A DNA stretch of 64,000 nt. Origin: Marmoricola sp. URHB0036 (GTDB taxonomy: Bacteria > Actinomycetota > Actinomycetes > Propionibacteriales > Nocardioidaceae). This document shows positions 1 to 64,000 of this stretch, piece after piece. Location of the stretch: NCBI RefSeq assembly GCF_000426045.1, contig NZ_AUEP01000013.1, forward strand, positions 124,001 through 188,000. Direction: 5' to 3'. Position 1 is the first letter of the stretch. The number at the start of each line of letters is the position of its first letter. The translations under genes were made by a program, and so were the position numbers. The notes under the pieces are model-generated. The model did no database searches, was not told the DNA's origin, and was given only the letters and a program-made list of their open reading frames with translations.

Positions 1-1419
1 TACGTCGAGGGACTTGCCCTTCATCTGGCCCGAACCCGCGAACGCGGCGAGCAGCACGAAGCCGATGAGCACGGCCACCATCAGCTTCCACACGATCGTC
101 CAGCCCGACCAGTAGACGATCAGGTTGGACCCCCAGAAGGCCAGCAGCGGGATGGTGTGGCCGCCCGGGAGCCGGAAGGGTCGTTCCTGGTCGGGCAGCT
201 GGGCCCGCAAGGAGGCGTGCACGAGAGGGCCGGAGGCGAACGACAGCACGGTGGCCGACGTGATGAAGCCGACCAGCTGTTGCCAGCTCGGGAAGGGCAG
301 GAACGCGATCAGCCCGATGATGAAGGCGAGGAACAGTCCCACCAGCGGGACGCCCTTGTCGGTGGTGCGTTCCAGGACCTTCGGGGCGTTGCCGTTGCGG
401 GCCATGGCGAAGGAGATCCGCGCGGTGATCGTGGTGTAGATCAGGCCGGTGTCGCCGGGGGAGACGATGGCGTCGATGTAGAGCAGGACCGCCAGCCAGC
501 CGAGGCCGAGGGCGGTGGCCAGCGCGGCAAGCGGACCGAAGTCGTTCTCGAAGGACAGGTTGGCCCAGCCGTCGGACTTGGCCAGCGTGCCGGGGTCGAG
601 AGCACCGATGAACGCGACCTGGAGCAGGACGTAGATCAGGCCGGTGAGCAGCACCGAGCCGATCACGGCGATGGGGACGTTGCGGCGCGGGTTGTCGGTC
701 TCGCCGGCGAGCTCGATGCCCTGGCGGAAACCGAGGTAGGAGAACACGATGCCGCTGGTGGCGATGGCGGTGAAGATGCCGTGCACGCCTTCCGGGGCGA
801 AACCGTGCGAGCTGAAGTTCTGCCCGTGGAAGGCCGCGACGAAGAACGCGACGATGACGAGCAGGATGATGAACAGCTTCCAGCTGACCAGCGCGTTGTT
901 GATGCGGGCGAACCAGCGCACGCCGTAGTAGTTCACGACGACGAAGAGCGCCATCAGGACCACGGCCGTGGCGTAGCCGAGCGCGGTCAGGGTGTGCACC
1001 GTCTCGCCGTTGACGGTGTGCTCGGTGGTGAACGGCGCGTACTTGGTGCCGTACTGGAGGGCCGCCTCTACCTCGATCGGGGCCGTCGTGGCGACCGCGA
1101 CGTAGGTGATCCAGCCGGAGGTGAAGCTGGCGAGGTGGCCGAAGGCCATCTGCGGGAAGCGGACCACGCCGCCGGAGAGGGGGAACATCACGCCGAGCTC
1201 GGCATACACGAGGGCGATCAGCAGGATCAGGAATCCGCCGAGCGCCCACGAGATGATGGCCGCCGGACCGGCGGCCTGGGAGGCGTTCAGGGCACCGAAG
1301 AGCCACCCGGAGCCGATGATCGAGCCGACGCTCGCGAAGAGGAGCCCGATCACTCCCACGTGTCGCTTGAGCTGGGGGTCAGTCGCCTGAGCGGACTGGG
1401 TTTCTGCCTCTGTGGACAA
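1..1419 (-). CDS. APC-superfamily amino acid permease (3' end outside window)
   Basis: The reverse strand reads open for 473 codons to the window edge, so the C-terminus is missing. The TTG start at 1419 is chosen because GGAAAGG lies 8 nt upstream and no better start fits. After a short cytosolic tail, the first membrane segment carries the glycine-rich unwound-helix motif of APC transporters (SVGSIIGSGW, residues 30-39). Many hydrophobic helices and APC-like stretches follow (for example YLGFRQGIELAGE). By family it is a proton- or sodium-coupled amino acid uptake carrier in the cytoplasmic membrane; the substrate cannot be read from sequence. It is divergent from the L,D-transpeptidase gene, with about 200 bp between them. 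Confidence 0.85.
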   Translation of the reverse strand, partial: MSTEAETQSAQATDPQLKRHVGVIGLLFASVGSIIGSGWLFGALNASQAAGPAAIISWALGGFLILLIALVYAELGVMFPLSGGVVRFPQMAFGHLASFTSGWITYVAVATTAPIEVEAALQYGTKYAPFTTEHTVNGETVHTLTALGYATAVVLMALFVVVNYYGVRWFARINNALVSWKLFIILLVIVAFFVAAFHGQNFSSHGFAPEGVHGIFTAIATSGIVFSYLGFRQGIELAGETDNPRRNVPIAVIGSVLLTGLIYVLLQVAFIGALDPGTLAKSDGWANLSFENDFGPLAALATALGLGWLAVLLYIDAIVSPGDTGLIYTTITARISFAMARNGNAPKVLERTTDKGVPLVGLFLAFIIGLIAFLPFPSWQQLVGFITSATVLSFASGPLVHASLRAQLPDQERPFRLPGGHTIPLLAFWGSNLIVYWSGWTIVWKLMVAVLIGFVLLAAFAGSGQMKGKSLDV

Positions 1420-1621
1420 GGTGGATGCCTTTCCGTGATGGCGGACGGCCTGCGGTTGCCCCGCTGGACCGCCATTCCCCTTACCCAGTGGGCGGGGAGT
1501 TGACACCACGACCGGAGGTGCGGAGCAGAGCGTGGGGGCGGGGATTTCTTGACCGGGTCGGATTCAATGGGTGCACGCGGGGTGCCCCACACTCCTGCCC
1601 GGGAAGGAGCCGATCACCTCC

Positions 1622-2650
1622 ATGGACCACACCCGGAGCCGACGCTCCTGGTTCGCTCTCGTCGTGGCCGGGCTGCTGGTGGTGGCGTCCGGCTGTGCCG
1701 GGCTGGGCTCCTCCTCGGACTCGTCGGACTCCTCGGACCCGCCGGCCGCCTCGGGTGGGTCGGGGGGATCGAGCACGACCTCGCACCCGACCACCCCGTC
1801 GGCCACCCCCACGCCGAAGAAGAAGCACTATCCGAAGGGCCCCCCGATGCTGCTCGAGGGCATCGCGCCGCTGAGCGACACGACGGTGGGGGTGGCGATG
1901 CCGATCTCGATCTCCTTCACCGACCCGGTCAAGGCGAAGGCCCGCAAGCGGATCGAGGAGCACATCACACTGACCACGTCGGTCCCGGTCACCGGTGCCT
2001 GGCACTGGTTCGGCTCGCAGCGGGCCGACTTCCGGCCCAAGGGGTACTGGAAGCCGGGCACGAGGATCAGCATGGTCGCCCACCTGAAACACGTCGGCGA
2101 CGGCTACGGCCGCTACGGCACGCACAGCTACTTCCGGACCTTCAAGGTCGGCGCCGACGTGCGCACCCACGTCTACGTGAACCAGCACAAGACCGTCGTG
2201 ACCCGCAACGGGAAGACATTGCGCACGATGCCCAGTGACGCCGGCAGCCCTGACTTCCCGTCCTGGGACGGCACGATGGCCGTGGTCAACAAGTCGCGCA
2301 CCGTCCGGATGACCTCCTGCAGCGTGCAGATCGCGTGCGACAAGAAGGACCCGAACTTCTACGACCTGGTCCTGCCGTGGGACGTCCGGATCACCTGGTC
2401 AGGCACGTTCCTGCACTACTCGACCGGCGACCCCTACCCGGGCCACAGCTATGGGTCCCACGGCTGTGTGCACCTCTCCTGGTCGGACGCGGAGTGGTAC
2501 TACAACCTGACCAAGCAGGGTGACCCGGTCACGATCACCGGCTCGCCCCGCGGCAAGGCTCCCGGCGACAACGGGTACGCCGACTACGACGTGCCCTGGA
2601 ACGAGTGGCTCGACGGCAGCGGCCTGAAGGCGTTCACGACGCAGACCTGA
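1622..2650 (+). CDS. L,D-transpeptidase lipoprotein (YkuD domain)
   Basis: A 342-aa exported protein. The signal peptide ends in the lipobox VASGC with the lipid-bearing Cys at residue 25, which together with the upstream GAAGGAG decides the start (an in-frame ATG at 1571 would bury the signal). A Ser/Asp/Pro linker and an Ig-like domain (about residues 60-165) precede the YkuD catalytic domain, whose motif SHGCVHLS contains the nucleophile Cys. By family it cross-links peptidoglycan stem peptides 3-3 outside the membrane. The architecture (lipoprotein, Ig-like, YkuD) matches actinobacterial Ldt enzymes such as LdtMt2. It converges on the receiver gene, with 11 bp between them. Confidence 0.92.
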   Translation: MDHTRSRRSWFALVVAGLLVVASGCAGLGSSSDSSDSSDPPAASGGSGGSSTTSHPTTPSATPTPKKKHYPKGPPMLLEGIAPLSDTTVGVAMPISISFTDPVKAKARKRIEEHITLTTSVPVTGAWHWFGSQRADFRPKGYWKPGTRISMVAHLKHVGDGYGRYGTHSYFRTFKVGADVRTHVYVNQHKTVVTRNGKTLRTMPSDAGSPDFPSWDGTMAVVNKSRTVRMTSCSVQIACDKKDPNFYDLVLPWDVRITWSGTFLHYSTGDPYPGHSYGSHGCVHLSWSDAEWYYNLTKQGDPVTITGSPRGKAPGDNGYADYDVPWNEWLDGSGLKAFTTQT

Positions 2651-2661
2651 GCAGCGGTCGT

Positions 2662-3066
2662 TCAGTCCTGCGGGAGCAGCGACCGGATGATCTCGGGAAG
2701 CCGCGAGGCCTCCATCTTCGAGACGCACGCAGTGATCCCGAGCGAGCGAGCCCTCTCCTTGACCTCGGCGTCGAGGTGAGCGGAGAAGAGGATGATGATC
2801 TGGCCGGGGTGCCGGGACAGCATCTGCTCGGCCACCTCGAGCCCGGTGAGGCCGGGCATGCGGTTGTCGAGCAGCACCACCGACGGGATCGGCGGCGGGT
2901 TCAGGTCGTCGAACCGCTCCAGTGCCTGATGGCCGTCCTCCGCCTCGTCGACGACGCTGAAGCCGCCGCGCTCGAGAAAGACGCGGGCGAGCATGCGCAT
3001 CTCCGGCTCGTCGTCGACGACGAAGACGCTGGGTGCGATCACGGCCTGCGGGGTGGTGACTGTCAT
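2662..3066 (-). CDS. receiver-only response regulator
   Basis: A 134-aa protein consisting of one CheY-like receiver: acidic pocket DDEPEMR, phospho-acceptor Asp in VVLLDNRMPG, Ser switch in ILFSAHLD and conserved Lys in CVSKME. No DNA-binding or enzymatic output domain follows. It is the last gene of a reverse-strand operon with two sensor kinases and another receiver (6958 to 2662), 73 bp after the second kinase. It is likely a phosphorelay shuttle or a regulator acting through protein contacts; the target is unknown. Confidence 0.88.
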   Translation of the reverse strand: MTVTTPQAVIAPSVFVVDDEPEMRMLARVFLERGGFSVVDEAEDGHQALERFDDLNPPPIPSVVLLDNRMPGLTGLEVAEQMLSRHPGQIIILFSAHLDAEVKERARSLGITACVSKMEASRLPEIIRSLLPQD

Positions 3067-3139
3067 GGTGGCGGCATCCTAGTGTCGTGCGTCCGAGGTT
3101 CGTTGCGTTTCGCGGACCCAGGTCACGCACCGCCCGACG

Positions 3140-4762
3140 CTAGTTCGTCACGAGGCTCTGACAGGGCAGCTCGACGATGAACCTCGTCGACTCCCCGGGA
3201 CTGCTCTCGGCCCAGATCCGGCCCTCGTGCGCATCCACGATCCGGCGCGAGATGTAGAGACCGAGGCCGGTCCCGGTCACCGCGCCGGCACGTCCGCGCA
3301 CGAACTTGTCGAAGATGCGCCCGAGCTGGTCGGGATCGATGCCGGGTCCGTGGTCCTCGACGACGAGGCGGGCCACGTTCTCGGTCTGTTCGAGCGAGAT
3401 CTCGATGGGGATGTCCGGGGGTGCGTTCTTGCGGGCGTTGTCGAGGAGGTTGGCGAGGACCTGCTGGATGCGGTCGGGATCACCCTCCACCATGACCGGG
3501 GTGTCGGGCACCCTCAGGACCACGCTGTTGGTCGCGCCGGTGTCGAAGGCGTCCACCGCCGTCCGGACCTCCTCGCTGAGATCCATCGGGTGTCGGACGT
3601 AGCCGAAGCGACCCGACTCGATGCTCTCGGTGTCGAGGACGTCGCGGGTCATCGCCTGCAGGCGACGGGCGTTGCTGAAGGCGCGGCGTACGGCGCTGTG
3701 CCGGTCCTCGTCGCTCATCACCTCCCAGTGGTCGAGGCTCGTCTGCAGGAAGCCCAGCACCCCGGACACGGGAGTGCGCAGCTCGTGGGAGACCACGGAG
3801 ATGAACTCCTCCTGGGAGCGGTTGAGCGCGAGCAGCCGGGCTTCCTGCTCCCGGGACTGCCGCAACCGACGGGCGAGCAGGACGGTCAGGGTGAGGCCGA
3901 TGGCCAGCAGCAGCAGGACGAGGATGAGCCCGGCCGACTGGAGCGGACCGGCCACGGGTCCGACGAACTCCGAGCGGTCCTGGGTGAAGACGACGCGCCA
4001 ACCGACGACGGGGACGTCGGCACTGACCACGAGCTTGTCCCCGATCTCGTGCAACCCCGCGGGCAGCGAGCGCAACCGCGCGTCGGGCACCGGCTTGCCC
4101 AGCCCGGTGCGCAGGGTGGAGGCGACCACTGCCCCGTTGCTGTCCAGGAACCGCCAGGTGGCCGTGGACTTCCCCTTGCCGGCGAGCCCACGGATCTCCT
4201 GGCTGAACGGCGAGTCGTTGGTCAGCGCCTGCTCGAAGACGAAGGCGCCCCGGACGCTGGTCGGTGTCGTGCCCCGGATGGCCACGGCAAAGGCATAGCT
4301 GGGCAGCTCGGTGGTCAGACCGGACCTGGTGACGGGCAGGACGACGGCCGGCGTCGTGGCGAGAGCGGCCTTGGCCTTCTCCCAACCGGGTGGGTCGAAC
4401 TGCGAGCCGAGCATCCCGGGGCGCAGGAGGACGCCGTTGGTCACGGTGTCGTTGGCGTCGACGAGGAAGGTCCCGCTGAGGGCATCCGGGTCGACGGCGA
4501 AGGTGTTCAGCGTCGCCTTGTCGGAGGCGCTGCCCGGCGTCAGGTCCCAGGGACGGGCACCCAGACCGCCGAGGGAGCTGATGCTCGACTCGACGCGCGC
4601 GTTGAAGCTGTCCGCGGTGGTGCGGACCTGCGCGGACTTTGCCTTCTCCAGGGCGTCGGTGCCGTCGTTCTCCGCCGAGCGCAGCAGGGCGATCACCATC
4701 AACGCCACCATGAGCACCGCCGCTCCCGCGACCGCTGGCACGAGTCGATCACGTACGGACAT
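3140..4762 (-). CDS. membrane sensor histidine kinase with extracytoplasmic sensor domain
   Basis: 540 aa. TM1 at about 8-27, an extracytoplasmic region of about 245 aa (Cache/CHASE-like in size and pattern, family not certain), TM2 at 277-297, then HisKA with phospho-accepting His326 in SVVSHELRTP, and an HATPase_c domain with N-box LLDNARKNA, G1 DHGPGIDP and G2 GTGLGLYIS. The start lies within the preceding kinase gene (14-bp overlap), so the two are translated from one transcript. It presumably phosphorylates one or both receiver-only proteins of the operon. Confidence 0.9.
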   Translation of the reverse strand: MSVRDRLVPAVAGAAVLMVALMVIALLRSAENDGTDALEKAKSAQVRTTADSFNARVESSISSLGGLGARPWDLTPGSASDKATLNTFAVDPDALSGTFLVDANDTVTNGVLLRPGMLGSQFDPPGWEKAKAALATTPAVVLPVTRSGLTTELPSYAFAVAIRGTTPTSVRGAFVFEQALTNDSPFSQEIRGLAGKGKSTATWRFLDSNGAVVASTLRTGLGKPVPDARLRSLPAGLHEIGDKLVVSADVPVVGWRVVFTQDRSEFVGPVAGPLQSAGLILVLLLLAIGLTLTVLLARRLRQSREQEARLLALNRSQEEFISVVSHELRTPVSGVLGFLQTSLDHWEVMSDEDRHSAVRRAFSNARRLQAMTRDVLDTESIESGRFGYVRHPMDLSEEVRTAVDAFDTGATNSVVLRVPDTPVMVEGDPDRIQQVLANLLDNARKNAPPDIPIEISLEQTENVARLVVEDHGPGIDPDQLGRIFDKFVRGRAGAVTGTGLGLYISRRIVDAHEGRIWAESSPGESTRFIVELPCQSLVTN

Positions 4763-6614
4763 CGGATGCTCCTTCGACGCGGGGTGCCGGAGAGCCGGCC
4801 AAGGGGTAGGAGACGACGAAGCGCGCCCCTCCGCTCCGAGCTGTCTTCACCGAGACCTGGCCTCCCATGGTGGCCGCGAACTCGCTGACGATGGCCAGCC
4901 CGAGCCCGGCCCCACGCGTCGCGACGACGGAGTCGCCGCGCCCGCGGAAGAAGCGTGTGAAGACCTGCTCGCGCTCGGCCTTCGGGACTCCCGGTCCCTC
5001 GTCCTCGACCGCCAGCTCGGCTCGGTCCCGGTGCTCGCTGACGAGGACGCGGATCACCGTGCCGGCCGGCGAGTACTTCGCCGCGTTGCCGACCAGGTTG
5101 GACAGCACCCGTTCCACCGCCTGCACGGAGCCGGCGACCCGGACGCCCGGAACCGTCTGCCGCAGGACCTGGTGGTCGGGCGCGAGGTCGGGCTGCTCCT
5201 CGAGGATGCCCGTCACCACCTCGCCGAGGTCCAGCATCGATGCGTCGGACACCACGCCCGCGCCGCGCTCGAGTCGTGAGAAGTCCAGCAGGTCCTCGAC
5301 GAGAGTGCCGAGGCGTTGGGCGTTGCCGTCGATCTGCTCGGCGAACAGACGGGCCTCCTCCGGGCTCAGCGTGTCCCAGCTGGACGCCAGGAGCTGCGCG
5401 TAGCCGGTGATGGCGCTGACCGGGGTCCTGAGCTCGTGCGAGGCGGTGGCCAGGAACACCGTCTTCAGCTCGTCCACCGACCTCATCCGCTCGAGCAGGT
5501 CGCGTTGCTGCGCGAAGGTCTCGGCGTTCACCAGCGCCGACGTCAGCACCTCGGCGGCGGAGCCGAGGGCACTGAGGTCGTGACCGTCCAGGTCACGCCC
5601 GGCGACCACCCTGAGCCTGGCCACCGTCCGCCCGCCACGACCCAGGACGAGGCAGAGGCTGTCGCCCGCCGAGAGCGTCGTGGGCAGGATCGACGAGGCG
5701 GTCACCGGGGCCGGCGCGACGCCCCAGGCGAAGAACTGGCGTTCTCCCGTAGCAGCCGGTGACGCCAGCGACAGTCCGTGCAGGCCGAGGGCGACGGCCA
5801 GCTCGTTGGTGAGGGCGGGCAGGAAGTCGGCGAGGTCCAGGCTGTGCTGCGCGACGGTGGCCAGCGCCGCCGTCGTGGCGCTGGCTTCCTGCAACCGGAC
5901 GAGCTCGCGCTGGCTGCGACGGGAGCGGTCGTCGCGGCGTACCAGCCAGACGGCGGCCGCGATGCCGGCCAGCACGATCCCGACGGCGAGCAGCCAGGTC
6001 CAGAGCGGCACCGGGGGAGGCGCCGCCCAGAGGGTCAGGGTCCATTCCTGGACGGGGCCGGGCTGCAGGTCGACGGCGTACGACGGCTGGCCGGAGGGAC
6101 GCGGGCCGGGCAGCGACTGGATCGTCCGGTCCGGACCGGCGAGCGCGATGCCGCCGCGCGCGGGCCGCAGGTCGTCCAGCGTCGACCGCAGGCCGAGCGG
6201 CAGGACCTGGAGGCCGGTGACGTGCGCGCGGCGTTCCGCGACGGAGGCGGGCCGCGACGCGGTGTCGTACGTCGCGACCACCACCAGTCCGTCGCCCGCA
6301 TCCTCGAGCACCGGGTCGCCGGAGTCCTGGGCTCGGGCGGCGACGTCACCGGCAACACCGACGGTCGTGCTCTCGTCGACCGCGACGTGCTTCGCGCCGG
6401 GGAGCGACCCGGCGGCCGCTTCGCTCATCGCCGTGCGCATCGCCTCGTCGACCGGGAAGACGGCATCGGCCGCGGCCTCCCGGACCTCGCGCTGCGCCTG
6501 CAGCGCGGCGTGGTCACGCGCGACCAGGATCACGGCGACGGCTGCCATGACGGCGACCAGCACCACGGCGGCCGGTCCGCCCCACCCTCGGTGCACCCGC
6601 TGCGGCTCGCTCAT
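4749..6614 (-). CDS. membrane sensor histidine kinase with GAF-like domain
   Basis: 621 aa. TM1 14-32, an extracytoplasmic domain of about 170 aa, TM2 205-225, a GAF-like region (about 255-365), HisKA with His393 in ATASHELRTP, and HATPase_c (N-box NLVGNAAKYS, G1 DEGPGVP, G2 GAGLGLAI). The ATG overlaps the stop of the upstream receiver gene as ATGA (6611-6614). The combination of an outside sensor and an inside GAF suggests two input signals on one kinase; the ligands are unknown. Confidence 0.9.
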   Translation of the reverse strand: MSEPQRVHRGWGGPAAVVLVAVMAAVAVILVARDHAALQAQREVREAAADAVFPVDEAMRTAMSEAAAGSLPGAKHVAVDESTTVGVAGDVAARAQDSGDPVLEDAGDGLVVVATYDTASRPASVAERRAHVTGLQVLPLGLRSTLDDLRPARGGIALAGPDRTIQSLPGPRPSGQPSYAVDLQPGPVQEWTLTLWAAPPPVPLWTWLLAVGIVLAGIAAAVWLVRRDDRSRRSQRELVRLQEASATTAALATVAQHSLDLADFLPALTNELAVALGLHGLSLASPAATGERQFFAWGVAPAPVTASSILPTTLSAGDSLCLVLGRGGRTVARLRVVAGRDLDGHDLSALGSAAEVLTSALVNAETFAQQRDLLERMRSVDELKTVFLATASHELRTPVSAITGYAQLLASSWDTLSPEEARLFAEQIDGNAQRLGTLVEDLLDFSRLERGAGVVSDASMLDLGEVVTGILEEQPDLAPDHQVLRQTVPGVRVAGSVQAVERVLSNLVGNAAKYSPAGTVIRVLVSEHRDRAELAVEDEGPGVPKAEREQVFTRFFRGRGDSVVATRGAGLGLAIVSEFAATMGGQVSVKTARSGGARFVVSYPLAGSPAPRVEGASDVRT

Positions 6615-6958
6615 TCCTGGAGCACCGCCGCCCGCAGGGCACGGAGGTTGCCCTTCGCCAGGAACGGCACGCCGATCTTGGCGGCGCGGGCCCTCAGCTC
6701 CACGCGCTGGTAGTTGCTGTAGATCACGACACGCAGGTCGGGGTGGTCGGTGACGAGCCGCTCGGCGAGGTCCAGTCCGGTGATCCCGGGTGGCATCCGG
6801 TAGTCCAGGACGAGCGCGTCCGGGGAGACAGTGCCCACGAGTGCTTCCGCCTCCTCGGCGTCGAGCGCGCCGTACACCTCGTGGCCCTCGAGGCGGAGGT
6901 CGGTCAGCGCGAGATCGAGCGCGTCAAGGTCGTTGTCCGCCACGACGATGCGAGCCAT
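6611..6958 (-). CDS. receiver-only response regulator (first gene of the kinase operon)
   Basis: 115 aa, a single receiver domain: N-terminal acidic residues in VADNDLD, phospho-acceptor Asp in LVLDYRMPPG, switch Ser in VIYSNYQ, Lys in FLAKGN. The ATG at 6958 is the natural start because the receiver fold begins immediately (MARIVVADND). There is no output domain. It is the first gene of a four-gene operon and its stop overlaps the next kinase start by 4 bp. Confidence 0.85.
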   Translation of the reverse strand: MARIVVADNDLDALDLALTDLRLEGHEVYGALDAEEAEALVGTVSPDALVLDYRMPPGITGLDLAERLVTDHPDLRVVIYSNYQRVELRARAAKIGVPFLAKGNLRALRAAVLQE

Positions 6959-7140
6959 GCGCGCCTCCCGGCTCCGGGCTGCTCCCACCCGCACATCGAA
7001 CACGCATTCACCGGCCAGTGGGACCGAATCCAGCGAAGTGGAGACGTGTCGTCGACGTGGACTCGGACGCCGTCGATCAGGCGAATCCGGCATACCCGGT
7101 GAAGCCGGGCAGCATGGCCGGTGCGGTCCCGTTGAGCGCC

Positions 7141-7278
7141 CTAGGCGGCGTCCTGGCCCCGACGACGGCGGAACTCCTGGTCCTTGGGGTTCTGTCGGAT
7201 GGGCTTCTCCCGACTCCACCCGATCAGGAGGCCGGTGCACATGAGGAAGGTGGCCAGCACGACGACGAACAGCTGCAT
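7141..7278 (-). CDS. small membrane protein, 45 aa
   Basis: The short ORF starts MQLFVVVLATFLMCTGLLIG, one hydrophobic helix (residues 2-20), followed by a basic, polar tail ending RRRRGQDAA. This is the layout of a small single-pass membrane protein with a positive cytosolic tail. A possible -10 hexamer TAGCGT lies 8 nt before the ATG and there is no Shine-Dalgarno, compatible with a leaderless message. No function is recognised. Confidence 0.5.
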   Translation of the reverse strand: MQLFVVVLATFLMCTGLLIGWSREKPIRQNPKDQEFRRRRGQDAA

Positions 7279-7435
7279 GCCGTCCGACGCTAGGTGAGGT
7301 CCGGCGCTCGATGGTGTGACCGGCCGGGTCGTCCCGCCACGTGAACGTGACGCTGGTCGCGCGCATGGGGACGGCAGAGTCGGGTAGTGGCACCGTCCGC
7401 GACACCGCCGAGGGCGGCCGTGCGAGGCTGGCGCG

Positions 7436-8686
7436 GTGAGAGTCAACTGGAGCGGGAACGTGCAGTTCTCGGCGGCCGACCTGGTAGTCCCGAGCTCGGT
7501 CGAGGAGCTGCAACAGGTGGTGACGGGCTCGGCCCGCGTGCGCGCCCTGGGCACCGCCCACTCCTTCTCCACCGTCGCCGACACCACCGGCACGTTGATC
7601 AGCACGAGCGGGCTGAAGCCACCGATCGAGGTGCTGCCCGACGAACGTGTGGCGGTGGTCCCGGCCGGTGCGACGTACGCCGAGGTGGCGACCGCGCTGC
7701 ACCGGGAGGGGTGGGCGCTGCACAACCTCGGCTCGCTGCCGCACATCTCGGTGGGTGGCGCGTGCTCGACCGGGACCCATGGATCGGGCAACCGGCTGGG
7801 CAACCTGTCGACCGCCGTGGTCGGCGTCGAGCTCGTGCGTGCCGACGGGAGGCTGGTGAGGTCCACCGTCGACGACCCGGACTTCTCCGGCATGGTGCTG
7901 GCGCTGGGCTGCCTGGGCGTGGTGACCCGGCTGTGGCTGCGGATCGAGCCGGCCTTCGACGTGCGCCAGCAGGTCTTCACCGACGTCTCGCGCGACCTCG
8001 TCGTCGAGCGCGTGCAGGAGATCTTCGAGTCCGCCTACAGCGTGAGCATCTTCTCCTCCTTCACCGACCCGCAGCTCATGGAGTCGATCTGGTTCAAGGC
8101 GCGCACCGACGGGCCCGAGCGTGCGGGCCCGGAGTCCGTGCTGGGGACCGAGCCCGCCGACCAGCCCCAGCACCCGATCCGCGGGCAGGACACGGCCGCG
8201 GCGACCGAGCAGGGCGGCGTACCCGGCGCGTGGCACGAGCGGCTCCCGCACTTCCGGATGGGCTTCACCCCCAGCGTCGGGCACGAGCTCCAGTCGGAGT
8301 TCCTGATGCCGCGCGCGGTGGCGGGCGAGGTCATCGAGGCGCTGCACGGCCTCGGCCCGGACCTGTCCGGTGCGCTGCAGGTCTTCGAGATGCGCACCAT
8401 CGCCGGCGACGACCTGTGGCTGAGCCCGTCGCGGGGACGAGACTCGGTGGCCGCGCACTTCACCTGGCGCCCGGAGTGGGAGATCGTGCGCCCGGCGCTG
8501 GAGCGCGTGGAGTCCGTGCTCGCACCGTTCGACCCGCGGCCGCACTGGGGCAAGGTGTTCCTCGACCGCTCACTGCAGGAGATGGACAGCCTGTACCCCG
8601 AGCTGCCGCGCTTCCGCGAGCTCCGGGACGCCATGGATCCGGACCGGCGGTTCGGCAACTCCTTCGTCGAGGACCTGATCGGCTGA
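7436..8686 (+). CDS. aldO: alditol (xylitol/sorbitol) oxidase, FAD-dependent
   Basis: 416 aa, close to the 418 aa of Streptomyces coelicolor AldO and similar along its length. It has an N-terminal FAD-binding PCMH domain with the VRALGTAHSFS and SLPHISVGGACSTGTHGSG stretches (the His of the latter region carries the covalent flavin in AldO), then the C-terminal substrate domain with WHERLPHFRMGFTPS and RPHWGKVF. By family it is cytosolic and oxidises terminal hydroxyls of sugar alcohols to aldoses with O2, releasing H2O2. The GTG start gives MRVNWSGN, matching AldO (NWAGN). It stands alone; neighbours are divergent or convergent. Confidence 0.88.
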   Translation: MRVNWSGNVQFSAADLVVPSSVEELQQVVTGSARVRALGTAHSFSTVADTTGTLISTSGLKPPIEVLPDERVAVVPAGATYAEVATALHREGWALHNLGSLPHISVGGACSTGTHGSGNRLGNLSTAVVGVELVRADGRLVRSTVDDPDFSGMVLALGCLGVVTRLWLRIEPAFDVRQQVFTDVSRDLVVERVQEIFESAYSVSIFSSFTDPQLMESIWFKARTDGPERAGPESVLGTEPADQPQHPIRGQDTAAATEQGGVPGAWHERLPHFRMGFTPSVGHELQSEFLMPRAVAGEVIEALHGLGPDLSGALQVFEMRTIAGDDLWLSPSRGRDSVAAHFTWRPEWEIVRPALERVESVLAPFDPRPHWGKVFLDRSLQEMDSLYPELPRFRELRDAMDPDRRFGNSFVEDLIG

Positions 8687-8697
8687 GCGGCAGGCGA

Positions 8698-9453
8698 TCA
8701 GGACGCCGTCAGCACGAGCACGGACATCGTCAGAGGGGGCAGGCCGTCGACGGCCGACTCCACGTCGCGGCGCAGTGCGTCGAGGGAACGGGCGTCGAGG
8801 GTGGCGAGGAAGGGTGCGTAGTGCGCCATGCCGAGCCGCCAGGCCGCGAGGTCGTTGCCGGCGATGCCGGTGTCGACCTGCCGGAGGTCGACCTCGACCG
8901 TCCCGAAACCGGCCGTGCGGGCCAGCCCGGCCAGGCGCTCGGGGTCGTCCATCGGGTGGCCGCCCTTCATGGTGGTGTACCAGCCAGGTGTGTCGAACCC
9001 GTAGCGCCTGACGACCTCGTCGACCACCGCCTTGGCGGGGTGGTCCGAGTCGCCGGCGAAGGAGCCGCTCAGCAGTCCTGCGGCCACGCGGCGGGCCTCG
9101 CGCACGGCCTGCTCGGGCCGGTCGAGGTGGCTGAAGCAGAAGGCGGTGGCGGCGAGGTCGAAGGCCCCGTCGGCGAAGGGGAGCGCCGTCGCGTCCCCGA
9201 TCACCGGGCTGACGCCGGACCCGGCCTTGCGGAGCATCTGCCCGGCGAGGTCGACCGCGACCACGTGGGCGGCGCGGCGGCGCAGCAGGTGGAGTCCGAG
9301 AACGCCGGTCCCGGCACCGATGTCGAGGACACGGTGGCCGGTGACGTCGGGTGCCCGGTCCGCGATCGCCGACGCCAGCGCGTCGTACACGCGAGCCGAT
9401 CCCGTCGACCAGGCATCGGCCGCCGCGTCGTACGCCAGGGCGATGTCGTTCAC
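8698..9453 (-). CDS. class I SAM-dependent methyltransferase
   Basis: 251 aa with the Rossmann SAM motif I VLDIGAGTGVLG, an acidic residue after beta2 (VVAVDLAGQM), and motif IV/V regions (DGAFDLAATAFCFSHL). The GTG start at 9453 overlaps the stop of the upstream phosphotransferase gene as GTGA, so the two are co-translated. The substrate cannot be told. It resembles the broad UbiE/COQ5-like Methyltransf_11/25 group. Confidence 0.82.
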   Translation of the reverse strand: MNDIALAYDAAADAWSTGSARVYDALASAIADRAPDVTGHRVLDIGAGTGVLGLHLLRRRAAHVVAVDLAGQMLRKAGSGVSPVIGDATALPFADGAFDLAATAFCFSHLDRPEQAVREARRVAAGLLSGSFAGDSDHPAKAVVDEVVRRYGFDTPGWYTTMKGGHPMDDPERLAGLARTAGFGTVEVDLRQVDTGIAGNDLAAWRLGMAHYAPFLATLDARSLDALRRDVESAVDGLPPLTMSVLVLTAS

Positions 9454-10463
9454 AGCTCGGTGGCGCCGCGCAGCGCCGCCTCCTCCCACCAGGCCAGCTC
9501 GTCGTCGTACCCGGCCAGGCACTTCTCCCACCCGAACTGGACGAGTCCACCGAGGAGGGCGAGGGCGAGCTGTCTGTCCCACCAGGGCTCGGTGTCCACT
9601 CCACACGACTCCAGGGCTTCCCGGTAGGTCGCGATGCACGCCTCCTTGGTGATCGGGAGCCGGCGGCAGTTGATCGCGAGGTACCACGCGAGCTCGGCGG
9701 CTCCGGGGCCTCGTCCCGGCATCTCCCAGTCGAGCAGGATCGTGTGTCCCTCGTCGTCGGCGCCGAGGTTGAACAGCTTCCAGTCGCCGTGCAGGAACGT
9801 CTGCGGGGTCGTCTCCAGTGCCTCGACGAGTCGGCCCGGGTCCCAGGCCAGGGGCAGCACCACCGCGGCGGCGCGCGGCGCGACCTCGTCCAGACGGTCC
9901 CAGCCCTGCCCGATCAGCGGTGGTACGACGTGTCCGGAGCCCAGCTCGGCCTCGGCGATCGCCGTCCACGGCGAGAGCATCAGGTAGCGGTGCAGGGGAG
10001 GAGTGACCTCCAGCTCGGGGCCGGCGTCCCAGAACGCCGCCTGGAGCTTGCCCATGTGGGTGAGGAACTGCTGGTTGAGCTCCTCGGAGATCGGGGCGTC
10101 CTCGTCGGGGAGCAGCCAGGCCGAGACGTCCTGCATCACCAGCGCGACCCGTCGCGAACCCGGTGGTCGGGCCGGGTCGGGCCCGGCGGCGACGACGGGT
10201 TGGCCGATGCAGGCGGGGAGCCGGTCGAGGATGCCGCGCTCCCAGAGCTGCACCGTGTAGCAGGAGAGGTCGCCCAGTGCGCGCATCGTCCAGTCCGCTG
10301 CGGGGTCGAGTCGCTTGACCACCAGCGCTGTGCCGTCGACCTGGATCCGCTCCAGCCGGGCACCCGACACCCCGGCGGTCTGCAGCGTCTCGGCGTCGGT
10401 GGCGGCGTCCAGGATCTCCTCGACCGATCCCCAGCTTCCTTCGGGTCGCATGAGCCCTCCCAC
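9450..10463 (-). CDS. aminoglycoside phosphotransferase-family kinase
   Basis: 337 aa. The kinase catalytic motif HGDWKLFN (residues 225-232) and metal-binding Asp245 in LLDWEMPG mark the APH/choline-kinase fold; the N-lobe Lys is in ALVVKRL. The family phosphorylates antibiotics, choline, sugars or small metabolites, and nothing here shows resistance. The GTG at 10463 is taken as the start; an ATG at 10451 with GGAGG 4 nt upstream is equally possible. It is translationally coupled to the downstream methyltransferase gene, suggesting a joint small-molecule pathway. Confidence 0.8.
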   Translation of the reverse strand: MGGLMRPEGSWGSVEEILDAATDAETLQTAGVSGARLERIQVDGTALVVKRLDPAADWTMRALGDLSCYTVQLWERGILDRLPACIGQPVVAAGPDPARPPGSRRVALVMQDVSAWLLPDEDAPISEELNQQFLTHMGKLQAAFWDAGPELEVTPPLHRYLMLSPWTAIAEAELGSGHVVPPLIGQGWDRLDEVAPRAAAVVLPLAWDPGRLVEALETTPQTFLHGDWKLFNLGADDEGHTILLDWEMPGRGPGAAELAWYLAINCRRLPITKEACIATYREALESCGVDTEPWWDRQLALALLGGLVQFGWEKCLAGYDDELAWWEEAALRGATEL

Positions 10464-10485
10464 CGCTCATGCTGGATCCGGCTGG

Positions 10486-11295
10486 TCAGCCGGTCAAGGC
10501 GACGTCGTCCTCCATCGCAGCGACGAAGTCGCGCTTGACCTTGCGCCAGGCCTCGTCGGTCATGTCGCGGCGCCAGTACGGCGAGCAGGACATGTCCTGC
10601 CGGGTCAGACCCCGGTCTGCCAGCAGGTGCCGTCGGATCTGCCGGATCTCGTCGGCCTCTCCGTGCACGAACGCGTGCACCGGTCCGGGTGGGAAGGTGA
10701 GGTCGCGGACGGCCTCGGCCAGCAGCGACTCGTCGCGCTCGTCGCCGCGTCGGTGGACCCAGGCCAGCTCGACGTCGCCGGCGCACGCGAGGTCGACCTC
10801 GTGCTCGGGTCCGTCGCAGAGCAGGCGGACGAGCGTCGTCGTCCCCGCCGGCACGGCCTCGAGCGAGGCAGCGATCGCGGGCAGTGCGGACTCGTCTCCG
10901 ACCATCAGCAGCCAGTGGGCTTCCGGCTCGGGGACGTAGCCGCCGCTGGGGCCCTCGAACACCAGCACGTCGCCCGGACGCGCGCTCATCGCCCACGCTC
11001 CCGCGACGCCGGTGTCGCCGTGCACCACGAAGTCGATGGTCAGCCGCTGCCGGTCGGCGTCCCAGTCGCGCACGGTGTAGCGGCGGCGGGCCGGCCAGGT
11101 CTCCTGGGGGTGCTCGTCGCGCACCTGGGCCGGCTCGAAGACCGCGCCGTACGGCGCACCATCGGGCGGGAAGGCGAGGTTCACGTAGGCGTCGGTCGCC
11201 TCGACCATCGTGAACCGGTCGAGGTCCCCTCCGCCGAGGACCACCCGGACCATGCTCGGCGTGATCCTGCTGGTCTCCACCACACGTCCGTGCAC
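10486..11295 (-). CDS. siderophore-interacting FAD/NAD(P)H reductase (ViuB/SIP family)
   Basis: 269 aa with the SIP signatures: FAD-binding RRRYTVRDWD, then PGDVLVFEGPSGGYVP, WLLMVGDESALPAI and a C-terminal YWRRDMTDEAWR. By family it reduces ferric siderophores in the cytosol to release iron. The GTG start has GAGAGGGAGG about 5 nt upstream. An IdeR/DtxR-type iron box lies 26 bp upstream of the start, so iron repression is expected. No siderophore transporter or synthetase is next to it. Confidence 0.9.
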   Translation of the reverse strand: MHGRVVETSRITPSMVRVVLGGGDLDRFTMVEATDAYVNLAFPPDGAPYGAVFEPAQVRDEHPQETWPARRRYTVRDWDADRQRLTIDFVVHGDTGVAGAWAMSARPGDVLVFEGPSGGYVPEPEAHWLLMVGDESALPAIAASLEAVPAGTTTLVRLLCDGPEHEVDLACAGDVELAWVHRRGDERDESLLAEAVRDLTFPPGPVHAFVHGEADEIRQIRRHLLADRGLTRQDMSCSPYWRRDMTDEAWRKVKRDFVAAMEDDVALTG

Positions 11296-11320
11296 GCGGG
11301 CCTCCCTCTCGTCGGTGAAC

Positions 11321-11339
11321 TTAGGTCAGCCTAACTAGG
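11321..11339 (-). promoter_or_regulatory. IdeR/DmdR1-type iron box
   Basis: TTAGGTCAGCCTAACTAGG on the + strand. It keeps the core of the 19-bp consensus of actinobacterial iron regulators (TTAGGTTAGSCTAACCTAA), with mismatches mainly in the last four bases. It sits just upstream of the siderophore-interacting protein gene and covers the stop codon of the sulfotransferase gene. Iron-dependent repression of the SIP gene is inferred. Confidence 0.75.
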
Positions 11340-12225
11340 AGAGCAAGCGAGCGGGCTGGCGCCAGGGCAGTGGCTCGCCCAGCAGCACCTCGAGCCGGTC
11401 GTCGTACGGCGCGTAGTGCTCCTCGAGCCGCGCCCTCGCCCGGGGAGTCATCTCGGCCGGGGGCGACGGGTTCCACCGGCCGAAGCCGGCCGCGGGCACG
11501 TGCGGCGGCAGCCCGAGGAACTCCAGCACGCGGGCGTACTCCGGCTCGGGCGTCTCGGAGAACCGTTCGGAGAACAGCACGTGCACGTTCTCGCGACCCA
11601 GCTCGGCGAAGAACAGCTCGAGCCGGTCGACGTACTGCCCGCGACGGACGAACGAGCTGTGCCGGTCGGCCCAGCTGAGGTACGACGGATCGGCCGCCAT
11701 CCGCTCGCGTTCGCCGACGTTGCGCAACGGCTCGAGCTCGATCGCCTCGTCGAAGCTGACCGAGTCGAACCCGCGAGCCACGTTGTGCCGGTGGGCGGAG
11801 TGGGCACGCTCGACGGGGTCGCGGAGCATCACGATCGCCTTCACCCCCGGCAGGTCGCGAGCGATCCGGTGCACCGCCTCCGGGTGGTCGAGGTAGTAGC
11901 CGCTGGCCTCCATCGCCAGTGGCGGCCGTTCGGACTGTCCGGAGCGCCACTGGGCGACGGCCCGGACCGGGAAGTGGCCGCGGTACCAGCGCGGTCCCTG
12001 GGGGTAGTGCACGTCGAAGTAGTTGACGCTCTTGTGCAGCACCGGAGGAGCGACGAGCGGGTGCTCGATGAGCGCCCGGTGCAGGGCGGTGGTCCCGCAC
12101 CGGTTCCCGCCGCACATCAGGAAGTCGGGAATCATCCGCAGTCCGGCCGTGTAGCGGCCGAACGTCCGGGACACCTGTCGCCCGCGGCGCTTGACCCACA
12201 TGGGGGCGTCGGCCCGGGTGATCAT
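11335..12225 (-). CDS. sulfotransferase family protein
   Basis: 296 aa. The PAPS 5'-phosphosulfate loop is seen as CGGNRCGTTALHRAL and the 3'-phosphate-binding segment as VMLRDPVERAHSAHRH, the two diagnostic motifs of PAPS-dependent sulfotransferases. It most resembles bacterial enzymes that sulfate glycans or lipids; the substrate is unknown. The ATG at 12225 overlaps the antiporter stop (ATGA), which fixes the start although the frame stays open far upstream. It is last in a phosphatase-antiporter-sulfotransferase operon. Confidence 0.85.
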   Translation of the reverse strand: MITRADAPMWVKRRGRQVSRTFGRYTAGLRMIPDFLMCGGNRCGTTALHRALIEHPLVAPPVLHKSVNYFDVHYPQGPRWYRGHFPVRAVAQWRSGQSERPPLAMEASGYYLDHPEAVHRIARDLPGVKAIVMLRDPVERAHSAHRHNVARGFDSVSFDEAIELEPLRNVGERERMAADPSYLSWADRHSSFVRRGQYVDRLELFFAELGRENVHVLFSERFSETPEPEYARVLEFLGLPPHVPAAGFGRWNPSPPAEMTPRARARLEEHYAPYDDRLEVLLGEPLPWRQPARLLS

Positions 12226-13583
12226 GCGGCCGACCTGCCGGCAGACGTCGCGAGATCGGGCTGGTCGTGCTCGGCAATGGTCAGGTCCAGGTCGTCGATC
12301 GACACGCGCTCGAGGTAGATGCCGGCCGCGACCGAGGTGAGGATCGCCAGCAGGACGAGCCAGATGTAGAACTCCTCGTTGACGATGCCGGCGCCGAGCG
12401 CGACGGTCGCGAGGACGATGCCCGGACCGCCGCGCGCGTTGAGGGCGACCGAGAGATGTCGCGTGGGCCGGTCGGGGAGACCGGCCAGCCGGCCGCCGAC
12501 GTAGGTCGACGCCGCCTTGACCAGGCACGCGCCGGTGAGGAACACCAGGAACCAGCCGACCTCGAACCCGTGGGCCAGGTTCAGGTTCACCCCGACGAGG
12601 GCGAAGTAGCAGGGGATGAAGAAGGCGAACGCGAACCTGCGGATCGAGTCCTGGGCCGCGCTGCGCCGCTCCTCGACCTCGTCCGGGCCAGCGGAACCGC
12701 GGCGGGGCGTGCCGACGAAGATGCCGGCGACGAACGCCCCGAGGAACGCCTCGAGGTCCAGGACCAGGAAGCCGACCACGAAGGCCAGCAGCACGATCAG
12801 CCGACGCGACGTGGTGCTCAGCGGGCCCTTCACGCCCGGATGCGCGCCGATCCACTGGTTGACCCGTGGTGCGAAGGCGAACAGCAGCACGAGCAGGCCG
12901 AGGGTCGTCAGCGTGTGGTAGAGGATGTCGGCCGTCGACCCGGCCTGGAGACCCAGCGCACCGGGAAGCCCGGTCGCGGGTCCGGAGGGTGTGGCCAGGT
13001 CGACGGCGACGGCCAGTACGACGTACAGGATCACGTCCTCGACGACCGCGACACCGAGCACGACGCGGGCGAAGCCGGTCCGCAGGAGACCGAGGTCGTG
13101 CATGATCCGCGAGATCACCGGGATCGACGTGACCGCGACGGCGATCGCGAAGACCAGCACGAAGGAGGTCTGGTTGGCGTTCTCGCCCCACAGCGAGTCC
13201 ATGGGGACGAGGGCCACCGCGAGCAGCCCGAAGGCGAAGGGGACCACGAGACCCACCGAGCTGACAGCCCCGATGACCCGTCGCTCGGTGCCCCGCATCC
13301 GGCGGCGGGCATCGACGCCGGCGATGAACATCAGCAGGAACAGGCCCAGCTGTTGGACGAACCCGATGACTGCGCGGGTGGTGAGGTCGTCGGTGAACAT
13401 CCAGGCCACCGCGCCTGGCCAGACCTGGCCGAGCACCGTCGGGCCGAGGACGAGGCCACCGAGGATCTCGCCGATGACCCGGGGCTGGCGGAACCGCTGG
13501 AACAGGGCGCCGCCGGCGTGCGCGACGAGGAGCAGGGCCAGCAGCGCGATCGCGACCCGCGTCAGGTCGGCCGAGGTGATCAC
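12222..13583 (-). CDS. CPA2-family cation:proton antiporter
   Basis: 453 aa with about 12 hydrophobic helices. KefB/NapA-like features include FQRFRQPRVIGEILGGLVLGP, LFMFIAGVDARR-type helices and GMALNARG-like SVALNARGGPG. It exchanges Na+ or K+ for H+ at the cytoplasmic membrane. No C-terminal TrkA-N/RCK domain is present. The GTG start lies 7 bp after the phosphatase stop; the 3' end overlaps the sulfotransferase start. Confidence 0.88.
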   Translation of the reverse strand: MITSADLTRVAIALLALLLVAHAGGALFQRFRQPRVIGEILGGLVLGPTVLGQVWPGAVAWMFTDDLTTRAVIGFVQQLGLFLLMFIAGVDARRRMRGTERRVIGAVSSVGLVVPFAFGLLAVALVPMDSLWGENANQTSFVLVFAIAVAVTSIPVISRIMHDLGLLRTGFARVVLGVAVVEDVILYVVLAVAVDLATPSGPATGLPGALGLQAGSTADILYHTLTTLGLLVLLFAFAPRVNQWIGAHPGVKGPLSTTSRRLIVLLAFVVGFLVLDLEAFLGAFVAGIFVGTPRRGSAGPDEVEERRSAAQDSIRRFAFAFFIPCYFALVGVNLNLAHGFEVGWFLVFLTGACLVKAASTYVGGRLAGLPDRPTRHLSVALNARGGPGIVLATVALGAGIVNEEFYIWLVLLAILTSVAAGIYLERVSIDDLDLTIAEHDQPDLATSAGRSAA

Positions 13584-13590
13584 GGACGCC

Positions 13591-14199
13591 TCACGCAGCC
13601 ACGGGCATGCGGACCAGCTGGATGTCGGAGCCGTCGACGTCGAAGACGCACACCGAACCGTTGGGCAGCTCGTGCCGCCAGTTCTCGCGTGGGTGGTCGG
13701 TGACGTTGGCGATCACCAGCCGGAGCATGGCGGCGTGGCTGACCGCGCCGATGGTCTCGCCGGGGTGCAGCAGGGCGATCGTCCGCAGGGCCAGCAGCAT
13801 CCGCTCGGCGGCGCGGGCCAGGCTCTCGCCACCGGGACACACGGCGTCGGGTGCGTAGGTCTGGTACCTGGCGTAGGCCATCTCGTCGTGGGCCTTGGCC
13901 TCCTCGCTCGTGAGTCCTTCCCACGCGCCGTAGTCGAGGTTCAGGAAACCCGGCATGTCCGTGACGCTGGTCAGGCCGGCGGCATCGGCGATGACGCGGG
14001 CGGTGTCGCGCGCCCTGCGGCATGGGCTGGAGTAGATGGTGTGGCTCAAGCCGAGGTCCTGGAGCTCGTCGGCGGCGGACCACGCGTCCTGCCAGCCGCC
14101 GGCGTCGAGGGGTACGTCGCGGCGTCCGCGGTAGCGGTTGGCGCGGTTCAGCAGCGTGGTGCCGTGACGGACAAGGTGGATGCGGGTGCTGCTCGACAT
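13591..14199 (-). CDS. histidine phosphatase family protein (phosphoglycerate mutase-like)
   Basis: 202 aa. The catalytic phospho-His motif LVRHGTT is near the N-terminus and the second His is in GAVSHAAML; the intermediate Arg/Glu positions also fit the branch-1 fold. By family it is a cytosolic phosphatase or mutase; GpgP, CobC and broad-specificity enzymes are all possible. GGGGGAA precedes the ATG. It is first gene of the operon with the antiporter and sulfotransferase and divergent from the ornithine cyclodeaminase-family gene. Confidence 0.85.
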   Translation of the reverse strand: MSSSTRIHLVRHGTTLLNRANRYRGRRDVPLDAGGWQDAWSAADELQDLGLSHTIYSSPCRRARDTARVIADAAGLTSVTDMPGFLNLDYGAWEGLTSEEAKAHDEMAYARYQTYAPDAVCPGGESLARAAERMLLALRTIALLHPGETIGAVSHAAMLRLVIANVTDHPRENWRHELPNGSVCVFDVDGSDIQLVRMPVAA

Positions 14200-14350
14200 C
14201 AGTTCCCCCGATGGTTAGCACGAGTAAGTTGAGTGAAGAAGTCATATTTCAACCCACCGCCGGTGAACGAGCAAGAACGGCACGAGATCGTCACAGAGCG
14301 ATCTAGACCGGCTGACTCCCACCCAACGTGGGGCCAACCAGACTGGGCCC

Positions 14351-15340
14351 ATGCTGATCCTGGGTCGCGCGGAGACGGAGTCGGTGCTCGACCACGACGC
14401 GATGAGACGCGCGCTGCGCGCCGCCATGGAGGACGTCAGCGCCGGACGGGCGTCGAGCCCGTCCCGGATCGCGGCCCTGGTGCCGGACGCAGGACTCCTC
14501 GCGGCCATGCCCGCGTACCTGCCGAACGGTGGGGGACTGGCGGCCAAGCTGGTCAGCCTGTTCCCGGGCAACGCGGGCGGTCGACTGCCGACGCACCAGG
14601 CCGTCGTGCTCATCTTCGACCCCGAGTCCGGCGAGCCGGTGGCCCTGCTCGACGGGACGTCGATCACCACGCGTCGTACGGCCGCCGGGTCCGCGCTCTC
14701 CGCCGAGCTCCTGGCCCGGGACGACGCCGAGACGCTGGCGATCCTCGGCACTGGCGTGCAGGCGCAGGCGCACGCCGAGGCCATGGTGCGCGTGCGACCG
14801 ATCCGGCGCCTGCGGGTCGCCGGTCGCCGTCCCGACCACGTGGCCACGCTGTGCTCCGAGCTCGAGCGTGCGCTCGGGCTGGAGGTCCGGCCGGCCGAGA
14901 GCTACGCCGAGGCATGTGCGGACGCGGACATCGTCTGCGCCGCCACCCATGCCACCGAGCCGGTGGTGCAGCGCGAGTTCCTGCGGTCCGGCGTGCACGT
15001 GACCTCGGTGGGCTTCAACACCGAGGGGCGTGAGGTCGACTCCGCGACCGTGGCGGCCGCACTGGTGGTCGTCGAGTCGCGAGCCGCCGTACTCGCGGAT
15101 CCGCCGGCCGGCTGCAACGACCTGCGCCAGCCGATCGAGGAGGGCCTGATCGGGCCCGAGCACGTCCATGCCGAGATCGGCGAGCTGCTCCTGGGCACGA
15201 GGACGGGTCGCACCTCGCCGGACCAGATCACGCTCTACAAGTCCGTCGGCATCGCCGCCCAGGACGTGGCGGCCGCGCACCTCGTCCTGACAGCGGCTCG
15301 GGAGCAGGGCCTCGGCCAGGAGATCGATCTCTTCGCCTGA
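14351..15340 (+). CDS. ornithine cyclodeaminase / mu-crystallin family protein
   Basis: 329 aa. Catalytic-type Lys66 in GGLAAKLVSLFPGN, the NAD-binding loop LAILGTGVQAQAHA and VTSVGFNTEGREVD near the C-terminal third are typical of the family. Members deaminate ornithine to proline, reduce imines or act as alanine dehydrogenases; this one cannot be assigned more closely. A -10-like CAGACT lies exactly 6 nt before the ATG and there is no Shine-Dalgarno, suggesting a leaderless mRNA. Confidence 0.88.
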   Translation: MLILGRAETESVLDHDAMRRALRAAMEDVSAGRASSPSRIAALVPDAGLLAAMPAYLPNGGGLAAKLVSLFPGNAGGRLPTHQAVVLIFDPESGEPVALLDGTSITTRRTAAGSALSAELLARDDAETLAILGTGVQAQAHAEAMVRVRPIRRLRVAGRRPDHVATLCSELERALGLEVRPAESYAEACADADIVCAATHATEPVVQREFLRSGVHVTSVGFNTEGREVDSATVAAALVVVESRAAVLADPPAGCNDLRQPIEEGLIGPEHVHAEIGELLLGTRTGRTSPDQITLYKSVGIAAQDVAAAHLVLTAAREQGLGQEIDLFA

Positions 15341-15349
15341 GGGGACTCG

Positions 15350-15399
15350 CTTGCGTCATACGAATCGTGCCCTCAAGGCCACCATTCGTATGACGCAAG
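15350..15399. repeat. perfect 16-bp inverted repeat with 18-nt loop
   Basis: Arms CTTGCGTCATACGAAT (15350-15365) and its exact complement (15384-15399). The loop itself is nearly self-complementary (GTGCC facing GGCCAC), so the whole 50 nt can form one long hairpin. It starts 10 bp after the stop of the ornithine cyclodeaminase-family gene. It may be an intrinsic terminator without a U-tract or a dispersed palindromic element; the arms are notably AT-rich for this genome. Confidence 0.7.
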
Positions 15400-15514
15400 G
15401 CGTGACCACTGTCCGAGATGGATGGTTTGCCGGAATTCGGCACGGGTAGGCGAGAGGTAGGAGCGGTGCGGAGACTCGCCGCAGACGGCACCATCACGCT
15501 GGCGAGGAGCCCCG

Positions 15515-15910
15515 ATGATTCTCACGTCACCGAGCAAGGATGTTGACCAGGCGCCACCCGTGACGACCACGTTCGACGTCCCGGAGGACCGACGCGTCAC
15601 CCGTCTGCCGAGCCGGACCCGGCGCGAGCGCATCGACTGGGAGCGCGCCGAACGGCTGCACTCGTTCGTCAAGGAGCGGGCGCTCGAGCGACTCGCGGAG
15701 GCCGAGCAGCGCCACGACCTGACCGCGCTACGGGCCGAGCGCCAGCAGGTGCACGCGATCGAGGCCATCTTCACCCAGGCCCGTCGACGCCGGGGAGTCG
15801 TGGCGGCGTGCGCCATCACCTTCTTCCGGGGACGGGCGATGCGCGACGCCCAGCACCCGGACTTCCTGGGGGAGTGGCTGGGCACGACTCGGCAGCCGCG
15901 GTCAGCCTGA
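15515..15910 (+). CDS. hypothetical protein, 131 aa
   Basis: It starts at ATG with GAGGAG 5 nt upstream, a good ribosome site. The protein is charged, with a Glu/Arg-rich, probably helical middle (ERAERLHSFVKERALERLAE) and a more hydrophobic C-terminal part (VVAACAITFFRGRAMRDAQ). No family is recognised. Its last codons overlap the convergent gene by 9 bp. Confidence 0.6.
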   Translation: MILTSPSKDVDQAPPVTTTFDVPEDRRVTRLPSRTRRERIDWERAERLHSFVKERALERLAEAEQRHDLTALRAERQQVHAIEAIFTQARRRRGVVAACAITFFRGRAMRDAQHPDFLGEWLGTTRQPRSA

Positions 15911-16552
15911 GCCGTCCGGTGCTGCCGCATGGTCGGCTGCGGCGCGGGCGGCCCCTTCGCGGAAGAACTCCGTCAGCGACCCGACGTCCGGCACCTCGGT
16001 CATCAGTCGGGTCGCCCCGAACGGGCGGTTCCAGAACCGGCCGACGCGCGGTTGCCACGGCCCGACGTACGCATAGGGCTCGTCGACGTGGCGGTCACCG
16101 GGGGAGACGCCGTAGTTGACGTCGTCCCGCGAGATCCCGACGTCGAAGTGCTCGGGCCAGAGCACCGGTTCCTGGGCGGGTGCGAACGCGCGCATGGCAG
16201 CGTCGCCGCGAGCGAGCGCCTCCACCAGCAGATGAACGGCGTCGGGTGCGATCTGCAGCGTGTCGTCCGTCCCCACTCCCGGGCCGTCGGCGTACACGTC
16301 ACGCAGGGGTCGCGCCCGTACGCCGGCGGCTCGGCCGAGCTCGGCAAAGGTGCCGCCGAGGGGCAACCGGGCGGTCGCGCCCACCAGCTCGAGCCCGTCG
16401 ACCCTGAGGTCGGGGTCCGCGGTGGTCCCGAACCCGCCTGGTGTCACCCGCAGGCGGATCGAGCCGGAGGTGTCGTACTGCGGTGCGGCGAGCACCATCT
16501 CGGCCACACCGTGCAGCGACTGCCGGGTGCGGTCCAGGTCAGCTGGGCTCAT
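15902..16552 (-). CDS. conserved hypothetical protein, 216 aa
   Basis: AAGGAGA precedes the ATG. The protein is soluble with no signal or membrane segment and contains WPEHFDVGISRDDVNYGVSPGD, a pattern I associate with uncharacterised actinobacterial proteins but cannot assign. It is divergent from the Rieske-ThDP fusion gene, with 94 bp between the starts, so the two may share a control region. Confidence 0.65.
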   Translation of the reverse strand: MSPADLDRTRQSLHGVAEMVLAAPQYDTSGSIRLRVTPGGFGTTADPDLRVDGLELVGATARLPLGGTFAELGRAAGVRARPLRDVYADGPGVGTDDTLQIAPDAVHLLVEALARGDAAMRAFAPAQEPVLWPEHFDVGISRDDVNYGVSPGDRHVDEPYAYVGPWQPRVGRFWNRPFGATRLMTEVPDVGSLTEFFREGAARAAADHAAAPDGSG

Positions 16553-16646
16553 CTGCGGATCTCCTTCTCGAACATCCTCGGCTCGACGTGTAACGCCACC
16601 GCGGTCGGCGGCACTGATGGGTGTCGCCGAACCGAGGAGTCGTTAC

Positions 16647-18608
16647 ATGTCGTCGCCAGAGCAGACCACCCCCAACCTGCCCGGTGGAAGCTGGCACCCG
16701 GTCAGCGCAGTCGACGTTCCCGGCGAGGGGCGGGTGCGCAGCGTCACCGTCGACGGTCGGAGCCTCGCACTGACGCGGTGTGGGCCCACGCTCGGAGCCC
16801 TGCAGAACCACTGCCCTCACCAGGGCGGTCCGCTGGGGGAGGGGTCGATCGAGAAGGGGTTGTTGCGCTGTCCGTGGCACGGCTACGACTACGACCCGCT
16901 GACGGGTGAGTCGCCCGGCACGTTCGGCGATGCCGTCGGGGTCTACGAGGTCGAGGAGCGCGACGACGGTGTCTACGTACGACTTCCGGAGCCCGTCGAG
17001 GCGGGGCGCACGGTGGCCGACGTGCTCGTCGAGACACTCGTCGCACACGGTGTGACGCGGGTCTTCGGGATGGTCGGGCATTCCAACCTGGGTTTTGCCG
17101 AAGCCCTGAGACGGGCCGAGGAGCGCGGCGAGCTGACGTTCATCGGCATCAGGCACGAGGGCGCGGCGGCCTTCGCGGCGAGCGCCTACGGCAAGCTGAC
17201 GGGCCGGCCGGCCGCGTGCTTCGCGATCGCCGGACCCGGCTCGACCAACCTGCTGACGGGGCTGTACGACGCGAAGCTGGACCAGTCCCCGGTCATCGCG
17301 ATCTCTGGTCAGGTGCCCTCCAAGGTCCTCGGTCGCGGCGCCTTCCAGGACCTCGACCTGTCCGCGGTCTTCAAGGACGTGGCACTCACCACGACGACTG
17401 TCCAGTCGGGCAGCGACCACGCCGAGCTGGCCGCCCTTGCCGTGAAGCACGCGCGCGACGGGCGCGGCGTGGCGCACCTGGTGCTGCCCGACGAGGTGCA
17501 GGCGCTGCCGTCGGACGCTCCGGCGGTCTCTCCCGACGGGCGCTACTCCGACCGGCTGGTCCGGCCCGACGAGCAGGCGCTGGCTCGCGCCGCCCAGCTG
17601 GTCGTGAGCGCGAGGCGTCCGGTCCTCATCGTCGGGCACGGCGCCCGCGGTGCGGAGGACGAGGTCACCGCCCTGGCCGAGCGACTGCACGCACCGGTGC
17701 TGACCACCTTCAAGGCCAAGGGTCTGGTCCCCGACACCCACCCGCTCGGCGCGGGCGTCCTCGGCCGGAGTGGTACGCCGGTCGCGAGCTGGTTGATGAA
17801 CGAGTCCGACCTGCTCGTGGTGGTGGGTGCCTCCTTCGCGAACCACACCGGCATCGCGCCGTACAAGCCGATCGTGCAGATCGACGACAACCCCTCCTCG
17901 ATCGGCCGCTTCGACGCCGTGACCGCCAACGTGCTGGGCGATGCCGCGATCGTCGTGGCGGCGCTGACGGAAGCGGTCGTGGACGCCGATCCCGAGGACC
18001 AGCGCCCCGACGTGGCCGAGCGCTGGGAGATCTGGCGTGCCGAGAAGGCACGCCGAGCTGCCGACGACCGCGGCGCCGGGGTCTCGGCCGCGGCCGTCTT
18101 CGCGGCGCTGTCCGAGCACCTCCCGAAGGAGGCTGTCGTGACCGTGGACGTGGGCAACCACGCCTACTCGCTGGGGCGCTACCTCGAGTCCAAGGGCCAA
18201 CCGGTCCTGATGTCCGGCTACCTCGGCTCCATCGGGTTCGGCTACCCGGCCGCGATCGGCGCCTGGGCGGCGGACCCTGATCGACCCGTGGTCGCCGTCA
18301 CCGGCGACGGCGGGTTCGGGCAGTACGCCATGGAGCTGAACACGGCCGTGAAGTACGGCATCCCCGTCAAGCACGTGCTGCTGAACAACAACGCGCTCGG
18401 CAAGATCAGCAAGGAGCAGCTCGCAGCCGACTACCCGGTCTGGCACACCTCGCTGAGCAACCCCGACTGGGCCGCGTACGCCGAGCTCTGCGGCGCGACC
18501 GGCATCAAGGTCACCTCCAGTGACCAGCTCGACGAGGCGATGAAGACCCTGTTCGAGACCCCAGGGCCGGCGCTGCTCTGCGTCGAGCAGGACCCGGAAC
18601 TGATCTGA
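16647..18608 (+). CDS. Rieske [2Fe-2S] domain fused to a ThDP-dependent enzyme (pyruvate oxidase/acetolactate synthase-like)
   Basis: 653 aa from the ATG at 16647 (GAGGAG 7 nt upstream). Residues 15-115 form a Rieske ferredoxin domain: cluster ligands C56-P-H58 and C75-P-W-H78. Residues 122-653 are a full ThDP enzyme: PYR domain with the catalytic Glu in RHEGAAAF (E171), a central domain, and the ThDP/Mg motif GDGGFGQYAMELN ending in NNNALG (about 552-580). The ThDP part resembles pyruvate oxidase, sulfoacetaldehyde acetyltransferase and acetolactate synthase. It should cleave a 2-keto acid; the iron-sulfur head could pass electrons from the enamine intermediate to or from a partner. A flavodoxin-like gene follows 40 bp downstream. 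The actual substrate is unknown. Confidence 0.88.
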   Translation: MSSPEQTTPNLPGGSWHPVSAVDVPGEGRVRSVTVDGRSLALTRCGPTLGALQNHCPHQGGPLGEGSIEKGLLRCPWHGYDYDPLTGESPGTFGDAVGVYEVEERDDGVYVRLPEPVEAGRTVADVLVETLVAHGVTRVFGMVGHSNLGFAEALRRAEERGELTFIGIRHEGAAAFAASAYGKLTGRPAACFAIAGPGSTNLLTGLYDAKLDQSPVIAISGQVPSKVLGRGAFQDLDLSAVFKDVALTTTTVQSGSDHAELAALAVKHARDGRGVAHLVLPDEVQALPSDAPAVSPDGRYSDRLVRPDEQALARAAQLVVSARRPVLIVGHGARGAEDEVTALAERLHAPVLTTFKAKGLVPDTHPLGAGVLGRSGTPVASWLMNESDLLVVVGASFANHTGIAPYKPIVQIDDNPSSIGRFDAVTANVLGDAAIVVAALTEAVVDADPEDQRPDVAERWEIWRAEKARRAADDRGAGVSAAAVFAALSEHLPKEAVVTVDVGNHAYSLGRYLESKGQPVLMSGYLGSIGFGYPAAIGAWAADPDRPVVAVTGDGGFGQYAMELNTAVKYGIPVKHVLLNNNALGKISKEQLAADYPVWHTSLSNPDWAAYAELCGATGIKVTSSDQLDEAMKTLFETPGPALLCVEQDPELI

Positions 18609-18648
18609 GCTGCTCTCGAACCCGCCCACCATCCCGAGGAGAAGAACC

Positions 18649-19371
18649 GTGACCGAAGCACCCAGCGCGACCAGCTACGCCGATCTCAAGGCGCTGTTCA
18701 TCAACTGCACGCTGAAGCGATCGCCCGAGCCCAGCAACACCCAGGGACTGGTCGACATCAGCCGCCACATCATGGAGGCCCATGGCGTGCAGGTCGACGT
18801 CGTCCGCGCCATCGACCACGACATCGCCACCGGCGTCTGGCCCGACATGACCGAGCACGGCTGGGAGACCGACGACTGGCCGGCGATCTTCGAGAAGGTC
18901 AAGGCCGCCGACATCCTGGTGCTGGCCGGGCCGATCTGGCTGGGCGACAACAGCTCGATCATGAAGCAGGTCCACGAGCGGTTGTACGGCGGATCGCACC
19001 TCCTCAACGACCAGGGGCAGTACCTCTACTACGGCCGGGTCGGCGGCTGCCTGATCACCGGTAACGAGGACGGCATCAAGCACTGCGCGCACAACGTGCT
19101 CTACACGCTGCAGCACATCGGCTACACCATCCCGCCCCAGGCCGACGCGGGCTGGATCGGCGAGGCAGGTCCCGGCCCGTCGTACCTCGACCCCGGCTCG
19201 GGCGGTCCCGAGAACGACTTCACCAACCGCAACACCACCTTCATGACCTGGAACCTGATGCACCTGGCCAAGCTGCTCAAGGACGCCGGCGGTGTCCCGG
19301 CGTACGGCAACCAGCGCAGCGAGTGGGATGCGGGTTGTCGATTCGACTTCGAGAACCCGGAGTACCGATGA
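18649..19371 (+). CDS. flavodoxin-fold NAD(P)H-dependent FMN reductase-like protein
   Basis: 240 aa. The flavodoxin-like fold is shown by LKALFINCTLKRSPEPSNT (phosphate-binding loop), ILVLAGPIWLGDNSSIMK and GGCLITGNEDG. The family binds FMN and reduces quinones, azo dyes or iron, or carries electrons. The upstream GAGGAG is about 12 nt before the start, giving a clear ribosome site. It sits directly behind the Rieske-ThDP fusion and is probably its electron-transfer partner (inference). The ECF sigma gene starts 20 bp after its stop. Confidence 0.85.
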   Translation: MTEAPSATSYADLKALFINCTLKRSPEPSNTQGLVDISRHIMEAHGVQVDVVRAIDHDIATGVWPDMTEHGWETDDWPAIFEKVKAADILVLAGPIWLGDNSSIMKQVHERLYGGSHLLNDQGQYLYYGRVGGCLITGNEDGIKHCAHNVLYTLQHIGYTIPPQADAGWIGEAGPGPSYLDPGSGGPENDFTNRNTTFMTWNLMHLAKLLKDAGGVPAYGNQRSEWDAGCRFDFENPEYR

Positions 19372-19378
19372 CAGGCGC

Positions 19379-19384
19379 TACGCT
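19379..19384 (+). promoter_or_regulatory. -10-like hexamer for the ECF sigma gene
   Basis: TACGCT ends 6 nt before the GTG at 19391, the spacing expected if transcription starts at the start codon. No clear -35 is seen. No Shine-Dalgarno is present, which agrees with a leaderless message. Confidence 0.35.
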
Positions 19385-19390
19385 CCCGGC

Positions 19391-20026
19391 GTGGTCACGT
19401 CGAGCACCGACGACGCGATCGTGGCGGGTGTTCGCTCCGGTGACGAAGCCATCTTCGCGCAACTGCTGAACGACTGGTCACGATCGATGTTGCTGCTCGC
19501 CCGCACCTTCGTCTCGACGGAGGCCTCCGCCGAGGAGGTCGTCCAGGACACCTGGCTGGCCGTCATCCGGGGCATCGACGGCTTCGAGGGTCGGTCCTCG
19601 CTGCGCACCTGGGTCTACCGGATCCTGGTCAACACCGCCAAGAAGCGCGGGCTGCGCGAGAGCCGGACGGTGCCGTGGAGCAGCCTTGCCGGCGTCGAGA
19701 GCGACCACGGCCCCACCGTCGATCCGGTGCTGTTCCGTGATGCCGACGACCAGTACGCAGGACACTGGCGGTCCTTCCCTCGGGAGTGGCGATCCGCAGA
19801 GGGCAGCGTGCTCGACAGCGAGGTGCGGACCACGGTGCGTGAGGCGATCGACTCGTTGCCCGACCGGCAGCGGGTCGTGATCACCCTGCGTGACGTGATC
19901 GGGCACAGCTCCGAGGAGGTCTGCCAGATGCTCGAGCTGTCCGGCGCCAACCAGCGGGTGCTGCTGCATCGCGCCCGGGCCGCCGTACGCACCCGGCTGG
20001 CGTCCTACCTGGAGGTGGCCCGATGA
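19391..20026 (+). CDS. ECF-type RNA polymerase sigma factor
   Basis: 211 aa. Sigma region 2 is seen in EEVVQDTWLAVIRGIDGFEG and LRTWVYRILVNTAKK; region 4 in SLPDRQRVVITLRDVIGHSSEEVCQMLELSGANQRVLLHRAR. A rather long region 2-4 linker (about 70 aa) is present. The start is set at GTG 19391 (VTSSTDDAIVAGV), where the sigma fold begins; upstream codons belong to the flavodoxin gene region. The stop overlaps the anti-sigma start (ATGA). Confidence 0.85.
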   Translation: MVTSSTDDAIVAGVRSGDEAIFAQLLNDWSRSMLLLARTFVSTEASAEEVVQDTWLAVIRGIDGFEGRSSLRTWVYRILVNTAKKRGLRESRTVPWSSLAGVESDHGPTVDPVLFRDADDQYAGHWRSFPREWRSAEGSVLDSEVRTTVREAIDSLPDRQRVVITLRDVIGHSSEEVCQMLELSGANQRVLLHRARAAVRTRLASYLEVAR

Positions 20027-20259
20027 GCGACCTCACCTGCCAGGAGTTCGTCGAGCTGGTCACCGACTACTTCGAGGGCGAGCTCGATGCCGAGACCACC
20101 GCCCGCTTCGACGAGCACCGGGCGCTGTGCCCCGGTTGCGAGACCTACCTGCTCCAGATGAAGGAGACGGTCTCCCGGCTCGGGGAGATCCCGGTCGAGT
20201 CCCTCTCCGAGGAGATGCAGTCGACGTTGCTCTCGGCCTTCCGCGACGTGCGCCGCTGA
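20023..20259 (+). CDS. zinc-binding anti-sigma factor (zf-HC2/ZAS)
   Basis: 78 aa, soluble. The ZAS signature H-x3-C-x2-C is present as EHRALCPGC, preceded by CQEFVELVTDYFEGEL. There is no membrane segment, so it acts in the cytosol, likely holding the preceding sigma factor and releasing it on thiol oxidation or metal loss (known for RsrA-like proteins; whether it is redox-sensing here is inference). It is coupled to the sigma gene by ATGA and one base before the antiporter ATG. Confidence 0.88.
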   Translation: MSDLTCQEFVELVTDYFEGELDAETTARFDEHRALCPGCETYLLQMKETVSRLGEIPVESLSEEMQSTLLSAFRDVRR

Positions 20260-20260
20260 C

Positions 20261-21472
20261 ATGCCTGACGTCGAGTTCACCAACCTCCTGCTGGTCGCCG
20301 TCATCGCCCTACTGGCGCCGCTGACCCTGGGGCTGGCCCCGCGACTGAGGGTCCCGGCCGTCGTGCTCGAGATCGTCGCCGGCATCGTCGTGGGTCCCCA
20401 GGTCCTCGGCTGGGTCGAGGTCGACCTGCCGGTCTCGATCGTGTCGCTCCTCGGCCTCGCGTTCCTGCTGTTCCTGGCCGGGCTGGAGATCGACCTGCAG
20501 CAGCTCAGGGGGCAGGTGCTGCGGCTCGCCCTCGTCGGGTACGCCGTGACGCTGGTGCTCGGAGTCGTGACGGGGCTCGGGCTGGACGCCGTGGGCTGGG
20601 TGCACAGCCCGGGCCTGGTGGCGGTCACCCTCTCCGCCACGTCGCTGGGTCTCGTGGTGCCGGTGCTCAAGGACGCAGGCCAGGTCGACTCACGGCTCGG
20701 CCAGACGGTCGTGGCGGCTGCCTCGGTCGCTGACTTCGCCGCCATCGTGCTGCTCTCGTTGTTCTTCTCGGCATCGGACGGCTCGACCGGCAGTCGGCTG
20801 GTGCTGCTGGTGTCGTTCGCGGCACTCGTGGGGGCCACGGCGGTCGCCACCATGTTCGTCGCCCGCTCGCGACGGCTGACGATGACGTTGACCCGGCTGC
20901 AGGACACCACTGCGCAGATCCGGGTGCGCGCAGCCGTCGTACTCCTCGTGGCCTTCGTCGCCCTGGCCGAGCAGTTCGGGCTGGAGAGCATCCTCGGCGC
21001 CTTCATGGCCGGGGCGGTGGTAGGTCTCGTCGACCGTGACTCCGTGTCACACCCCAACTTCCGGCTCAAGCTCGAGGCCATCGGCTACGGCTTCCTCATC
21101 CCGGTGTTCTTCGTGAGCAGCGGGCTGCGGCTCGACCTGAGCGGTCTGATGGAGAACCCGGCGGCCCTCGCGCGGGTGCCGGTGTTCGTGCTCGCCCTGC
21201 TCGTCGTACGCGGGCTGCCGGCGCTGCTGTTCTCCCGGCTCTTCGACCGCCGCTCGGTCGTCGCCGCCGGTCTGCTGCAGGCGACCTCGTTGCCGTTCAT
21301 CGTCACGGCCACGCAGATCGGTGTGCTCACGGGCTTGCTGAGCGGCGTGACCGCGGCCGCCATGGTGTGCGCCGGGTTGTTGTCGGTGGTGCTGTTCCCG
21401 GTGGCAGCGCTGGCGTTGCTGCGCTCGCACCTGAGTACTTCGACGGATGTCGGGTCGATGTCGCCGTCGTGA
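20261..21472 (+). CDS. CPA2-family cation:proton antiporter
   Basis: 403 aa, about 11-12 membrane helices. Motifs LRVPAVVLEIVAGIVVGPQVLGWV, LFLAGLEIDLQQLRGQ and FGLESILGAFMAGAVVGL are typical of Na+(K+)/H+ exchangers. The start is one base after the anti-sigma stop, so it is in the same transcript and is probably a target of that sigma factor. No regulatory RCK domain. Confidence 0.88.
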   Translation: MPDVEFTNLLLVAVIALLAPLTLGLAPRLRVPAVVLEIVAGIVVGPQVLGWVEVDLPVSIVSLLGLAFLLFLAGLEIDLQQLRGQVLRLALVGYAVTLVLGVVTGLGLDAVGWVHSPGLVAVTLSATSLGLVVPVLKDAGQVDSRLGQTVVAAASVADFAAIVLLSLFFSASDGSTGSRLVLLVSFAALVGATAVATMFVARSRRLTMTLTRLQDTTAQIRVRAAVVLLVAFVALAEQFGLESILGAFMAGAVVGLVDRDSVSHPNFRLKLEAIGYGFLIPVFFVSSGLRLDLSGLMENPAALARVPVFVLALLVVRGLPALLFSRLFDRRSVVAAGLLQATSLPFIVTATQIGVLTGLLSGVTAAAMVCAGLLSVVLFPVAALALLRSHLSTSTDVGSMSPS

Positions 21473-21482
21473 GACTGGGGAC

Positions 21483-21773
21483 ATGGAATCCCAGACACCC
21501 AGTGCCAAGAACACCAACGCCTTCTTCGCCCAGTCGGCCATCGCCTTCGGCGTCGCCGTGTTCGCCATGCTGGTCGCGATCTACTACCTGCCGGGGGAGT
21601 CGTGGCCCAAGGCCTTCCTCGCCCTCGGCACCCTCTTCCTGACGACGTCGGCCTTCACGCTCGCCAAGTGCGTGCGCGATGCCCAGGAGAGCCAGTACGT
21701 CGTGTCCCGGCTCGACCAGGCCCGCGTCGACCGGATCCTGGCCGAGCACGACCCGTGGAAGGAAGTCGGCTGA
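21483..21773 (+). CDS. YiaA/YiaB-family small inner membrane protein
   Basis: 96 aa. The YiaAB two-helix domain is clear (FFAQSAIAFGVAVFAML and KAFLALGTLFLTTSAFTLAK, then CVRDAQE). The family has no defined function. The ATG at 21483 is 10 bp after the antiporter stop; the polar C-terminus is cytosolic. It converges on the sensor kinase gene with 2 bp between them. Confidence 0.85.
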   Translation: MESQTPSAKNTNAFFAQSAIAFGVAVFAMLVAIYYLPGESWPKAFLALGTLFLTTSAFTLAKCVRDAQESQYVVSRLDQARVDRILAEHDPWKEVG

Positions 21774-21775
21774 CC

Positions 21776-22933
21776 TCAGCCGACGCTCGGCTGGGTGACC
21801 GGGTCGGAGGTCGGGATCGTCACCACGAACCGGCAGCCGTCCTCGACGTTCTCCACCTCGACCCGTCCGCGGTGCACCTCGATGAGCCCGCGCACGATGG
21901 CCAGTCCGAGCCCGGCACCGCTGCCCGAGGCGACCGGTTCGGCGCCGGGTGTGCGGGCGGAGGCGCCACCGCGGAACGCCACGTCGAAGACACGGTCGAT
22001 GTCCTCACGCGGGATGCCGCCGCAGCCGTCGCGCACACTGAGCTCGACCGCGTCGGGGCGTGACCAACCGCGGATCTGCACGGCGCCGTCACTGGGGGTG
22101 TGCCGGATCGCGTTCATCAGCAGGTTGCCGATCACCCGGGACATGGCGTGGGGATCGACGTGGACCAGCACGTCGGGGTCGACCTGCCCGTCGAGCCGGA
22201 CGCCCTTCACGGCCGCCACCGACTCAGCGGCAGCGAGGGACTCGCTGACCAGGTCGCCGAGGGCGATCGTCTGGGGCGAGGGGTCCAGCAGGCCGGCGTG
22301 GATCTGGGACAGCTCGAAGAGGTCATCCACCATCCGCACGGTGCGGTTGACCTCGGCGCTGATCTGCCGGTGGTAGCGCGACGGGTCATCGACCATGCCG
22401 TCCTCGAGTGCCTCGGTCATCGCGCGCAGTCCGGCGAGCGGCGTACGCAGGTCGTGGGAGACCCAGGAGACCAGCTCGCGGCGCGACTCCTCGAGCCGCT
22501 GCTCGCGCTCACGGGCCTCGGTCAGCTTGCGGGAGGTCTCGCGGAGCTCCTCGTTGAGGGCGGTGAACTCGGCCGGGCCGGTGACGTCGGCGTCGTACTT
22601 TCCGGACTCGCCGAAGCGTCGAGCCCCCTCCCGCAGCTGCCGCGACGAGCGCACCACGACGGCTCCCACGAGGGAGGCGAAGCAGGCGGCGACGATGCCC
22701 GCGACCAGGCAGACCCAGAGCACGACGACGTAGTCGTGGTCGGAGATGAACATCGCGCGGGCGGTGCCGATCACGGCCGCGATCATCGCTGCGGCCGCGA
22801 CGACGGCGACCCCGGCCGGCAGCCAGCGGAGACTCGCACCGCGGAACACCCAGGCGAAGAGCAGGCCGACGACGCCGACCGAGGCGGCGCACCCGGCGGC
22901 GATCGCGATGATGACGACCTCGTCGTGGCTCAT
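21776..22933 (-). CDS. membrane sensor histidine kinase
   Basis: 385 aa. At least three hydrophobic N-terminal helices (about 5-29, 38-60, 68-95) with very short loops, a HAMP-like stretch (about 95-140), HisKA with His160 in SWVSHDLRTPLAG, and HATPase_c with NLLMNAIRH, DGCGGIPRED and GSGAGLGLAIV. The lack of a large outer domain suggests sensing within the membrane. The ATG at 22933 overlaps the response regulator stop (ATGA), which fixes this start rather than the GTG 30 bp upstream. Confidence 0.9.
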   Translation of the reverse strand: MSHDEVVIIAIAAGCAASVGVVGLLFAWVFRGASLRWLPAGVAVVAAAAMIAAVIGTARAMFISDHDYVVVLWVCLVAGIVAACFASLVGAVVVRSSRQLREGARRFGESGKYDADVTGPAEFTALNEELRETSRKLTEAREREQRLEESRRELVSWVSHDLRTPLAGLRAMTEALEDGMVDDPSRYHRQISAEVNRTVRMVDDLFELSQIHAGLLDPSPQTIALGDLVSESLAAAESVAAVKGVRLDGQVDPDVLVHVDPHAMSRVIGNLLMNAIRHTPSDGAVQIRGWSRPDAVELSVRDGCGGIPREDIDRVFDVAFRGGASARTPGAEPVASGSGAGLGLAIVRGLIEVHRGRVEVENVEDGCRFVVTIPTSDPVTQPSVG

Positions 22934-23607
22934 GAGTCCTCCCACCGGTAGCCGACGCCCCACACGGTCACGAGTCGCACCGGGTGGGTCGGGTCGGTCT
23001 CGAGCTTCTCGCGCAGGCGGCGTACGTGCACGGTGACGGTCGAGTCGTCACCGAACGACCAGCCCCACACGTCGCGCAACAGGTCCTCGCGGGAGAACAC
23101 GGTGCCGGCGTGGGAGACGAAGTGGTGCAGCAGGTCGAACTCGCGGACGGTCATCGCCACCCGCTCGTCGCCGCGGGTGACCACGCGCGAGCCGGGATCG
23201 ACCACGATGTCGCCCGACCGCACCGGGCCGCCGACCGGCACCGGCTCCTGCGTACGACGGAGCACGGAGTCGACGCGCAGCACGAGCTCACGCGGGCTGA
23301 ACGGCTTGGTCACGTAGTCGTCGGCGCCGACCTCGAGGCCCACGACGCGGTCGTTGACCGACCCCTTGGCGGTCAGCATGATCACCGGGATGTCGCCGGA
23401 CTCGCGCAGCCGCCGGCACACCTCGAGCCCGTCGATGCCGGGCAGCATCAGGTCGAGCACCACCAGCTCCGGTTGCGACGACGCGACGGACGCCAGCGCC
23501 TCGTGGCCGTCGGCCGCCGACGTGACGGTGTGGCCAGCCTTGCTGAGGTAGGTGATCACGACCTCGCGCACGGTCGCGTCGTCGTCGACGACGAGCACTG
23601 CCGCCAT
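22930..23607 (-). CDS. OmpR/PhoB-family response regulator
   Basis: 225 aa. Receiver with Asp52 in LVVLDLMLPG, Thr in IMLTAKG, Lys in DYVTKPFSPRE; C-terminal winged helix with TVREFDLLHHFVSHAG and STVTVHVRRLREKLE. It is the cognate regulator of the overlapping downstream kinase. The glycosyltransferase operon ends 59 bp upstream on the same strand and may be a target (inference). Confidence 0.92.
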   Translation of the reverse strand: MAAVLVVDDDATVREVVITYLSKAGHTVTSAADGHEALASVASSQPELVVLDLMLPGIDGLEVCRRLRESGDIPVIMLTAKGSVNDRVVGLEVGADDYVTKPFSPRELVLRVDSVLRRTQEPVPVGGPVRSGDIVVDPGSRVVTRGDERVAMTVREFDLLHHFVSHAGTVFSREDLLRDVWGWSFGDDSTVTVHVRRLREKLETDPTHPVRLVTVWGVGYRWEDS

Positions 23608-23666
23608 CGCTCACCTCCCCGCTCGTCCAACAGTCTGCGCCATGCCGGGTAGCCCGGACGGGCGCC

Positions 23667-24326
23667 TCATCTCGCCAGCACCGCGAACCACCGGCCGTGG
23701 TGGTCCCCGACCTCAGCGACGCGCAGTCCCGCGTCGGCCGCGACCTGCGCGATCGCGTCCGGTCCCACCGAGGCCCACGGGAAGGGTCCCGACCTCTTCA
23801 GCGCGGTGACCAGGCGGGCGTCATGCCGGCGTACGCCGGTGCCTGGCGCGGCGAGGTCGCAGACCACGCGTCCGGTGCGGTCGAGCAGCTCCGCCGTACG
23901 ACGCAGCAGCCGCTCGGGCGCGCCACCGATGCCGATGTTGCCGTCGGCCAGCAGGATCGTGTTCCAGCGACCCTCGCCCGGGAGCGGGTCGAAGACGTTG
24001 CGTCGCAGGGCGGAGACACCTCGGCGGCGGGCCTGTTCCACGGCCTCGCGCACGATGTCGACACCGAGCACGACGTGGCCGCGCTCCGCGAGGTGGGCAC
24101 TCATCCGGCCGGGACCGCAGCCCACGTCGAGCGTGGCCCCGCGACAGTGGGCGAGCAGCACGCGGTCGCCGTGGTTCACGGGCCTGGTCCACTCGTGCAC
24201 GGGCAACGGCACGTGCACCTGGACGCCGGTCACGGTGCACGACTCCCCGCGCAGCGCGTCGCTGTAGACCTCGCTGAACGTGTGCATTCGCGGCACCTGG
24301 GTGGTGGCCGGTTCGCCGATGGTCAT
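23667..24326 (-). CDS. class I SAM-dependent methyltransferase
   Basis: 219 aa. SAM motif I TLDVGCGPGRMSAHL, acidic VLGVDIVREA and NTILLADGNIGIGG. The N-terminal part (MHTFSEVYSDALRGE) is shared by methyltransferases found beside DUF2064 glycosyltransferases. The ATG at 24326 overlaps the stop of the DUF2064 gene (ATGA). Last gene of the GT2-DUF2064-methyltransferase operon; the product probably modifies a cell-surface or secreted glycoconjugate, but the acceptor is unknown. Confidence 0.85.
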   Translation of the reverse strand: MTIGEPATTQVPRMHTFSEVYSDALRGESCTVTGVQVHVPLPVHEWTRPVNHGDRVLLAHCRGATLDVGCGPGRMSAHLAERGHVVLGVDIVREAVEQARRRGVSALRRNVFDPLPGEGRWNTILLADGNIGIGGAPERLLRRTAELLDRTGRVVCDLAAPGTGVRRHDARLVTALKRSGPFPWASVGPDAIAQVAADAGLRVAEVGDHHGRWFAVLAR

Positions 24327-24988
24327 CGCGCGACCTCCAGGAAGGCGCGGGCGAAGCGGCTGTGCGGCGCAGTGGAGGCCACTGATTCGGCGTCCTCGAC
24401 CTCGTCGACGTCGCGCAGGGTCTCGACGTCGCTCACCCGCGCGCCGGCCCGGACGAGTGCCTCGCGGGTGAGGTCGCCGGTGCGAGCCGTCGACATCGGC
24501 ACCTCGCCGAGGCCGTCGACCAGGTGGGGACCGCCGACACCGAGCAGCCACCAACCACCGTCGGCGGCAGGACCGAGCACGGCGTCGTCCCGGTGGCGGA
24601 GCCGGGACCCGGCCTCGGTCAGCGTCACGGAGTCCAGGTGCGGCGTGTCCATGCCGACCTGCACGACGGGGGCCGCCGAGGCGACCGCGGCGTCGTGGTG
24701 GGCGTTCACCAACCGCGCGGCGAAGTCGTTGCCGCGCTGGGGGTGCACCACCCATCCCTCGGTCGCGTCCAGCAGCTCGTCGGCTCGCTCCGACTGGGCC
24801 AGGACGCCGTGGAGCGCGAGGTGGCACCGCTCGGCGCCGTACGCCGACGCGCAGACCGAGAGCGTGTCCAGCAGCGACGCAGCCGCCAGCCGAGCAGCCC
24901 GATCCATGCCGATGTCGCGGCCGAGCCGGGTTTTCACCCGGCCGGCGACCGGAGCCTTCGCGACCACCAGCATCACCGCGGGCCTCAC
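24323..24988 (-). CDS. DUF2064/TIGR04282-type glycosyltransferase
   Basis: 221 aa. The nucleotide-sugar transferase-like N-terminus MLVVAKAPVAGRVKTRL and the later VVQVGMDTPHLDSV and GPAADGGWWLLGV are diagnostic of this family (DUF2064, named for neighbours of rSAM/selenodomain proteins). The GTG at 24988 overlaps the GT2 stop (GTGA). It may activate or transfer a sugar together with the GT2 enzyme. Confidence 0.87.
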   Translation of the reverse strand: MRPAVMLVVAKAPVAGRVKTRLGRDIGMDRAARLAAASLLDTLSVCASAYGAERCHLALHGVLAQSERADELLDATEGWVVHPQRGNDFAARLVNAHHDAAVASAAPVVQVGMDTPHLDSVTLTEAGSRLRHRDDAVLGPAADGGWWLLGVGGPHLVDGLGEVPMSTARTGDLTREALVRAGARVSDVETLRDVDEVEDAESVASTAPHSRFARAFLEVAR

Positions 24989-25650
24989 GAGAGCACCCGC
25001 GCGAAGTCCCTCGCCGCACGCAAGGTGCCGGTCACCGACCCGGACACCTTCGACCGGGTGCCGGCAGCACGCGGGTGGTAGTCGATGTCGCACTCGACGA
25101 ACCGCCACTGCGCCGTTGCGGCTCGCTGGAGGAGCTCCACGGGGTAGCCGAACCGCCGGTCCTCCACACCGAGACCGAGCAGCGCTCCGCGCCGGGCGAC
25201 GCGCATGGGCGCGATGTCGTGCAGCGGGAGGCCGATCCTCCGGCGCAGCCACCACAGCACCACCGCGTTGCCGGCGCGGGCGTGCCAGGGCCACACCCCG
25301 CGGCGCGTGGGGCGACGGCGTCCGACGGCGAGGTCGGCGTCGCCGGTGACCACGAGGTCGAGCAGGGGCACCAGGTCGGCCGGGTCCATCGAGCCGTCAC
25401 CGTCCATCACCGCGACGAACTCAGCGGTGGCGGCCTCCAGCCCGGCGTGCACCGCGGCGCCGTACCCGGCTCGCGGTTCGTCGACGACCGTGGCGCCCAG
25501 CCCGCGGGCCACCTCGGCGGTGTCGTCCCTGGAGCCGTTGTCGACCACGACCGCTCGGAACCCCACCGGCAGTCGACGCAGCAGGGCGGGCAGCGCAGGC
25601 GCCTCGTCGCGGCACGGGATCACCACGTCGCACGCAGGGATGACGGTCAT
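24985..25650 (-). CDS. family 2 glycosyltransferase
   Basis: 221 aa with the GT-A features VVIPCRDEAPALP, VVVDNGSRDDT and the metal-binding DGDGSMDP. No membrane helix is present, so it is cytosolic or peripheral. TACGTT lies exactly 6 nt before the ATG on the reverse strand, which supports the start at 25650 as leaderless. First gene of the overlapping three-gene operon, divergent from the GT-C-like membrane protein. Confidence 0.87.
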   Translation of the reverse strand: MTVIPACDVVIPCRDEAPALPALLRRLPVGFRAVVVDNGSRDDTAEVARGLGATVVDEPRAGYGAAVHAGLEAATAEFVAVMDGDGSMDPADLVPLLDLVVTGDADLAVGRRRPTRRGVWPWHARAGNAVVLWWLRRRIGLPLHDIAPMRVARRGALLGLGVEDRRFGYPVELLQRAATAQWRFVECDIDYHPRAAGTRSKVSGSVTGTLRAARDFARVLS

Positions 25651-25656
25651 CCTGCA

Positions 25657-25662
25657 AACGTA
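25657..25662 (-). promoter_or_regulatory. -10-like hexamer for the GT2 operon
   Basis: TACGTT on the reverse strand, separated from the ATG at 25650 by 6 nt, the expected geometry for a leaderless transcript. No convincing -35 is seen 17-18 bp further up. Confidence 0.35.
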
Positions 25663-25773
25663 TGGGCGACCGGCTCGGTTGTGGGGTTCCCAGTCATTAA
25701 CAAACCCTGACGGTTGTCGCACCGACGTCCGTGTGGACCGCTCCGGAGCGGACGGTCCCTACTGTTGGGCGAC

Positions 25774-27102
25774 ATGACCCGGGCCGAGCGCGTCGCACCG
25801 TTCGCGGGACTCGCGTTCGGCGTACTGCTCGTGACGGTCGCGATGGTGCTGCCGGCCGTCACCGGGTGGGACGTGCACGTGCGGCACTTCCCGCCGTTGC
25901 ACGCGTACTGGGATCCCCGCCTCGGTCCGGGGACGGTTCCCGCCCTCGTCGCCGGGGGGCTCGCGGTGTGGTGGTCGGTCCCGCTCGCCCAGCGACTGTC
26001 GTGGCGCGGGTTGCTGGCTGCGTCGTACGGCGCCGGGCTGGCCTGGATGCTGAGCCTGGCGTTCGTCGACGGCAAGCCCGGGGTCGGGGCGATCCTCGGC
26101 ACCGAGTACGAGTACCTCCGCACCGCCCGCGCGACCACCGACTTCCACGGCATCCTGTCCGGCTGGGTGGCGCGGATCCCGTACGACGGGCTGCCGGACG
26201 ACATCGCGAACGCCAACTGGCCGGTGCACGTCGCGGGCCACCCGCCCGGGGCGCTGGGCTTCTTCGTGTGGCTCGACCGGATCGGCCTCGGCAGCGACTG
26301 GTCCGCCGGGTTCGTGGTCACGGCGATCGCGGCCTCGACCGCCCTTGCGGTGCTGGTGACGCTCCGGCTGCTCGGCGCAGAGCCGGTCGCTCGCCGCGCC
26401 GCGCCGTTCCTCGTCCTCGGACCAGCTGCGATCTGGCAGTGCGTCAGCGCCGATGCGATGTTCGCCGCCGTCGCCGCGTGGGGCATCGCCGCCCTGGCCG
26501 CGGGCGCCGTGCGCCGCAGCATCACGTGGTCACTCCTCGCCGGCCTGCTCCTGGGGTACGCCGTGATGCTTTCCTACGGGCTGCCGCTGCTGGGCCTGCT
26601 CGCCGTCGCGGTGCTCGTGCTCGCCCGCACCTGGCGGCCGCTGCCGTGGGCGGTGCTGGGGGCGGTCGCGGTGGTGGCCGCCTTCGGCGCCTACGGGTTC
26701 TGGTGGTGGGAAGCGCTGCCGGCCCTGCACGACCGCTACTGGGCCGGCGTGGCACGCAACCGGCCGATGTCCTACTGGTGGTGGGGCAACCTGGCCGCGC
26801 TCACCTTCAGTGCCGGCCCGATGATGTGGGCCGGCTTCACCGCCCTCGGCGGCCGGACCCGCGAGGTCGGCGCCGCCGGTCTGCGCGTCGTCCGGTGGCT
26901 GGTCGGAGCGGCCGCGCTGATGGTGCTGGCCGCCGAGCTGTCCCAGATGAGCAAGGCCGAGGTCGAACGCATCTGGCTGCCGTTCGTCCCGTGGCTGCTG
27001 GTCGCCTGCGCCCTGCTGCCCGACCGCTGGCGACGAGCGGGCGTGGCGATCCAGGTGCTCGTCGCGCTGGTCGTGCAGCACCTGCTGTTCACGGGCTGGT
27101 GA
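25774..27102 (+). CDS. polytopic membrane protein, probable GT-C-type glycosyltransferase
   Basis: 442 aa with about 11 hydrophobic helices. Loop motifs such as HVAGHPPGALGFFVWLDR (the HPPG/HPP signature of many GT-C mannosyl/arabinosyl transferases) and the YWAGVARNRPMSYW periplasmic loop suggest a polyprenyl-phosphate-sugar-dependent glycosyltransferase. It is divergent from the GT2 operon, which supports a shared glycan job. The specificity is unknown and the assignment is by motif and topology only. TACTGT lies 8 nt before the ATG. Confidence 0.65.
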   Translation: MTRAERVAPFAGLAFGVLLVTVAMVLPAVTGWDVHVRHFPPLHAYWDPRLGPGTVPALVAGGLAVWWSVPLAQRLSWRGLLAASYGAGLAWMLSLAFVDGKPGVGAILGTEYEYLRTARATTDFHGILSGWVARIPYDGLPDDIANANWPVHVAGHPPGALGFFVWLDRIGLGSDWSAGFVVTAIAASTALAVLVTLRLLGAEPVARRAAPFLVLGPAAIWQCVSADAMFAAVAAWGIAALAAGAVRRSITWSLLAGLLLGYAVMLSYGLPLLGLLAVAVLVLARTWRPLPWAVLGAVAVVAAFGAYGFWWWEALPALHDRYWAGVARNRPMSYWWWGNLAALTFSAGPMMWAGFTALGGRTREVGAAGLRVVRWLVGAAALMVLAAELSQMSKAEVERIWLPFVPWLLVACALLPDRWRRAGVAIQVLVALVVQHLLFTGW

Positions 27103-27352
27103 CGGGTACCTGCCCAGCCAGCGGCGGCTGGAACCTGACCGTCTCCTCCGACGGCATCAGGATCCACAGGACCGGGTAGACCAGGATCTGGCTGCCGGGG
27201 ATGACCATCAGCAGCAGCACGAAGAGCAGCCGCGACGTCCACGGACCGATGCCGAAGCGGCGGCCCACGCCGGCACACACGCCGCCCAGCACCCGCCCTT
27301 CGCGTGGTCGGATCAGACCCTGGTGGGCGAAGCTCTGACGGATGTCACTCAT
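27089..27352 (-). CDS. PspC-domain membrane protein
   Basis: 87 aa. PspC signature RPREGRVLGGVCAGVGRRFGI then WTSRLLFVLLLMVIPGSQILVYPVLWILMPSE, two close membrane helices. By family it takes part in envelope-stress responses. The start at 27352 (MSDIRQSF) has GGAAGAG 9 nt upstream. The 3' end overlaps the convergent GT-C-like gene by 14 bp. Confidence 0.88.
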   Translation of the reverse strand: MSDIRQSFAHQGLIRPREGRVLGGVCAGVGRRFGIGPWTSRLLFVLLLMVIPGSQILVYPVLWILMPSEETVRFQPPLAGQVPVTSP

Positions 27353-27510
27353 GGTTGACGCTCTTCCTTCGGATGTCTGTCCAGGCTCCTGCCTGACACC
27401 TCCACAGTGCACCGCGGACCACCCGCGGCACATCGGGCGTGGCCCCGACCGGACCCTGATTCCTGGTGGCCCCGGTGTCAGGGTCGTGACGGCGGCACCA
27501 GTCCCGTGCG

Positions 27511-27530
27511 TTGACGGAACGTTCCGACAA
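27511..27530. promoter_or_regulatory. palindromic operator-like site 1
   Basis: TTGACGGAACGTTCCGACAA, a 20-bp palindrome with one mismatched pair. It is a close copy of the site at 27539. Size and symmetry fit a TetR-family operator (inference). No regulator gene is adjacent. Confidence 0.65.
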
Positions 27531-27538
27531 ACCGCGTC

Positions 27539-27558
27539 TTGATGGAACGTTCCGTCAA
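27539..27558. promoter_or_regulatory. palindromic operator-like site 2
   Basis: TTGATGGAACGTTCCGTCAA, a 20-bp palindrome with one mismatched pair, centred 28 bp from the first copy. The shared core GGAACGTTCC is perfectly symmetric. Nearest gene downstream is the interrupted ORF starting at 27647. Confidence 0.65.
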
Positions 27559-27646
27559 GGAAACGGGCTTGATCCGCGCTCGGACTCGCGAGGGACGAGC
27601 GCGGTCATCACCTTGCCTGCGTGGGTCGGTCTGCCATCCTGCGCGG

Positions 27647-28043
27647 GTGAAGTTTCGCTACTACGTGGTTTGACTCGGAGCCTCTGGTCGCGGGCGAGCG
27701 TGCAGAGCTCTGCCGCGTGGTCCTGCAGGCGCTGGAGGAGACAGCCGTTCGGTTCGAGGCTGACATTCCGTGGACCGCTGACAAGCCGTACCAGCAGACC
27801 GGGATGATGAACCGCCGCGACGACGCGCTGTGGCAGGCGTTCACCGCGTTCGCCGGATACGCGTACGACGCGAGTGCCTGGTCGGACAAACGAGTTCTCC
27901 CACTCGTGTCGCTGGCCGACTGCGGCACAGAGATCGTCGTGCGCGTCGATGAAGCGGAACGCGACCTCCTCGCATCGGCGGTCGAGCCGGTGCGGCTGAT
28001 CTCTCACCGTGCGGCGCGTGCGCGATGGCGTCGCCGGCGCTGA
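27647..28043 (+). pseudogene. hypothetical protein gene with an apparent frameshift near its 5' end
   Basis: GTG at 27647 (with CATCCT 6 nt upstream, the leaderless geometry) encodes VKFRYYVV then hits TGA at 27671. The next frame reads WFDSEPLVAGERAELCRVVL from 27666 without any start codon before GTG 27717 and stays open to 28043, so one base appears to be missing or extra near 27665-27672. The downstream part (27717-28043, 108 codons) is soluble, mixed alpha/beta in pattern, and less biased than its neighbours. No family is recognised. It could also be translated from 27717 as a shorter intact protein. Confidence 0.5.
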
Positions 28044-28120
28044 GAGTCGACAGCGAGCACCAACCGCCCGGGACACCGCGCCGATCAAGCGGTCGCACAC
28101 GGAGCTCCGCCCGGGCCGGG

Positions 28121-28179
28121 TAGTCCCGAACGATTGGACCCCTCTCGGGCCTCCCGAAGGGTCCGTTCACTCGGGACTA
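28121..28179. terminator. long hairpin, probable bidirectional terminator
   Basis: Arms TAGTCCCGA (28121-28129) and TCGGGACTA (28171-28179) enclose a second pairing, GGACCC with GGGTCC, and a tight inner TCGGG/CCCGA loop. It sits between the convergent ORF ending at 28043 and the epimerase gene ending at 28201. No U-tract is present. Confidence 0.55.
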
Positions 28180-28200
28180 TCCGCTCATCCGCACCGACGA

Positions 28201-29265
28201 CTACTCCCGCAGCGGCGCGCTGGCGAACTCGGGGATGCCCTGCTCCGGCGCGATGCCCGCGGTGAAGCCGAGCTCGGCGGCGGTGAGCTGCGGGGAGGCC
28301 ACGACGTGGCGGACGTCGCCGGCCCGGTAGTCCCCGGTCACCTCCGGAGCCGGTCCGTCGGCGGCGTCGGAGAGGAGCTCGGCGATGCGCACGATCGGCA
28401 CCGGCGTACCCGAGCAGACGTTGTACGCCGCCCACGACTCGGCGGGTCGATCGATGACGGCGTCGATGGCGAGCAGGTTGGCGCGCGCGACGTCGTGGAC
28501 GTGTACGAAGTCGCGCATCTGGCCTCCGTCCTCGAAGACCCGCGGCGCCCGCCCGTGCTCCAGCGAGGACCGGAAGATGGCGGCCACGCCGGAGTAGGGG
28601 GTGTCGCGCGGCATCCCCGGGCCGTAGACGTTGTGGTACCTCAGCCCGATGGCGCGCGCCCCCGCCTGTCGGGCCCAGGCGAGCGCGTAGTGCTCCTGGG
28701 CGACCTTGCTCGCCGCATAGCTGCTCCGCGGGTCGAGGCGCGCGTCCTCGGGGACGAGCTCCCACGTCAGCGGCGCGGCGCAGGTCGAGCAGTGGTTCTC
28801 GAAGTCGCCGGAGTCCAGGGCAGCACGGGTGCGGGCGGGCGCTTGCTGTTCCCCGTGCTCGGCGCAGGCATAGCGGCCCTCGCCGTACACGACCATCGAG
28901 CTGGCCAGGACGAGGGCGCCGACGCCGCGGTCCGCCATCGCCGCCAGCAGCGCCGCCGTGCCGAGGTCGTTGTGGCCGGCGTACGACGGCAGGTCGGCCA
29001 CCGTGACCCCGGCCCCCACCATCGCTGCCTGGTGGCAGACAACGTCGACCCCGTCGAGGAGGTCGGCCCACCGGGCGGCGTCGCGTACGTCGAGCCGGTG
29101 CACCTCGGACCCCGCCGTGGCACCGGGACCGTGCGCCTCGGGAATCAGCGCGTCGACCAGGACCACCTCGTCGCCTCGATCGCTGAGCTGGGCCGCGATC
29201 GCGCTGCCGATGAAGCCGGCCGCCCCGGTCAGCAGGACGGTGCGTGGGGAGCATTGGTCGGCCAT
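28201..29265 (-). CDS. NAD-dependent epimerase, dTDP-L-rhamnose 4-epimerase-like
   Basis: 354 aa, extended SDR fold: NAD loop TGAAGFIGSAIA, catalytic Tyr/Lys in SSYAASK, substrate region LRYHNVYGPGMPRDTPYSGVAAIF. Between strands 5 and 6 it carries the Cys-rich insert typical of dTDP-L-rhamnose 4-epimerases (ACAEHGEQ, then NHCSTCAAPLTWELVPED). By family it interconverts dTDP-L-rhamnose and dTDP-6-deoxy-L-talose for cell-surface glycans. No other rhamnose gene is in the window. It is divergent from the PKD protein gene. Confidence 0.8.
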   Translation of the reverse strand: MADQCSPRTVLLTGAAGFIGSAIAAQLSDRGDEVVLVDALIPEAHGPGATAGSEVHRLDVRDAARWADLLDGVDVVCHQAAMVGAGVTVADLPSYAGHNDLGTAALLAAMADRGVGALVLASSMVVYGEGRYACAEHGEQQAPARTRAALDSGDFENHCSTCAAPLTWELVPEDARLDPRSSYAASKVAQEHYALAWARQAGARAIGLRYHNVYGPGMPRDTPYSGVAAIFRSSLEHGRAPRVFEDGGQMRDFVHVHDVARANLLAIDAVIDRPAESWAAYNVCSGTPVPIVRIAELLSDAADGPAPEVTGDYRAGDVRHVVASPQLTAAELGFTAGIAPEQGIPEFASAPLRE

Positions 29266-29398
29266 GGCGCCAGTGTGCCAACTGGACCAGACCGGTTGAG
29301 GGCACTTCTTCGTGATTGCCCCGATTCGGGGGCACGATGGCGGATGGTTGCGTCACCGGGGGCGCGCGCAGCGCTGTCGTGTGAGGAAAGTACGGGGG

Positions 29399-32300
29399 AT
29401 GGTCGGAGTGCGTAAACTCCTTTCGCTGGTGGTGCTCGTCGCCCTGATGGTGGCGGGCCTGGCCACGTGGACTCCGGCAGCTCAGGCCGCCGACACCGGT
29501 AGCGCCGATCCGCAGTCCGGCAAGATCGTCAGTGACGAGCCGGGCACCAACGCGCCCAACATCCTGGACGGCACGGTCTACTCGATCGCCAAGGTGGGCA
29601 ACACCATCGTGGTCGGCGGTTCGTTCACCCAGGCCCAGAACTTCAACACCTCCACGACGTTCACGCGCAACAACCTGCTGGCCTTCGACGCCACCACCGG
29701 TCGGTTGCTGACGACGTTCGCCCCCGACCCCGACGGCATCGTCTACAAGGTGCTCCCGGCCGCCGACGGCCAGTCGGTCTACGTCGCCGGCGCCTTCAAC
29801 AACGCGGCCGGCGTGGCAATGCCGGGCCACCTCTTCAAGATGAACGTCACCACCGGCGCGCTCAGCACGACCTTCACCACGCCGACCATCAGCGGTGAGA
29901 TCCGCGACCTCGAGCTCGTCGGCAACCACCTGTTCATCGCCGGCAAGTTCACCCACATCTTCGGCATCGTGCAGCGGGCCCTCGGCACGGTGTACGCCGA
30001 CACCGGCAAGCGTGACCCCTACTTCAACGCCGTGCTCGCCGGCACGCACAACAACAACGTGGGCTCGATCACCAACGTGCTGCAGATCGCGATCAACAAG
30101 CAGAACAACGAGCTGATGGCGATCGGCAACTTCACCTCCGTCGACGGCCAGGCGCGGTCCCAGATCGCGCGGTTCGACGTCGGCAACACCCCGACCGCCG
30201 TGGACCCCAACGTGCACCAGACGCTGTCCACGTGGTCGACCAATCTCTTCACCCAGGGCTGCTCGTCGAACTTCGACACCTACATGACCGACGTCGAGTA
30301 CGCCCCCAACGGCAACTACTTCATCGTCGCCACCACGGGTGCCTACGGCGGCAGCGGCAGCCTCAACGGCACCTCGGGCTGTGACGTGGTGGCTCGCTTC
30401 GAGGACAACGCTGCTGCCGGATCGGGTGCCACCTGGACCGCCTACACCGGCGGCGACACCACCTGGACCGTCGAGGTCACCGACAACGTCGTCTACGCCG
30501 GCGGCCACATGCGCTGGCAGAACAACCCCACCGCGGCGGACCAGGCCGGTCAGGGCGCGGTCAGCCGCGAGGGCATCGCGGCGCTGAACCCGGTCAACGG
30601 CATGCCCTACTCGTGGAACCCGACCCGCGCCCGCGGCGTCGGCGTGCAGGACATGCTGGCCACCAACGACGGTCTCTACGTGGGATCGGACACCGACCTC
30701 ATCGGGCACACTGCCGGCAACGGCTACCACGCCCGCATCGCCTTCCTGCCGCTCGCCACTGGCACCCGCCTGCCGCAGCTGCAGAGCAACGCGCTTCCCG
30801 TCGACCTCTACAAGGTCGCCACCGGAGCCAGCCAGCTGCAGAAGCTCAACTTCACGGGAACGACCGCCGGCACGGCCGTCAACGTGCCGACCGGACCTGG
30901 CTGGAGCACCAGCGTCGGCGCGTTCATGGTCAACGGCGTGCTCTACAAGCTGAACTCCGACGGCTCGATGACCAAGCAGACCTTCGACGGCACGACGTAC
31001 GGCGCCGCGAGCGCGGTGAACACGAGCGACGCGCTGGCCAACCAGACCGACTGGCACAACGACGTCAAGACGATCACCAGCATCTTCTACTCGGGCGGCT
31101 TCATCTACTACACCAAGTCCGGCACCGTGACGAGCAACAACGTGCTCTACCGTCGCGCCTTCGAGGTCGAGGACGGCGTGGTCGGCCAGCAGCGCTTCAC
31201 CACGAGCACCACGAGCATCGACTACCGCAACGTCCGCGGTGCCTTCGTGGCCGGCGGCAAGCTCTTCTTCGCCAGTTCGTCGGGCAACCTGTGGCAGGCC
31301 ACCTGGAACCAGGCCGGCCACACCGCCGTGACCGGCACCGCCGCCACCATCGGGACGGCCGGCACCGGCTGGTCCTCGCGGGCGCTGTTCCCGATGCAGG
31401 CGACGCCTCCGCCGGTGAACGACCCGCCGGTGGCGACCGCCACCGTGAGCTGCAACCAGCTCACCTGCAGCTACGACGCGACCGGGTCGACCGACCCCGA
31501 GGGCGGCGCGCTGACCTACGACTGGGACTTCGGCGACGGCACCAGCCACGGCACCGGCGTCACCACCACGCACACCTACGCCGCGGCCGGTGACCGCACC
31601 GTGACGCTGATCGTGACCGACAACAAGGGTGCGACCAACAGCGTCACCCGGACCGCCAGTGCGACCAACGACGCCGACACGATCGGTTTCGTCGCGAGCA
31701 ACAACAACAACGGCAACCGCAGCAACCACGCGATCGCGGTGCCGGCCGGCACCCAGGTCGGCGACACGCTGCTGCTGTTCTTCGCGGCCAACTCCGTCGG
31801 CCCGGTGTACGCCGGTCCGGCCGGCTGGACCCAGGTGCTGACCCAGAACGGCACCGCAGCGGTGGGCAAGGTGTTCAGCAAGACCGCGACGGCAGCCGAC
31901 CTCGGCGCCACGGTCACCGTGACGAGCAGGAACCCCGACGGCACCGCCTACTACGTCAAGTCCGACACGACCCTCGCGGCGTACCGCGGCACCAGCTCCT
32001 CGCCGATCTCCGTGAGCGCGATCACGGCCCAGAACGTCGCCAGTGCGACCCACCAGACGCCGACGGTCAGCGCCGCCAACGGCACCAACTGGTTGCTGAG
32101 CTTCTGGACCGACCGTTCGTCCACCACGACCGGATGGACCGGTCCGGCCAGCCAGACACAGCGTTCCGAGGGCAATGCCACCGGCACCAGCCACATGTCC
32201 TCGCTGCTGACCGACAGCAACGGGCGCGTCAGCGCCGGCGCCCAGGGCGGGCTCAACGCCACCGCCGACAGCAGCGCCCAGGGCCTCACCATGAGCCTGA

Positions 32301-34402
32301 TGCTGGCTCCAGCCGGACCTCCGCCGCCCAACCAGGCACCGGTCGCCCACGCCACGATGGTGGGCTGCACCAACCTGACCTGCTCCTTCGACGGCGGGTC
32401 GTCGACCGACCCCGAGTCGGGCGCCCTGACCTACGACTGGAACTGGGGTGACGGGACGGCCCACGGCACCACGGCCACCCCGACGCACGCCTTCGCCAAC
32501 GGCGGCAACCAGACCGTCACGCTGACGGTGACCGACCCCCAGGGCGCCACCGGCGTCGACACCGTGGTCGCGACGCCGACGACCCCACTGGCCAACCAGG
32601 CGCCGACCGCACGGATCACCGGCACCGGCTGCACCGGCCTGTCCTGCTCGGCCGACGGCTCGTCCTCCAGCGACCCCGACAGCGACACGCTGACCTACGA
32701 CTGGAACTGGGGTGACGGCACGGCCCACAGCACGACCGCCAACCCGACGCACACCTACACCTCCGCCGGTGCCAAGACCGTGACGCTGACGGTCGACGAT
32801 GGTCACAGCCACACGGCCACCGCGACGACGACGCTGAACCCGACGAGCAGCGCCACCGGCATCGGCTTCGTCGCAGCGGCCAACAACAACGGCAACCGTT
32901 CGAACCACTCGATCGTGGTGCCCAGCGGCACCGCGGTGGGCGACACGATGCTGCTGTACTTCAGCGCCAACTCGACGACTCCCGTCTACGCCGGTCCGGC
33001 GGGCTGGACCCAGGTGCGGACCGACTCGAGCACGGGGGCGATCGGCACCGTCTACACCAAGACCGCCACGGCCGCGGACCTCGGCGCCACGGTCACGGTC
33101 ACGAGCCGCAACCCCGACGCCACGGCCTACCTGGTCAAGTCCGACCTGACCATCGCCTCCTACCGCGGAGTCGGCACCCCGGCCATCAGCGCCTCGGCCA
33201 TCGCGGGCCAGAACACAGCGGCGACGGTGCACACGACACCGACGGTCACCGCTCCCGACGCCACCAACTGGCTGGTCAGCTACTGGACCGACAAGTCCTC
33301 CACGACGACGGGATGGACCGGTCCCGCCGGCCAGACGCAGCGCTCGGAGGGCACTGCCACGGGCACCGGCCACATGTCCTCGCTGCTCACCGACAGCAAC
33401 GCTCCGGTCGCCGCCGGCACCCGGGGTGGGCTCAGCGCCACCGCCGACAGCTCGGCCAAGGGCATCACGATGAGCGTGCTGCTCTCGGGCAGCGGCGCAG
33501 CTCCCGCCAACGCGGCGCCGACGGCACACATCACCAACGCCGGCTGCACCGGGCTCGCCTGCTCGTTCACCGGTACGACGTCGACGGACCCGGACAACGA
33601 CACGCTCACCTACAGCTGGAACTTCGGCGACGGCACGGCGGCGTCGACCACTCCCAACCCGTCGCACACCTACGCCACGGCCGGGGCCAAGACGGTCACG
33701 CTGACTGTCAACGACGGCCACGGCCACAGCGCGACCGACACCACGACCGTCAACCCGTCCGGAACAGCCCCGGTCAGCAACGTGGCGTACGTCGGTGCCA
33801 ACTCCAGCAACGGCAACCGCAGCATCCACACCACGGCGATGCCGAGCGGTGTCCAGGCCGGCGACACCTTGATCGCCTTCTTCACCGGCAACGGCACCAC
33901 CCCGACGTACACGCCTCCGTCGGGCTGGACCCTGCTGGAGACCAAGGACGGCAACGGCATCGTGGCCCGCGCCTGGACGAAGACGGCAACGGCCAACGAG
34001 CCCAGCGTGACGGTCACGTCGTCGGTGCTGTGCAAGTCCGACCTCACGGTCGTGGCCTACCGCGGGCTCAACGGCACCACGCCGATCGCCGCCTCGGCCT
34101 CGAAGACCGACGACGCGGCGGGTGCGGCCCACGTCAGCCCGGCCGTCACCGCGACCGACAGCACCAGCTGGTTGGTCACCTACTGGGCCGACAAGTCCAC
34201 CGACACCACCGGGTTCAGCACCCCGGCCGGTCAGACCGTACGGCGCGCCGTGGCCACCACCTCGTCCTCGGGTCACATCACTGCCCTGCTCGCGGACGGC
34301 AACGGTCCGGTCGCGTCGGGAGCCCGGGGCCAGCTGACGGCCACCGCCAACTCGACCAGCTCGCGAGGTGCCAGCTTCAGCGTCCTGCTGAAGAGCTCCT
34401 GA
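29399..34402 (+). CDS. large secreted PKD-domain protein with repeated ~210-aa modules
   Basis: 1,667 aa. Sec signal peptide (VRKLLSLVVLVALMVAG, cleavage after AQA near residue 33). Residues 40-660 look like a beta-propeller built from repeats such as VYSIAKVGNTIVVGGSFTQA. Four PKD domains follow (about 672-757, 975-1060, 1064-1150, 1370-1455), each with YDWxFGDG- or YDWNWGDG-type cores. Three homologous ~210-aa modules (about 762-971, 1155-1364, 1462-1667) begin with NNNGNRSNH-like sequences. No LPXTG, LysM or membrane anchor is visible, so it is either released or held by protein contact. Probable adhesion or carbohydrate-binding role (inference). ATG 29399 is chosen for the signal peptide; GTG 29408 is an alternative. 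Confidence 0.85.
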   Translation: MVGVRKLLSLVVLVALMVAGLATWTPAAQAADTGSADPQSGKIVSDEPGTNAPNILDGTVYSIAKVGNTIVVGGSFTQAQNFNTSTTFTRNNLLAFDATTGRLLTTFAPDPDGIVYKVLPAADGQSVYVAGAFNNAAGVAMPGHLFKMNVTTGALSTTFTTPTISGEIRDLELVGNHLFIAGKFTHIFGIVQRALGTVYADTGKRDPYFNAVLAGTHNNNVGSITNVLQIAINKQNNELMAIGNFTSVDGQARSQIARFDVGNTPTAVDPNVHQTLSTWSTNLFTQGCSSNFDTYMTDVEYAPNGNYFIVATTGAYGGSGSLNGTSGCDVVARFEDNAAAGSGATWTAYTGGDTTWTVEVTDNVVYAGGHMRWQNNPTAADQAGQGAVSREGIAALNPVNGMPYSWNPTRARGVGVQDMLATNDGLYVGSDTDLIGHTAGNGYHARIAFLPLATGTRLPQLQSNALPVDLYKVATGASQLQKLNFTGTTAGTAVNVPTGPGWSTSVGAFMVNGVLYKLNSDGSMTKQTFDGTTYGAASAVNTSDALANQTDWHNDVKTITSIFYSGGFIYYTKSGTVTSNNVLYRRAFEVEDGVVGQQRFTTSTTSIDYRNVRGAFVAGGKLFFASSSGNLWQATWNQAGHTAVTGTAATIGTAGTGWSSRALFPMQATPPPVNDPPVATATVSCNQLTCSYDATGSTDPEGGALTYDWDFGDGTSHGTGVTTTHTYAAAGDRTVTLIVTDNKGATNSVTRTASATNDADTIGFVASNNNNGNRSNHAIAVPAGTQVGDTLLLFFAANSVGPVYAGPAGWTQVLTQNGTAAVGKVFSKTATAADLGATVTVTSRNPDGTAYYVKSDTTLAAYRGTSSSPISVSAITAQNVASATHQTPTVSAANGTNWLLSFWTDRSSTTTGWTGPASQTQRSEGNATGTSHMSSLLTDSNGRVSAGAQGGLNATADSSAQGLTMSLMLAPAGPPPPNQAPVAHATMVGCTNLTCSFDGGSSTDPESGALTYDWNWGDGTAHGTTATPTHAFANGGNQTVTLTVTDPQGATGVDTVVATPTTPLANQAPTARITGTGCTGLSCSADGSSSSDPDSDTLTYDWNWGDGTAHSTTANPTHTYTSAGAKTVTLTVDDGHSHTATATTTLNPTSSATGIGFVAAANNNGNRSNHSIVVPSGTAVGDTMLLYFSANSTTPVYAGPAGWTQVRTDSSTGAIGTVYTKTATAADLGATVTVTSRNPDATAYLVKSDLTIASYRGVGTPAISASAIAGQNTAATVHTTPTVTAPDATNWLVSYWTDKSSTTTGWTGPAGQTQRSEGTATGTGHMSSLLTDSNAPVAAGTRGGLSATADSSAKGITMSVLLSGSGAAPANAAPTAHITNAGCTGLACSFTGTTSTDPDNDTLTYSWNFGDGTAASTTPNPSHTYATAGAKTVTLTVNDGHGHSATDTTTVNPSGTAPVSNVAYVGANSSNGNRSIHTTAMPSGVQAGDTLIAFFTGNGTTPTYTPPSGWTLLETKDGNGIVARAWTKTATANEPSVTVTSSVLCKSDLTVVAYRGLNGTTPIAASASKTDDAAGAAHVSPAVTATDSTSWLVTYWADKSTDTTGFSTPAGQTVRRAVATTSSSGHITALLADGNGPVASGARGQLTATANSTSSRGASFSVLLKSS
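31682..32311 (+). repeat. module copy 1 inside the PKD protein
   Basis: Encodes IGFVASNNNNGNRSN to SLMLAP. It shares long identical stretches with copy 2, for example TAADLGATVTVTSRNPD and STTTGWTGPA. Not a named domain that I can assign; the predicted fold is all-beta. Confidence 0.75.
32861..33489 (+). repeat. module copy 2 inside the PKD protein
   Basis: Encodes IGFVAAANNNGNRSN to MSVLLSG. It is the closest relative of copy 1 by eye, with the same order of motifs (YAGPAGWTQV, ATGTGHMSSLLTDSN). Confidence 0.75.
33782..34399 (+). repeat. module copy 3 inside the PKD protein (C-terminal)
   Basis: Encodes VAYVGANSSNGNRSIH to FSVLLKSS at the C-terminus. It is more diverged than copies 1 and 2 but keeps the same landmarks (PSGWTLLETKDGN, KSDLTVVAYRG, LLADGNGPVASGARG). 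Confidence 0.7.
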
Positions 34403-34408
34403 GCTCGT

Positions 34409-36325
34409 CTACTCGCTGTCCGGGTGGCAGTGGTCCCCGTCGGCCTTCCTGGAGGCGGGTACGTCGATCGACGGGTTCTGGTCGAAGAACCCGAACGGCT
34501 TGAGCCAGAAGGCGATCGTGTCGGCCGGCATGATCGGCCAGTCCTCGACCCGGGTGACGTGGTGGATGCCGAAGACGTACCAGAGCACGACGTCGGTGTT
34601 CTGCAGTGGTTCGTCGTCGGCGATGAAGCGCGTCATCCCGTCGTCGTCGCTGGACTGGGTCGGGTAGGCGCCGCACGGCCAGCGCTCGTCGTCGTGGTGG
34701 CGGGTCACCCAGAGGGTGTGGCCGATCACCGGCGCCCGGCGGAACTGCGGCGCGTCCGGCTCCATCATCGGCGGGATGGAGGCACTGGGCACCAGCTTGT
34801 AGGCCGGGTTGGTGCCGAGCGCGTTGGTGCGGTTGGGGTTGACCACCTTCCACGAGCGCTGTGTCGCCCAGTTGAAGTCGCGCGCCGACTCGGCCTCCGA
34901 GGTGACCGGGGTCGACTCGGTGACCACCGCCAGGCCGTAGGGGTTGTCCTCCGACGTCGGCAGTGCCCGCGAGTCGACCTCCATGACCGTGTTGTCGTCA
35001 CCGTCGACGTCGAGGTCGAGGCGCGCCACCAGGAAGTGCTGGTGGAAGGGCGCATAGGTGCGGTTGTCGACGACCGTCCCGGTGGCGGGCGGGCCGGCCT
35101 TCTCGTCGTACGGCGTGGTCACCATCAGGCCGGTCGCGCGCACCTCGCACTCGATGTTCCCGTCCTGGTAGAAGCGCCAGTAGACGAGGTACTCGTAGTT
35201 GGCGACGGTCGCGTGGCAGGACACCACCAGCCGCCGCATCCGCCGGACCTCGGCGCCGAGTTTGTGGTCGACGTGCTTCCAGAGGACGGCGTTGTCCTCC
35301 TCGTGCAGGCAGATGGCGTTGGGGATCGTGTACGGCTCGCCCGCGGTGTCGTGCAGCGTCGCGTCGAGGTAGCGGATCTCGCCGAGGCAGTCGCAGCCGA
35401 GCTCGAGCGAGGTGGTCATGAAGCCGAGGCCCCACTCGCCGATGTCGAACGCGGTGCGCCGGTAGTGGTCGAAGGACGCATCGCGGTAGGGGACGACCAT
35501 CTCGGTGAACGACATCCGGTAGGCGATCTCGCGACGGGTCCCGTGGTCGTCGTACGCCACCTGGTAGATGACCGGACCCTCGCGGTAGTTGAACCCGATG
35601 CGCATGGTCCAGTTCTGCCAGCTGAGCTCGGTGCCCTCCACGGTGAAGGAGACGCCGTCGGGCTGGGTGATGTGGAGCGGGGCCACCTCGCGCTGCTCAC
35701 CGGTCCAGGGGCCGGGCACGTACTCCGCATCGACCAGGGGCTGGCCGTGGTCGTGGTCGTTCTCGAGCTCGAGCAGCTCCAGGGTGTTCACGTCGACGAC
35801 GACCTTCAGCCCCGAGACCGGGTGCGCGTAGAGGTTGCCGTCGGGGGTCTCGCGGTACCAGATGTCGCACCATCCCAGGCGCCGGTCGCGCCACTGCTCG
35901 GGCATCAGTGCCTTGCCGTAGGTCCACACCTCGATGGTCACCAGGGACATGTCGGTGATGCCGCGCTCGGCCAGGGCCGCGACCACATCGGGATGGGCAC
36001 GCATCGCCTCGTCGACCTCGTGGTACTCGTCGGTCGTGAAGTGCGGCGTCACCCCGGGCACGTGCGTCCACGAGACCACGGTGTCGCCGGTGAGGTCGAC
36101 GACACCCTCGAAGGTCTGGTTGTCCTCGCGGTTCCACAGCACCGCGAACGCCGTACGCCGGACCGGGTCGCCGGGGCGCCAGGCCTTGACCGCTGCCTTC
36201 GGCGGCTCGAGCAGCTCGATCGAGGCGAACCGCCACGACGCCGAGAGCGACTGGTCACGCCGCAGGGCGGCGGCAGTCTGCCGGAACTCGGCTTCGTCGA
36301 GTGGCTCGAGGGGATGCTGTGCCAT
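34409..36325 (-). CDS. copper-containing primary amine oxidase
   Basis: 638 aa, the same length as Arthrobacter globiformis amine oxidase. Tyr377 in TVANYEY is the precursor of topaquinone, Asp294 in FDIGEWG is the catalytic base, and His428/His430 (FHQHF) with a C-terminal His (near GIHHVTRVEDWP) bind copper. No signal peptide: a soluble cytosolic form. It oxidises primary amines to aldehydes with NH3 and H2O2. GCAGGAGA lies just before the ATG. It converges on the PKD gene and lies downstream of the agmatinase-family gene on the same strand. Confidence 0.95.
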   Translation of the reverse strand: MAQHPLEPLDEAEFRQTAAALRRDQSLSASWRFASIELLEPPKAAVKAWRPGDPVRRTAFAVLWNREDNQTFEGVVDLTGDTVVSWTHVPGVTPHFTTDEYHEVDEAMRAHPDVVAALAERGITDMSLVTIEVWTYGKALMPEQWRDRRLGWCDIWYRETPDGNLYAHPVSGLKVVVDVNTLELLELENDHDHGQPLVDAEYVPGPWTGEQREVAPLHITQPDGVSFTVEGTELSWQNWTMRIGFNYREGPVIYQVAYDDHGTRREIAYRMSFTEMVVPYRDASFDHYRRTAFDIGEWGLGFMTTSLELGCDCLGEIRYLDATLHDTAGEPYTIPNAICLHEEDNAVLWKHVDHKLGAEVRRMRRLVVSCHATVANYEYLVYWRFYQDGNIECEVRATGLMVTTPYDEKAGPPATGTVVDNRTYAPFHQHFLVARLDLDVDGDDNTVMEVDSRALPTSEDNPYGLAVVTESTPVTSEAESARDFNWATQRSWKVVNPNRTNALGTNPAYKLVPSASIPPMMEPDAPQFRRAPVIGHTLWVTRHHDDERWPCGAYPTQSSDDDGMTRFIADDEPLQNTDVVLWYVFGIHHVTRVEDWPIMPADTIAFWLKPFGFFDQNPSIDVPASRKADGDHCHPDSE

Positions 36326-36601
36326 CGGTCTCCTGCCTCGCGGACGACACCCGACGAGTGCCGTTGCGCACTATGCCACGGGCCTTCGCCGGGCCGAGCA
36401 GGCTGAAACCGGCCGTAGGGAGGAGTACTGCGCGGCGCCAGCCGTGGTGATGGCGCCGCGCAGATCGCCCGCGGTCAGCGCCCCCGCGCTACGGGCGAAC
36501 TCCTCGAGATGTCGGCGAACGCCGAACACCTGTCGGATGCTCATGGAACGCCGCCACTGGGAGTTCATGACGTGGTTCTTGCCGAAAAGTTGTCCGCGAC
36601 G
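36326..36601. other. intergenic region between amine oxidase and agmatinase-family genes
   Basis: Contains the hairpin at 36429-36462 and presumably the amine oxidase promoter. A 65-codon reverse ORF (36371-36568) spans the hairpin but has no supporting features, so I do not call it. Confidence 0.5.
36429..36462 (-). terminator. hairpin after the agmatinase-family gene
   Basis: Perfect 12-bp arms TGCGCGGCGCCA and TGGCGCCGCGCA around a 10-nt loop. On the reverse strand it lies about 140 nt after the agmatinase-family stop and about 100 nt before the amine oxidase start. No T-tract follows, as is usual in high-GC actinobacteria. Confidence 0.5.
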
Positions 36602-37651
36602 TCAGGAGCCCGCGTCGCCGTGCTGGTCGGGGAGTGGCTGCCGGTCGGCGAGCAGAGGAGTGGCAGGGTCCCAGGTCGTGCCGTTCCGTTCATCCTGACG
36701 CCTGCGCGCGATGGCCGACAGGGCCTCCAGCACGACCCGGTTGGCCACCGCAGCAGTGATGTCGGCGTGGTCGTACGGCGGTGCCACCTCGACCACGTCG
36801 ACGCCCACGACCGGCAGCTCGAGACAGATCCGGCGTACGGCGTCGAGCAGCTCCCGCGCCGACAACCCGCCGGGCTCGGGGGTGCCGGTGCCCGGAGCGT
36901 GCCCGGGGTCGCAGACGTCTATGTCGACCGAGAGGAAGACGCCGTCGCAGTCGTCCATGGCGATCACGAACGCCTCGCTCAGGCACTCGTTCAGGCCGCG
37001 GTGCACGACCTCGGTCATCTCGTAGGACCGCATCTGCTGCCCGGCCATCCAGTCGAGCGTGTCCGGCGGTGGCCAGTAGCCGCGGAGCCCTACCTGGAGG
37101 AAGCGGTCGCCGCGCAGGGCACCGGACTCGATCAGGCGCCGCATCGGCTGGCCGTGCCCCCACAAGGAGCCGAACTCGATGTCTCCGGTGTCGGCGTGCG
37201 CGTCGAAGTGGATCATCGAGATCCGCCCGTGGCCGAGCACGTTCGCGACGCCCTTGGCGTCGGGGAAGGTGACCGAGTGGTCGCCGCCGAGGATGACCGG
37301 GATCGCGCCCGATCGGGTGACCTTCTCGACCGCGGCCTCGAGCGCGGGCAGGGCCACCTCGATGTCCCCGGAGTACATCTCGACGTCCCCAGCGTCGACC
37401 ACGTCGAGGTCGACCAGTCCGTCGGTGCGCAGCGCCAGGCTGGGCCGCGACCCGTCGTGGGCGAGGTAGTCGCGCATCCGGATCGCCATCGGCCCGAACC
37501 GTGCCCCGGAGCGGGCCGAGGTGCCTCCGTCGAACGGAGCGCCGAGGATCACCACCTGCGCATCGGCGTACGACGAGGGGTCGTCGAGGTCGCACATCGG
37601 GACGCCCAGGAAGGTGAAGTCAGGGCCGAACTGCTGCCCGTAGCGAGTCAT
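36602..37651 (-). CDS. agmatinase/ureohydrolase family protein
   Basis: 349 aa. The binuclear manganese site is intact: GGDHSV, HFDAHADTGD and SVDIDVCDPGHAPGTGTPEPGG. The family hydrolyses agmatine, guanidinobutyrate or related guanidino compounds to urea plus an amine. The amine oxidase gene next to it on the same strand could oxidise an amine product (inference). It starts 31 bp after the stop of the FetB-like gene. Confidence 0.9.
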   Translation of the reverse strand: MTRYGQQFGPDFTFLGVPMCDLDDPSSYADAQVVILGAPFDGGTSARSGARFGPMAIRMRDYLAHDGSRPSLALRTDGLVDLDVVDAGDVEMYSGDIEVALPALEAAVEKVTRSGAIPVILGGDHSVTFPDAKGVANVLGHGRISMIHFDAHADTGDIEFGSLWGHGQPMRRLIESGALRGDRFLQVGLRGYWPPPDTLDWMAGQQMRSYEMTEVVHRGLNECLSEAFVIAMDDCDGVFLSVDIDVCDPGHAPGTGTPEPGGLSARELLDAVRRICLELPVVGVDVVEVAPPYDHADITAAVANRVVLEALSAIARRRQDERNGTTWDPATPLLADRQPLPDQHGDAGS

Positions 37652-37682
37652 TCCCGGAGTCTGGCACCGGTCGAGGGCCGCG

Positions 37683-38432
37683 TCACGCGCGCGTGCCCAC
37701 GACGTACGGCGAACGCCCGGCGATCGTGGTCACCACGATGGCGGTGACCGTCATCGACAGCGCGATGCCGGCCAGCACCACGAGCTGGAACTTCGCCGCG
37801 TCTGCGGGGCTGGCGCCACCGAACAGCGCACCGACGAACGCGCCGGGCAGGGTGACCAGCCCGGTCGACTTGGACTGGTCGAGGGTCGGGATCAGCGATT
37901 CCCGCACGGCCTCGCGACCGATGTCCCGGTGGGCCACGGCCGGTGTCGCGCCGAGCGACAGCCAGGCCTCGATCTCGCTGGCCCGGGCGCGTGCCGAGCG
38001 GAGGAAGTTGCGCCCGGAGAGGGTGGCGGCGCTCATCGCGTTGCCGATGATGATCCCGCCGGTCGCCACCAGGTAGCGGGCTTCGAGATCGGCGAGCTGC
38101 AGCGCGAAGATCGCACCGAGGCTGGCCAGGGCTCCAGCCGCGACGCCGACCACTGCCGCCTCACGACCCCGCCAGAGATCGCGCGTGCGACCCATCGCCG
38201 TGACCGAGGCGGTGCTGAGCATCAGCAGCACGAAGGCGACGGCGGTCCAGGGCACCGCCAGCACGCCGCGGAGCAGCAGCGCCACGATCGAGAGCTGGAC
38301 GGCGGCCCGGGCGATCGCCCAGAGCGGGAACAGGCGCAGGCCGGTGCCGTACCAGAGCCCGAGCCCGACAGTCGCCGCCGCCAGCACGAGCACGCGGGCA
38401 CCGAACCACGCGTCGTTCCACACCTCCTGCAC
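37683..38432 (-). CDS. FetB/UPF0014-family ABC transporter permease
   Basis: 249 aa with about seven hydrophobic helices; E. coli FetB has 259. Characteristic stretches are IGNAMSAATLSGRNF, SLGATPAVAHRDIGREAVRESLIPTLDQSKSTGLVTLPGAF split over the conserved coupling loop, and FQLVVLAGIALSMTVTAI. In E. coli FetAB exports iron; the ATPase partner is not found beside this gene. The GTG at 38432 has GGCAGG 8 nt upstream. Divergent from the LuxR-type regulator. Confidence 0.82.
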   Translation of the reverse strand: MQEVWNDAWFGARVLVLAAATVGLGLWYGTGLRLFPLWAIARAAVQLSIVALLLRGVLAVPWTAVAFVLLMLSTASVTAMGRTRDLWRGREAAVVGVAAGALASLGAIFALQLADLEARYLVATGGIIIGNAMSAATLSGRNFLRSARARASEIEAWLSLGATPAVAHRDIGREAVRESLIPTLDQSKSTGLVTLPGAFVGALFGGASPADAAKFQLVVLAGIALSMTVTAIVVTTIAGRSPYVVGTRA

Positions 38433-38522
38433 AGGGCGAGCCTGCCACGCAGATGCCGACGAGCGGTCCAGCCCACACGTGCCGGTGTGCTGCCACGGCT
38501 CGGCTCCGTGGCTGCTCGGTGT

Positions 38523-38528
38523 CATCCT
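38523..38528 (+). promoter_or_regulatory. -10-like hexamer for the LuxR-family regulator
   Basis: CATCCT, 6 nt before GTG 38535. The same hexamer at the same distance precedes GTG 27647. This supports the chosen start as a leaderless one. Confidence 0.35.
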
Positions 38529-38534
38529 CGACGG

Positions 38535-41441
38535 GTGGATGGGGGCGCGTCAGGCGATCAGGCGGTGACTTTCCTGTTCACCGAGCTCGAGGGCACGGCG
38601 CTGCTGTGGGAAGAGCATCCGGCCGACATGGAGGATGCCCTGGCTCGGCACGACGCTCTGCTGCGGAGTGCGTTCGTCGCCCACGGCGGCGAGGTGTTCG
38701 CCGCCGACGGTGACGGCTTCGGAGCGGTCTTCGACAACACCGAGGACGCGGTCGGTGGCGCCGTCGCCGCGCAGCGCGCGCTCGCCACCGAGGCCTGGTC
38801 AGACGACCTACGGCTGCGGGCTCGCATGGGTATCGAGACCGGCACTGCCCGTGGGCGCGGCGGGAGCTACATCGGCCTCGGACCGAACCGCGCCGCCCGC
38901 ATCATGGCGGCGGCCCACGGCGGGCAGGTCCTGGTCGGCGAACGGGCGGCGGCACTTCTCGACGGGGCCGAGCTGGTCGACCTGGGGGACCACAGCCTGC
39001 CCGACCTGCCGCGGGCCGAGCGCCTGTTCCAGGTGGTGGTCGCCGGCGCGCCGGCCCACTTCCCGACTCCGCGCGCTCGTGACGCGCACCGCGGCAACAT
39101 GCCGATGCCGACCTCGAGCCTGATCGGCCGTGAGCAGCTTCTCCTCGAGCTGACCGAGCTGGTGCGCACCCACCGCCTGGTGACGCTCACCGGCGTCGGT
39201 GGTGTCGGCAAGACCCGCCTCTCGATCGAGGTGGGCGCCACCCTCAGGGAGGAACACCCGGACGGCGTCTGGATGGTCGAGCTCGCTCCGCTCACCGACC
39301 CCGACGCCGTGCCCGACGCGATCGCTTCCACGCTGGGCATCACGCCCACCGCGGGCGTGGCCGTGCTCGAGACGCTGGCCGAGGCGCTTTCGGGTCGGCG
39401 GGTGCTCGTCGTGCTCGACAACTGCGAGCACCTCGTGGGAGCGGTGTCGGAGACGGTGCGCGAGCTCGTCGCCCGGACCTCGACGCTGCGCGTTCTCGCG
39501 ACGTCCCGCGAAGCCATCGACGTACCCGGCGAGCAGCGCCGGCTGGTCCTGCCGCTCGCGCTCGACGGAGGAGCGGACTCACCGGCGGTCACCCTCTTCG
39601 TCGAGCGAGCCCGTGCGCTCCAGTCACGGATCGACTTCGCGCAGCCCGACACTGCGGCGGCGGTCGTCGAGATCTGCCGCAGCCTGGACGGGTTGCCGCT
39701 CGGCATCGAGCTGGCCGCGGCCCGCACGATCTCCATGAGCCCGATCGACATCCGCGACCGCCTCGGCGACCGGTTCCGCATCCTCACCGCATCGCCGCGC
39801 GCTCCGCAGCGCCAGCAGACGCTGCGCAACGTGGTCGCGTGGTCCTACGAGCTGCTCGACGAGGACGAACGCGCGTTGCTGTGCACCAGTGCGGTGTTCG
39901 CCGGCGGCTTCACCATCGGGGCGATCAGCGACGTGCTCGGGGCGTACGACGAGCTGGCGGTGCTCGACCTCGTCGACTCCCTCGTGCGCAAGTCGCTGGT
40001 GACCGCCGACACGGCAGCTGGTACGTCGCGTTACCTGGTGCTCGAGACGATCCGGCAGTTCGCCGAGGACGAGCTCGTCGCGTCGGGTTCGATCGACGTC
40101 GTACGAGACCGACATGCCGTCCGTCTCGCCCAGGAGGCAACGGCGCGCTGGGCCCGGTGGAACGGTCCCGAGTGGCGAGAGTGCGTCGACTGGCTCGAGG
40201 TCGAGCTCGCGAACCTCCGGGTCGCCTTCCGGTGGAGCTGGTCGCGTGGCGACCTCGAGACCGCTGCCGACATCGCCGCCCATGCCGCCCTCATGGGTGC
40301 GTCGGTGCAGGTGTTCGAGACGGTCGGGTGGGCCCAGCAGCTGCTGGGCGATGCGACCCGGGCAGACGTTCACCACCTGCCGCGGCTCTACACCGGCGCC
40401 GCGTGGGGCTGCTTCACCGGCAGCCCCGACGAGGCGGTCGTCGCGGCCCGCACCGCAGGGTCACTCGAGGCAGACCCGCGGTACGAGCCGTGCGAGCCGG
40501 GGCTGTCCGGGCTCGTGGAGGCGCTGTCCCACGTGTACGCCGGTCACCTCGACCGTTACGTCGAGGCGGCCGAGCGAGTAGCCGCCCTACCTGGCCGACC
40601 ACGTGGCTGGGGCCTCTCCTTGCTCCTCGACGGCCTGCAGGCCTCCGACCGCCTCGCCGAGGCGCTGGCCCTGACCGACGAGGCGATGGCGGCCGCCCGA
40701 GACCTCGGCAACCCCTACTTCATCGCCTACGCCTACTGGACCTCCGGCAGCGCCCACCGACACACCGAACCCGACCGGGCGCTCGCGCTGTGGCGCGAAG
40801 GCCTCGCCTACGTGCACCGGCACCGTGTCGGGTTCTTCGTCGGCTTCATCGCCCGCGACGCAGCGCGCCTGCGACTCGTGGACGCCGACCCCGACGACGC
40901 CCTCACGATGTTCGACGCGGCCATCGACGCCTTCCAGCAGGCCGGCAGCGTGCCCCAGCTCACGATCACCCTGGCCAGCGCGACCGCGCTGTTCGAACGC
41001 ATTGGCCGGCTGGAGAGCGCCGCCACCCTGTACGCCGCCATCGTCCGCCAACCGGGCAGTGAGCACCACGTCCCCGAGCTGCCCGACCTCGCCGAACGCC
41101 TCGAGGCCGGGCTCGGCACCGCAGCCTTCCGCACGAACTGCGTCGCAGGGGAGGGGATGGACCTCGGCGACACGGCCCACTTCGCCCGAGGCGTGATCCA
41201 GCAGTCGCGCACCGAGCTCCGGGCAGCTGCCGGCGCAAGGCGACCGGGTGGCCTGAGCGAGCGCGAGGTGGAGGTGGTCCGCCTGGCGGCACAGGGCCTG
41301 CGGACCCGCGAGATCGCGGAGCGGCTGTTCATCTCGGCGAAGACCGCGGACCGGCACATCCAGAACCTCTACACGAAGATCGGCGCCTCCAACCGGGCCG
41401 ACGCGACGCGGTGGGCCGTGGAGCACGGACTCGTCGACTGA
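38535..41441 (+). CDS. large LuxR-family regulator with cyclase-like domain and NB-ARC/AAA ATPase
   Basis: 968 aa. Residues 10-170: class III adenylate cyclase homology domain starting VTFLFTELEG, where the usual first metal Asp (FTDIEG) is Glu17; the second acidic site DGDGF remains. Walker A TGVGGVGKTRL at about 218 and Walker B VLVVLDNCEHL define a STAND-type ATPase. A TPR-like helical region (about 530-880) and a LuxR HTH (GLSEREVEVVRLAAQGLRTR, residues about 905-960) follow. It is probably a ligand- or partner-switched transcription activator. Downstream genes encode an ABM-like protein and a substrate-binding protein. The start is supported by the leaderless spacing. Confidence 0.88.
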   Translation: MDGGASGDQAVTFLFTELEGTALLWEEHPADMEDALARHDALLRSAFVAHGGEVFAADGDGFGAVFDNTEDAVGGAVAAQRALATEAWSDDLRLRARMGIETGTARGRGGSYIGLGPNRAARIMAAAHGGQVLVGERAAALLDGAELVDLGDHSLPDLPRAERLFQVVVAGAPAHFPTPRARDAHRGNMPMPTSSLIGREQLLLELTELVRTHRLVTLTGVGGVGKTRLSIEVGATLREEHPDGVWMVELAPLTDPDAVPDAIASTLGITPTAGVAVLETLAEALSGRRVLVVLDNCEHLVGAVSETVRELVARTSTLRVLATSREAIDVPGEQRRLVLPLALDGGADSPAVTLFVERARALQSRIDFAQPDTAAAVVEICRSLDGLPLGIELAAARTISMSPIDIRDRLGDRFRILTASPRAPQRQQTLRNVVAWSYELLDEDERALLCTSAVFAGGFTIGAISDVLGAYDELAVLDLVDSLVRKSLVTADTAAGTSRYLVLETIRQFAEDELVASGSIDVVRDRHAVRLAQEATARWARWNGPEWRECVDWLEVELANLRVAFRWSWSRGDLETAADIAAHAALMGASVQVFETVGWAQQLLGDATRADVHHLPRLYTGAAWGCFTGSPDEAVVAARTAGSLEADPRYEPCEPGLSGLVEALSHVYAGHLDRYVEAAERVAALPGRPRGWGLSLLLDGLQASDRLAEALALTDEAMAAARDLGNPYFIAYAYWTSGSAHRHTEPDRALALWREGLAYVHRHRVGFFVGFIARDAARLRLVDADPDDALTMFDAAIDAFQQAGSVPQLTITLASATALFERIGRLESAATLYAAIVRQPGSEHHVPELPDLAERLEAGLGTAAFRTNCVAGEGMDLGDTAHFARGVIQQSRTELRAAAGARRPGGLSEREVEVVRLAAQGLRTREIAERLFISAKTADRHIQNLYTKIGASNRADATRWAVEHGLVD

Positions 41442-41536
41442 CGAGGCGGGAATGGGGAGTTCTCCGGATGCGGCCGGGGTGGCGACCGGCGAAGTATCGC
41501 TGGTGTTCACCACCCCGACGGAACAAGGAGAACGTC

Positions 41537-41809
41537 ATGATCCTCGCCACCACCAAGTTCGCAGACTGGGACCGCTTCTGGTCCGTGTTCAGCACCGCCG
41601 GCGCGGAGAAGCGCGCCGAGCACGGCTGCAAGGGAGCCCAGGTCTTCCGCGACGACGCCGCCTCGGACAGCGTCTGGGTCGTCTTCGACTGGGACGAGGC
41701 CGGCTGGCAGTCGTTCGTCTCCGACCCCACCGTCCCGCCGATCATGAAGGACGCCGGTCACCTCACCAAGCCCTACCCCCTGCACTTCCAGGGTGCGGTC
41801 GAGGCCTGA
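41537..41809 (+). CDS. small ABM-like (dimeric alpha/beta barrel) protein, 90 aa
   Basis: AAGGAG precedes the ATG at 41537 by 5-6 nt. The sequence pattern (MILATTKFADWDRFWSVFST, then GAQVFRD, VWVVFDWDEAGWQSF) fits the antibiotic-biosynthesis-monooxygenase-like ferredoxin fold. It is soluble. Nine bp before the substrate-binding protein gene, so the two are co-transcribed. The function is unknown. Confidence 0.72.
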   Translation: MILATTKFADWDRFWSVFSTAGAEKRAEHGCKGAQVFRDDAASDSVWVVFDWDEAGWQSFVSDPTVPPIMKDAGHLTKPYPLHFQGAVEA

Positions 41810-41818
41810 GGCGCGACG

Positions 41819-42940
41819 ATGACGACAACAGCCGACGACCCCGTCAAGGTCGGCGTGATCACCGACCTCACCGGGCCGCTGTCCTTCATGGGCATCGCGA
41901 ACGCGAACGTGGCCGACATGGTCGTGCAGCAGATCAACGACGAGGGCGGGCTGCTCGGGCGGCCCCTCCGCCTCATCGTCGAGGACAGTGCCACCGACGA
42001 CCAGGCAGCCGAGCAGGCGGCCACCAAGATGGTCGACGAGCACGACGTCGATGTCGTGCTCGGCGGCATCTACAGCTCGACCAGACAGGCGATCAAGGGC
42101 CCCGTGGTCGAGCGCGGACGCAAGCTGTACATCTACCCCGAGCAGTACGAGGGGCAGGAGTCGGACCCGCTGATCTTCTGCACCGGGCCGGTGCCTGCGC
42201 AGCAGATCGAGCCGCTCTTCCCGTGGCTCATGGAGCGGACGGGCGCGAAGAGCGTCTACCTTCCGTCGGCCGACTACATCTGGCCCCACGTGCTGAACGC
42301 CAAGGTCACGGAGGTCGTCACCGCCCGTGGTGGGTCGATCGTGGGCGAGGAGTACCACCCGCTCGACCACATGGACTACGACGCGACGGTGGATCGCATC
42401 ATGAGCAGCGGGGCGGACCTGGTGTTCAACACCATCGTGCCGCCGGGGCTGACCCCGTTCCTGGCCAAGCTGCACGAGGCAGGCTTCACGGCCCGGGGAG
42501 GGACCGTCGTGTGCACCTACTTCGACGAGAACTTCCTCAACCTCGTGCCGGCCGAGCAGATCGAGGGCCTCTACGGGTGCCTGGACTACTACCGGGAGGT
42601 GACAGATCCGTTCAGCTCGGAACTGCTGCAGGAGTACGACCGCCGCTACCCGGGCAGCGCCCAGTTCACGGCCGGGAGCGCGTGCACGGGCATGTACCGC
42701 GGCCTGCGGCTATGGGCGGCCGCCGTCGCCGAGGCCGGCTCGTTGGACACCGACGCCGTCGTCAAGGCGCTCGACACGGCAAGCCTCAGCGAGGGTCCGG
42801 GGGGTCCCGCCGAGATGGTCCCCGGGCAGCACCACCTCCGGCTGAACATGTACATCGCGCAGGCTCGCGACGGTGTGTTCGAGGTCGTGGAGGACCTCGG
42901 TCGCGTCGACCCGAAGGAGGCGGTGGTCGAGACCAGCTGA
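41819..42940 (+). CDS. urea/amide-type substrate-binding protein without signal peptide (AmiC/FmdD-like)
   Basis: 373 aa. It is a type I periplasmic-binding fold of the branched-chain/urea family: KVGVITDLTGPLSFMGIANANV, VVLGGIYSSTRQA, YIYPEQYEGQES, SADYIWPHVLN. No signal peptide or lipobox precedes the fold (MTTTADDPVKVGV), and no permease or ATPase gene is near, so it should stay in the cytosol, as AmiC does as amide sensor of Pseudomonas. It probably works with the LuxR-type regulator upstream (inference). The ligand may be urea or a short amide. Confidence 0.82.
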   Translation: MTTTADDPVKVGVITDLTGPLSFMGIANANVADMVVQQINDEGGLLGRPLRLIVEDSATDDQAAEQAATKMVDEHDVDVVLGGIYSSTRQAIKGPVVERGRKLYIYPEQYEGQESDPLIFCTGPVPAQQIEPLFPWLMERTGAKSVYLPSADYIWPHVLNAKVTEVVTARGGSIVGEEYHPLDHMDYDATVDRIMSSGADLVFNTIVPPGLTPFLAKLHEAGFTARGGTVVCTYFDENFLNLVPAEQIEGLYGCLDYYREVTDPFSSELLQEYDRRYPGSAQFTAGSACTGMYRGLRLWAAAVAEAGSLDTDAVVKALDTASLSEGPGGPAEMVPGQHHLRLNMYIAQARDGVFEVVEDLGRVDPKEAVVETS

Positions 42941-42993
42941 CGCCGCAGTGGTCCTGAGTCGGTAGCGTCGAGACCCGACGCCGGGGAGACCTC

Positions 42994-43566
42994 ATGGACC
43001 GCTTGCAGACGCTCGACTACGCGCTGGGCGAGCTCCGGCGCGTAGTCGGCACTCTCGACGACTCAGTGATGGACGGCCCGACGAACTGCGATCCGTGGAC
43101 CGTACGCCGCCTGGCCAGCCATGCCCTCAACAACGAGCTGGTGTGGGCCGGCCTGGTCACCGGCCAGCACCTCGTGGCCGTCGAGGACGCCATGGGGGCC
43201 GTGCCGATCGAGGGCGACCTCGATCCGGTGGCCGCCGACGTCACCGCCCAGGCAGCAGCGTTGTGGCGCACGGACGGGATCCTCGACGCGGCACACGCGA
43301 CACCGTTCGGTGAGCTGCCGGGTTCGGTGGTGATCGACTTCGCCATCATCGACGCCGCCGCCCATGCCTGGGACCTGTCGAGCAGCGTCGGTCGGCCACT
43401 CGAGTTCGACCAGTCCCGGATCGACGTACTCTCCCAGGTCGTCGAGGCCACCTGCACCGACGCGGCGCGGGACCACGACTTGATCAAGCCGCCCACGGCC
43501 GTCCCGAGCGATGCGACCGACACCGAACGGTTGATGGCCGCCGCGGGCAGGGCCGTGCGCAGGTAG
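42994..43566 (+). CDS. TIGR03086-family DinB-fold protein (mycothiol-dependent isomerase-like)
   Basis: 190 aa. It begins with the family's helical bundle (LDYALGELRRVVGTL, CDPWTVRRLASHALNNELVW) and keeps the metal-site His residues (SHALNNE and AAAHAWDL). By family these are mycothiol-using or metal-binding enzymes of unknown substrate. GGGGAG lies about 6 nt before the ATG. A small hairpin (42966-42982) separates it from the substrate-binding protein gene. Confidence 0.82.
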   Translation: MDRLQTLDYALGELRRVVGTLDDSVMDGPTNCDPWTVRRLASHALNNELVWAGLVTGQHLVAVEDAMGAVPIEGDLDPVAADVTAQAAALWRTDGILDAAHATPFGELPGSVVIDFAIIDAAAHAWDLSSSVGRPLEFDQSRIDVLSQVVEATCTDAARDHDLIKPPTAVPSDATDTERLMAAAGRAVRR

Positions 43567-43577
43567 CCCGGCCGCGC

Positions 43578-43793
43578 TCAGCTCAGGAGCTCTGGACTGG
43601 GCTCCACGCGAGTGGGCCTGGTCAACGGCTCGCGCTCGAGATCGGCGGCGGTGTCCGGGTCGGTCGCAGGCGCCGCGTCAGGCTCGCCATCGGGGGGCTG
43701 GACGGGTTCGCTCGGGCTGGTGGGCATGTGGTGCTGGTACCCCGAGTGGTGGCACTCGATGCGGAGCAGCGCCCCCTGTGGGGGCCGGCTCAT
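43578..43793 (-). CDS. small Pro/Glu-rich protein, 71 aa
   Basis: It starts with an ATG overlapping the stop of the next small ORF (ATGA at 43790-43793), which is the main argument that it is real. A short Cys/His segment (RIECHHSGYQHH) is followed by a disordered acidic tail (PDGEPDAAPATDPDTAADLERE). No family is recognised. Confidence 0.45.
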   Translation of the reverse strand: MSRPPQGALLRIECHHSGYQHHMPTSPSEPVQPPDGEPDAAPATDPDTAADLEREPLTRPTRVEPSPELLS

Positions 43794-44062
43794 TCGCCGG
43801 CGGGCTCCTCGGCTGCCTCGGTCTCGGCGACCTGCGTCGGGTCGGACACCGGTTCGCCGTCGTCCTCGACCGGCGGGTCCACACCCGGGTCCTCAGGGGG
43901 ATCGGCCGGATCCTGGGCCACGTCCCCGCTCTCCACCTCGGCCGGCCGGTCCTGCTCGGGCTCGGGCAGTCCTGCGGTGTCGGTCTCCGGGTTCGGGGCC
44001 ACCTGGTCGGCGGCGGACTCGGGGCTGGGCTCGCTGGACGGCTCCGCGGGTCGGTTGGTCAC
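43790..44062 (-). CDS. acidic, proline-rich disordered protein, 90 aa
   Basis: GTG start with GGAGGA 7 nt upstream. Composition is almost wholly Pro, Glu, Asp, Ser, Ala and Thr with no aromatic residue (for example DPADPPEDPGVDPPVEDDGE). It is predicted to be unfolded and strongly negative. It precedes and is coupled to the 71-aa ORF. It lies after the katG terminator on the reverse strand. No function is assigned. Confidence 0.5.
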   Translation of the reverse strand: MTNRPAEPSSEPSPESAADQVAPNPETDTAGLPEPEQDRPAEVESGDVAQDPADPPEDPGVDPPVEDDGEPVSDPTQVAETEAAEEPAGE

Positions 44063-44157
44063 GGCTCGGTCCTCCTCGGGCGGGTTCCTTCGGTCCTCAT
44101 GCGCTACCGGTACCCGTCGGGCAGGAATGCAGCCGCTCAGTGTGCGGCCCCGATGGT

Positions 44158-44191
44158 GCTGCCGGGTCGACCTCGCGGCCGACCCGGCAGC
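44158..44191 (-). terminator. katG terminator hairpin
   Basis: 12-bp perfect arms GCTGCCGGGTCG and CGACCCGGCAGC with a 10-nt loop. It begins 4 nt after the katG stop on the reverse strand. A strong GC hairpin without a U-tract. Confidence 0.7.
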
Positions 44192-44195
44192 CAGC

Positions 44196-46951
<2,756 letters not shown>

Positions 46952-46957
<6 letters not shown>

Positions 46958-46982
46958 TGTTCTGGACTGAGTCAAGAAAAAG
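46952..46982 (-). promoter_or_regulatory. FurA/CatR operator and furA promoter
   Basis: Read on the reverse strand it contains TCTTGACTCAGTCCAGAAC, close to the FurA/CatR box TTGACTNATTCCAGAA known upstream of furA-katG in Mycobacterium and Streptomyces. It covers the furA start region, so repression would block both initiation and the leaderless start. TTGACT can also serve as the -35. Confidence 0.75.
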
Positions 46983-47075
46983 GTCGTGCCGGTCCTGTGG
47001 AGGGCCCTGAGGTCCGAGCCGCCCGCCCTGGCCGAAGGTGGGAGGGTGGCGCAGGGCGAACGACTCGGACCGGCT

Positions 47076-47780
47076 TCACCCGCCGTCCCGCGACCTCCGG
47101 TTGGTCTGGTCGACGACTTCCTGGGCTACGTCGCGGAGCTTGATGTTGCTGTGGGAGGAGACCCGGGCGAGGTAGTCGAACGCACGGGTCTCGTCCATCC
47201 CGTAGCGCTCCATCACGATGCCGACCGCCTGTCCGATCAGCTGGCGGGAAGTCAGCGCCGTACGCAGCTGGTCCTCCCGCTGCGCCCGGCCCAGGGTCAC
47301 GGCGGCATGAGCGGCGAAGAGCTCGGCGAGTTCCTCCACCTCCGGATCGATGGTGTCGCTGCTCGTCGAGTACATGTTCAGTCCGCCCAGGGTCGAGGCG
47401 TCGTTGTAGAGCGCGAGTCCCAGCTGTGCGCGTAGACCCATCTCCACCGCCTCCGGCATGTAGCGGGGCCACCGTGGCTCGTGGCGAGCGTGCTCGACCT
47501 TGACGACCGGCTCGACCTTGATGGCGTAGACGCACGGACCCTCGTTGATGCCGTACTGCAGGTTGTCGAGCTGCCACACGAGGTCGCCGGTCGCGGCCCG
47601 GGTCTCGATCGTGCCGTCGCGGTGGGCGATCGAGATGCCGACCTGGTCGATGCCGGGCATGGAGCGCTGGGCGCTCTCCACGATCGCCTGCAAGGTCGCG
47701 TCGAGGTCCCTGGGCTGGTTGATCTCACGCGCCAGGAGGGCCAAGGACCTCGCGGCGTCCAGACCCTTCGCTGAGCTCAT
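47076..47780 (-). CDS. GAF-ANTAR transcription antitermination regulator
   Basis: 234 aa. GAF domain (about 10-150) followed by ANTAR (about 168-225), seen in LTSRQLIGQAVGIVMERYGMDE and ARVSSHSNIKLRDVAQEVV. ANTAR domains bind dual hairpins in mRNA to prevent termination. Start at the second ATG (47780) because GGGAG lies 7 nt upstream; the ATG at 47786 is too close to it. It is monocistronic, near furA-katG, and its target RNA is unknown. Confidence 0.88.
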   Translation of the reverse strand: MSSAKGLDAARSLALLAREINQPRDLDATLQAIVESAQRSMPGIDQVGISIAHRDGTIETRAATGDLVWQLDNLQYGINEGPCVYAIKVEPVVKVEHARHEPRWPRYMPEAVEMGLRAQLGLALYNDASTLGGLNMYSTSSDTIDPEVEELAELFAAHAAVTLGRAQREDQLRTALTSRQLIGQAVGIVMERYGMDETRAFDYLARVSSHSNIKLRDVAQEVVDQTNRRSRDGG

Positions 47781-47885
47781 CGTCATCTCCCGTCCAGGCG
47801 GCGGTTCCGGGACCGCGATGTCTGCCGGCACCCGGTATCGCGCCCGTCGGGCATGCTCCGTGCCCGACCCTGTGCCCATCGACCG

Positions 47886-47903
47886 CGGTCCCATGCGGGA
47901 CCG
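47886..47903. terminator. short hairpin after the SulP gene
   Basis: CGGTCCC-ATGC-GGGACCG, a 7-bp stem and 4-nt loop. It lies 34 nt after the SulP stop on the reverse strand and about 105 nt before the GAF-ANTAR start. It may be a terminator or a palindromic regulator site. Confidence 0.4.
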
Positions 47904-47936
47904 AACGCAGCAGCGGCCCGGGTCGACACGGATCCG

Positions 47937-49640
47937 TCACGTTGTCGTCGGATCACCACCGCTGTCGTCCCGAGAAGCCCGCCACTCCCGGAAGGCCTCG
48001 ACCGCCGTGGGCAAGGTGGGGAAGACGTGGTCCTCACCGATGCGTTCCAGGAATCCCGTCGGCGCGAGCTCGTTGCGCAGGTCCTGCTTGACCCTGGCCA
48101 GGGCGACGACGATCCCGCGGTTCGTGAGCTCCTGTCGCAGGTTCTCGAGCACGTCCATGGCGGTGATGTCGATCTCGACGATGGCCTCCGTGTTCAGGAC
48201 AAACCACTGCACCTGCCCGCTCGTGCGCTCGACGGCGGCCAGCGCGCGGGTGTGGAAGTCGTCGGCGTTGGCGAAGAAGAGGGGGGAGTCGTAGCGGTAG
48301 ACCAGCAACCCGTCCACGGGCTCCGCCGTCGCGTAGTCGTCGATGTCGTGCATGCCTGCCAACCCCGGCACGTATCCCTCGATCGCGTCGTGCGGACGCG
48401 CGACCCGACGGAGCAGGTCGAGCACCGAGAGGCCGATCGCGACCAGGACCCCGTTCAGGACGCCGACCAGCAGGACGGCCGCGGTCGTCCCGGCTGCGAG
48501 CAGGAACTCGCTGCGGCGGAACCTGAGGAAGCGGACGAACTCGGGGACGTCCACCAGCCGGGTGGCGGCGTACACGACCACGGCGCCGAGCGCGGCCAAG
48601 GGAAACGCCGCGAGCACCGGCCTGGCGAAGAGCAGGGCAGCGACCGTGCACAGCACCGTGACCAGGCTCCCGAGCTGGCTCCGGCCGCCGACGGCGTCGC
48701 CGATGGCGGTCCGGCTGCCGCTGCTGCTGACCGGGAAGCCGTGCAGGAGCCCGGACCCGAGGTTGGCCGCTCCCAGTGCGAGGAGCTCGCGCTTGGCGTC
48801 GACGCGTTCTCCGTGGCGGGACGCGAACGCCCGGCCGGTCAGGATGTTGTCGGTGTACCCGACGAACGCCACGCCGAGTGCCGGCCACAGGAGGGCTGCC
48901 ACCTCGTCGAGGTCGACGTGCGGCAGTCCGGGAGTGGGTACGCCGGCCGGGATCGCCCCCACGAGCAGTACTCCCCGGTCCTCGAGGTCGAGGGCCCACG
49001 CCGCGAGGGTGGCACCCAGCATGCCGAACAGGGCAATCGGGGCGCGCGGGAACTTGAGGGCGGCGAGGAGCATGGCCACGAGCGTGACGAGACCGAGCAC
49101 GAGCGTCGGGCCGTGCGCCTCCCCGACATGGCGGACGGAGTAGGCCAGCTCCTGGAGGAAGCCGTCGCCGTGCACCTCGATGCGGAGGAGCTTGCCGAGC
49201 TGCGAGACCACCATGATGACGGCGATGCCGGACAGGTAGCCCACGAGGACCGGCCGCGACAGCAGGTCCGCCAGCGCGGCGAGCCGTCCGACCCAGCCCA
49301 GGAGGCAGAACCCCGCCACCAGGAACGCCAGTGCCGCCGCGAGTGCTGTCGGGCTCGCGGTCGAGCTCGCGACCGAGCCGAGCGCGGCGGCCGTCATCAG
49401 TGCCGTCGTCGACTCCGGTCCGACCGACAGCTGACGCGAGGACCCCAGGACGGCGTACACCAGGAGCGCCCCGATGGCCGCCCACAGCCCTGCGACTGCG
49501 GGCAGTCCGGCCAGCTCGGCGTAGGCCATCACCTGGGGAATCAGGTACGCCGTCACGGTGACACCGGCCAGCAGGTCGCCGCGCAACCAGCCGCGCTGGT
49601 AGCGGCGTACCCAGTCCGGGGCCGGCATCCGGGCGTTCAT
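47937..49640 (-). CDS. SulP-family anion transporter with STAS domain
   Basis: 567 aa: about 11-14 hydrophobic helices with the SulP signature GWLRGDLLAGVTVTAYLIPQVMAYAELAG, then a cytosolic STAS domain (about 440-550, AIVEIDITAMDVLENLRQEL). By family it moves sulfate, bicarbonate or dicarboxylate. It is divergent from the arylsulfatase gene, and uptake of released sulfate would be a natural link (inference). Confidence 0.9.
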   Translation of the reverse strand: MNARMPAPDWVRRYQRGWLRGDLLAGVTVTAYLIPQVMAYAELAGLPAVAGLWAAIGALLVYAVLGSSRQLSVGPESTTALMTAAALGSVASSTASPTALAAALAFLVAGFCLLGWVGRLAALADLLSRPVLVGYLSGIAVIMVVSQLGKLLRIEVHGDGFLQELAYSVRHVGEAHGPTLVLGLVTLVAMLLAALKFPRAPIALFGMLGATLAAWALDLEDRGVLLVGAIPAGVPTPGLPHVDLDEVAALLWPALGVAFVGYTDNILTGRAFASRHGERVDAKRELLALGAANLGSGLLHGFPVSSSGSRTAIGDAVGGRSQLGSLVTVLCTVAALLFARPVLAAFPLAALGAVVVYAATRLVDVPEFVRFLRFRRSEFLLAAGTTAAVLLVGVLNGVLVAIGLSVLDLLRRVARPHDAIEGYVPGLAGMHDIDDYATAEPVDGLLVYRYDSPLFFANADDFHTRALAAVERTSGQVQWFVLNTEAIVEIDITAMDVLENLRQELTNRGIVVALARVKQDLRNELAPTGFLERIGEDHVFPTLPTAVEAFREWRASRDDSGGDPTTT

Positions 49641-49930
49641 GACCCCACGCTAGGTGCACCGCTGGCCCTCAGGCGCGGGCCTGCGCCCCACAGACGAGCT
49701 CGTCCAACGACGTACTGATGCCTCGCGCCAGGACATCGAGGTCGGGAACTGTTGGGTAGTCACCCGTCAGCCCGCAGGTGAGGGTGTCCCTTGGCCACCA
49801 CCGGATGAGGACTGAACGACACTCGGAGCTCCATCGACCGCGGAGCACGTGCCCTATCGGTCGTGCAGGTTCGTGGCTAGTGTCGAGGCTCCGGTTGATC
49901 TCGGACGCAGTGAAAAGAGTTGGCGCAGCG
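49641..49930. other. intergenic region between SulP and arylsulfatase genes
   Basis: Divergent promoter region. A reverse ORF (49669-50001) ends with DLDVLARGISTSLDELVCG but overlaps the arylsulfatase start, has no ribosome site and no family match, so it is left uncalled. TAGTGT near 49878 is a possible -10 for the arylsulfatase. Confidence 0.45.
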
Positions 49931-52288
49931 ATGAGCGAGCCGTTCAAGGGAACTGTCAACGTCGACATCCGGGACTCGGTGGAGGACTGGGCACCGTTCA
50001 CGCCGCCGCAGGCTCCCGACGGGGCGCCGAGCGTCGTCTACATCGTCCTGGACGATGTGGGGTTCTCTGCCATGAGCTGTTACGGCGGCCCGATCGCGAC
50101 ACCCAACATCGACAGGGTCGCCGCAGAAGGCGTCCGCTACACCCAGTGGCACACGACAGCGTTGTGCTCGCCCACCCGGTCGTGTTTGCTGACGGGCCGC
50201 AACCACACCCGCAACAGCATGGCGTGCATCACCGAGGGCGCGAGCGGCTTCCGCAACGCCAGCGGCACGATTCCGCCCGAGAACGGGATGCTGCCCGAGA
50301 TCCTCGGTGAGCTGGGCTGGAACACCTACATGGTGGGCAAGTGGCACCTGTGCCCCACCGTCGAGATGAACCTGGCCTCGACGCGGCGCAACTGGCCGAC
50401 CGGGCGTGGGTTCGAACGGTGGTACGGCTTCCTCGGCGCGGAGACGAGCCAGTGGTATCCGGAGCTCACCTACGACAACCACCCCGTGGATCAACCGGCC
50501 ACCCCCGAGGAGGGGTACCACTTCGGTGAGGACATCACCGACAAGGCCATCGAGTTCATCATGGACTCCAAGGCCGTGGCACCGGACAAGCCGTTCCTCC
50601 TCTACTACGCACCAGGTGCCGCGCACGCACCCCACCACGCGCCCCGGGAGTGGATCGACCGTTACAAAGGCCAGTTCGACATGGGCTACGAGGCGATGCG
50701 TGAGGAGACCCTGGCGCGCCAGAAGCAGATGGGCATCGTCCCTGCCGACACCGAGCTACCTCCGTTGAACCCGCTCGGCACCCCGGAGACTCGCAACGGT
50801 CCCGATGGCCAGCCCTTCCCGCCCCTGGACGTGACTCGGCCCTGGGACTCGCTGTCGAGCGACGAACAACGTCTCTTCTCGCGGATGGCGGAGGTGTACG
50901 CCGGCTTCCTCTCCCATGCCGACGCCCAGATCGGACGTCTCCTGGACTACCTCGAGCAGACCGGCCAGCGCGAGAACACGATGGTCATCGTGGTGTCGGA
51001 CAACGGTGCCAGCGGCGAGGGTGGCCCAGACGGCTCGGTGAACGAGATGAAGTTCATGAACGGGATCCCCGACGACATCAACGCCAACCTTGCGATGCTC
51101 GACGAGCTGGGCGGTCCTACGACGTACCCCCACTACTCCAACGGGTGGGCGATGGCCTTCAACACCCCGTTCAAGATGTGGAAGCGCTACGAGTTCAACG
51201 GAGGCACCTCCGACCCGTGCGTCATGTCCTGGCCCGGCGGCATCAAGGCGCGGGGCGAGGTGCGCAACCAGTACCACCACGCGATCGACGTGACCCCGAC
51301 CGTCCTCGACGTCCTGGGAGTGACACCCCCGGACACCATCCGCGGACACACCCAGAGCCATTTCGACGGGGTGAGCATGCGCTACAGCTTCGACGAGGCT
51401 GCGGCACCAGGTGCCCGCCACACGCAGTTCTTCTCGATGCTGGGCTCACGGGGCATCTGGCACGACGGCTGGAAGGCCGTTACCACCCATCCCACTCTGA
51501 GCGGGTGGTCGAACTTCAACGACGACGAGTGGGAGCTCTACCACGTCGAGGTCGACCGGTCCGAGCTCCACAACCTCGCCGCCGAGAGGCCGGACAAGGT
51601 CCGCGAGCTCGTGAACCTCTGGTACGCAGAAGCGGGCGCGAACGAGGGGTTCCCCCTTGATGACCGGTCGGCCCTGGAGATCTTCATCGCGAAGCGGCCC
51701 CAGCTCAGCGCCCCGCGAAGCAGGTACGTCTACTTCCCCAACCACGCCGAGGTACCGGAGGCGCAGGCGGTCGTCATCCGGGGCCGGTCCTTCGTGATCG
51801 GCGCCCAGGTCGACCTCCCCGGACCCGGGGCCCAGGGCGTGCTCTTCTCGCAGGGATCACGGTTCGGGGGCCACAGCCTCTACGTCAAGGACAACCGCCT
51901 CCACTACGTCAACAGCTTCGTGGGCATGCTCGAGCAGGTGGTCATGGCCACCGAGGACCTGCCGACGGGCGAGAACCTGATCCTCTCCGCGTCCTTCGAG
52001 AAGGACGGAGAGGATCCGCCCCCGGTGGCCACCGGCATCCTCTCGCTCTACCACGGAGAGGCGAAGGTCGGCGAGGGGCGCATCAAGACCCAGCCAGGTG
52101 GCTACATGATCGCCGGTGAAGGTCTCGCCATCGGGCGAGACGTCGGCGACCCGGTGACCCTGGACTACCCGGGGGAGCGCCCCTACCGCTTCGCCGGCGG
52201 CACCATCAAACGGGTCGCGGTCGATGTCAGCGGAGAGCCCTACATCGACCTCGAGCGCGAGGCCCAGGGCATGCTCATGCGCGAGTAG
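49931..52288 (+). CDS. arylsulfatase (type I, formylglycine-dependent)
   Basis: 785 aa. The CSPTRS motif with Cys79 is the site converted to formylglycine; metal residues are in VLDDVGFSAMSCYGG (Asp41, Asp42) and VVSDNGASGEGG, and GKWHL has the catalytic Lys/His. No signal peptide, so cytosolic. A C-terminal extension of about 200 aa forms a separate beta-rich domain. The start ATG 49931 (MSEPFKG) is taken at the conserved N-terminus. No formylglycine-generating enzyme is in the window. The HAD hydrolase gene follows 113 bp downstream. Confidence 0.93.
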   Translation: MSEPFKGTVNVDIRDSVEDWAPFTPPQAPDGAPSVVYIVLDDVGFSAMSCYGGPIATPNIDRVAAEGVRYTQWHTTALCSPTRSCLLTGRNHTRNSMACITEGASGFRNASGTIPPENGMLPEILGELGWNTYMVGKWHLCPTVEMNLASTRRNWPTGRGFERWYGFLGAETSQWYPELTYDNHPVDQPATPEEGYHFGEDITDKAIEFIMDSKAVAPDKPFLLYYAPGAAHAPHHAPREWIDRYKGQFDMGYEAMREETLARQKQMGIVPADTELPPLNPLGTPETRNGPDGQPFPPLDVTRPWDSLSSDEQRLFSRMAEVYAGFLSHADAQIGRLLDYLEQTGQRENTMVIVVSDNGASGEGGPDGSVNEMKFMNGIPDDINANLAMLDELGGPTTYPHYSNGWAMAFNTPFKMWKRYEFNGGTSDPCVMSWPGGIKARGEVRNQYHHAIDVTPTVLDVLGVTPPDTIRGHTQSHFDGVSMRYSFDEAAAPGARHTQFFSMLGSRGIWHDGWKAVTTHPTLSGWSNFNDDEWELYHVEVDRSELHNLAAERPDKVRELVNLWYAEAGANEGFPLDDRSALEIFIAKRPQLSAPRSRYVYFPNHAEVPEAQAVVIRGRSFVIGAQVDLPGPGAQGVLFSQGSRFGGHSLYVKDNRLHYVNSFVGMLEQVVMATEDLPTGENLILSASFEKDGEDPPPVATGILSLYHGEAKVGEGRIKTQPGGYMIAGEGLAIGRDVGDPVTLDYPGERPYRFAGGTIKRVAVDVSGEPYIDLEREAQGMLMRE

Positions 52289-52401
52289 CGCGCTCCCACC
52301 AGCGGCCACTCCCTGCGGGTGGCACCACATCCATAGCCGTCCGGGATCGTTGCATCCGGTCCGTCAGCGGCGCGTGAGACCGAGAGATCGCGGAGTGAGC
52401 C

Positions 52402-53328
52402 ATGACAGATCCGTTGTCCACGTGGAACGACGGCGCCGTCAAGGACGCCATCCTCGGCTACGTCGACCAGATCACCAGTGACGGTTCGCCCGACCTCATC
52501 CCGGTCGAGGAACGCGTCGCGGTCTTCGACAACGACGGCACCCTGTGGTGCGAGAAGCCGATGCCGATCCAGCTCGACTTCATCCTGCGTCGGCTGGGCG
52601 AGATGGCCCAGCTGGACCCCTCCCTGCGTGACAAGCAGCCGTGGAAGGCCGCCCACGAGCGTGACTACGCCTGGCTGGCCCAGGTCATGGCAGAGCACTA
52701 CGCCGGGGACGACACGAACGTCAGGACACTGGGAGCCGGCGTGGTCGCGGCCTTCGCGAACATCAGCGTCGACGAGTTCGAGGCCGCTTCCGACGCCTTC
52801 CTGCGCAACACCCGGCACCCGACGCTGATGCGCGGATACCTCGAGACGGCCTATGCACCCATGGTCGAGCTCCTCGCACACTTGCGGGCCAACGGCTTCA
52901 CCAACTACATCGCGTCCGGTGGTGGTCGCGACTTCATGCGACCGATCAGCGACGAGGTCTACGGCATCCCGCGCGAAGCTGTCATCGGCAGCGCCGTGGG
53001 TCTTGCCTACAGCCCGGACCAGGACGGGGGTGCGATCACCCGTCAGGCAGCGGCGGACTACCTGGACGACGGACCCGAGAAGCCCGTGCGCATCTGGACC
53101 CGCACGGGTCGACGCCCCGTCCTGGCCGCAGGCAACTCCAACGGCGACATCGAGATGCTCCAGTACGCCCGGCGCCCGGGCAGGCCCACCCTGCGGCTCC
53201 TGGTCCTGCACGACGACGCCGAGCGCGAGTTCGACTACGTCTCGGGATCGGAACGAGCGCTCGAGATGTCGGGGGACAGCGGCTGGACAGTCGTCAGCAT
53301 CGCGAACGACTGGACGCAGGTCTTCTGA
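52402..53328 (+). CDS. HAD-superfamily hydrolase (phosphoserine phosphatase-like)
   Basis: 308 aa. Motif I VFDNDGTLWCEKP with the nucleophilic Asp, motif II in YIASGGGRDFM and motif IV in AGNSNGDIEML are intact. A helical cap lies between about 70 and 140. No signal peptide. Proteins of this type are often encoded next to arylsulfatases in actinobacteria (recalled, not checked). The substrate is unknown. Confidence 0.85.
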   Translation: MTDPLSTWNDGAVKDAILGYVDQITSDGSPDLIPVEERVAVFDNDGTLWCEKPMPIQLDFILRRLGEMAQLDPSLRDKQPWKAAHERDYAWLAQVMAEHYAGDDTNVRTLGAGVVAAFANISVDEFEAASDAFLRNTRHPTLMRGYLETAYAPMVELLAHLRANGFTNYIASGGGRDFMRPISDEVYGIPREAVIGSAVGLAYSPDQDGGAITRQAAADYLDDGPEKPVRIWTRTGRRPVLAAGNSNGDIEMLQYARRPGRPTLRLLVLHDDAEREFDYVSGSERALEMSGDSGWTVVSIANDWTQVF

Positions 53329-53344
53329 AGCGACACCGGTCGCT
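53329..53344. terminator. short hairpin between HAD and AdhP genes
   Basis: AGCGAC-accg-GTCGCT, a 6-bp stem with 4-nt loop between convergent genes, directly after the HAD stop. Weak, but well placed for a bidirectional terminator. Confidence 0.35.
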
Positions 53345-53348
53345 GAGC

Positions 53349-54365
53349 TCAGCTCGCACTCATGTCGAAGACGAGCCGTGCCGGAACCCGGCCCGCGAGC
53401 ACGTCCTCGAAGCACTCGTTGACGTCCTCCAGCCTGCGCGTCTCGGCGACCACGCGGGTGTGGCCCTGCGCGTGCAGTGCGAAGCAGTCGGCGAGGTCGT
53501 TGCGCGTCCCCACCAGGGAACCGATCACCGAGATCCCCTTCAGGACGGTCTCGAACACGGGCAGCTCGAGCCGGTTGTCCGCGGGCAGGCCCACCAGGAC
53601 CAACCGCCCGTTCGGGTTGAGCGCGGCGTGTGCGGCCCGCATCACGGCAGGTGAGGGAACCGTGACGACGGCGACGTCCACGCCGCCGAGGTCGGCCAGC
53701 GCCGCCGCCTGGTCGCCACGGGCGTCGACCACGTGGTCGGCGCCGAGGTCCTTGGCGAGCTGGAGCTTGGCGTCCTCCACGTCCACAGCCACAGTGGTCG
53801 TGCCGAAGATGCGCGCGTACTGCAGCGCCATGTGCCCCAGTCCACCGATGCCGACGACCATGGCGGTCTCGGCCGGCTGCGGCCGGGCCACCTTGAGGGC
53901 CTTGTACGTCGTCACACCGGCGCAGGTGATGGGGGCTGCGTCGATCCAGGACACTCCGTCCGGGATCTTCACGACATGACTGGCATAGGCGACGGTGAAA
54001 TCGGCGTACCCGCCGTCCATCGTGTATCCCATGTACTGCGGCGTCAGGCAGTAGGTCTCCCAACCGGCGATGCAGTAGCGGCAATGACCACAGGCGTGGC
54101 CGAGCCACGGCAGCGCCACCCGGTCGCCGACCTGGACCGGTGAGTCACCCGGCCCGACGGCCACCACGTTGCCCACGCCCTCGTGGCCGGGAATCAGTGG
54201 CATCTTGGGCTTCACCGGCCAGTCGCCGCGGGCGGCGTGGATGTCGGTGTGGCACACCCCGCTCGCCTCGATCTTGACGAGGACCTGCCCCTCGCCGGGG
54301 GTCGGCGTCTCCACGTCCCTGATCTCGAGTGGTGCGCCCAGACTGGGTACGACGGCTGCTCTCAT
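53349..54365 (-). CDS. adhP: zinc-dependent alcohol dehydrogenase, AdhP type
   Basis: 338 aa. Catalytic zinc ligands in GVCHTD, GHEGVG and the later Cys (TCAGVTTYK); structural zinc in CGHCRYCIAGWETYC; NAD-binding GIGGLGHMALQYAR. By family it interconverts primary alcohols and aldehydes with NAD in the cytosol. It is divergent from the TreT-like gene. Confidence 0.92.
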   Translation of the reverse strand: MRAAVVPSLGAPLEIRDVETPTPGEGQVLVKIEASGVCHTDIHAARGDWPVKPKMPLIPGHEGVGNVVAVGPGDSPVQVGDRVALPWLGHACGHCRYCIAGWETYCLTPQYMGYTMDGGYADFTVAYASHVVKIPDGVSWIDAAPITCAGVTTYKALKVARPQPAETAMVVGIGGLGHMALQYARIFGTTTVAVDVEDAKLQLAKDLGADHVVDARGDQAAALADLGGVDVAVVTVPSPAVMRAAHAALNPNGRLVLVGLPADNRLELPVFETVLKGISVIGSLVGTRNDLADCFALHAQGHTRVVAETRRLEDVNECFEDVLAGRVPARLVFDMSAS

Positions 54366-54496
54366 GGCTGCTCTCCTTGGTTGGCGACCTCACCCATCCC
54401 AGCGCCGGGGCACCGACCGTGGACAGGTCCGAACGTCCCGCTGGTGGCGGCCAAATGCCTCTGCTTCTGCGGCTCGGCGCCGGGCGAACATGCTGC

Positions 54497-55954
54497 ATGC
54501 ACGAAGTCGAGGTCGGTTCGGTTCCCCTCGCGAAGCTGGCTGTGCTGCTGCCGAACGAGCGCGCCACCAGGCTCGAGGAGAGCGCAGCGCAGGCGCGCGA
54601 GACCTTCGGTGATCGCGTGATCTGGCACGTCAGCGCCACCGCGCACGGCGGGGGCGTGGCCGAGATGCTGCAGACGCTGCTGGCCTACGGACAAGGTGCC
54701 GGGATCCGGAACCGCTGGCTGGTCCTCGACGGCGATCGCCCCTTCTTCACCATCACGAAGCGGATCCACAACCTGCTCCACGGTGACCCGGGCGACGGGG
54801 GAGCCCTCGGCCCGGCGGAGCGCGCCCACTACGCGGCCGTGCTGGGCCCGAACCTCGACGACATGTTCGGCCTGGTGACGCCGGGCGACCTCGTGCTGTT
54901 GCACGACCCACAGACAGCCGGGCTGGTCGAACCTCTTCGCAGTCGTGGGTTGCACGTGGCCTGGCGCTGCCACGTCGGGCGAGACACCCCCAACGAGCTC
55001 TCGGCCCTGGGCTGGGACTTCCTGCGGCCGTTCCTTGCGCACGCGGAGCAGTTCGTGTTCTCGCGCCGGGTCTATGCACCGGAATGGATCGACCCAGCGA
55101 GGTTGGTGGTGATCCCGCCTTCCATCGACCCCTTCTCCACGAAGAACCTCGACCTCTCGGAGGACGCGGTCGGCGCCGTCCTTGCCACCGCAGGTCTGGT
55201 GACGGGTGCCGAGCCGGGGGTCGTGAGCTTCACGCGTCGCGACGGTGGACGGGGCACCCTCCGCCTCGGCTCCGGGGTGGTGCTCGATGGTGTTGCGCCC
55301 CCTCACGACGCCCGTCTCATCGTGCAGGTGAGCCGGTGGGACCGACTCAAGGACATGCCCGGGGTGATGGCCGCCTTCGCCCTGATGGCGCAACGACGGC
55401 CGGACGACTCGACCCACCTCATGCTCGCCGGCCCTGCCACAGCGGGTGTCAGTGACGATCCCGAAGGAGCGCTTGTCCTGACTGAGTGCCAGGAGGCCTG
55501 GCAGGCACTGCCTCCCGTGGTCCGCCAGCGCGTGCACCTGGCCGCCATCCCGCTCGACGACGTCGACGAGAACGCGATCGTCGTCAACGCGCTTCAGCGC
55601 CACGCCTTCGCCGTCGTCCAGAAGAGTCTCGTGGAGGGCTTCGGCCTGACCGTCACCGAGGCGCTGTGGAAGGGCAAGGCCGTCGTCGCCAGCAAGGTGG
55701 GCGGGATCCAGGACCAGATCGTCGACGGTGTCGACGGGCTGCTCATCGAGGATCCCCGGGACCTCGAGGCGTGCGCAGCAGCGCTCGGTCGCCTGCTCGA
55801 CGAACCAGACCTGGCGCCGCGACTCGGGAAGGCGGCACGCGAGCGTGTTCTCGCCGACTTCGTCGGTGACCGCCATCTCGAGCAGTACGTCGACCTGTTC
55901 AGCCGCCTGGTCGGGGCCGGGAAGGCACCCGTCGTCGGTCCCGCGATCCGGTGA
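54497..55954 (+). CDS. treT: GT4 glycosyltransferase, trehalose synthase (TreT)-like
   Basis: 485 aa, GT-B fold. N-terminal WHVSATAHGGGVAEMLQTLLAY is the TreT signature; FTITKRIHNLLHG, WRCHVGRDTP and the C-terminal donor site VVQKSLVEGFGLTVTEALWKG with E-x7-E follow. TreT joins NDP-glucose and glucose to trehalose. The start at 54497 (MHEVEV) aligns with the family; an in-frame ATG at 54455 is possible and neither has a clear Shine-Dalgarno. Confidence 0.82.
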   Translation: MHEVEVGSVPLAKLAVLLPNERATRLEESAAQARETFGDRVIWHVSATAHGGGVAEMLQTLLAYGQGAGIRNRWLVLDGDRPFFTITKRIHNLLHGDPGDGGALGPAERAHYAAVLGPNLDDMFGLVTPGDLVLLHDPQTAGLVEPLRSRGLHVAWRCHVGRDTPNELSALGWDFLRPFLAHAEQFVFSRRVYAPEWIDPARLVVIPPSIDPFSTKNLDLSEDAVGAVLATAGLVTGAEPGVVSFTRRDGGRGTLRLGSGVVLDGVAPPHDARLIVQVSRWDRLKDMPGVMAAFALMAQRRPDDSTHLMLAGPATAGVSDDPEGALVLTECQEAWQALPPVVRQRVHLAAIPLDDVDENAIVVNALQRHAFAVVQKSLVEGFGLTVTEALWKGKAVVASKVGGIQDQIVDGVDGLLIEDPRDLEACAAALGRLLDEPDLAPRLGKAARERVLADFVGDRHLEQYVDLFSRLVGAGKAPVVGPAIR

Positions 55955-56044
55955 CCTTCAGCCCTGCCGGGGAGGTACGGCATGAGTGGCCGTAGCGCTT
56001 GGTCAGGCCCGTGGTCCTGATCGCCGGCTCGCCCTCGTGGTGGC

Positions 56045-56467
56045 TCATGGCTCCTGGCCGCCCAGGAGCGCCTCCAGGACGACCTGCTCGCCCTGCTTCA
56101 CCGCGACCGCCGTGCCGTCACGGTCGACGCCTGCCAGTCGGAGGTGAACCGGCGCGGGAGACTGGAAGTTGCGCCACCACGTCTTGCGGTCTGCTCCGCC
56201 GACCTCGATGTGGACCTTCGTCCCGTCGAGGGAGTACTGCGTGACCAGGCGGTGCCGCTGACCGGTACGTCGTCCGACGTACTCCACGACGGCGAGGTGA
56301 CGCCCCAGCCCGACGCCCAGCCGACTGCGCAGGAGAGGGATCAGGACGGGGTTCGCCACCGTGTTCGTGATGCCGAAGCCGCCCGCGTGGACCGATTTCA
56401 TGGCGAGCAATCTGCCGTGTCGGATGCTGTCGGTGTAGAGCCGAAGGTCCCGGTGATCGCGTGACAT
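56045..56467 (-). CDS. deazaflavin (F420)-dependent nitroreductase-family protein
   Basis: 140 aa. The split-barrel pattern VEYVGRRTGQRHRLVTQY, DGTKVHIEVGGADRKTWWRN matches the DUF385/Ddn family, which uses F420 to reduce quinones and nitro compounds in actinobacteria. The ATG at 56467 is the likely start, although ATG 56401 is possible; no ribosome site is obvious. Divergent from the small ORF and pyridoxamine-oxidase-like gene. Confidence 0.7.
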   Translation of the reverse strand: MSRDHRDLRLYTDSIRHGRLLAMKSVHAGGFGITNTVANPVLIPLLRSRLGVGLGRHLAVVEYVGRRTGQRHRLVTQYSLDGTKVHIEVGGADRKTWWRNFQSPAPVHLRLAGVDRDGTAVAVKQGEQVVLEALLGGQEP

Positions 56468-56560
56468 GGGGCCGTTGGGCAGTCCATCGCAGGCACAAGG
56501 ACCCTGTCGGCCGCGGATGCCGCGAAGCACGCTGGAACCACCTACGAGCAGGAGGGCATC

Positions 56561-56662
56561 ATGTGCAGTGACGACGGCAGGCAGTACATCCGAGCAGGCG
56601 GCGAGCGGCCGATGCCGATGCCGGCACTGGTCCTCCGGCGCACCACCTACGACCATGAGTGA
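56561..56662 (+). CDS. 33-aa small ORF overlapping the next gene's start
   Basis: ATG preceded by AGGAGGG 4 nt upstream, the best ribosome site in the neighbourhood. It encodes MCSDDGRQYIRAGGERP and ends at TGA 56660-56662, 8 bp inside the downstream gene (ATG 56655), which itself lacks a ribosome site. The arrangement fits translational coupling or a leader peptide. Not annotated by any family I know. Confidence 0.5.
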   Translation: MCSDDGRQYIRAGGERPMPMPALVLRRTTYDHE

Positions 56663-57095
56663 GGTCGAGGAGCTGGCGTACAGCAAGTGCCGCAGCCTGC
56701 TCGCCGGTGGCGTGTTCGGCCGGGTGGCCGTGTGCACGCAGGACGGGCCGCGCATCTTCCCCGTCAACTACAGCGTGGTCGGCGAGACGGTCATCTTCCG
56801 GACCTCGCCGTACGGAGTGGTCGCCATGCACGACTGGCGGTCACCGCTCGCCTTCGAGGTCGACCACGTCGACTACGCCGAGCACCGCGGGTGGAGCGTG
56901 CTGGCGGTCGGCCCCGGGGAGCGGGTCGAGGACGACGAGGAGCTCGACCTGATCAAGCGCACCTGGGATCCGAGGCCATGGGCCGGCGGAGCCCGGCCGC
57001 TCTACGTCCGGATCGAGTGGACCGAGCTGACCGGCCGCCGGCTGGGCGGTGGGTGGACCCACCAGAACGAGATGCCGGTGCGCCGGCAGCTCTGA
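56655..57095 (+). CDS. pyridoxamine 5'-phosphate oxidase-family flavin-binding protein
   Basis: 146 aa. Split-barrel FMN/F420-binding pattern: CRSLLAGGVFGRVAVCTQDGPRIFPVNY, VIFRTSPYGVVAM, PLAFEVDHVDYAEHRGWSVLAVG. It resembles NimA/Pyridox_ox_2 proteins. Two Tyr/Phe-rich strands and a final GGWTHQNEMPVRRQL tail. It is likely translated by coupling to the 33-aa ORF. A strong hairpin follows its stop. Confidence 0.8.
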   Translation: MSEVEELAYSKCRSLLAGGVFGRVAVCTQDGPRIFPVNYSVVGETVIFRTSPYGVVAMHDWRSPLAFEVDHVDYAEHRGWSVLAVGPGERVEDDEELDLIKRTWDPRPWAGGARPLYVRIEWTELTGRRLGGGWTHQNEMPVRRQL

Positions 57096-57108
57096 GCCGC
57101 TCGAACGA

Positions 57109-57134
57109 ACGGCCGCGCCTGCTGGCGCGGCCGT
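57109..57134 (+). terminator. terminator hairpin after the pyridoxamine-oxidase-like gene
   Basis: 11-bp perfect arms ACGGCCGCGCC and GGCGCGGCCGT with a 4-nt loop TGCT, 14 nt after the stop. It separates this gene from the flavin electron-transfer operon. Confidence 0.7.
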
Positions 57135-57142
57135 GCTTCCGC

Positions 57143-57159
57143 TCTAAGGAACCTCCGAG
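57143..57159 (+). promoter_or_regulatory. direct-repeat operator, copy 1
   Basis: TCTAAGGAACCTCCGAG contains two TCYRAG half-sites 11 bp apart, the spacing of OmpR-type response regulators. GTTGGC begins 31 bp after the first base. It is 50 bp upstream of the ferric-reductase-like gene. A nearly identical element lies at 59929. Confidence 0.6.
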
Positions 57160-57208
57160 ACTTCGTTCCTACCGTTGGCAGCAGGCACTGAAGAGGAAGT
57201 GACTGCTG

Positions 57209-58588
57209 ATGACCATGGCACCCGAGCGGCCGGCACCCCCGCAGCTGATCCCTGATGCGCGTCCGGCGAGCCATGTCGGGGTCCGCGTCGCACTTCTCGC
57301 AGGCGCCCTCGCCATCGTCGTGATGTGGTGGCTGGATCCCAGCCCCCTGCACGGTGCCGGTGCCGCGGTGACTGCGGCCGGGCGGCTGGCCGGGTTGCTG
57401 GGGGCGTACCTGGTGCTGGTGCAGCTGCTGTTGATGGCACGTCTCACCTGGTTCGAGCACGCCGTCGGGTTCGACCGGCTGACTGCCTGGCACCGCGGGC
57501 TGGGGACGAACACCGTCCTGCTGCTGGTGGCGCACGTGCTCCTGATCGTCGAGGGCTACAGCCTCTCCGACCACCGGGCAGTCGCCTCGACCGGCTGGCG
57601 CGTGCTGTCGACGTACCCCTCGATGCTCAAGGCCTCGGCCGGGCTCCTGCTGTTCGGTCTGGTCGCTGTCACGAGCGGCCGCGCGGCACGACGGCGGCTG
57701 AGCTACGAGGCGTGGTACGCCGTGCACCTCACTGCCTACCTCGCCGTCGCACTCGCCTTCAGCCACCAGATCAACGCCGGGCAGGACTTCGTCGGCCACC
57801 CGATCAACCGGGCCCTGTGGTGGGGCCTCTACCTGTTCGTGGCGGTGGAGCTCGTTCGAGGGCGGATCCTGCTGCCGATCCGTGCCTGGTGGCGACACCG
57901 GCTGCTGGTGGAACGTGTCGTGGTCGAGAGCCCCGGTGTCGTCAGCGTCTGGGTGCGCGGTCGCCGGTTGGACCAGCTCGGTGCCGAGGCGGGCCAGTTC
58001 CTCCTCTGGCGGTTCCTGGCGCCGGGGCACGTCTGGTCCGCGCACCCCTACTCGCTCTCGGCCGCACCCGACCACGGTCGGTTGCGGATCACCGTCAAGG
58101 ACGCCGGTGACCACAGCGCCGCGCTCGCTCACCTGCGCCCGGGGACGCCGGTGATCGCGGAGGGGCCGTTCGGGCACTTCACCCTGGGCAAGAGCGTGGG
58201 CTCGCGGCTGTTGCTGGTCGCCGGGGGATCCGGCATCGGCCCCATCCGGGCCCTGGCCGAGGAGCTCGTCCGGCGTGGCACGCGGCACCACCTCGATGCG
58301 GTGCTGCTCTACCGGGCCGGGCACGTCCGCGACCTGGCTCTACGTGACGAGCTGGACCACCTCGCCCGCGAGGCCGGGCTGCGTGTCGTCTACCTGGTCG
58401 GTCACCGGTCGGAGCTCGGCAGCGACCCGCTCTCTGCAGCGGCGCTCCAGGGGCTCGTCCCCGACGTGCGTTCTCGCGACGTGTACGTGTGCGGGCCGGC
58501 GGGCATGACGCACAACGTCCTGCGGGCGATGCGCGAGCTGCGGGTGCCGGTGCGGCAGCTGCACTCCGAAGACTTCGAGATGGCATGA
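57209..58588 (+). CDS. ferric-reductase-like transmembrane protein with FAD/NAD(P)H ferredoxin-reductase domain
   Basis: 459 aa. Six hydrophobic helices with FRD-type His pairs (DRLTAWHRGLGTN, LLVAHVLLI, AVHLTAYLAV and FSHQI) likely bind two hemes. The cytosolic half has FAD-binding HPYSLSAAPDHG and NAD-binding VAGGSGIGPIRAL, ending with CGPAGM and the C-terminal aromatic. It should pass electrons from NAD(P)H across the membrane to the FMN-binding protein encoded next. GAGGAAG is about 9 nt before the ATG. The stop overlaps the next start (ATGA). Confidence 0.9.
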   Translation: MTMAPERPAPPQLIPDARPASHVGVRVALLAGALAIVVMWWLDPSPLHGAGAAVTAAGRLAGLLGAYLVLVQLLLMARLTWFEHAVGFDRLTAWHRGLGTNTVLLLVAHVLLIVEGYSLSDHRAVASTGWRVLSTYPSMLKASAGLLLFGLVAVTSGRAARRRLSYEAWYAVHLTAYLAVALAFSHQINAGQDFVGHPINRALWWGLYLFVAVELVRGRILLPIRAWWRHRLLVERVVVESPGVVSVWVRGRRLDQLGAEAGQFLLWRFLAPGHVWSAHPYSLSAAPDHGRLRITVKDAGDHSAALAHLRPGTPVIAEGPFGHFTLGKSVGSRLLLVAGGSGIGPIRALAEELVRRGTRHHLDAVLLYRAGHVRDLALRDELDHLAREAGLRVVYLVGHRSELGSDPLSAAALQGLVPDVRSRDVYVCGPAGMTHNVLRAMRELRVPVRQLHSEDFEMA

Positions 58589-59115
58589 CCAGCGTGGGCC
58601 CGATCCGAACCGACCCGGCACAGCGTGCCGCGCTGCGTCGTACGCGCGCGCGTCGGGTCGTGGCGTTCGCAGGCATGCTGACCGTGGTCGGCGGACTCGT
58701 CGGGTTGCGAGCTGCGCTGACACCGGCGCCGACCCAGGCCCTCGGGTCGTCGGGCCTGGCGGTGGAGACCGGAGGGAGCGGCAGTGCAGGAGGTACGTCG
58801 CCGACGCCGCGCCACACCTCGGGAGGCGGCTCGACCACCGCCAGACGCGTCGTCGTCGGCAAGGCGTACGACGTCAGCTACGGCACCGTCCAGGTCAAGG
58901 TGACGATCACCGGGTCGCGCATCACCGACGTCACCGCGATGTCGCTTCCCCACGGGGGGCGCTCCGGCGACATCAGTCAGTACGCCGCACCGCAGCTCCG
59001 TCGCGAGGCGCTCAGCGCGCAGAGTGCGCACATCGACAGCGTGTCGGGGGCGTCGTACACCTCGGCCGGCTACGCCATGTCCCTGCAGTCGGCTCTCGAC
59101 CAGAGTGGCCGATGA
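58585..59115 (+). CDS. exported FMN-binding domain protein (flavinylated electron carrier)
   Basis: 176 aa. One N-terminal membrane helix (about 25-45), a Gly/Ser/Thr linker, then an FMN-binding domain. The flavinylation motif D-S-V-S-G-A-S-Y-T ends with Thr159, which ApbE would link to FMN. It stands outside the membrane as the acceptor of the reductase. Coupled by ATGA on both sides to its neighbours. Confidence 0.9.
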   Translation: MTSVGPIRTDPAQRAALRRTRARRVVAFAGMLTVVGGLVGLRAALTPAPTQALGSSGLAVETGGSGSAGGTSPTPRHTSGGGSTTARRVVVGKAYDVSYGTVQVKVTITGSRITDVTAMSLPHGGRSGDISQYAAPQLRREALSAQSAHIDSVSGASYTSAGYAMSLQSALDQSGR

Positions 59116-59933
59116 AGCAGGTCGAGGTGGTCCCTGCGATGGGGACGATGGTGTCGCTCGACGTACGCACCCCCGCACGACCTGAGGTCTTCGCGGGAGC
59201 GGTCGAGTCCGTGACCCGTCGCCTCCAGGAGATCGATGAGGTCTTCAGCCCGTGGCGTTCCGATTCCTGGGTCAGCAGGTTGATCAGCGGCACCGTGGGG
59301 CTTTCCGACTGCCCGGTCGAGGTGCAGCGCGTGGTCGAGACGGCGCTCGGGCTGATGGAGCTCACCGACGGGTTCTTCTCGCCGTTCTGGCGTCGGCTGC
59401 CGTACGGCGATCCGGGACCCGACCCCACCGGGCTGGTCAAGGGCTGGGCAGCACAGGAAGTCAGTGACCTGCTCATCCTCCATGGGTTGCCCGACCACGT
59501 CGTGAACGCCGCCGGCGACATCGTGGTGTCCGGGCAGTCCACGCCCGGCGACCCGACGTGCGCATGGCGCATCGGGATCGCTGATCCGTCCCGCGACCGT
59601 GAGCTCGCAGGCGTGGTCACCCTCGACCAGGGCGCCCCGAGATGGGCCGTGGCGACGTCCGGCACCGCAGAGCTGGGAGCACACGTGAGCGACCCGCACA
59701 CCGGCCGGTTCCCACCGGCCCTGGCGTCCGCCACCACAGTCGCTCGGGTCGACGTCGTCGAGGGCGGTGCCGCTGCGGCGGATGCCGGTGCCACCGCTCT
59801 CGTCGCCGCCGGCGAGCAGGCAGCCGGCCTGCTGGAGCAGCTGGCAACGCACGGGCTCGGGGCGTTCCTGATCGACGGTGAAGGCAGCCTGCGCGACCCA
59901 CGAGTGCTACTGGGCACGGCACCCGCTCTCTAA
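59112..59933 (+). CDS. apbE: ApbE-family FAD:protein FMN transferase
   Basis: 273 aa. ApbE landmarks MGTMVSLDV, LQEIDEVFSPWRSDSWVSRL, GLVKGWAAQ, NAAGDIVVSG, AVATSGTAELGAHVSDPHTG and the magnesium site ADAGATAL are present. It moves FMN from FAD to the Thr of the partner protein. No signal peptide, as in many actinobacterial ApbE proteins, so modification may happen before export. It is the third gene of the operon; the second copy of the repeat motif overlaps its stop codon. Confidence 0.92.
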   Translation: MKQVEVVPAMGTMVSLDVRTPARPEVFAGAVESVTRRLQEIDEVFSPWRSDSWVSRLISGTVGLSDCPVEVQRVVETALGLMELTDGFFSPFWRRLPYGDPGPDPTGLVKGWAAQEVSDLLILHGLPDHVVNAAGDIVVSGQSTPGDPTCAWRIGIADPSRDRELAGVVTLDQGAPRWAVATSGTAELGAHVSDPHTGRFPPALASATTVARVDVVEGGAAAADAGATALVAAGEQAAGLLEQLATHGLGAFLIDGEGSLRDPRVLLGTAPAL

Positions 59934-59945
59934 GGGACCTCCAAG
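59929..59945 (+). promoter_or_regulatory. direct-repeat operator, copy 2
   Basis: TCTAAGGGACCTCCAAG, 15 of 17 bases the same as the element at 57143, with the same 11-bp half-site period and GTTGGC again 31 bp after its first base. It overlaps the apbE stop and lies 49 bp before the DUF2231 gene. Confidence 0.6.
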
Positions 59946-59993
59946 AACTCTCGTGAAGGGTTGGCTTCCTGACCTTCGAGAGGAAGACACGCC

Positions 59994-60488
59994 GTGCCCA
60001 CGACCATCGCCGGACTCCCGCTCCATCCGCTCCTTGTGCACGCCACGGTGGTGGTCGTGCCGGCGGCAGCGCTGACCGTGCTGCTGGCCGCTCTGTGGCC
60101 CCGGTTCCGCCGTTGGGCCGGCCTCCTGCCGCTCGGACTGGCCGTGGCCGGACTGATCCTCGACCCGCTCTCGACCTCCACCGGCGAGTCACTGGAGCAC
60201 CAGGTCGGCCACAGTGCGCTGATCGAGAAGCACGCCGAGCTCGCCGACGGACTGCTGCCGTGGATGATCGCGCTCGTGGTGGTGGCGTCCGGGCTCTACG
60301 CCTGGCACTGGCGCCAGAGCCGCCGCGGCCCCGGCGAGACCGCGACCCCGCGGGCCTGGGTGCCGGTGGTCATCTCCGGCCTGGCGGTGGTGGCGGCCCT
60401 CGGCACCAGTGTGCAGGTCGTCCTGATCGGCCACAGCGGCGCCAAGGCCGCGTGGTCCGACGTGGCCAGCCAGTCGTCGGGCCGGTGA
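59994..60488 (+). CDS. DUF2231-family membrane protein
   Basis: 164 aa with four hydrophobic helices. The DUF2231 start motif is seen as LPLHPLLVHATVVVVP, with further His residues (HQVGHS, WHWRQS, IGHSG). The family is a heme- or metal-associated membrane protein of unsettled function. GAGAGGAAG lies 9-10 nt before the GTG. It has its own copy of the operon's repeat motif, so it probably belongs to the same electron-transfer regulon. Confidence 0.82.
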   Translation: MPTTIAGLPLHPLLVHATVVVVPAAALTVLLAALWPRFRRWAGLLPLGLAVAGLILDPLSTSTGESLEHQVGHSALIEKHAELADGLLPWMIALVVVASGLYAWHWRQSRRGPGETATPRAWVPVVISGLAVVAALGTSVQVVLIGHSGAKAAWSDVASQSSGR

Positions 60489-60513
60489 CCCGGCGTCACC
60501 GTCTCCCTATGCT
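60484..60513 (+). promoter_or_regulatory. predicted promoter of the response regulator gene
   Basis: GTGACC as -35, an 18-bp spacer, TATGCT as -10. The -10 ends 6 nt before ATG 60520, giving a leaderless transcript. Confidence 0.45.
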
Positions 60514-60519
60514 GGCGTG

Positions 60520-61185
60520 ATGGAGCGAGCCACGCGACTGCTCGTGGTCGAGGACGACCCTGAGCTGGCCGCGATGCTGACAGACCTGCTCACCGGTGAG
60601 GGGTACGCCGTCGAGCTCGCCGGCGACGGGCAGAAGGGGCTCCACCTCGGATTGACCCGTGAGTTCGACCTGATGCTGCTGGACCGAGGTCTTCCCGCCA
60701 TCGAAGGACTGGACCTGCTCGCCCGGCTCCGGGCGCGCGGTCGCTACGTCCCCACGCTCGTGCTCTCGGCGTTGGGCCAGCCTCGCGACCGTGTCGACGG
60801 CCTGGATGCGGGTGCCGAGGACTACCTCGGCAAGCCGTTCGACGTGGACGAGCTGCTGGCCAGGCTCCGTGCCCTGCTGCGTCGACCCCGCGACCACGCC
60901 GACGTGCTGCACGTGCCCGGCGGGGAGCTGGACCTCTCGACGCGGTCGGTGCTGACCGAGTCCGGGGACGAGGTCACGCTCTCCGAGCGCGAGAGCATGC
61001 TGCTGTCCGTCCTGGCGCGCAGCCCCCGCCGCGTGTTCACCCGGCGCGAGCTGGTCGACGGTGTGTTCGAGGGGGCCGAGGACGAGGGCGTCGTGGACAC
61101 CTACGTCCACTACCTGCGGCGCAAGCTGCACCGCAGCGTCATCGAGACCGTGCGCGGCCTGGGTTACCGGTTGGGCAGCCGGTGA
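60520..61185 (+). CDS. OmpR-family response regulator
   Basis: 221 aa. Asp55 in LMLLDRGLPA is the phospho-acceptor, with Lys in DYLGKPFDVDE; the C-terminal winged helix includes TLSERESMLLSVLARSP and VDTYVHYLRRKLHR. ATG 60520 is chosen by the leaderless spacing (GTG 60517 would add one residue). Likely controls the flavin electron-transfer operon through the repeat motifs (inference). The stop overlaps the kinase GTG. Confidence 0.9.
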   Translation: MERATRLLVVEDDPELAAMLTDLLTGEGYAVELAGDGQKGLHLGLTREFDLMLLDRGLPAIEGLDLLARLRARGRYVPTLVLSALGQPRDRVDGLDAGAEDYLGKPFDVDELLARLRALLRRPRDHADVLHVPGGELDLSTRSVLTESGDEVTLSERESMLLSVLARSPRRVFTRRELVDGVFEGAEDEGVVDTYVHYLRRKLHRSVIETVRGLGYRLGSR

Positions 61186-62411
61186 AGGCGGTCGGCGACG
61201 AGGCCGATCTCCGGCGTACGTCGCTGCGGCTGGGCTTCCAGGCCGGACTGCTCGTCGTGGCGTGCCTGTTCGTGGTGGGTGCCCTGATCTTCGTGATCTA
61301 CGAGCGGGCTGCCGACGCTGCGGCCAACCAGCTGCTCAGCGACACGACGACCAACATCGACGCGGCCAGCGAGGCTCCACCCGGAGTTCTCGTGGTGGTG
61401 GTGACCCCGAAGGGGCGAAGCGTCTCACCGGGGATGCCCGACGGTCTTCCCGACGAGGAGCAGATCGCCGCCACGACCGAGGACGGCAAGACCCGCCAGG
61501 TCGAGATCGTCCGCGGGGGAGACACCTACACGGTGCGGACAGCCACCGCCGGTGACCGGGTCACCCAAGCCGTCCTGGACCGCCACGAGGCAGACGAGCA
61601 GCGCGGCCGGATCCTGACCTCGCTGCTGACCGCAGGCGTGGCCGGCGTGCTGCTGGCCGCTCTGCTGGCCGCCTGGCTCGCGCGTCGTACCGTGCGTCCG
61701 ATGGCCGACACGATCGCCATGCAACGGCGCTTCGTCGCGGATGCCAGCCACGAGCTGCGAACGCCGCTCACCCTGCTGAGCACCCGCGCACAGCTGCTCG
61801 CGCGGCGTCTCCGCCGGGACCCACGGGTCACCGACCAGGTGGTTGCCGACGTGGACGGGGTGGTGGACGACACCCGCACGCTCACCGAGATCCTCGACGA
61901 GCTGCTCACGGCCGCCGACACCCGGAGCCGGGCCGAGTGGACGGCCGTCGACATCGGCGGGCTGGTCGAGGACGTGGCCGGTGCGGCGACGGCCACGGCC
62001 GAGAAGTCGAACGTGACCCTCGGGATCGTCGACCTCGCCACGGCAAGGGTCGAGGGCTCACCGGCCTCCTTGCGCCGGGCGCTCACGGCGCTGCTGGACA
62101 ACGCGGTGAGCCATGCCAGGTCGGCGGTCACCATCTCGGTACGCACCTCCGGCCGCCGCGTGGAGATCGAGGTCAGTGACGATGGCCCCGGGATTCCCGA
62201 CGACGTCGCACCGCGGCTCTTCGACCGCTTCTCCAGCGTGCGGACCGAGAGCTCCACGGTGGACGGTCGACGCCACTACGGCCTGGGACTGGCGCTGGTC
62301 GCCGACGTGGCGGCCAACCACCACGGTCGGGTCGCCGTCAGCGACCGTGCGGACGGAGAGCAGGGTGCGGTGTTCACCCTCACCCTGCCGGCCCGCTCCT
62401 CGTCGCGGTGA
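61182..62411 (+). CDS. sensor histidine kinase
   Basis: 409 aa. TM1 about 20-40, an outer domain of about 105 aa, TM2 147-167, HisKA with His190 in VADASHELRTPLTLL, HATPase_c with LLDNAVSHAR, DDGPGIPDD and GLGLALV. The signal is unknown. GTGA overlap with its regulator gene; converges on the DUF4389 gene. Confidence 0.9.
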   Translation: MKAVGDEADLRRTSLRLGFQAGLLVVACLFVVGALIFVIYERAADAAANQLLSDTTTNIDAASEAPPGVLVVVVTPKGRSVSPGMPDGLPDEEQIAATTEDGKTRQVEIVRGGDTYTVRTATAGDRVTQAVLDRHEADEQRGRILTSLLTAGVAGVLLAALLAAWLARRTVRPMADTIAMQRRFVADASHELRTPLTLLSTRAQLLARRLRRDPRVTDQVVADVDGVVDDTRTLTEILDELLTAADTRSRAEWTAVDIGGLVEDVAGAATATAEKSNVTLGIVDLATARVEGSPASLRRALTALLDNAVSHARSAVTISVRTSGRRVEIEVSDDGPGIPDDVAPRLFDRFSSVRTESSTVDGRRHYGLGLALVADVAANHHGRVAVSDRADGEQGAVFTLTLPARSSSR

Positions 62412-62425
62412 CGGGTGAGCGTCTG

Positions 62426-63882
62426 TCACACGGACTGTTGGCGCTGCCTGGACACGGCACGCAGCGGTACGACGATGAGGACGATGCCGGCCAGGAGCGA
62501 GACACCGGCCAGGATCAACAGGGTCGCGACCACCCAGCTGAGAGCGGGCACCTCTGCTCCGGCGGTCGCATCGACTGACACCCCGGGGCTGCCGTCGGCG
62601 TTCATGACCACGACGGTCCAGTCACCGCTCTTCGGCCTCCAGATCACGTCCTGGGTGCCGGTTCCCGAGCTCTGGGCGGTCCAGATGCCCGCCTCTCCCG
62701 GAGGCATCCGAGGTGGCGTACCTCGATGGTCGTTCATGAATGGTTCGCCGCCCATCATCCGACTGAACGTCGAGTGGCCCACACCGTCGAGATAGGCCCG
62801 GACCTGCCACGCCGGAGCGATGCCGACGAAGATCTCCTTGCCGTTCTGGCTGGTGGCCCTCATCTTGGTGTCGCCCAGGACCGCGTGTGGCGTGAACATC
62901 GGCTGCCCACCCATGTGCAACGCAAGCCTGGTCGAGCTCAATGCGTAGGTCGAGGTCGCCAGCGGGTAGGAGCCGCTCATCATGAAGCCGCTGCTGTCCC
63001 GCGCTCCGACGTCGGCCACGGCCAGAGCCGCGCCGGGTAGCCCCAAGGCGGCTGAGGCGGCGATGAGCACAGACCCGATCACGAGCGAGACCACGCGACC
63101 AGTGGTCCATGCCGACTGGCGGCCCGGTGGGGGCGTGGAAGCTGCCGCGGGGCCGGTGTAGGCGGCGGGAGGTGCCGGTGGTGCGGGCGGGGGCGGAGGA
63201 GGCGGCAGGATCGTCGTACCGCCCTGGCTCTCGTGACCTCCCTGGTCCAGGCTGAACGGCGGGTACTGGTCGGTCATCAGGCTGGCGTATCCGGCGACGC
63301 GCAGCACCCAACGGTTGAGACCGAGCACGAGGTCGAAGAGGCGTTGCGGGTAACGCCCCGTGAACAGCAGCAGGACGCCGGCGACGAGCACCAGGATTCC
63401 GATGAGGCCCGATCCCCACACCACGTGCTGGTCGCTGCCGGCACGCACGGCATAGCCGGCACCGCCCACGAGCAACCCGACCACGATGTAGTGCGGGATC
63501 GCGAGCAGCCACCACTTCACCAGGACCAGGCCGCGAGACAGGTGTTCGGGGTAGTCGACCTCGAGATGGGCCGGGTAGTCGGGCACGTCGTGCAGGGTGA
63601 AGGGCGGGTACCGGTCCGTGCCGAGCGCGCCGTAGGCGTAGTAGGCAACCCGCCAGGTCCAGCGCAGCACTCCGACGTTGAGCTCGAAGATGCTGCGCGG
63701 GTAGCGACCTGTGAACAGGATGCCGAAGAACGCGACCACGCTCATCACGACGAACGCCACCAGAGGAACGCCAGGACGATGTAGTGCGGGATCGCCAGCA
63801 GCCACTTGAACAGCCACAGCCACCGGCTCATCCGTGGATCGAGGTCGGCGTTCACGTGCACCGGGTAGGCCGTCGTACTCAT
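62426..63882 (-). pseudogene. DUF4389 membrane protein gene, interrupted by a one-base frameshift
   Basis: ATG 63882 (AAGGAG upstream) encodes [34 protein letters not shown], then reads into TGA at 63747-63745. The other frame, open from 63823 to 62426, continues exactly with [21 protein letters not shown]. One G seems missing at about 63760-63762. The rejoined protein (about 485 aa) has two DUF4389 domains (each ending LFTGRYP... and DQYPPFSL or DRYPPFTL), a Pro-rich segment, a membrane helix, an outer domain with SGFMMSGSYPLATSTYAL, and a final helix. A sequencing error is as likely as true decay. Confidence 0.75.
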
Positions 63883-63904
63883 GTCTGTGCTCCTTCGGTC
63901 ACGT

Positions 63905-64000
63905 TCATGCTCGCGACAGGGGTGTCACGTGGGTAGGGACGAAGGTCATCTCCCGCTGGGTCCCGGTCAGCACGTGACCAATGACCCTGCCGTCAGGCCC
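63905..64000 (-). CDS. C-terminal end of an unidentified gene (5' part outside window)
   Basis: The reverse strand is open from the window edge to TGA at 63905-63907 and encodes [19 protein letters not shown] and a short tail ending LSRA. Only 31 codons are visible. It lies 22 bp before the DUF4389 start on the same strand, so the two are probably co-transcribed. No family can be assigned. Confidence 0.5.

Follow-up and report, generated by a model that had tools for sequence, protein, structure and literature searches.

The window, a 64,000-nucleotide stretch of a contig from Marmoricola sp. URHB0036, carries on its forward strand (16647-18608) a gene for a Rieske-ThDP fusion enzyme of 653 amino acids, hereafter RThDP. 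The frame translates through all 653 codons with zero interruptions, and its ATG is preceded, at a distance of 7 nt, by a Shine-Dalgarno-like GAGGAG. Pfam recognises a Rieske domain followed by TPP_enzyme_N, M and C domains. The Rieske [2Fe-2S] domain occupies residues 16-88 (16692-16910; PF00355, 48.5 bits against a cut-off of 20.3). Residues 122-644 then form a complete ThDP enzyme, whose three domains score 120-124 bits each: a PYR domain (residues 122-239, 17010-17363; PF02776, 123.8 bits), a central domain of the nucleotide-binding type (residues 313-440, 17583-17966; PF00205, 120.1 bits) and a PP domain (residues 501-644, 18147-18578; PF02775, 122.6 bits), all on the forward strand. An AlphaFold2 model built from a 53-member alignment reached a pLDDT of 90.1 and a pTM of 0.88. 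The first-pass annotation of this DNA had claimed intact Rieske ligands and an intact ThDP enzyme, and both are borne out: the four ligands (C56-x-H58, C75-x2-H78) and the catalytic Glu171 lie where it placed them, and its GDG motif corresponds to residues 553-555, with N581 as what we take to be the second Mg ligand.

The surrounding genes run in the order C9 (divergent), RThDP, FLAV, ECF sigma factor, anti-sigma factor and CPA2 antiporter. As had been noted, a flavodoxin-like gene directly follows RThDP, after a gap of 40 bp. This gene, FLAV (18649-19371, forward strand), encodes a flavodoxin-like protein of the FMN-reductase family (PF03358, 37.3 bits against a cut-off of 24) with a solved relative in 5mji, a 'BRAMP domain protein' (E 2.2e-44), and it is a candidate electron partner. 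The ECF sigma factor frame (19292-20026, forward strand; Sigma70_r2 and r4_2) probably has its actual start downstream of 19371, and it is overlapped by 4 bp by the gene for a 78-residue anti-sigma factor (20023-20259, forward strand; zf-HC2, PF13490, 37 bits) with the zinc motif H32-x3-C36-x2-C39. Next on the same strand is the CPA2-type cation/proton antiporter (20261-21472; PF00999, 201.7 bits), for which the nearest NCBIfam model, TIGR00932, scores 153.1 bits, below its cut-off of 238.3. A second antiporter-like gene, judged by its ORF translation, lies about 7 kb away at 12222-13583.

On the reverse strand, divergent from RThDP, C9 (15902-16552) encodes a conserved protein in which a Pfam search found no family. 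Its predicted structure has a pLDDT of 95.1, and a Foldseek search with the model returned no solved relative at E <= 0.001. W132, H135, D137, G148 and D153 are invariant in a 22-member alignment of C9. The 94 bp between C9 and RThDP contain a weak ECF-like promoter (CGAAC, a 16-bp spacer, GTAA), picked out by eye only.

RThDP belongs to a large family. Scanning GTDB species genomes, we confirmed at least 549 relatives by tblastn, and our locus set was drawn from the best 80 of these, that is, those most similar to the window's copy. These 80 are 55-81% identical to it over the best segment, and 79 match both the Rieske and the ThDP parts almost completely; one (L022) matches residues 14-518 only. 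Their hosts include Actinomycetota (Acidimicrobiia among them), Acidobacteriota, Planctomycetota, Cyanobacteria, Chloroflexi, Bacteroidota (Cyclobacteriaceae, Phaeodactylibacter), Myxococcota, Gammaproteobacteria (Thiodiazotropha, Parabeggiatoa), an alphaproteobacterium and others. Full-length members span at least six bacterial phyla as well as haloarchaea. Five plasmid records match 98-99% of the query length, one from Mycobacteroides (69% identity) and four from haloarchaea (53-55%); the next plasmid matches among the 20 listed have just 32-36% identity and are for the most part confined to the ThDP region. Judged by such sequence matches, the family lies far beyond chance.

The head and the core also stay together. 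Among 396 Actinomycetota genomes, RThDP was found in 11, with 12 matches that each include the Rieske head and each begin at or before residue 16. Since the fusion recurs across relatives with its Rieske head, an assembly artefact or a pair of split genes, which the first-pass annotation had named as what would undo its claim, is rejected on the matches covered here. A protein search with the ThDP part alone gave at least 7943 matches at E <= 1e-100 among 8000 scored candidates. Of the 120 matches listed, five carry no PF00355 mark; each of them sits on a contig of 2.3-5.0 kb, four are labelled partial and two start within the Rieske domain, so that they look like shortened sequences. The fusion is genuine, and the family is a real and widespread variant of the POX-type ThDP enzymes. 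Databases name its members 'pyruvate oxidase', 'thiamine pyrophosphate-binding protein' or 'acetolactate synthase large subunit-like'.

Conservation within the family is strict. We compared 84 full-length members, the window's copy and 83 from other loci, leaving aside two with broken or cut frames (L021, L022). Invariant in all 84 are the Rieske ligands C56, H58, C75 and H78; H145, the catalytic E171, F233 and Q234 of the PYR domain; G373, S396, F397 and D413 of the central domain; and the Mg ligand D554, K586, I587, E590, Q591 and W599 in the PP domain. Residue 581 is N in 80 members and D in four. The linker at 89-121 measures 32-35 residues throughout, and none of the 84 runs past Q653 at the C-terminal end. 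This strict conservation, together with the constant linker, indicates that both halves are strongly selected as one chain.

The head's closest relative with a solved structure is CarAc, a soluble Rieske ferredoxin (E 5.6e-9); next come the Rieske oxygenase SxtT, T4moC and the naphthalene dioxygenase ferredoxin. With CarAc, T4moC and the naphthalene dioxygenase ferredoxin, the head has in common the C-x-H/C-x2-H ligands and a domain of about 100 residues, and like the Rieske ferredoxins of oxygenase systems it lacks the bc1-type disulfide cysteines beside the ligands. Those ferredoxins are separate carriers that serve an oxygenase, whereas the RThDP head is fused to a ThDP enzyme.

In sequence, the ThDP part most resembles pyruvate oxidases, scoring 256 bits against PoxB and 232 bits against acetohydroxyacid synthase (AHAS). 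Structural ranking places the pyruvate oxidase/PQO type first in VIA-align and AHAS first in Foldseek. RThDP falls below the cut-off of each of the 25 NCBIfam models listed (of 56), and far below those of the curated pyruvate oxidase models PRK08611 (395.6 against 742) and PRK09124 (317 against 792), the spxB model (281.9 against 637.85) and the AHAS model TIGR00118 (316.6 against 538.35). With PoxB, the C. glutamicum PQO and PRK08611 it shares the PYR-central-PP order, the catalytic Glu, the F-Q pair (F233-Q234) and the Mg-binding Asp. PoxB and PQO have no Rieske head; RThDP has gained one at its N-terminus and has no C-terminal tail. The PoxB-type membrane-binding tail is absent from all 84 members, and the 572-residue PoxB chain aligns with RThDP only as far as residue 525. 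AHAS has the same fold, with 29-30% identity over the ThDP part, but RThDP differs from it in its Rieske domain and in K586, which takes the place of a Met in the plant enzyme. The likeness to PFOR/OFOR, which also combine ThDP chemistry and iron-sulfur electron transfer in one protein, is one of analogy only: those enzymes have [4Fe-4S] clusters, RThDP has a Rieske [2Fe-2S] motif, and a Pfam search of RThDP found Rieske, Rieske_2 and TPP_enzyme_N/M/C and no PFOR domains.

The active site contains an unusual lysine. At the position of PoxB F465, none of the 84 members has an aromatic residue and all have Lys586, so pyruvate is not necessarily the substrate; the Asp of the PoxB TGDS motif corresponds to H145. 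Lys586 and His145, invariant marks of this active site, hint that the substrate is something other than plain pyruvate, and our guess is that it may carry a second negative charge. In the central domain, the invariant G373, F397 and D413 align with PoxB G252, F276 and D292, presumably FAD-related positions. In the VIA-align ranking, relatives that bind ADP come within about 2-3 Z units, and the flavin pocket is conserved only in part.

The first-pass annotation asked whether the flavodoxin-like gene stays beside the fusion and suggested that it would complete a small redox module. We surveyed neighbours by tblastn (E <= 1e-4, within the available flanks) at 86 loci, comprising the 80 scanned relatives, five plasmid records and the window. 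Flanks were often short, and 61 of the 86 loci had 2.5 kb on both sides; counts for these 61 are given second. FLAV lies near RThDP in only 14/86 loci, window included (9/61), within 200 bp in nine of the 14. The commoner neighbour is a gene that we call RGltS, near RThDP in 36/86 loci (27/61) and, in 27 of those 36, immediately upstream in the same orientation. Other recurrent neighbours are C9 (24/86; 21/61), the ECF sigma factor (13/86; 11/61), the CPA2 antiporter (12/86; 11/61), the zinc anti-sigma factor (11/86; 9/61) and a CPA1-like antiporter that follows RThDP on the same strand (5/86; 5/61), two of the five being distant matches. In general, then, the flavodoxin-like gene does not keep its place beside the enzyme. 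ABC transporters, P450, GCV_T, PPK2 and SDR neighbours were considered as substrate clues and set aside, as they occur at only part of the loci and name no substrate.

RGltS is itself a Rieske fusion, joining a Rieske domain to a Glu_synthase (FMN) domain by Pfam. Its Rieske ligands, its C-x5-C-x4-C ([3Fe-4S]) motif and Q290, K293 and R313 of its FMN domain are invariant in all 28 full-length copies. An example lies at L060:5211-6845. Databases call such proteins glutamate synthase-related, Rieske-domain protein or methylamine-glutamate N-methyltransferase subunit C, and a protein search gave at least 8000 matches at E <= 1e-30 (8000 of 8000 scored candidates). The RGltS matches in G390, G074 and G498 each contain one in-frame stop (TGA, TGA and TAG, respectively), which may reflect a pseudogene, a sequencing error or recoding. 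In the window's own genome no RGltS was found at E <= 1e-60, which is why the earlier reader could not have seen it.

The two partners seem to replace each other. RGltS and FLAV occur together in none of the 86 loci (hypergeometric p 2e-4, uncorrected for phylogeny), and in a quickly built tree of 84 rows, of which 48 carry a partner label, at least four changes between the two labels are required on starred branches. The partner differs within cyanobacteria (FLAV at L040 and L076, RGltS at L060 and L071) and between Pseudonocardia species (FLAV at L010, RGltS at L016 and L018). Relatives of the ECF sigma and anti-sigma factors occur near RThDP copies of either partner type. The zinc-motif sigma factor pair beside some actinomycete copies suggests that these may be under stress control. 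The haloarchaeal copies (L002-L005, L125) are plasmid-borne, and not every one of these loci has each type of neighbour. Around the haloarchaeal plasmid copies lie genes for DsrE, dihydrolipoyl dehydrogenase, NAD(P)H-hydrate epimerase, DUF3179 and peroxiredoxin, together with mercury/arsenic genes, surroundings that hint at a link with stress but, like the other neighbours, point to no particular substrate.

Partners that are not adjacent are often found elsewhere in the same genome. Where neither partner was adjacent (36 loci), RGltS was found elsewhere for 18 (two partial) and FLAV for eight, so that 24 had either and 12 had neither in the sequence searched. Those 12 are MAGs in eleven cases and a plasmid record in one; five come from a single six-member Acidimicrobiia clade, where the absence of a partner looks real. 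Across the 396 Actinomycetota genomes, searched with thresholds of E <= 1e-150 for RThDP, 1e-120 for RGltS and 1e-60 for FLAV and counted from the best three to seven candidates per genome, RThDP occurs in 11, RGltS in six and FLAV in 65. Either flavoprotein is present in 69 of the 396 genomes overall and in 10 of the 11 with RThDP (p 1e-7), or in nine of ten when the window's genome is removed (p 7e-7). RThDP shares four genomes with RGltS (p 5e-6) and seven with FLAV (p 5e-4). None of these four values is corrected for phylogeny. Only one RThDP genome (G189) has neither partner, and RGltS occurs without RThDP in two of its six genomes.

FLAV evidently has other jobs, as 58 of the 65 FLAV genomes in this sample have no RThDP. 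Together with its presence at only 14 of 86 loci, this rules it out as a universal partner. Among 98 close relatives, FLAV occurs in 29 and RThDP in eight; seven of these eight have FLAV, adjacent in four and distant in three, and it was not found in the eighth (G001, 75% complete). One genome (G183) holds two copies of each gene; on its contig 4, FLAV precedes RThDP by 76 bp in the same orientation, an order opposite to that in the window. Of the proposed redox module, then, the statistical link to a flavoprotein partner stands, and the flavodoxin as a general neighbour does not. The pairing of RThDP with a second Rieske fusion matters more.

The known electron acceptors of ThDP oxidoreductases are [4Fe-4S] ferredoxins, quinones, O2 and lipoamide. 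The company that RThDP genes keep, one or other of two flavoproteins, suggests that electrons are taken from keto acids by an unusual route, and a route through the Rieske head is plausible. In our proposal, RThDP belongs to the pyruvate-oxidase branch of ThDP enzymes and works as a soluble and O2-tolerant oxidoreductase of 2-oxo acids that passes electrons from a flavin to the Rieske cluster and on to a flavoprotein, instead of to quinone or O2, a proposal that we believe about as much as we doubt. Its intact catalytic residues imply that ThDP would attack a 2-oxo acid, with release of CO2. The resulting carbanion/enamine would reduce a central-domain flavin, and the cluster of the N-terminal head would accept them singly. 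The head would thus stand in for the membrane quinone of PoxB, CidC and PQO, or for the O2 of lactobacillus POX. From there electrons would pass to a flavoprotein: the adjoining FLAV in this actinomycete and its kin, and in many other lineages RGltS, with its own Rieske head, [3Fe-4S] motif and FMN glutamate-synthase domain. The most economical reading may be that the family swapped membrane-quinone docking for a Rieske head, with FLAV and RGltS as alternative acceptors. Several observations speak against the proposal: most FLAV genomes and two of the six RGltS genomes have no RThDP, 12 loci have neither partner in the sequence searched, ADP-binding relatives score close by, AHAS leads the Foldseek ranking, and Lys586 replaces PoxB F465. 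More tentatively, RThDP and RGltS might exchange electrons through their Rieske domains as one phylum-spanning system of bacteria and haloarchaea, in which FLAV replaces RGltS in some lineages, this one included; this is possible, and we rather doubt it.

Alternatively, the head could be structural or redox-gating, sensing redox state or stabilising a core that would be a non-oxidative decarboxylase or a carboligase, acetolactate-synthase-like and with a structural flavin. The AHAS score close behind that of PoxB and the first place of AHAS in Foldseek would fit such a core, and the zinc-motif ECF sigma pair flanking 11-13 of the 86 loci could hint at redox-responsive regulation. However, no Rieske ligand is lost in any of the 84 members, a flavoprotein partner co-occurs far more often than expected, the AHAS model's cut-off is missed widely, and the ten recurrent-neighbour representatives that were scanned include no AHAS regulatory subunit. 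We consider this alternative unlikely.

A further reading keeps the outward flow and ties it to a product: 2-oxoacid oxidation by RThDP would feed an amination by RGltS that yields glutamate or another amino acid, with FLAV in its place in some lineages, feeding a different acceptor. The position of RGltS directly upstream of RThDP is consistent with such a coupled pair, and Q290, K293 and R313 align with a stretch of glutamate synthase that binds 2-oxoglutarate. Against it, RGltS has no glutaminase domain by Pfam, FLAV takes its place at 14 loci, and two of the six RGltS genomes lack RThDP, and we hold such a coupled pair to be quite improbable. Poor prospects likewise attach to the idea that electrons flow inward, from the flavodoxin or RGltS, acting as a reductase, through the head to a ThDP-bound intermediate or bound flavin for a reductive or O2-activating step: CarAc, T4moC and the naphthalene dioxygenase ferredoxin feed oxygenases, and many host lineages appear to be aerobic, but Pfam finds no oxygenase catalytic domain in RThDP, and Rieske potentials are too high for reductive carboxylation.

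No description of a Rieske-ThDP fusion, or of the two-enzyme system suggested above, was found in searches of open-licence PMC papers, and its novelty is therefore provisional; passages from PMC5020499, PMC6037941, PMC7176365, PMC6514802, PMC10653896, PMC10326533 and PMC5220378 do not describe one.

If the outward route through the Rieske head is true, it would be an oxygen-tolerant alternative for ThDP oxidoreductases. Two co-occurring Rieske-headed enzymes and a swappable flavoprotein lead to a testable prediction of electron donor and acceptor. Should the exchange between RThDP and RGltS through their Rieske domains prove true, 2-oxo acid oxidation in these organisms would be coupled to a reductive step with no part played by quinone, O2, NAD or low-potential ferredoxin.
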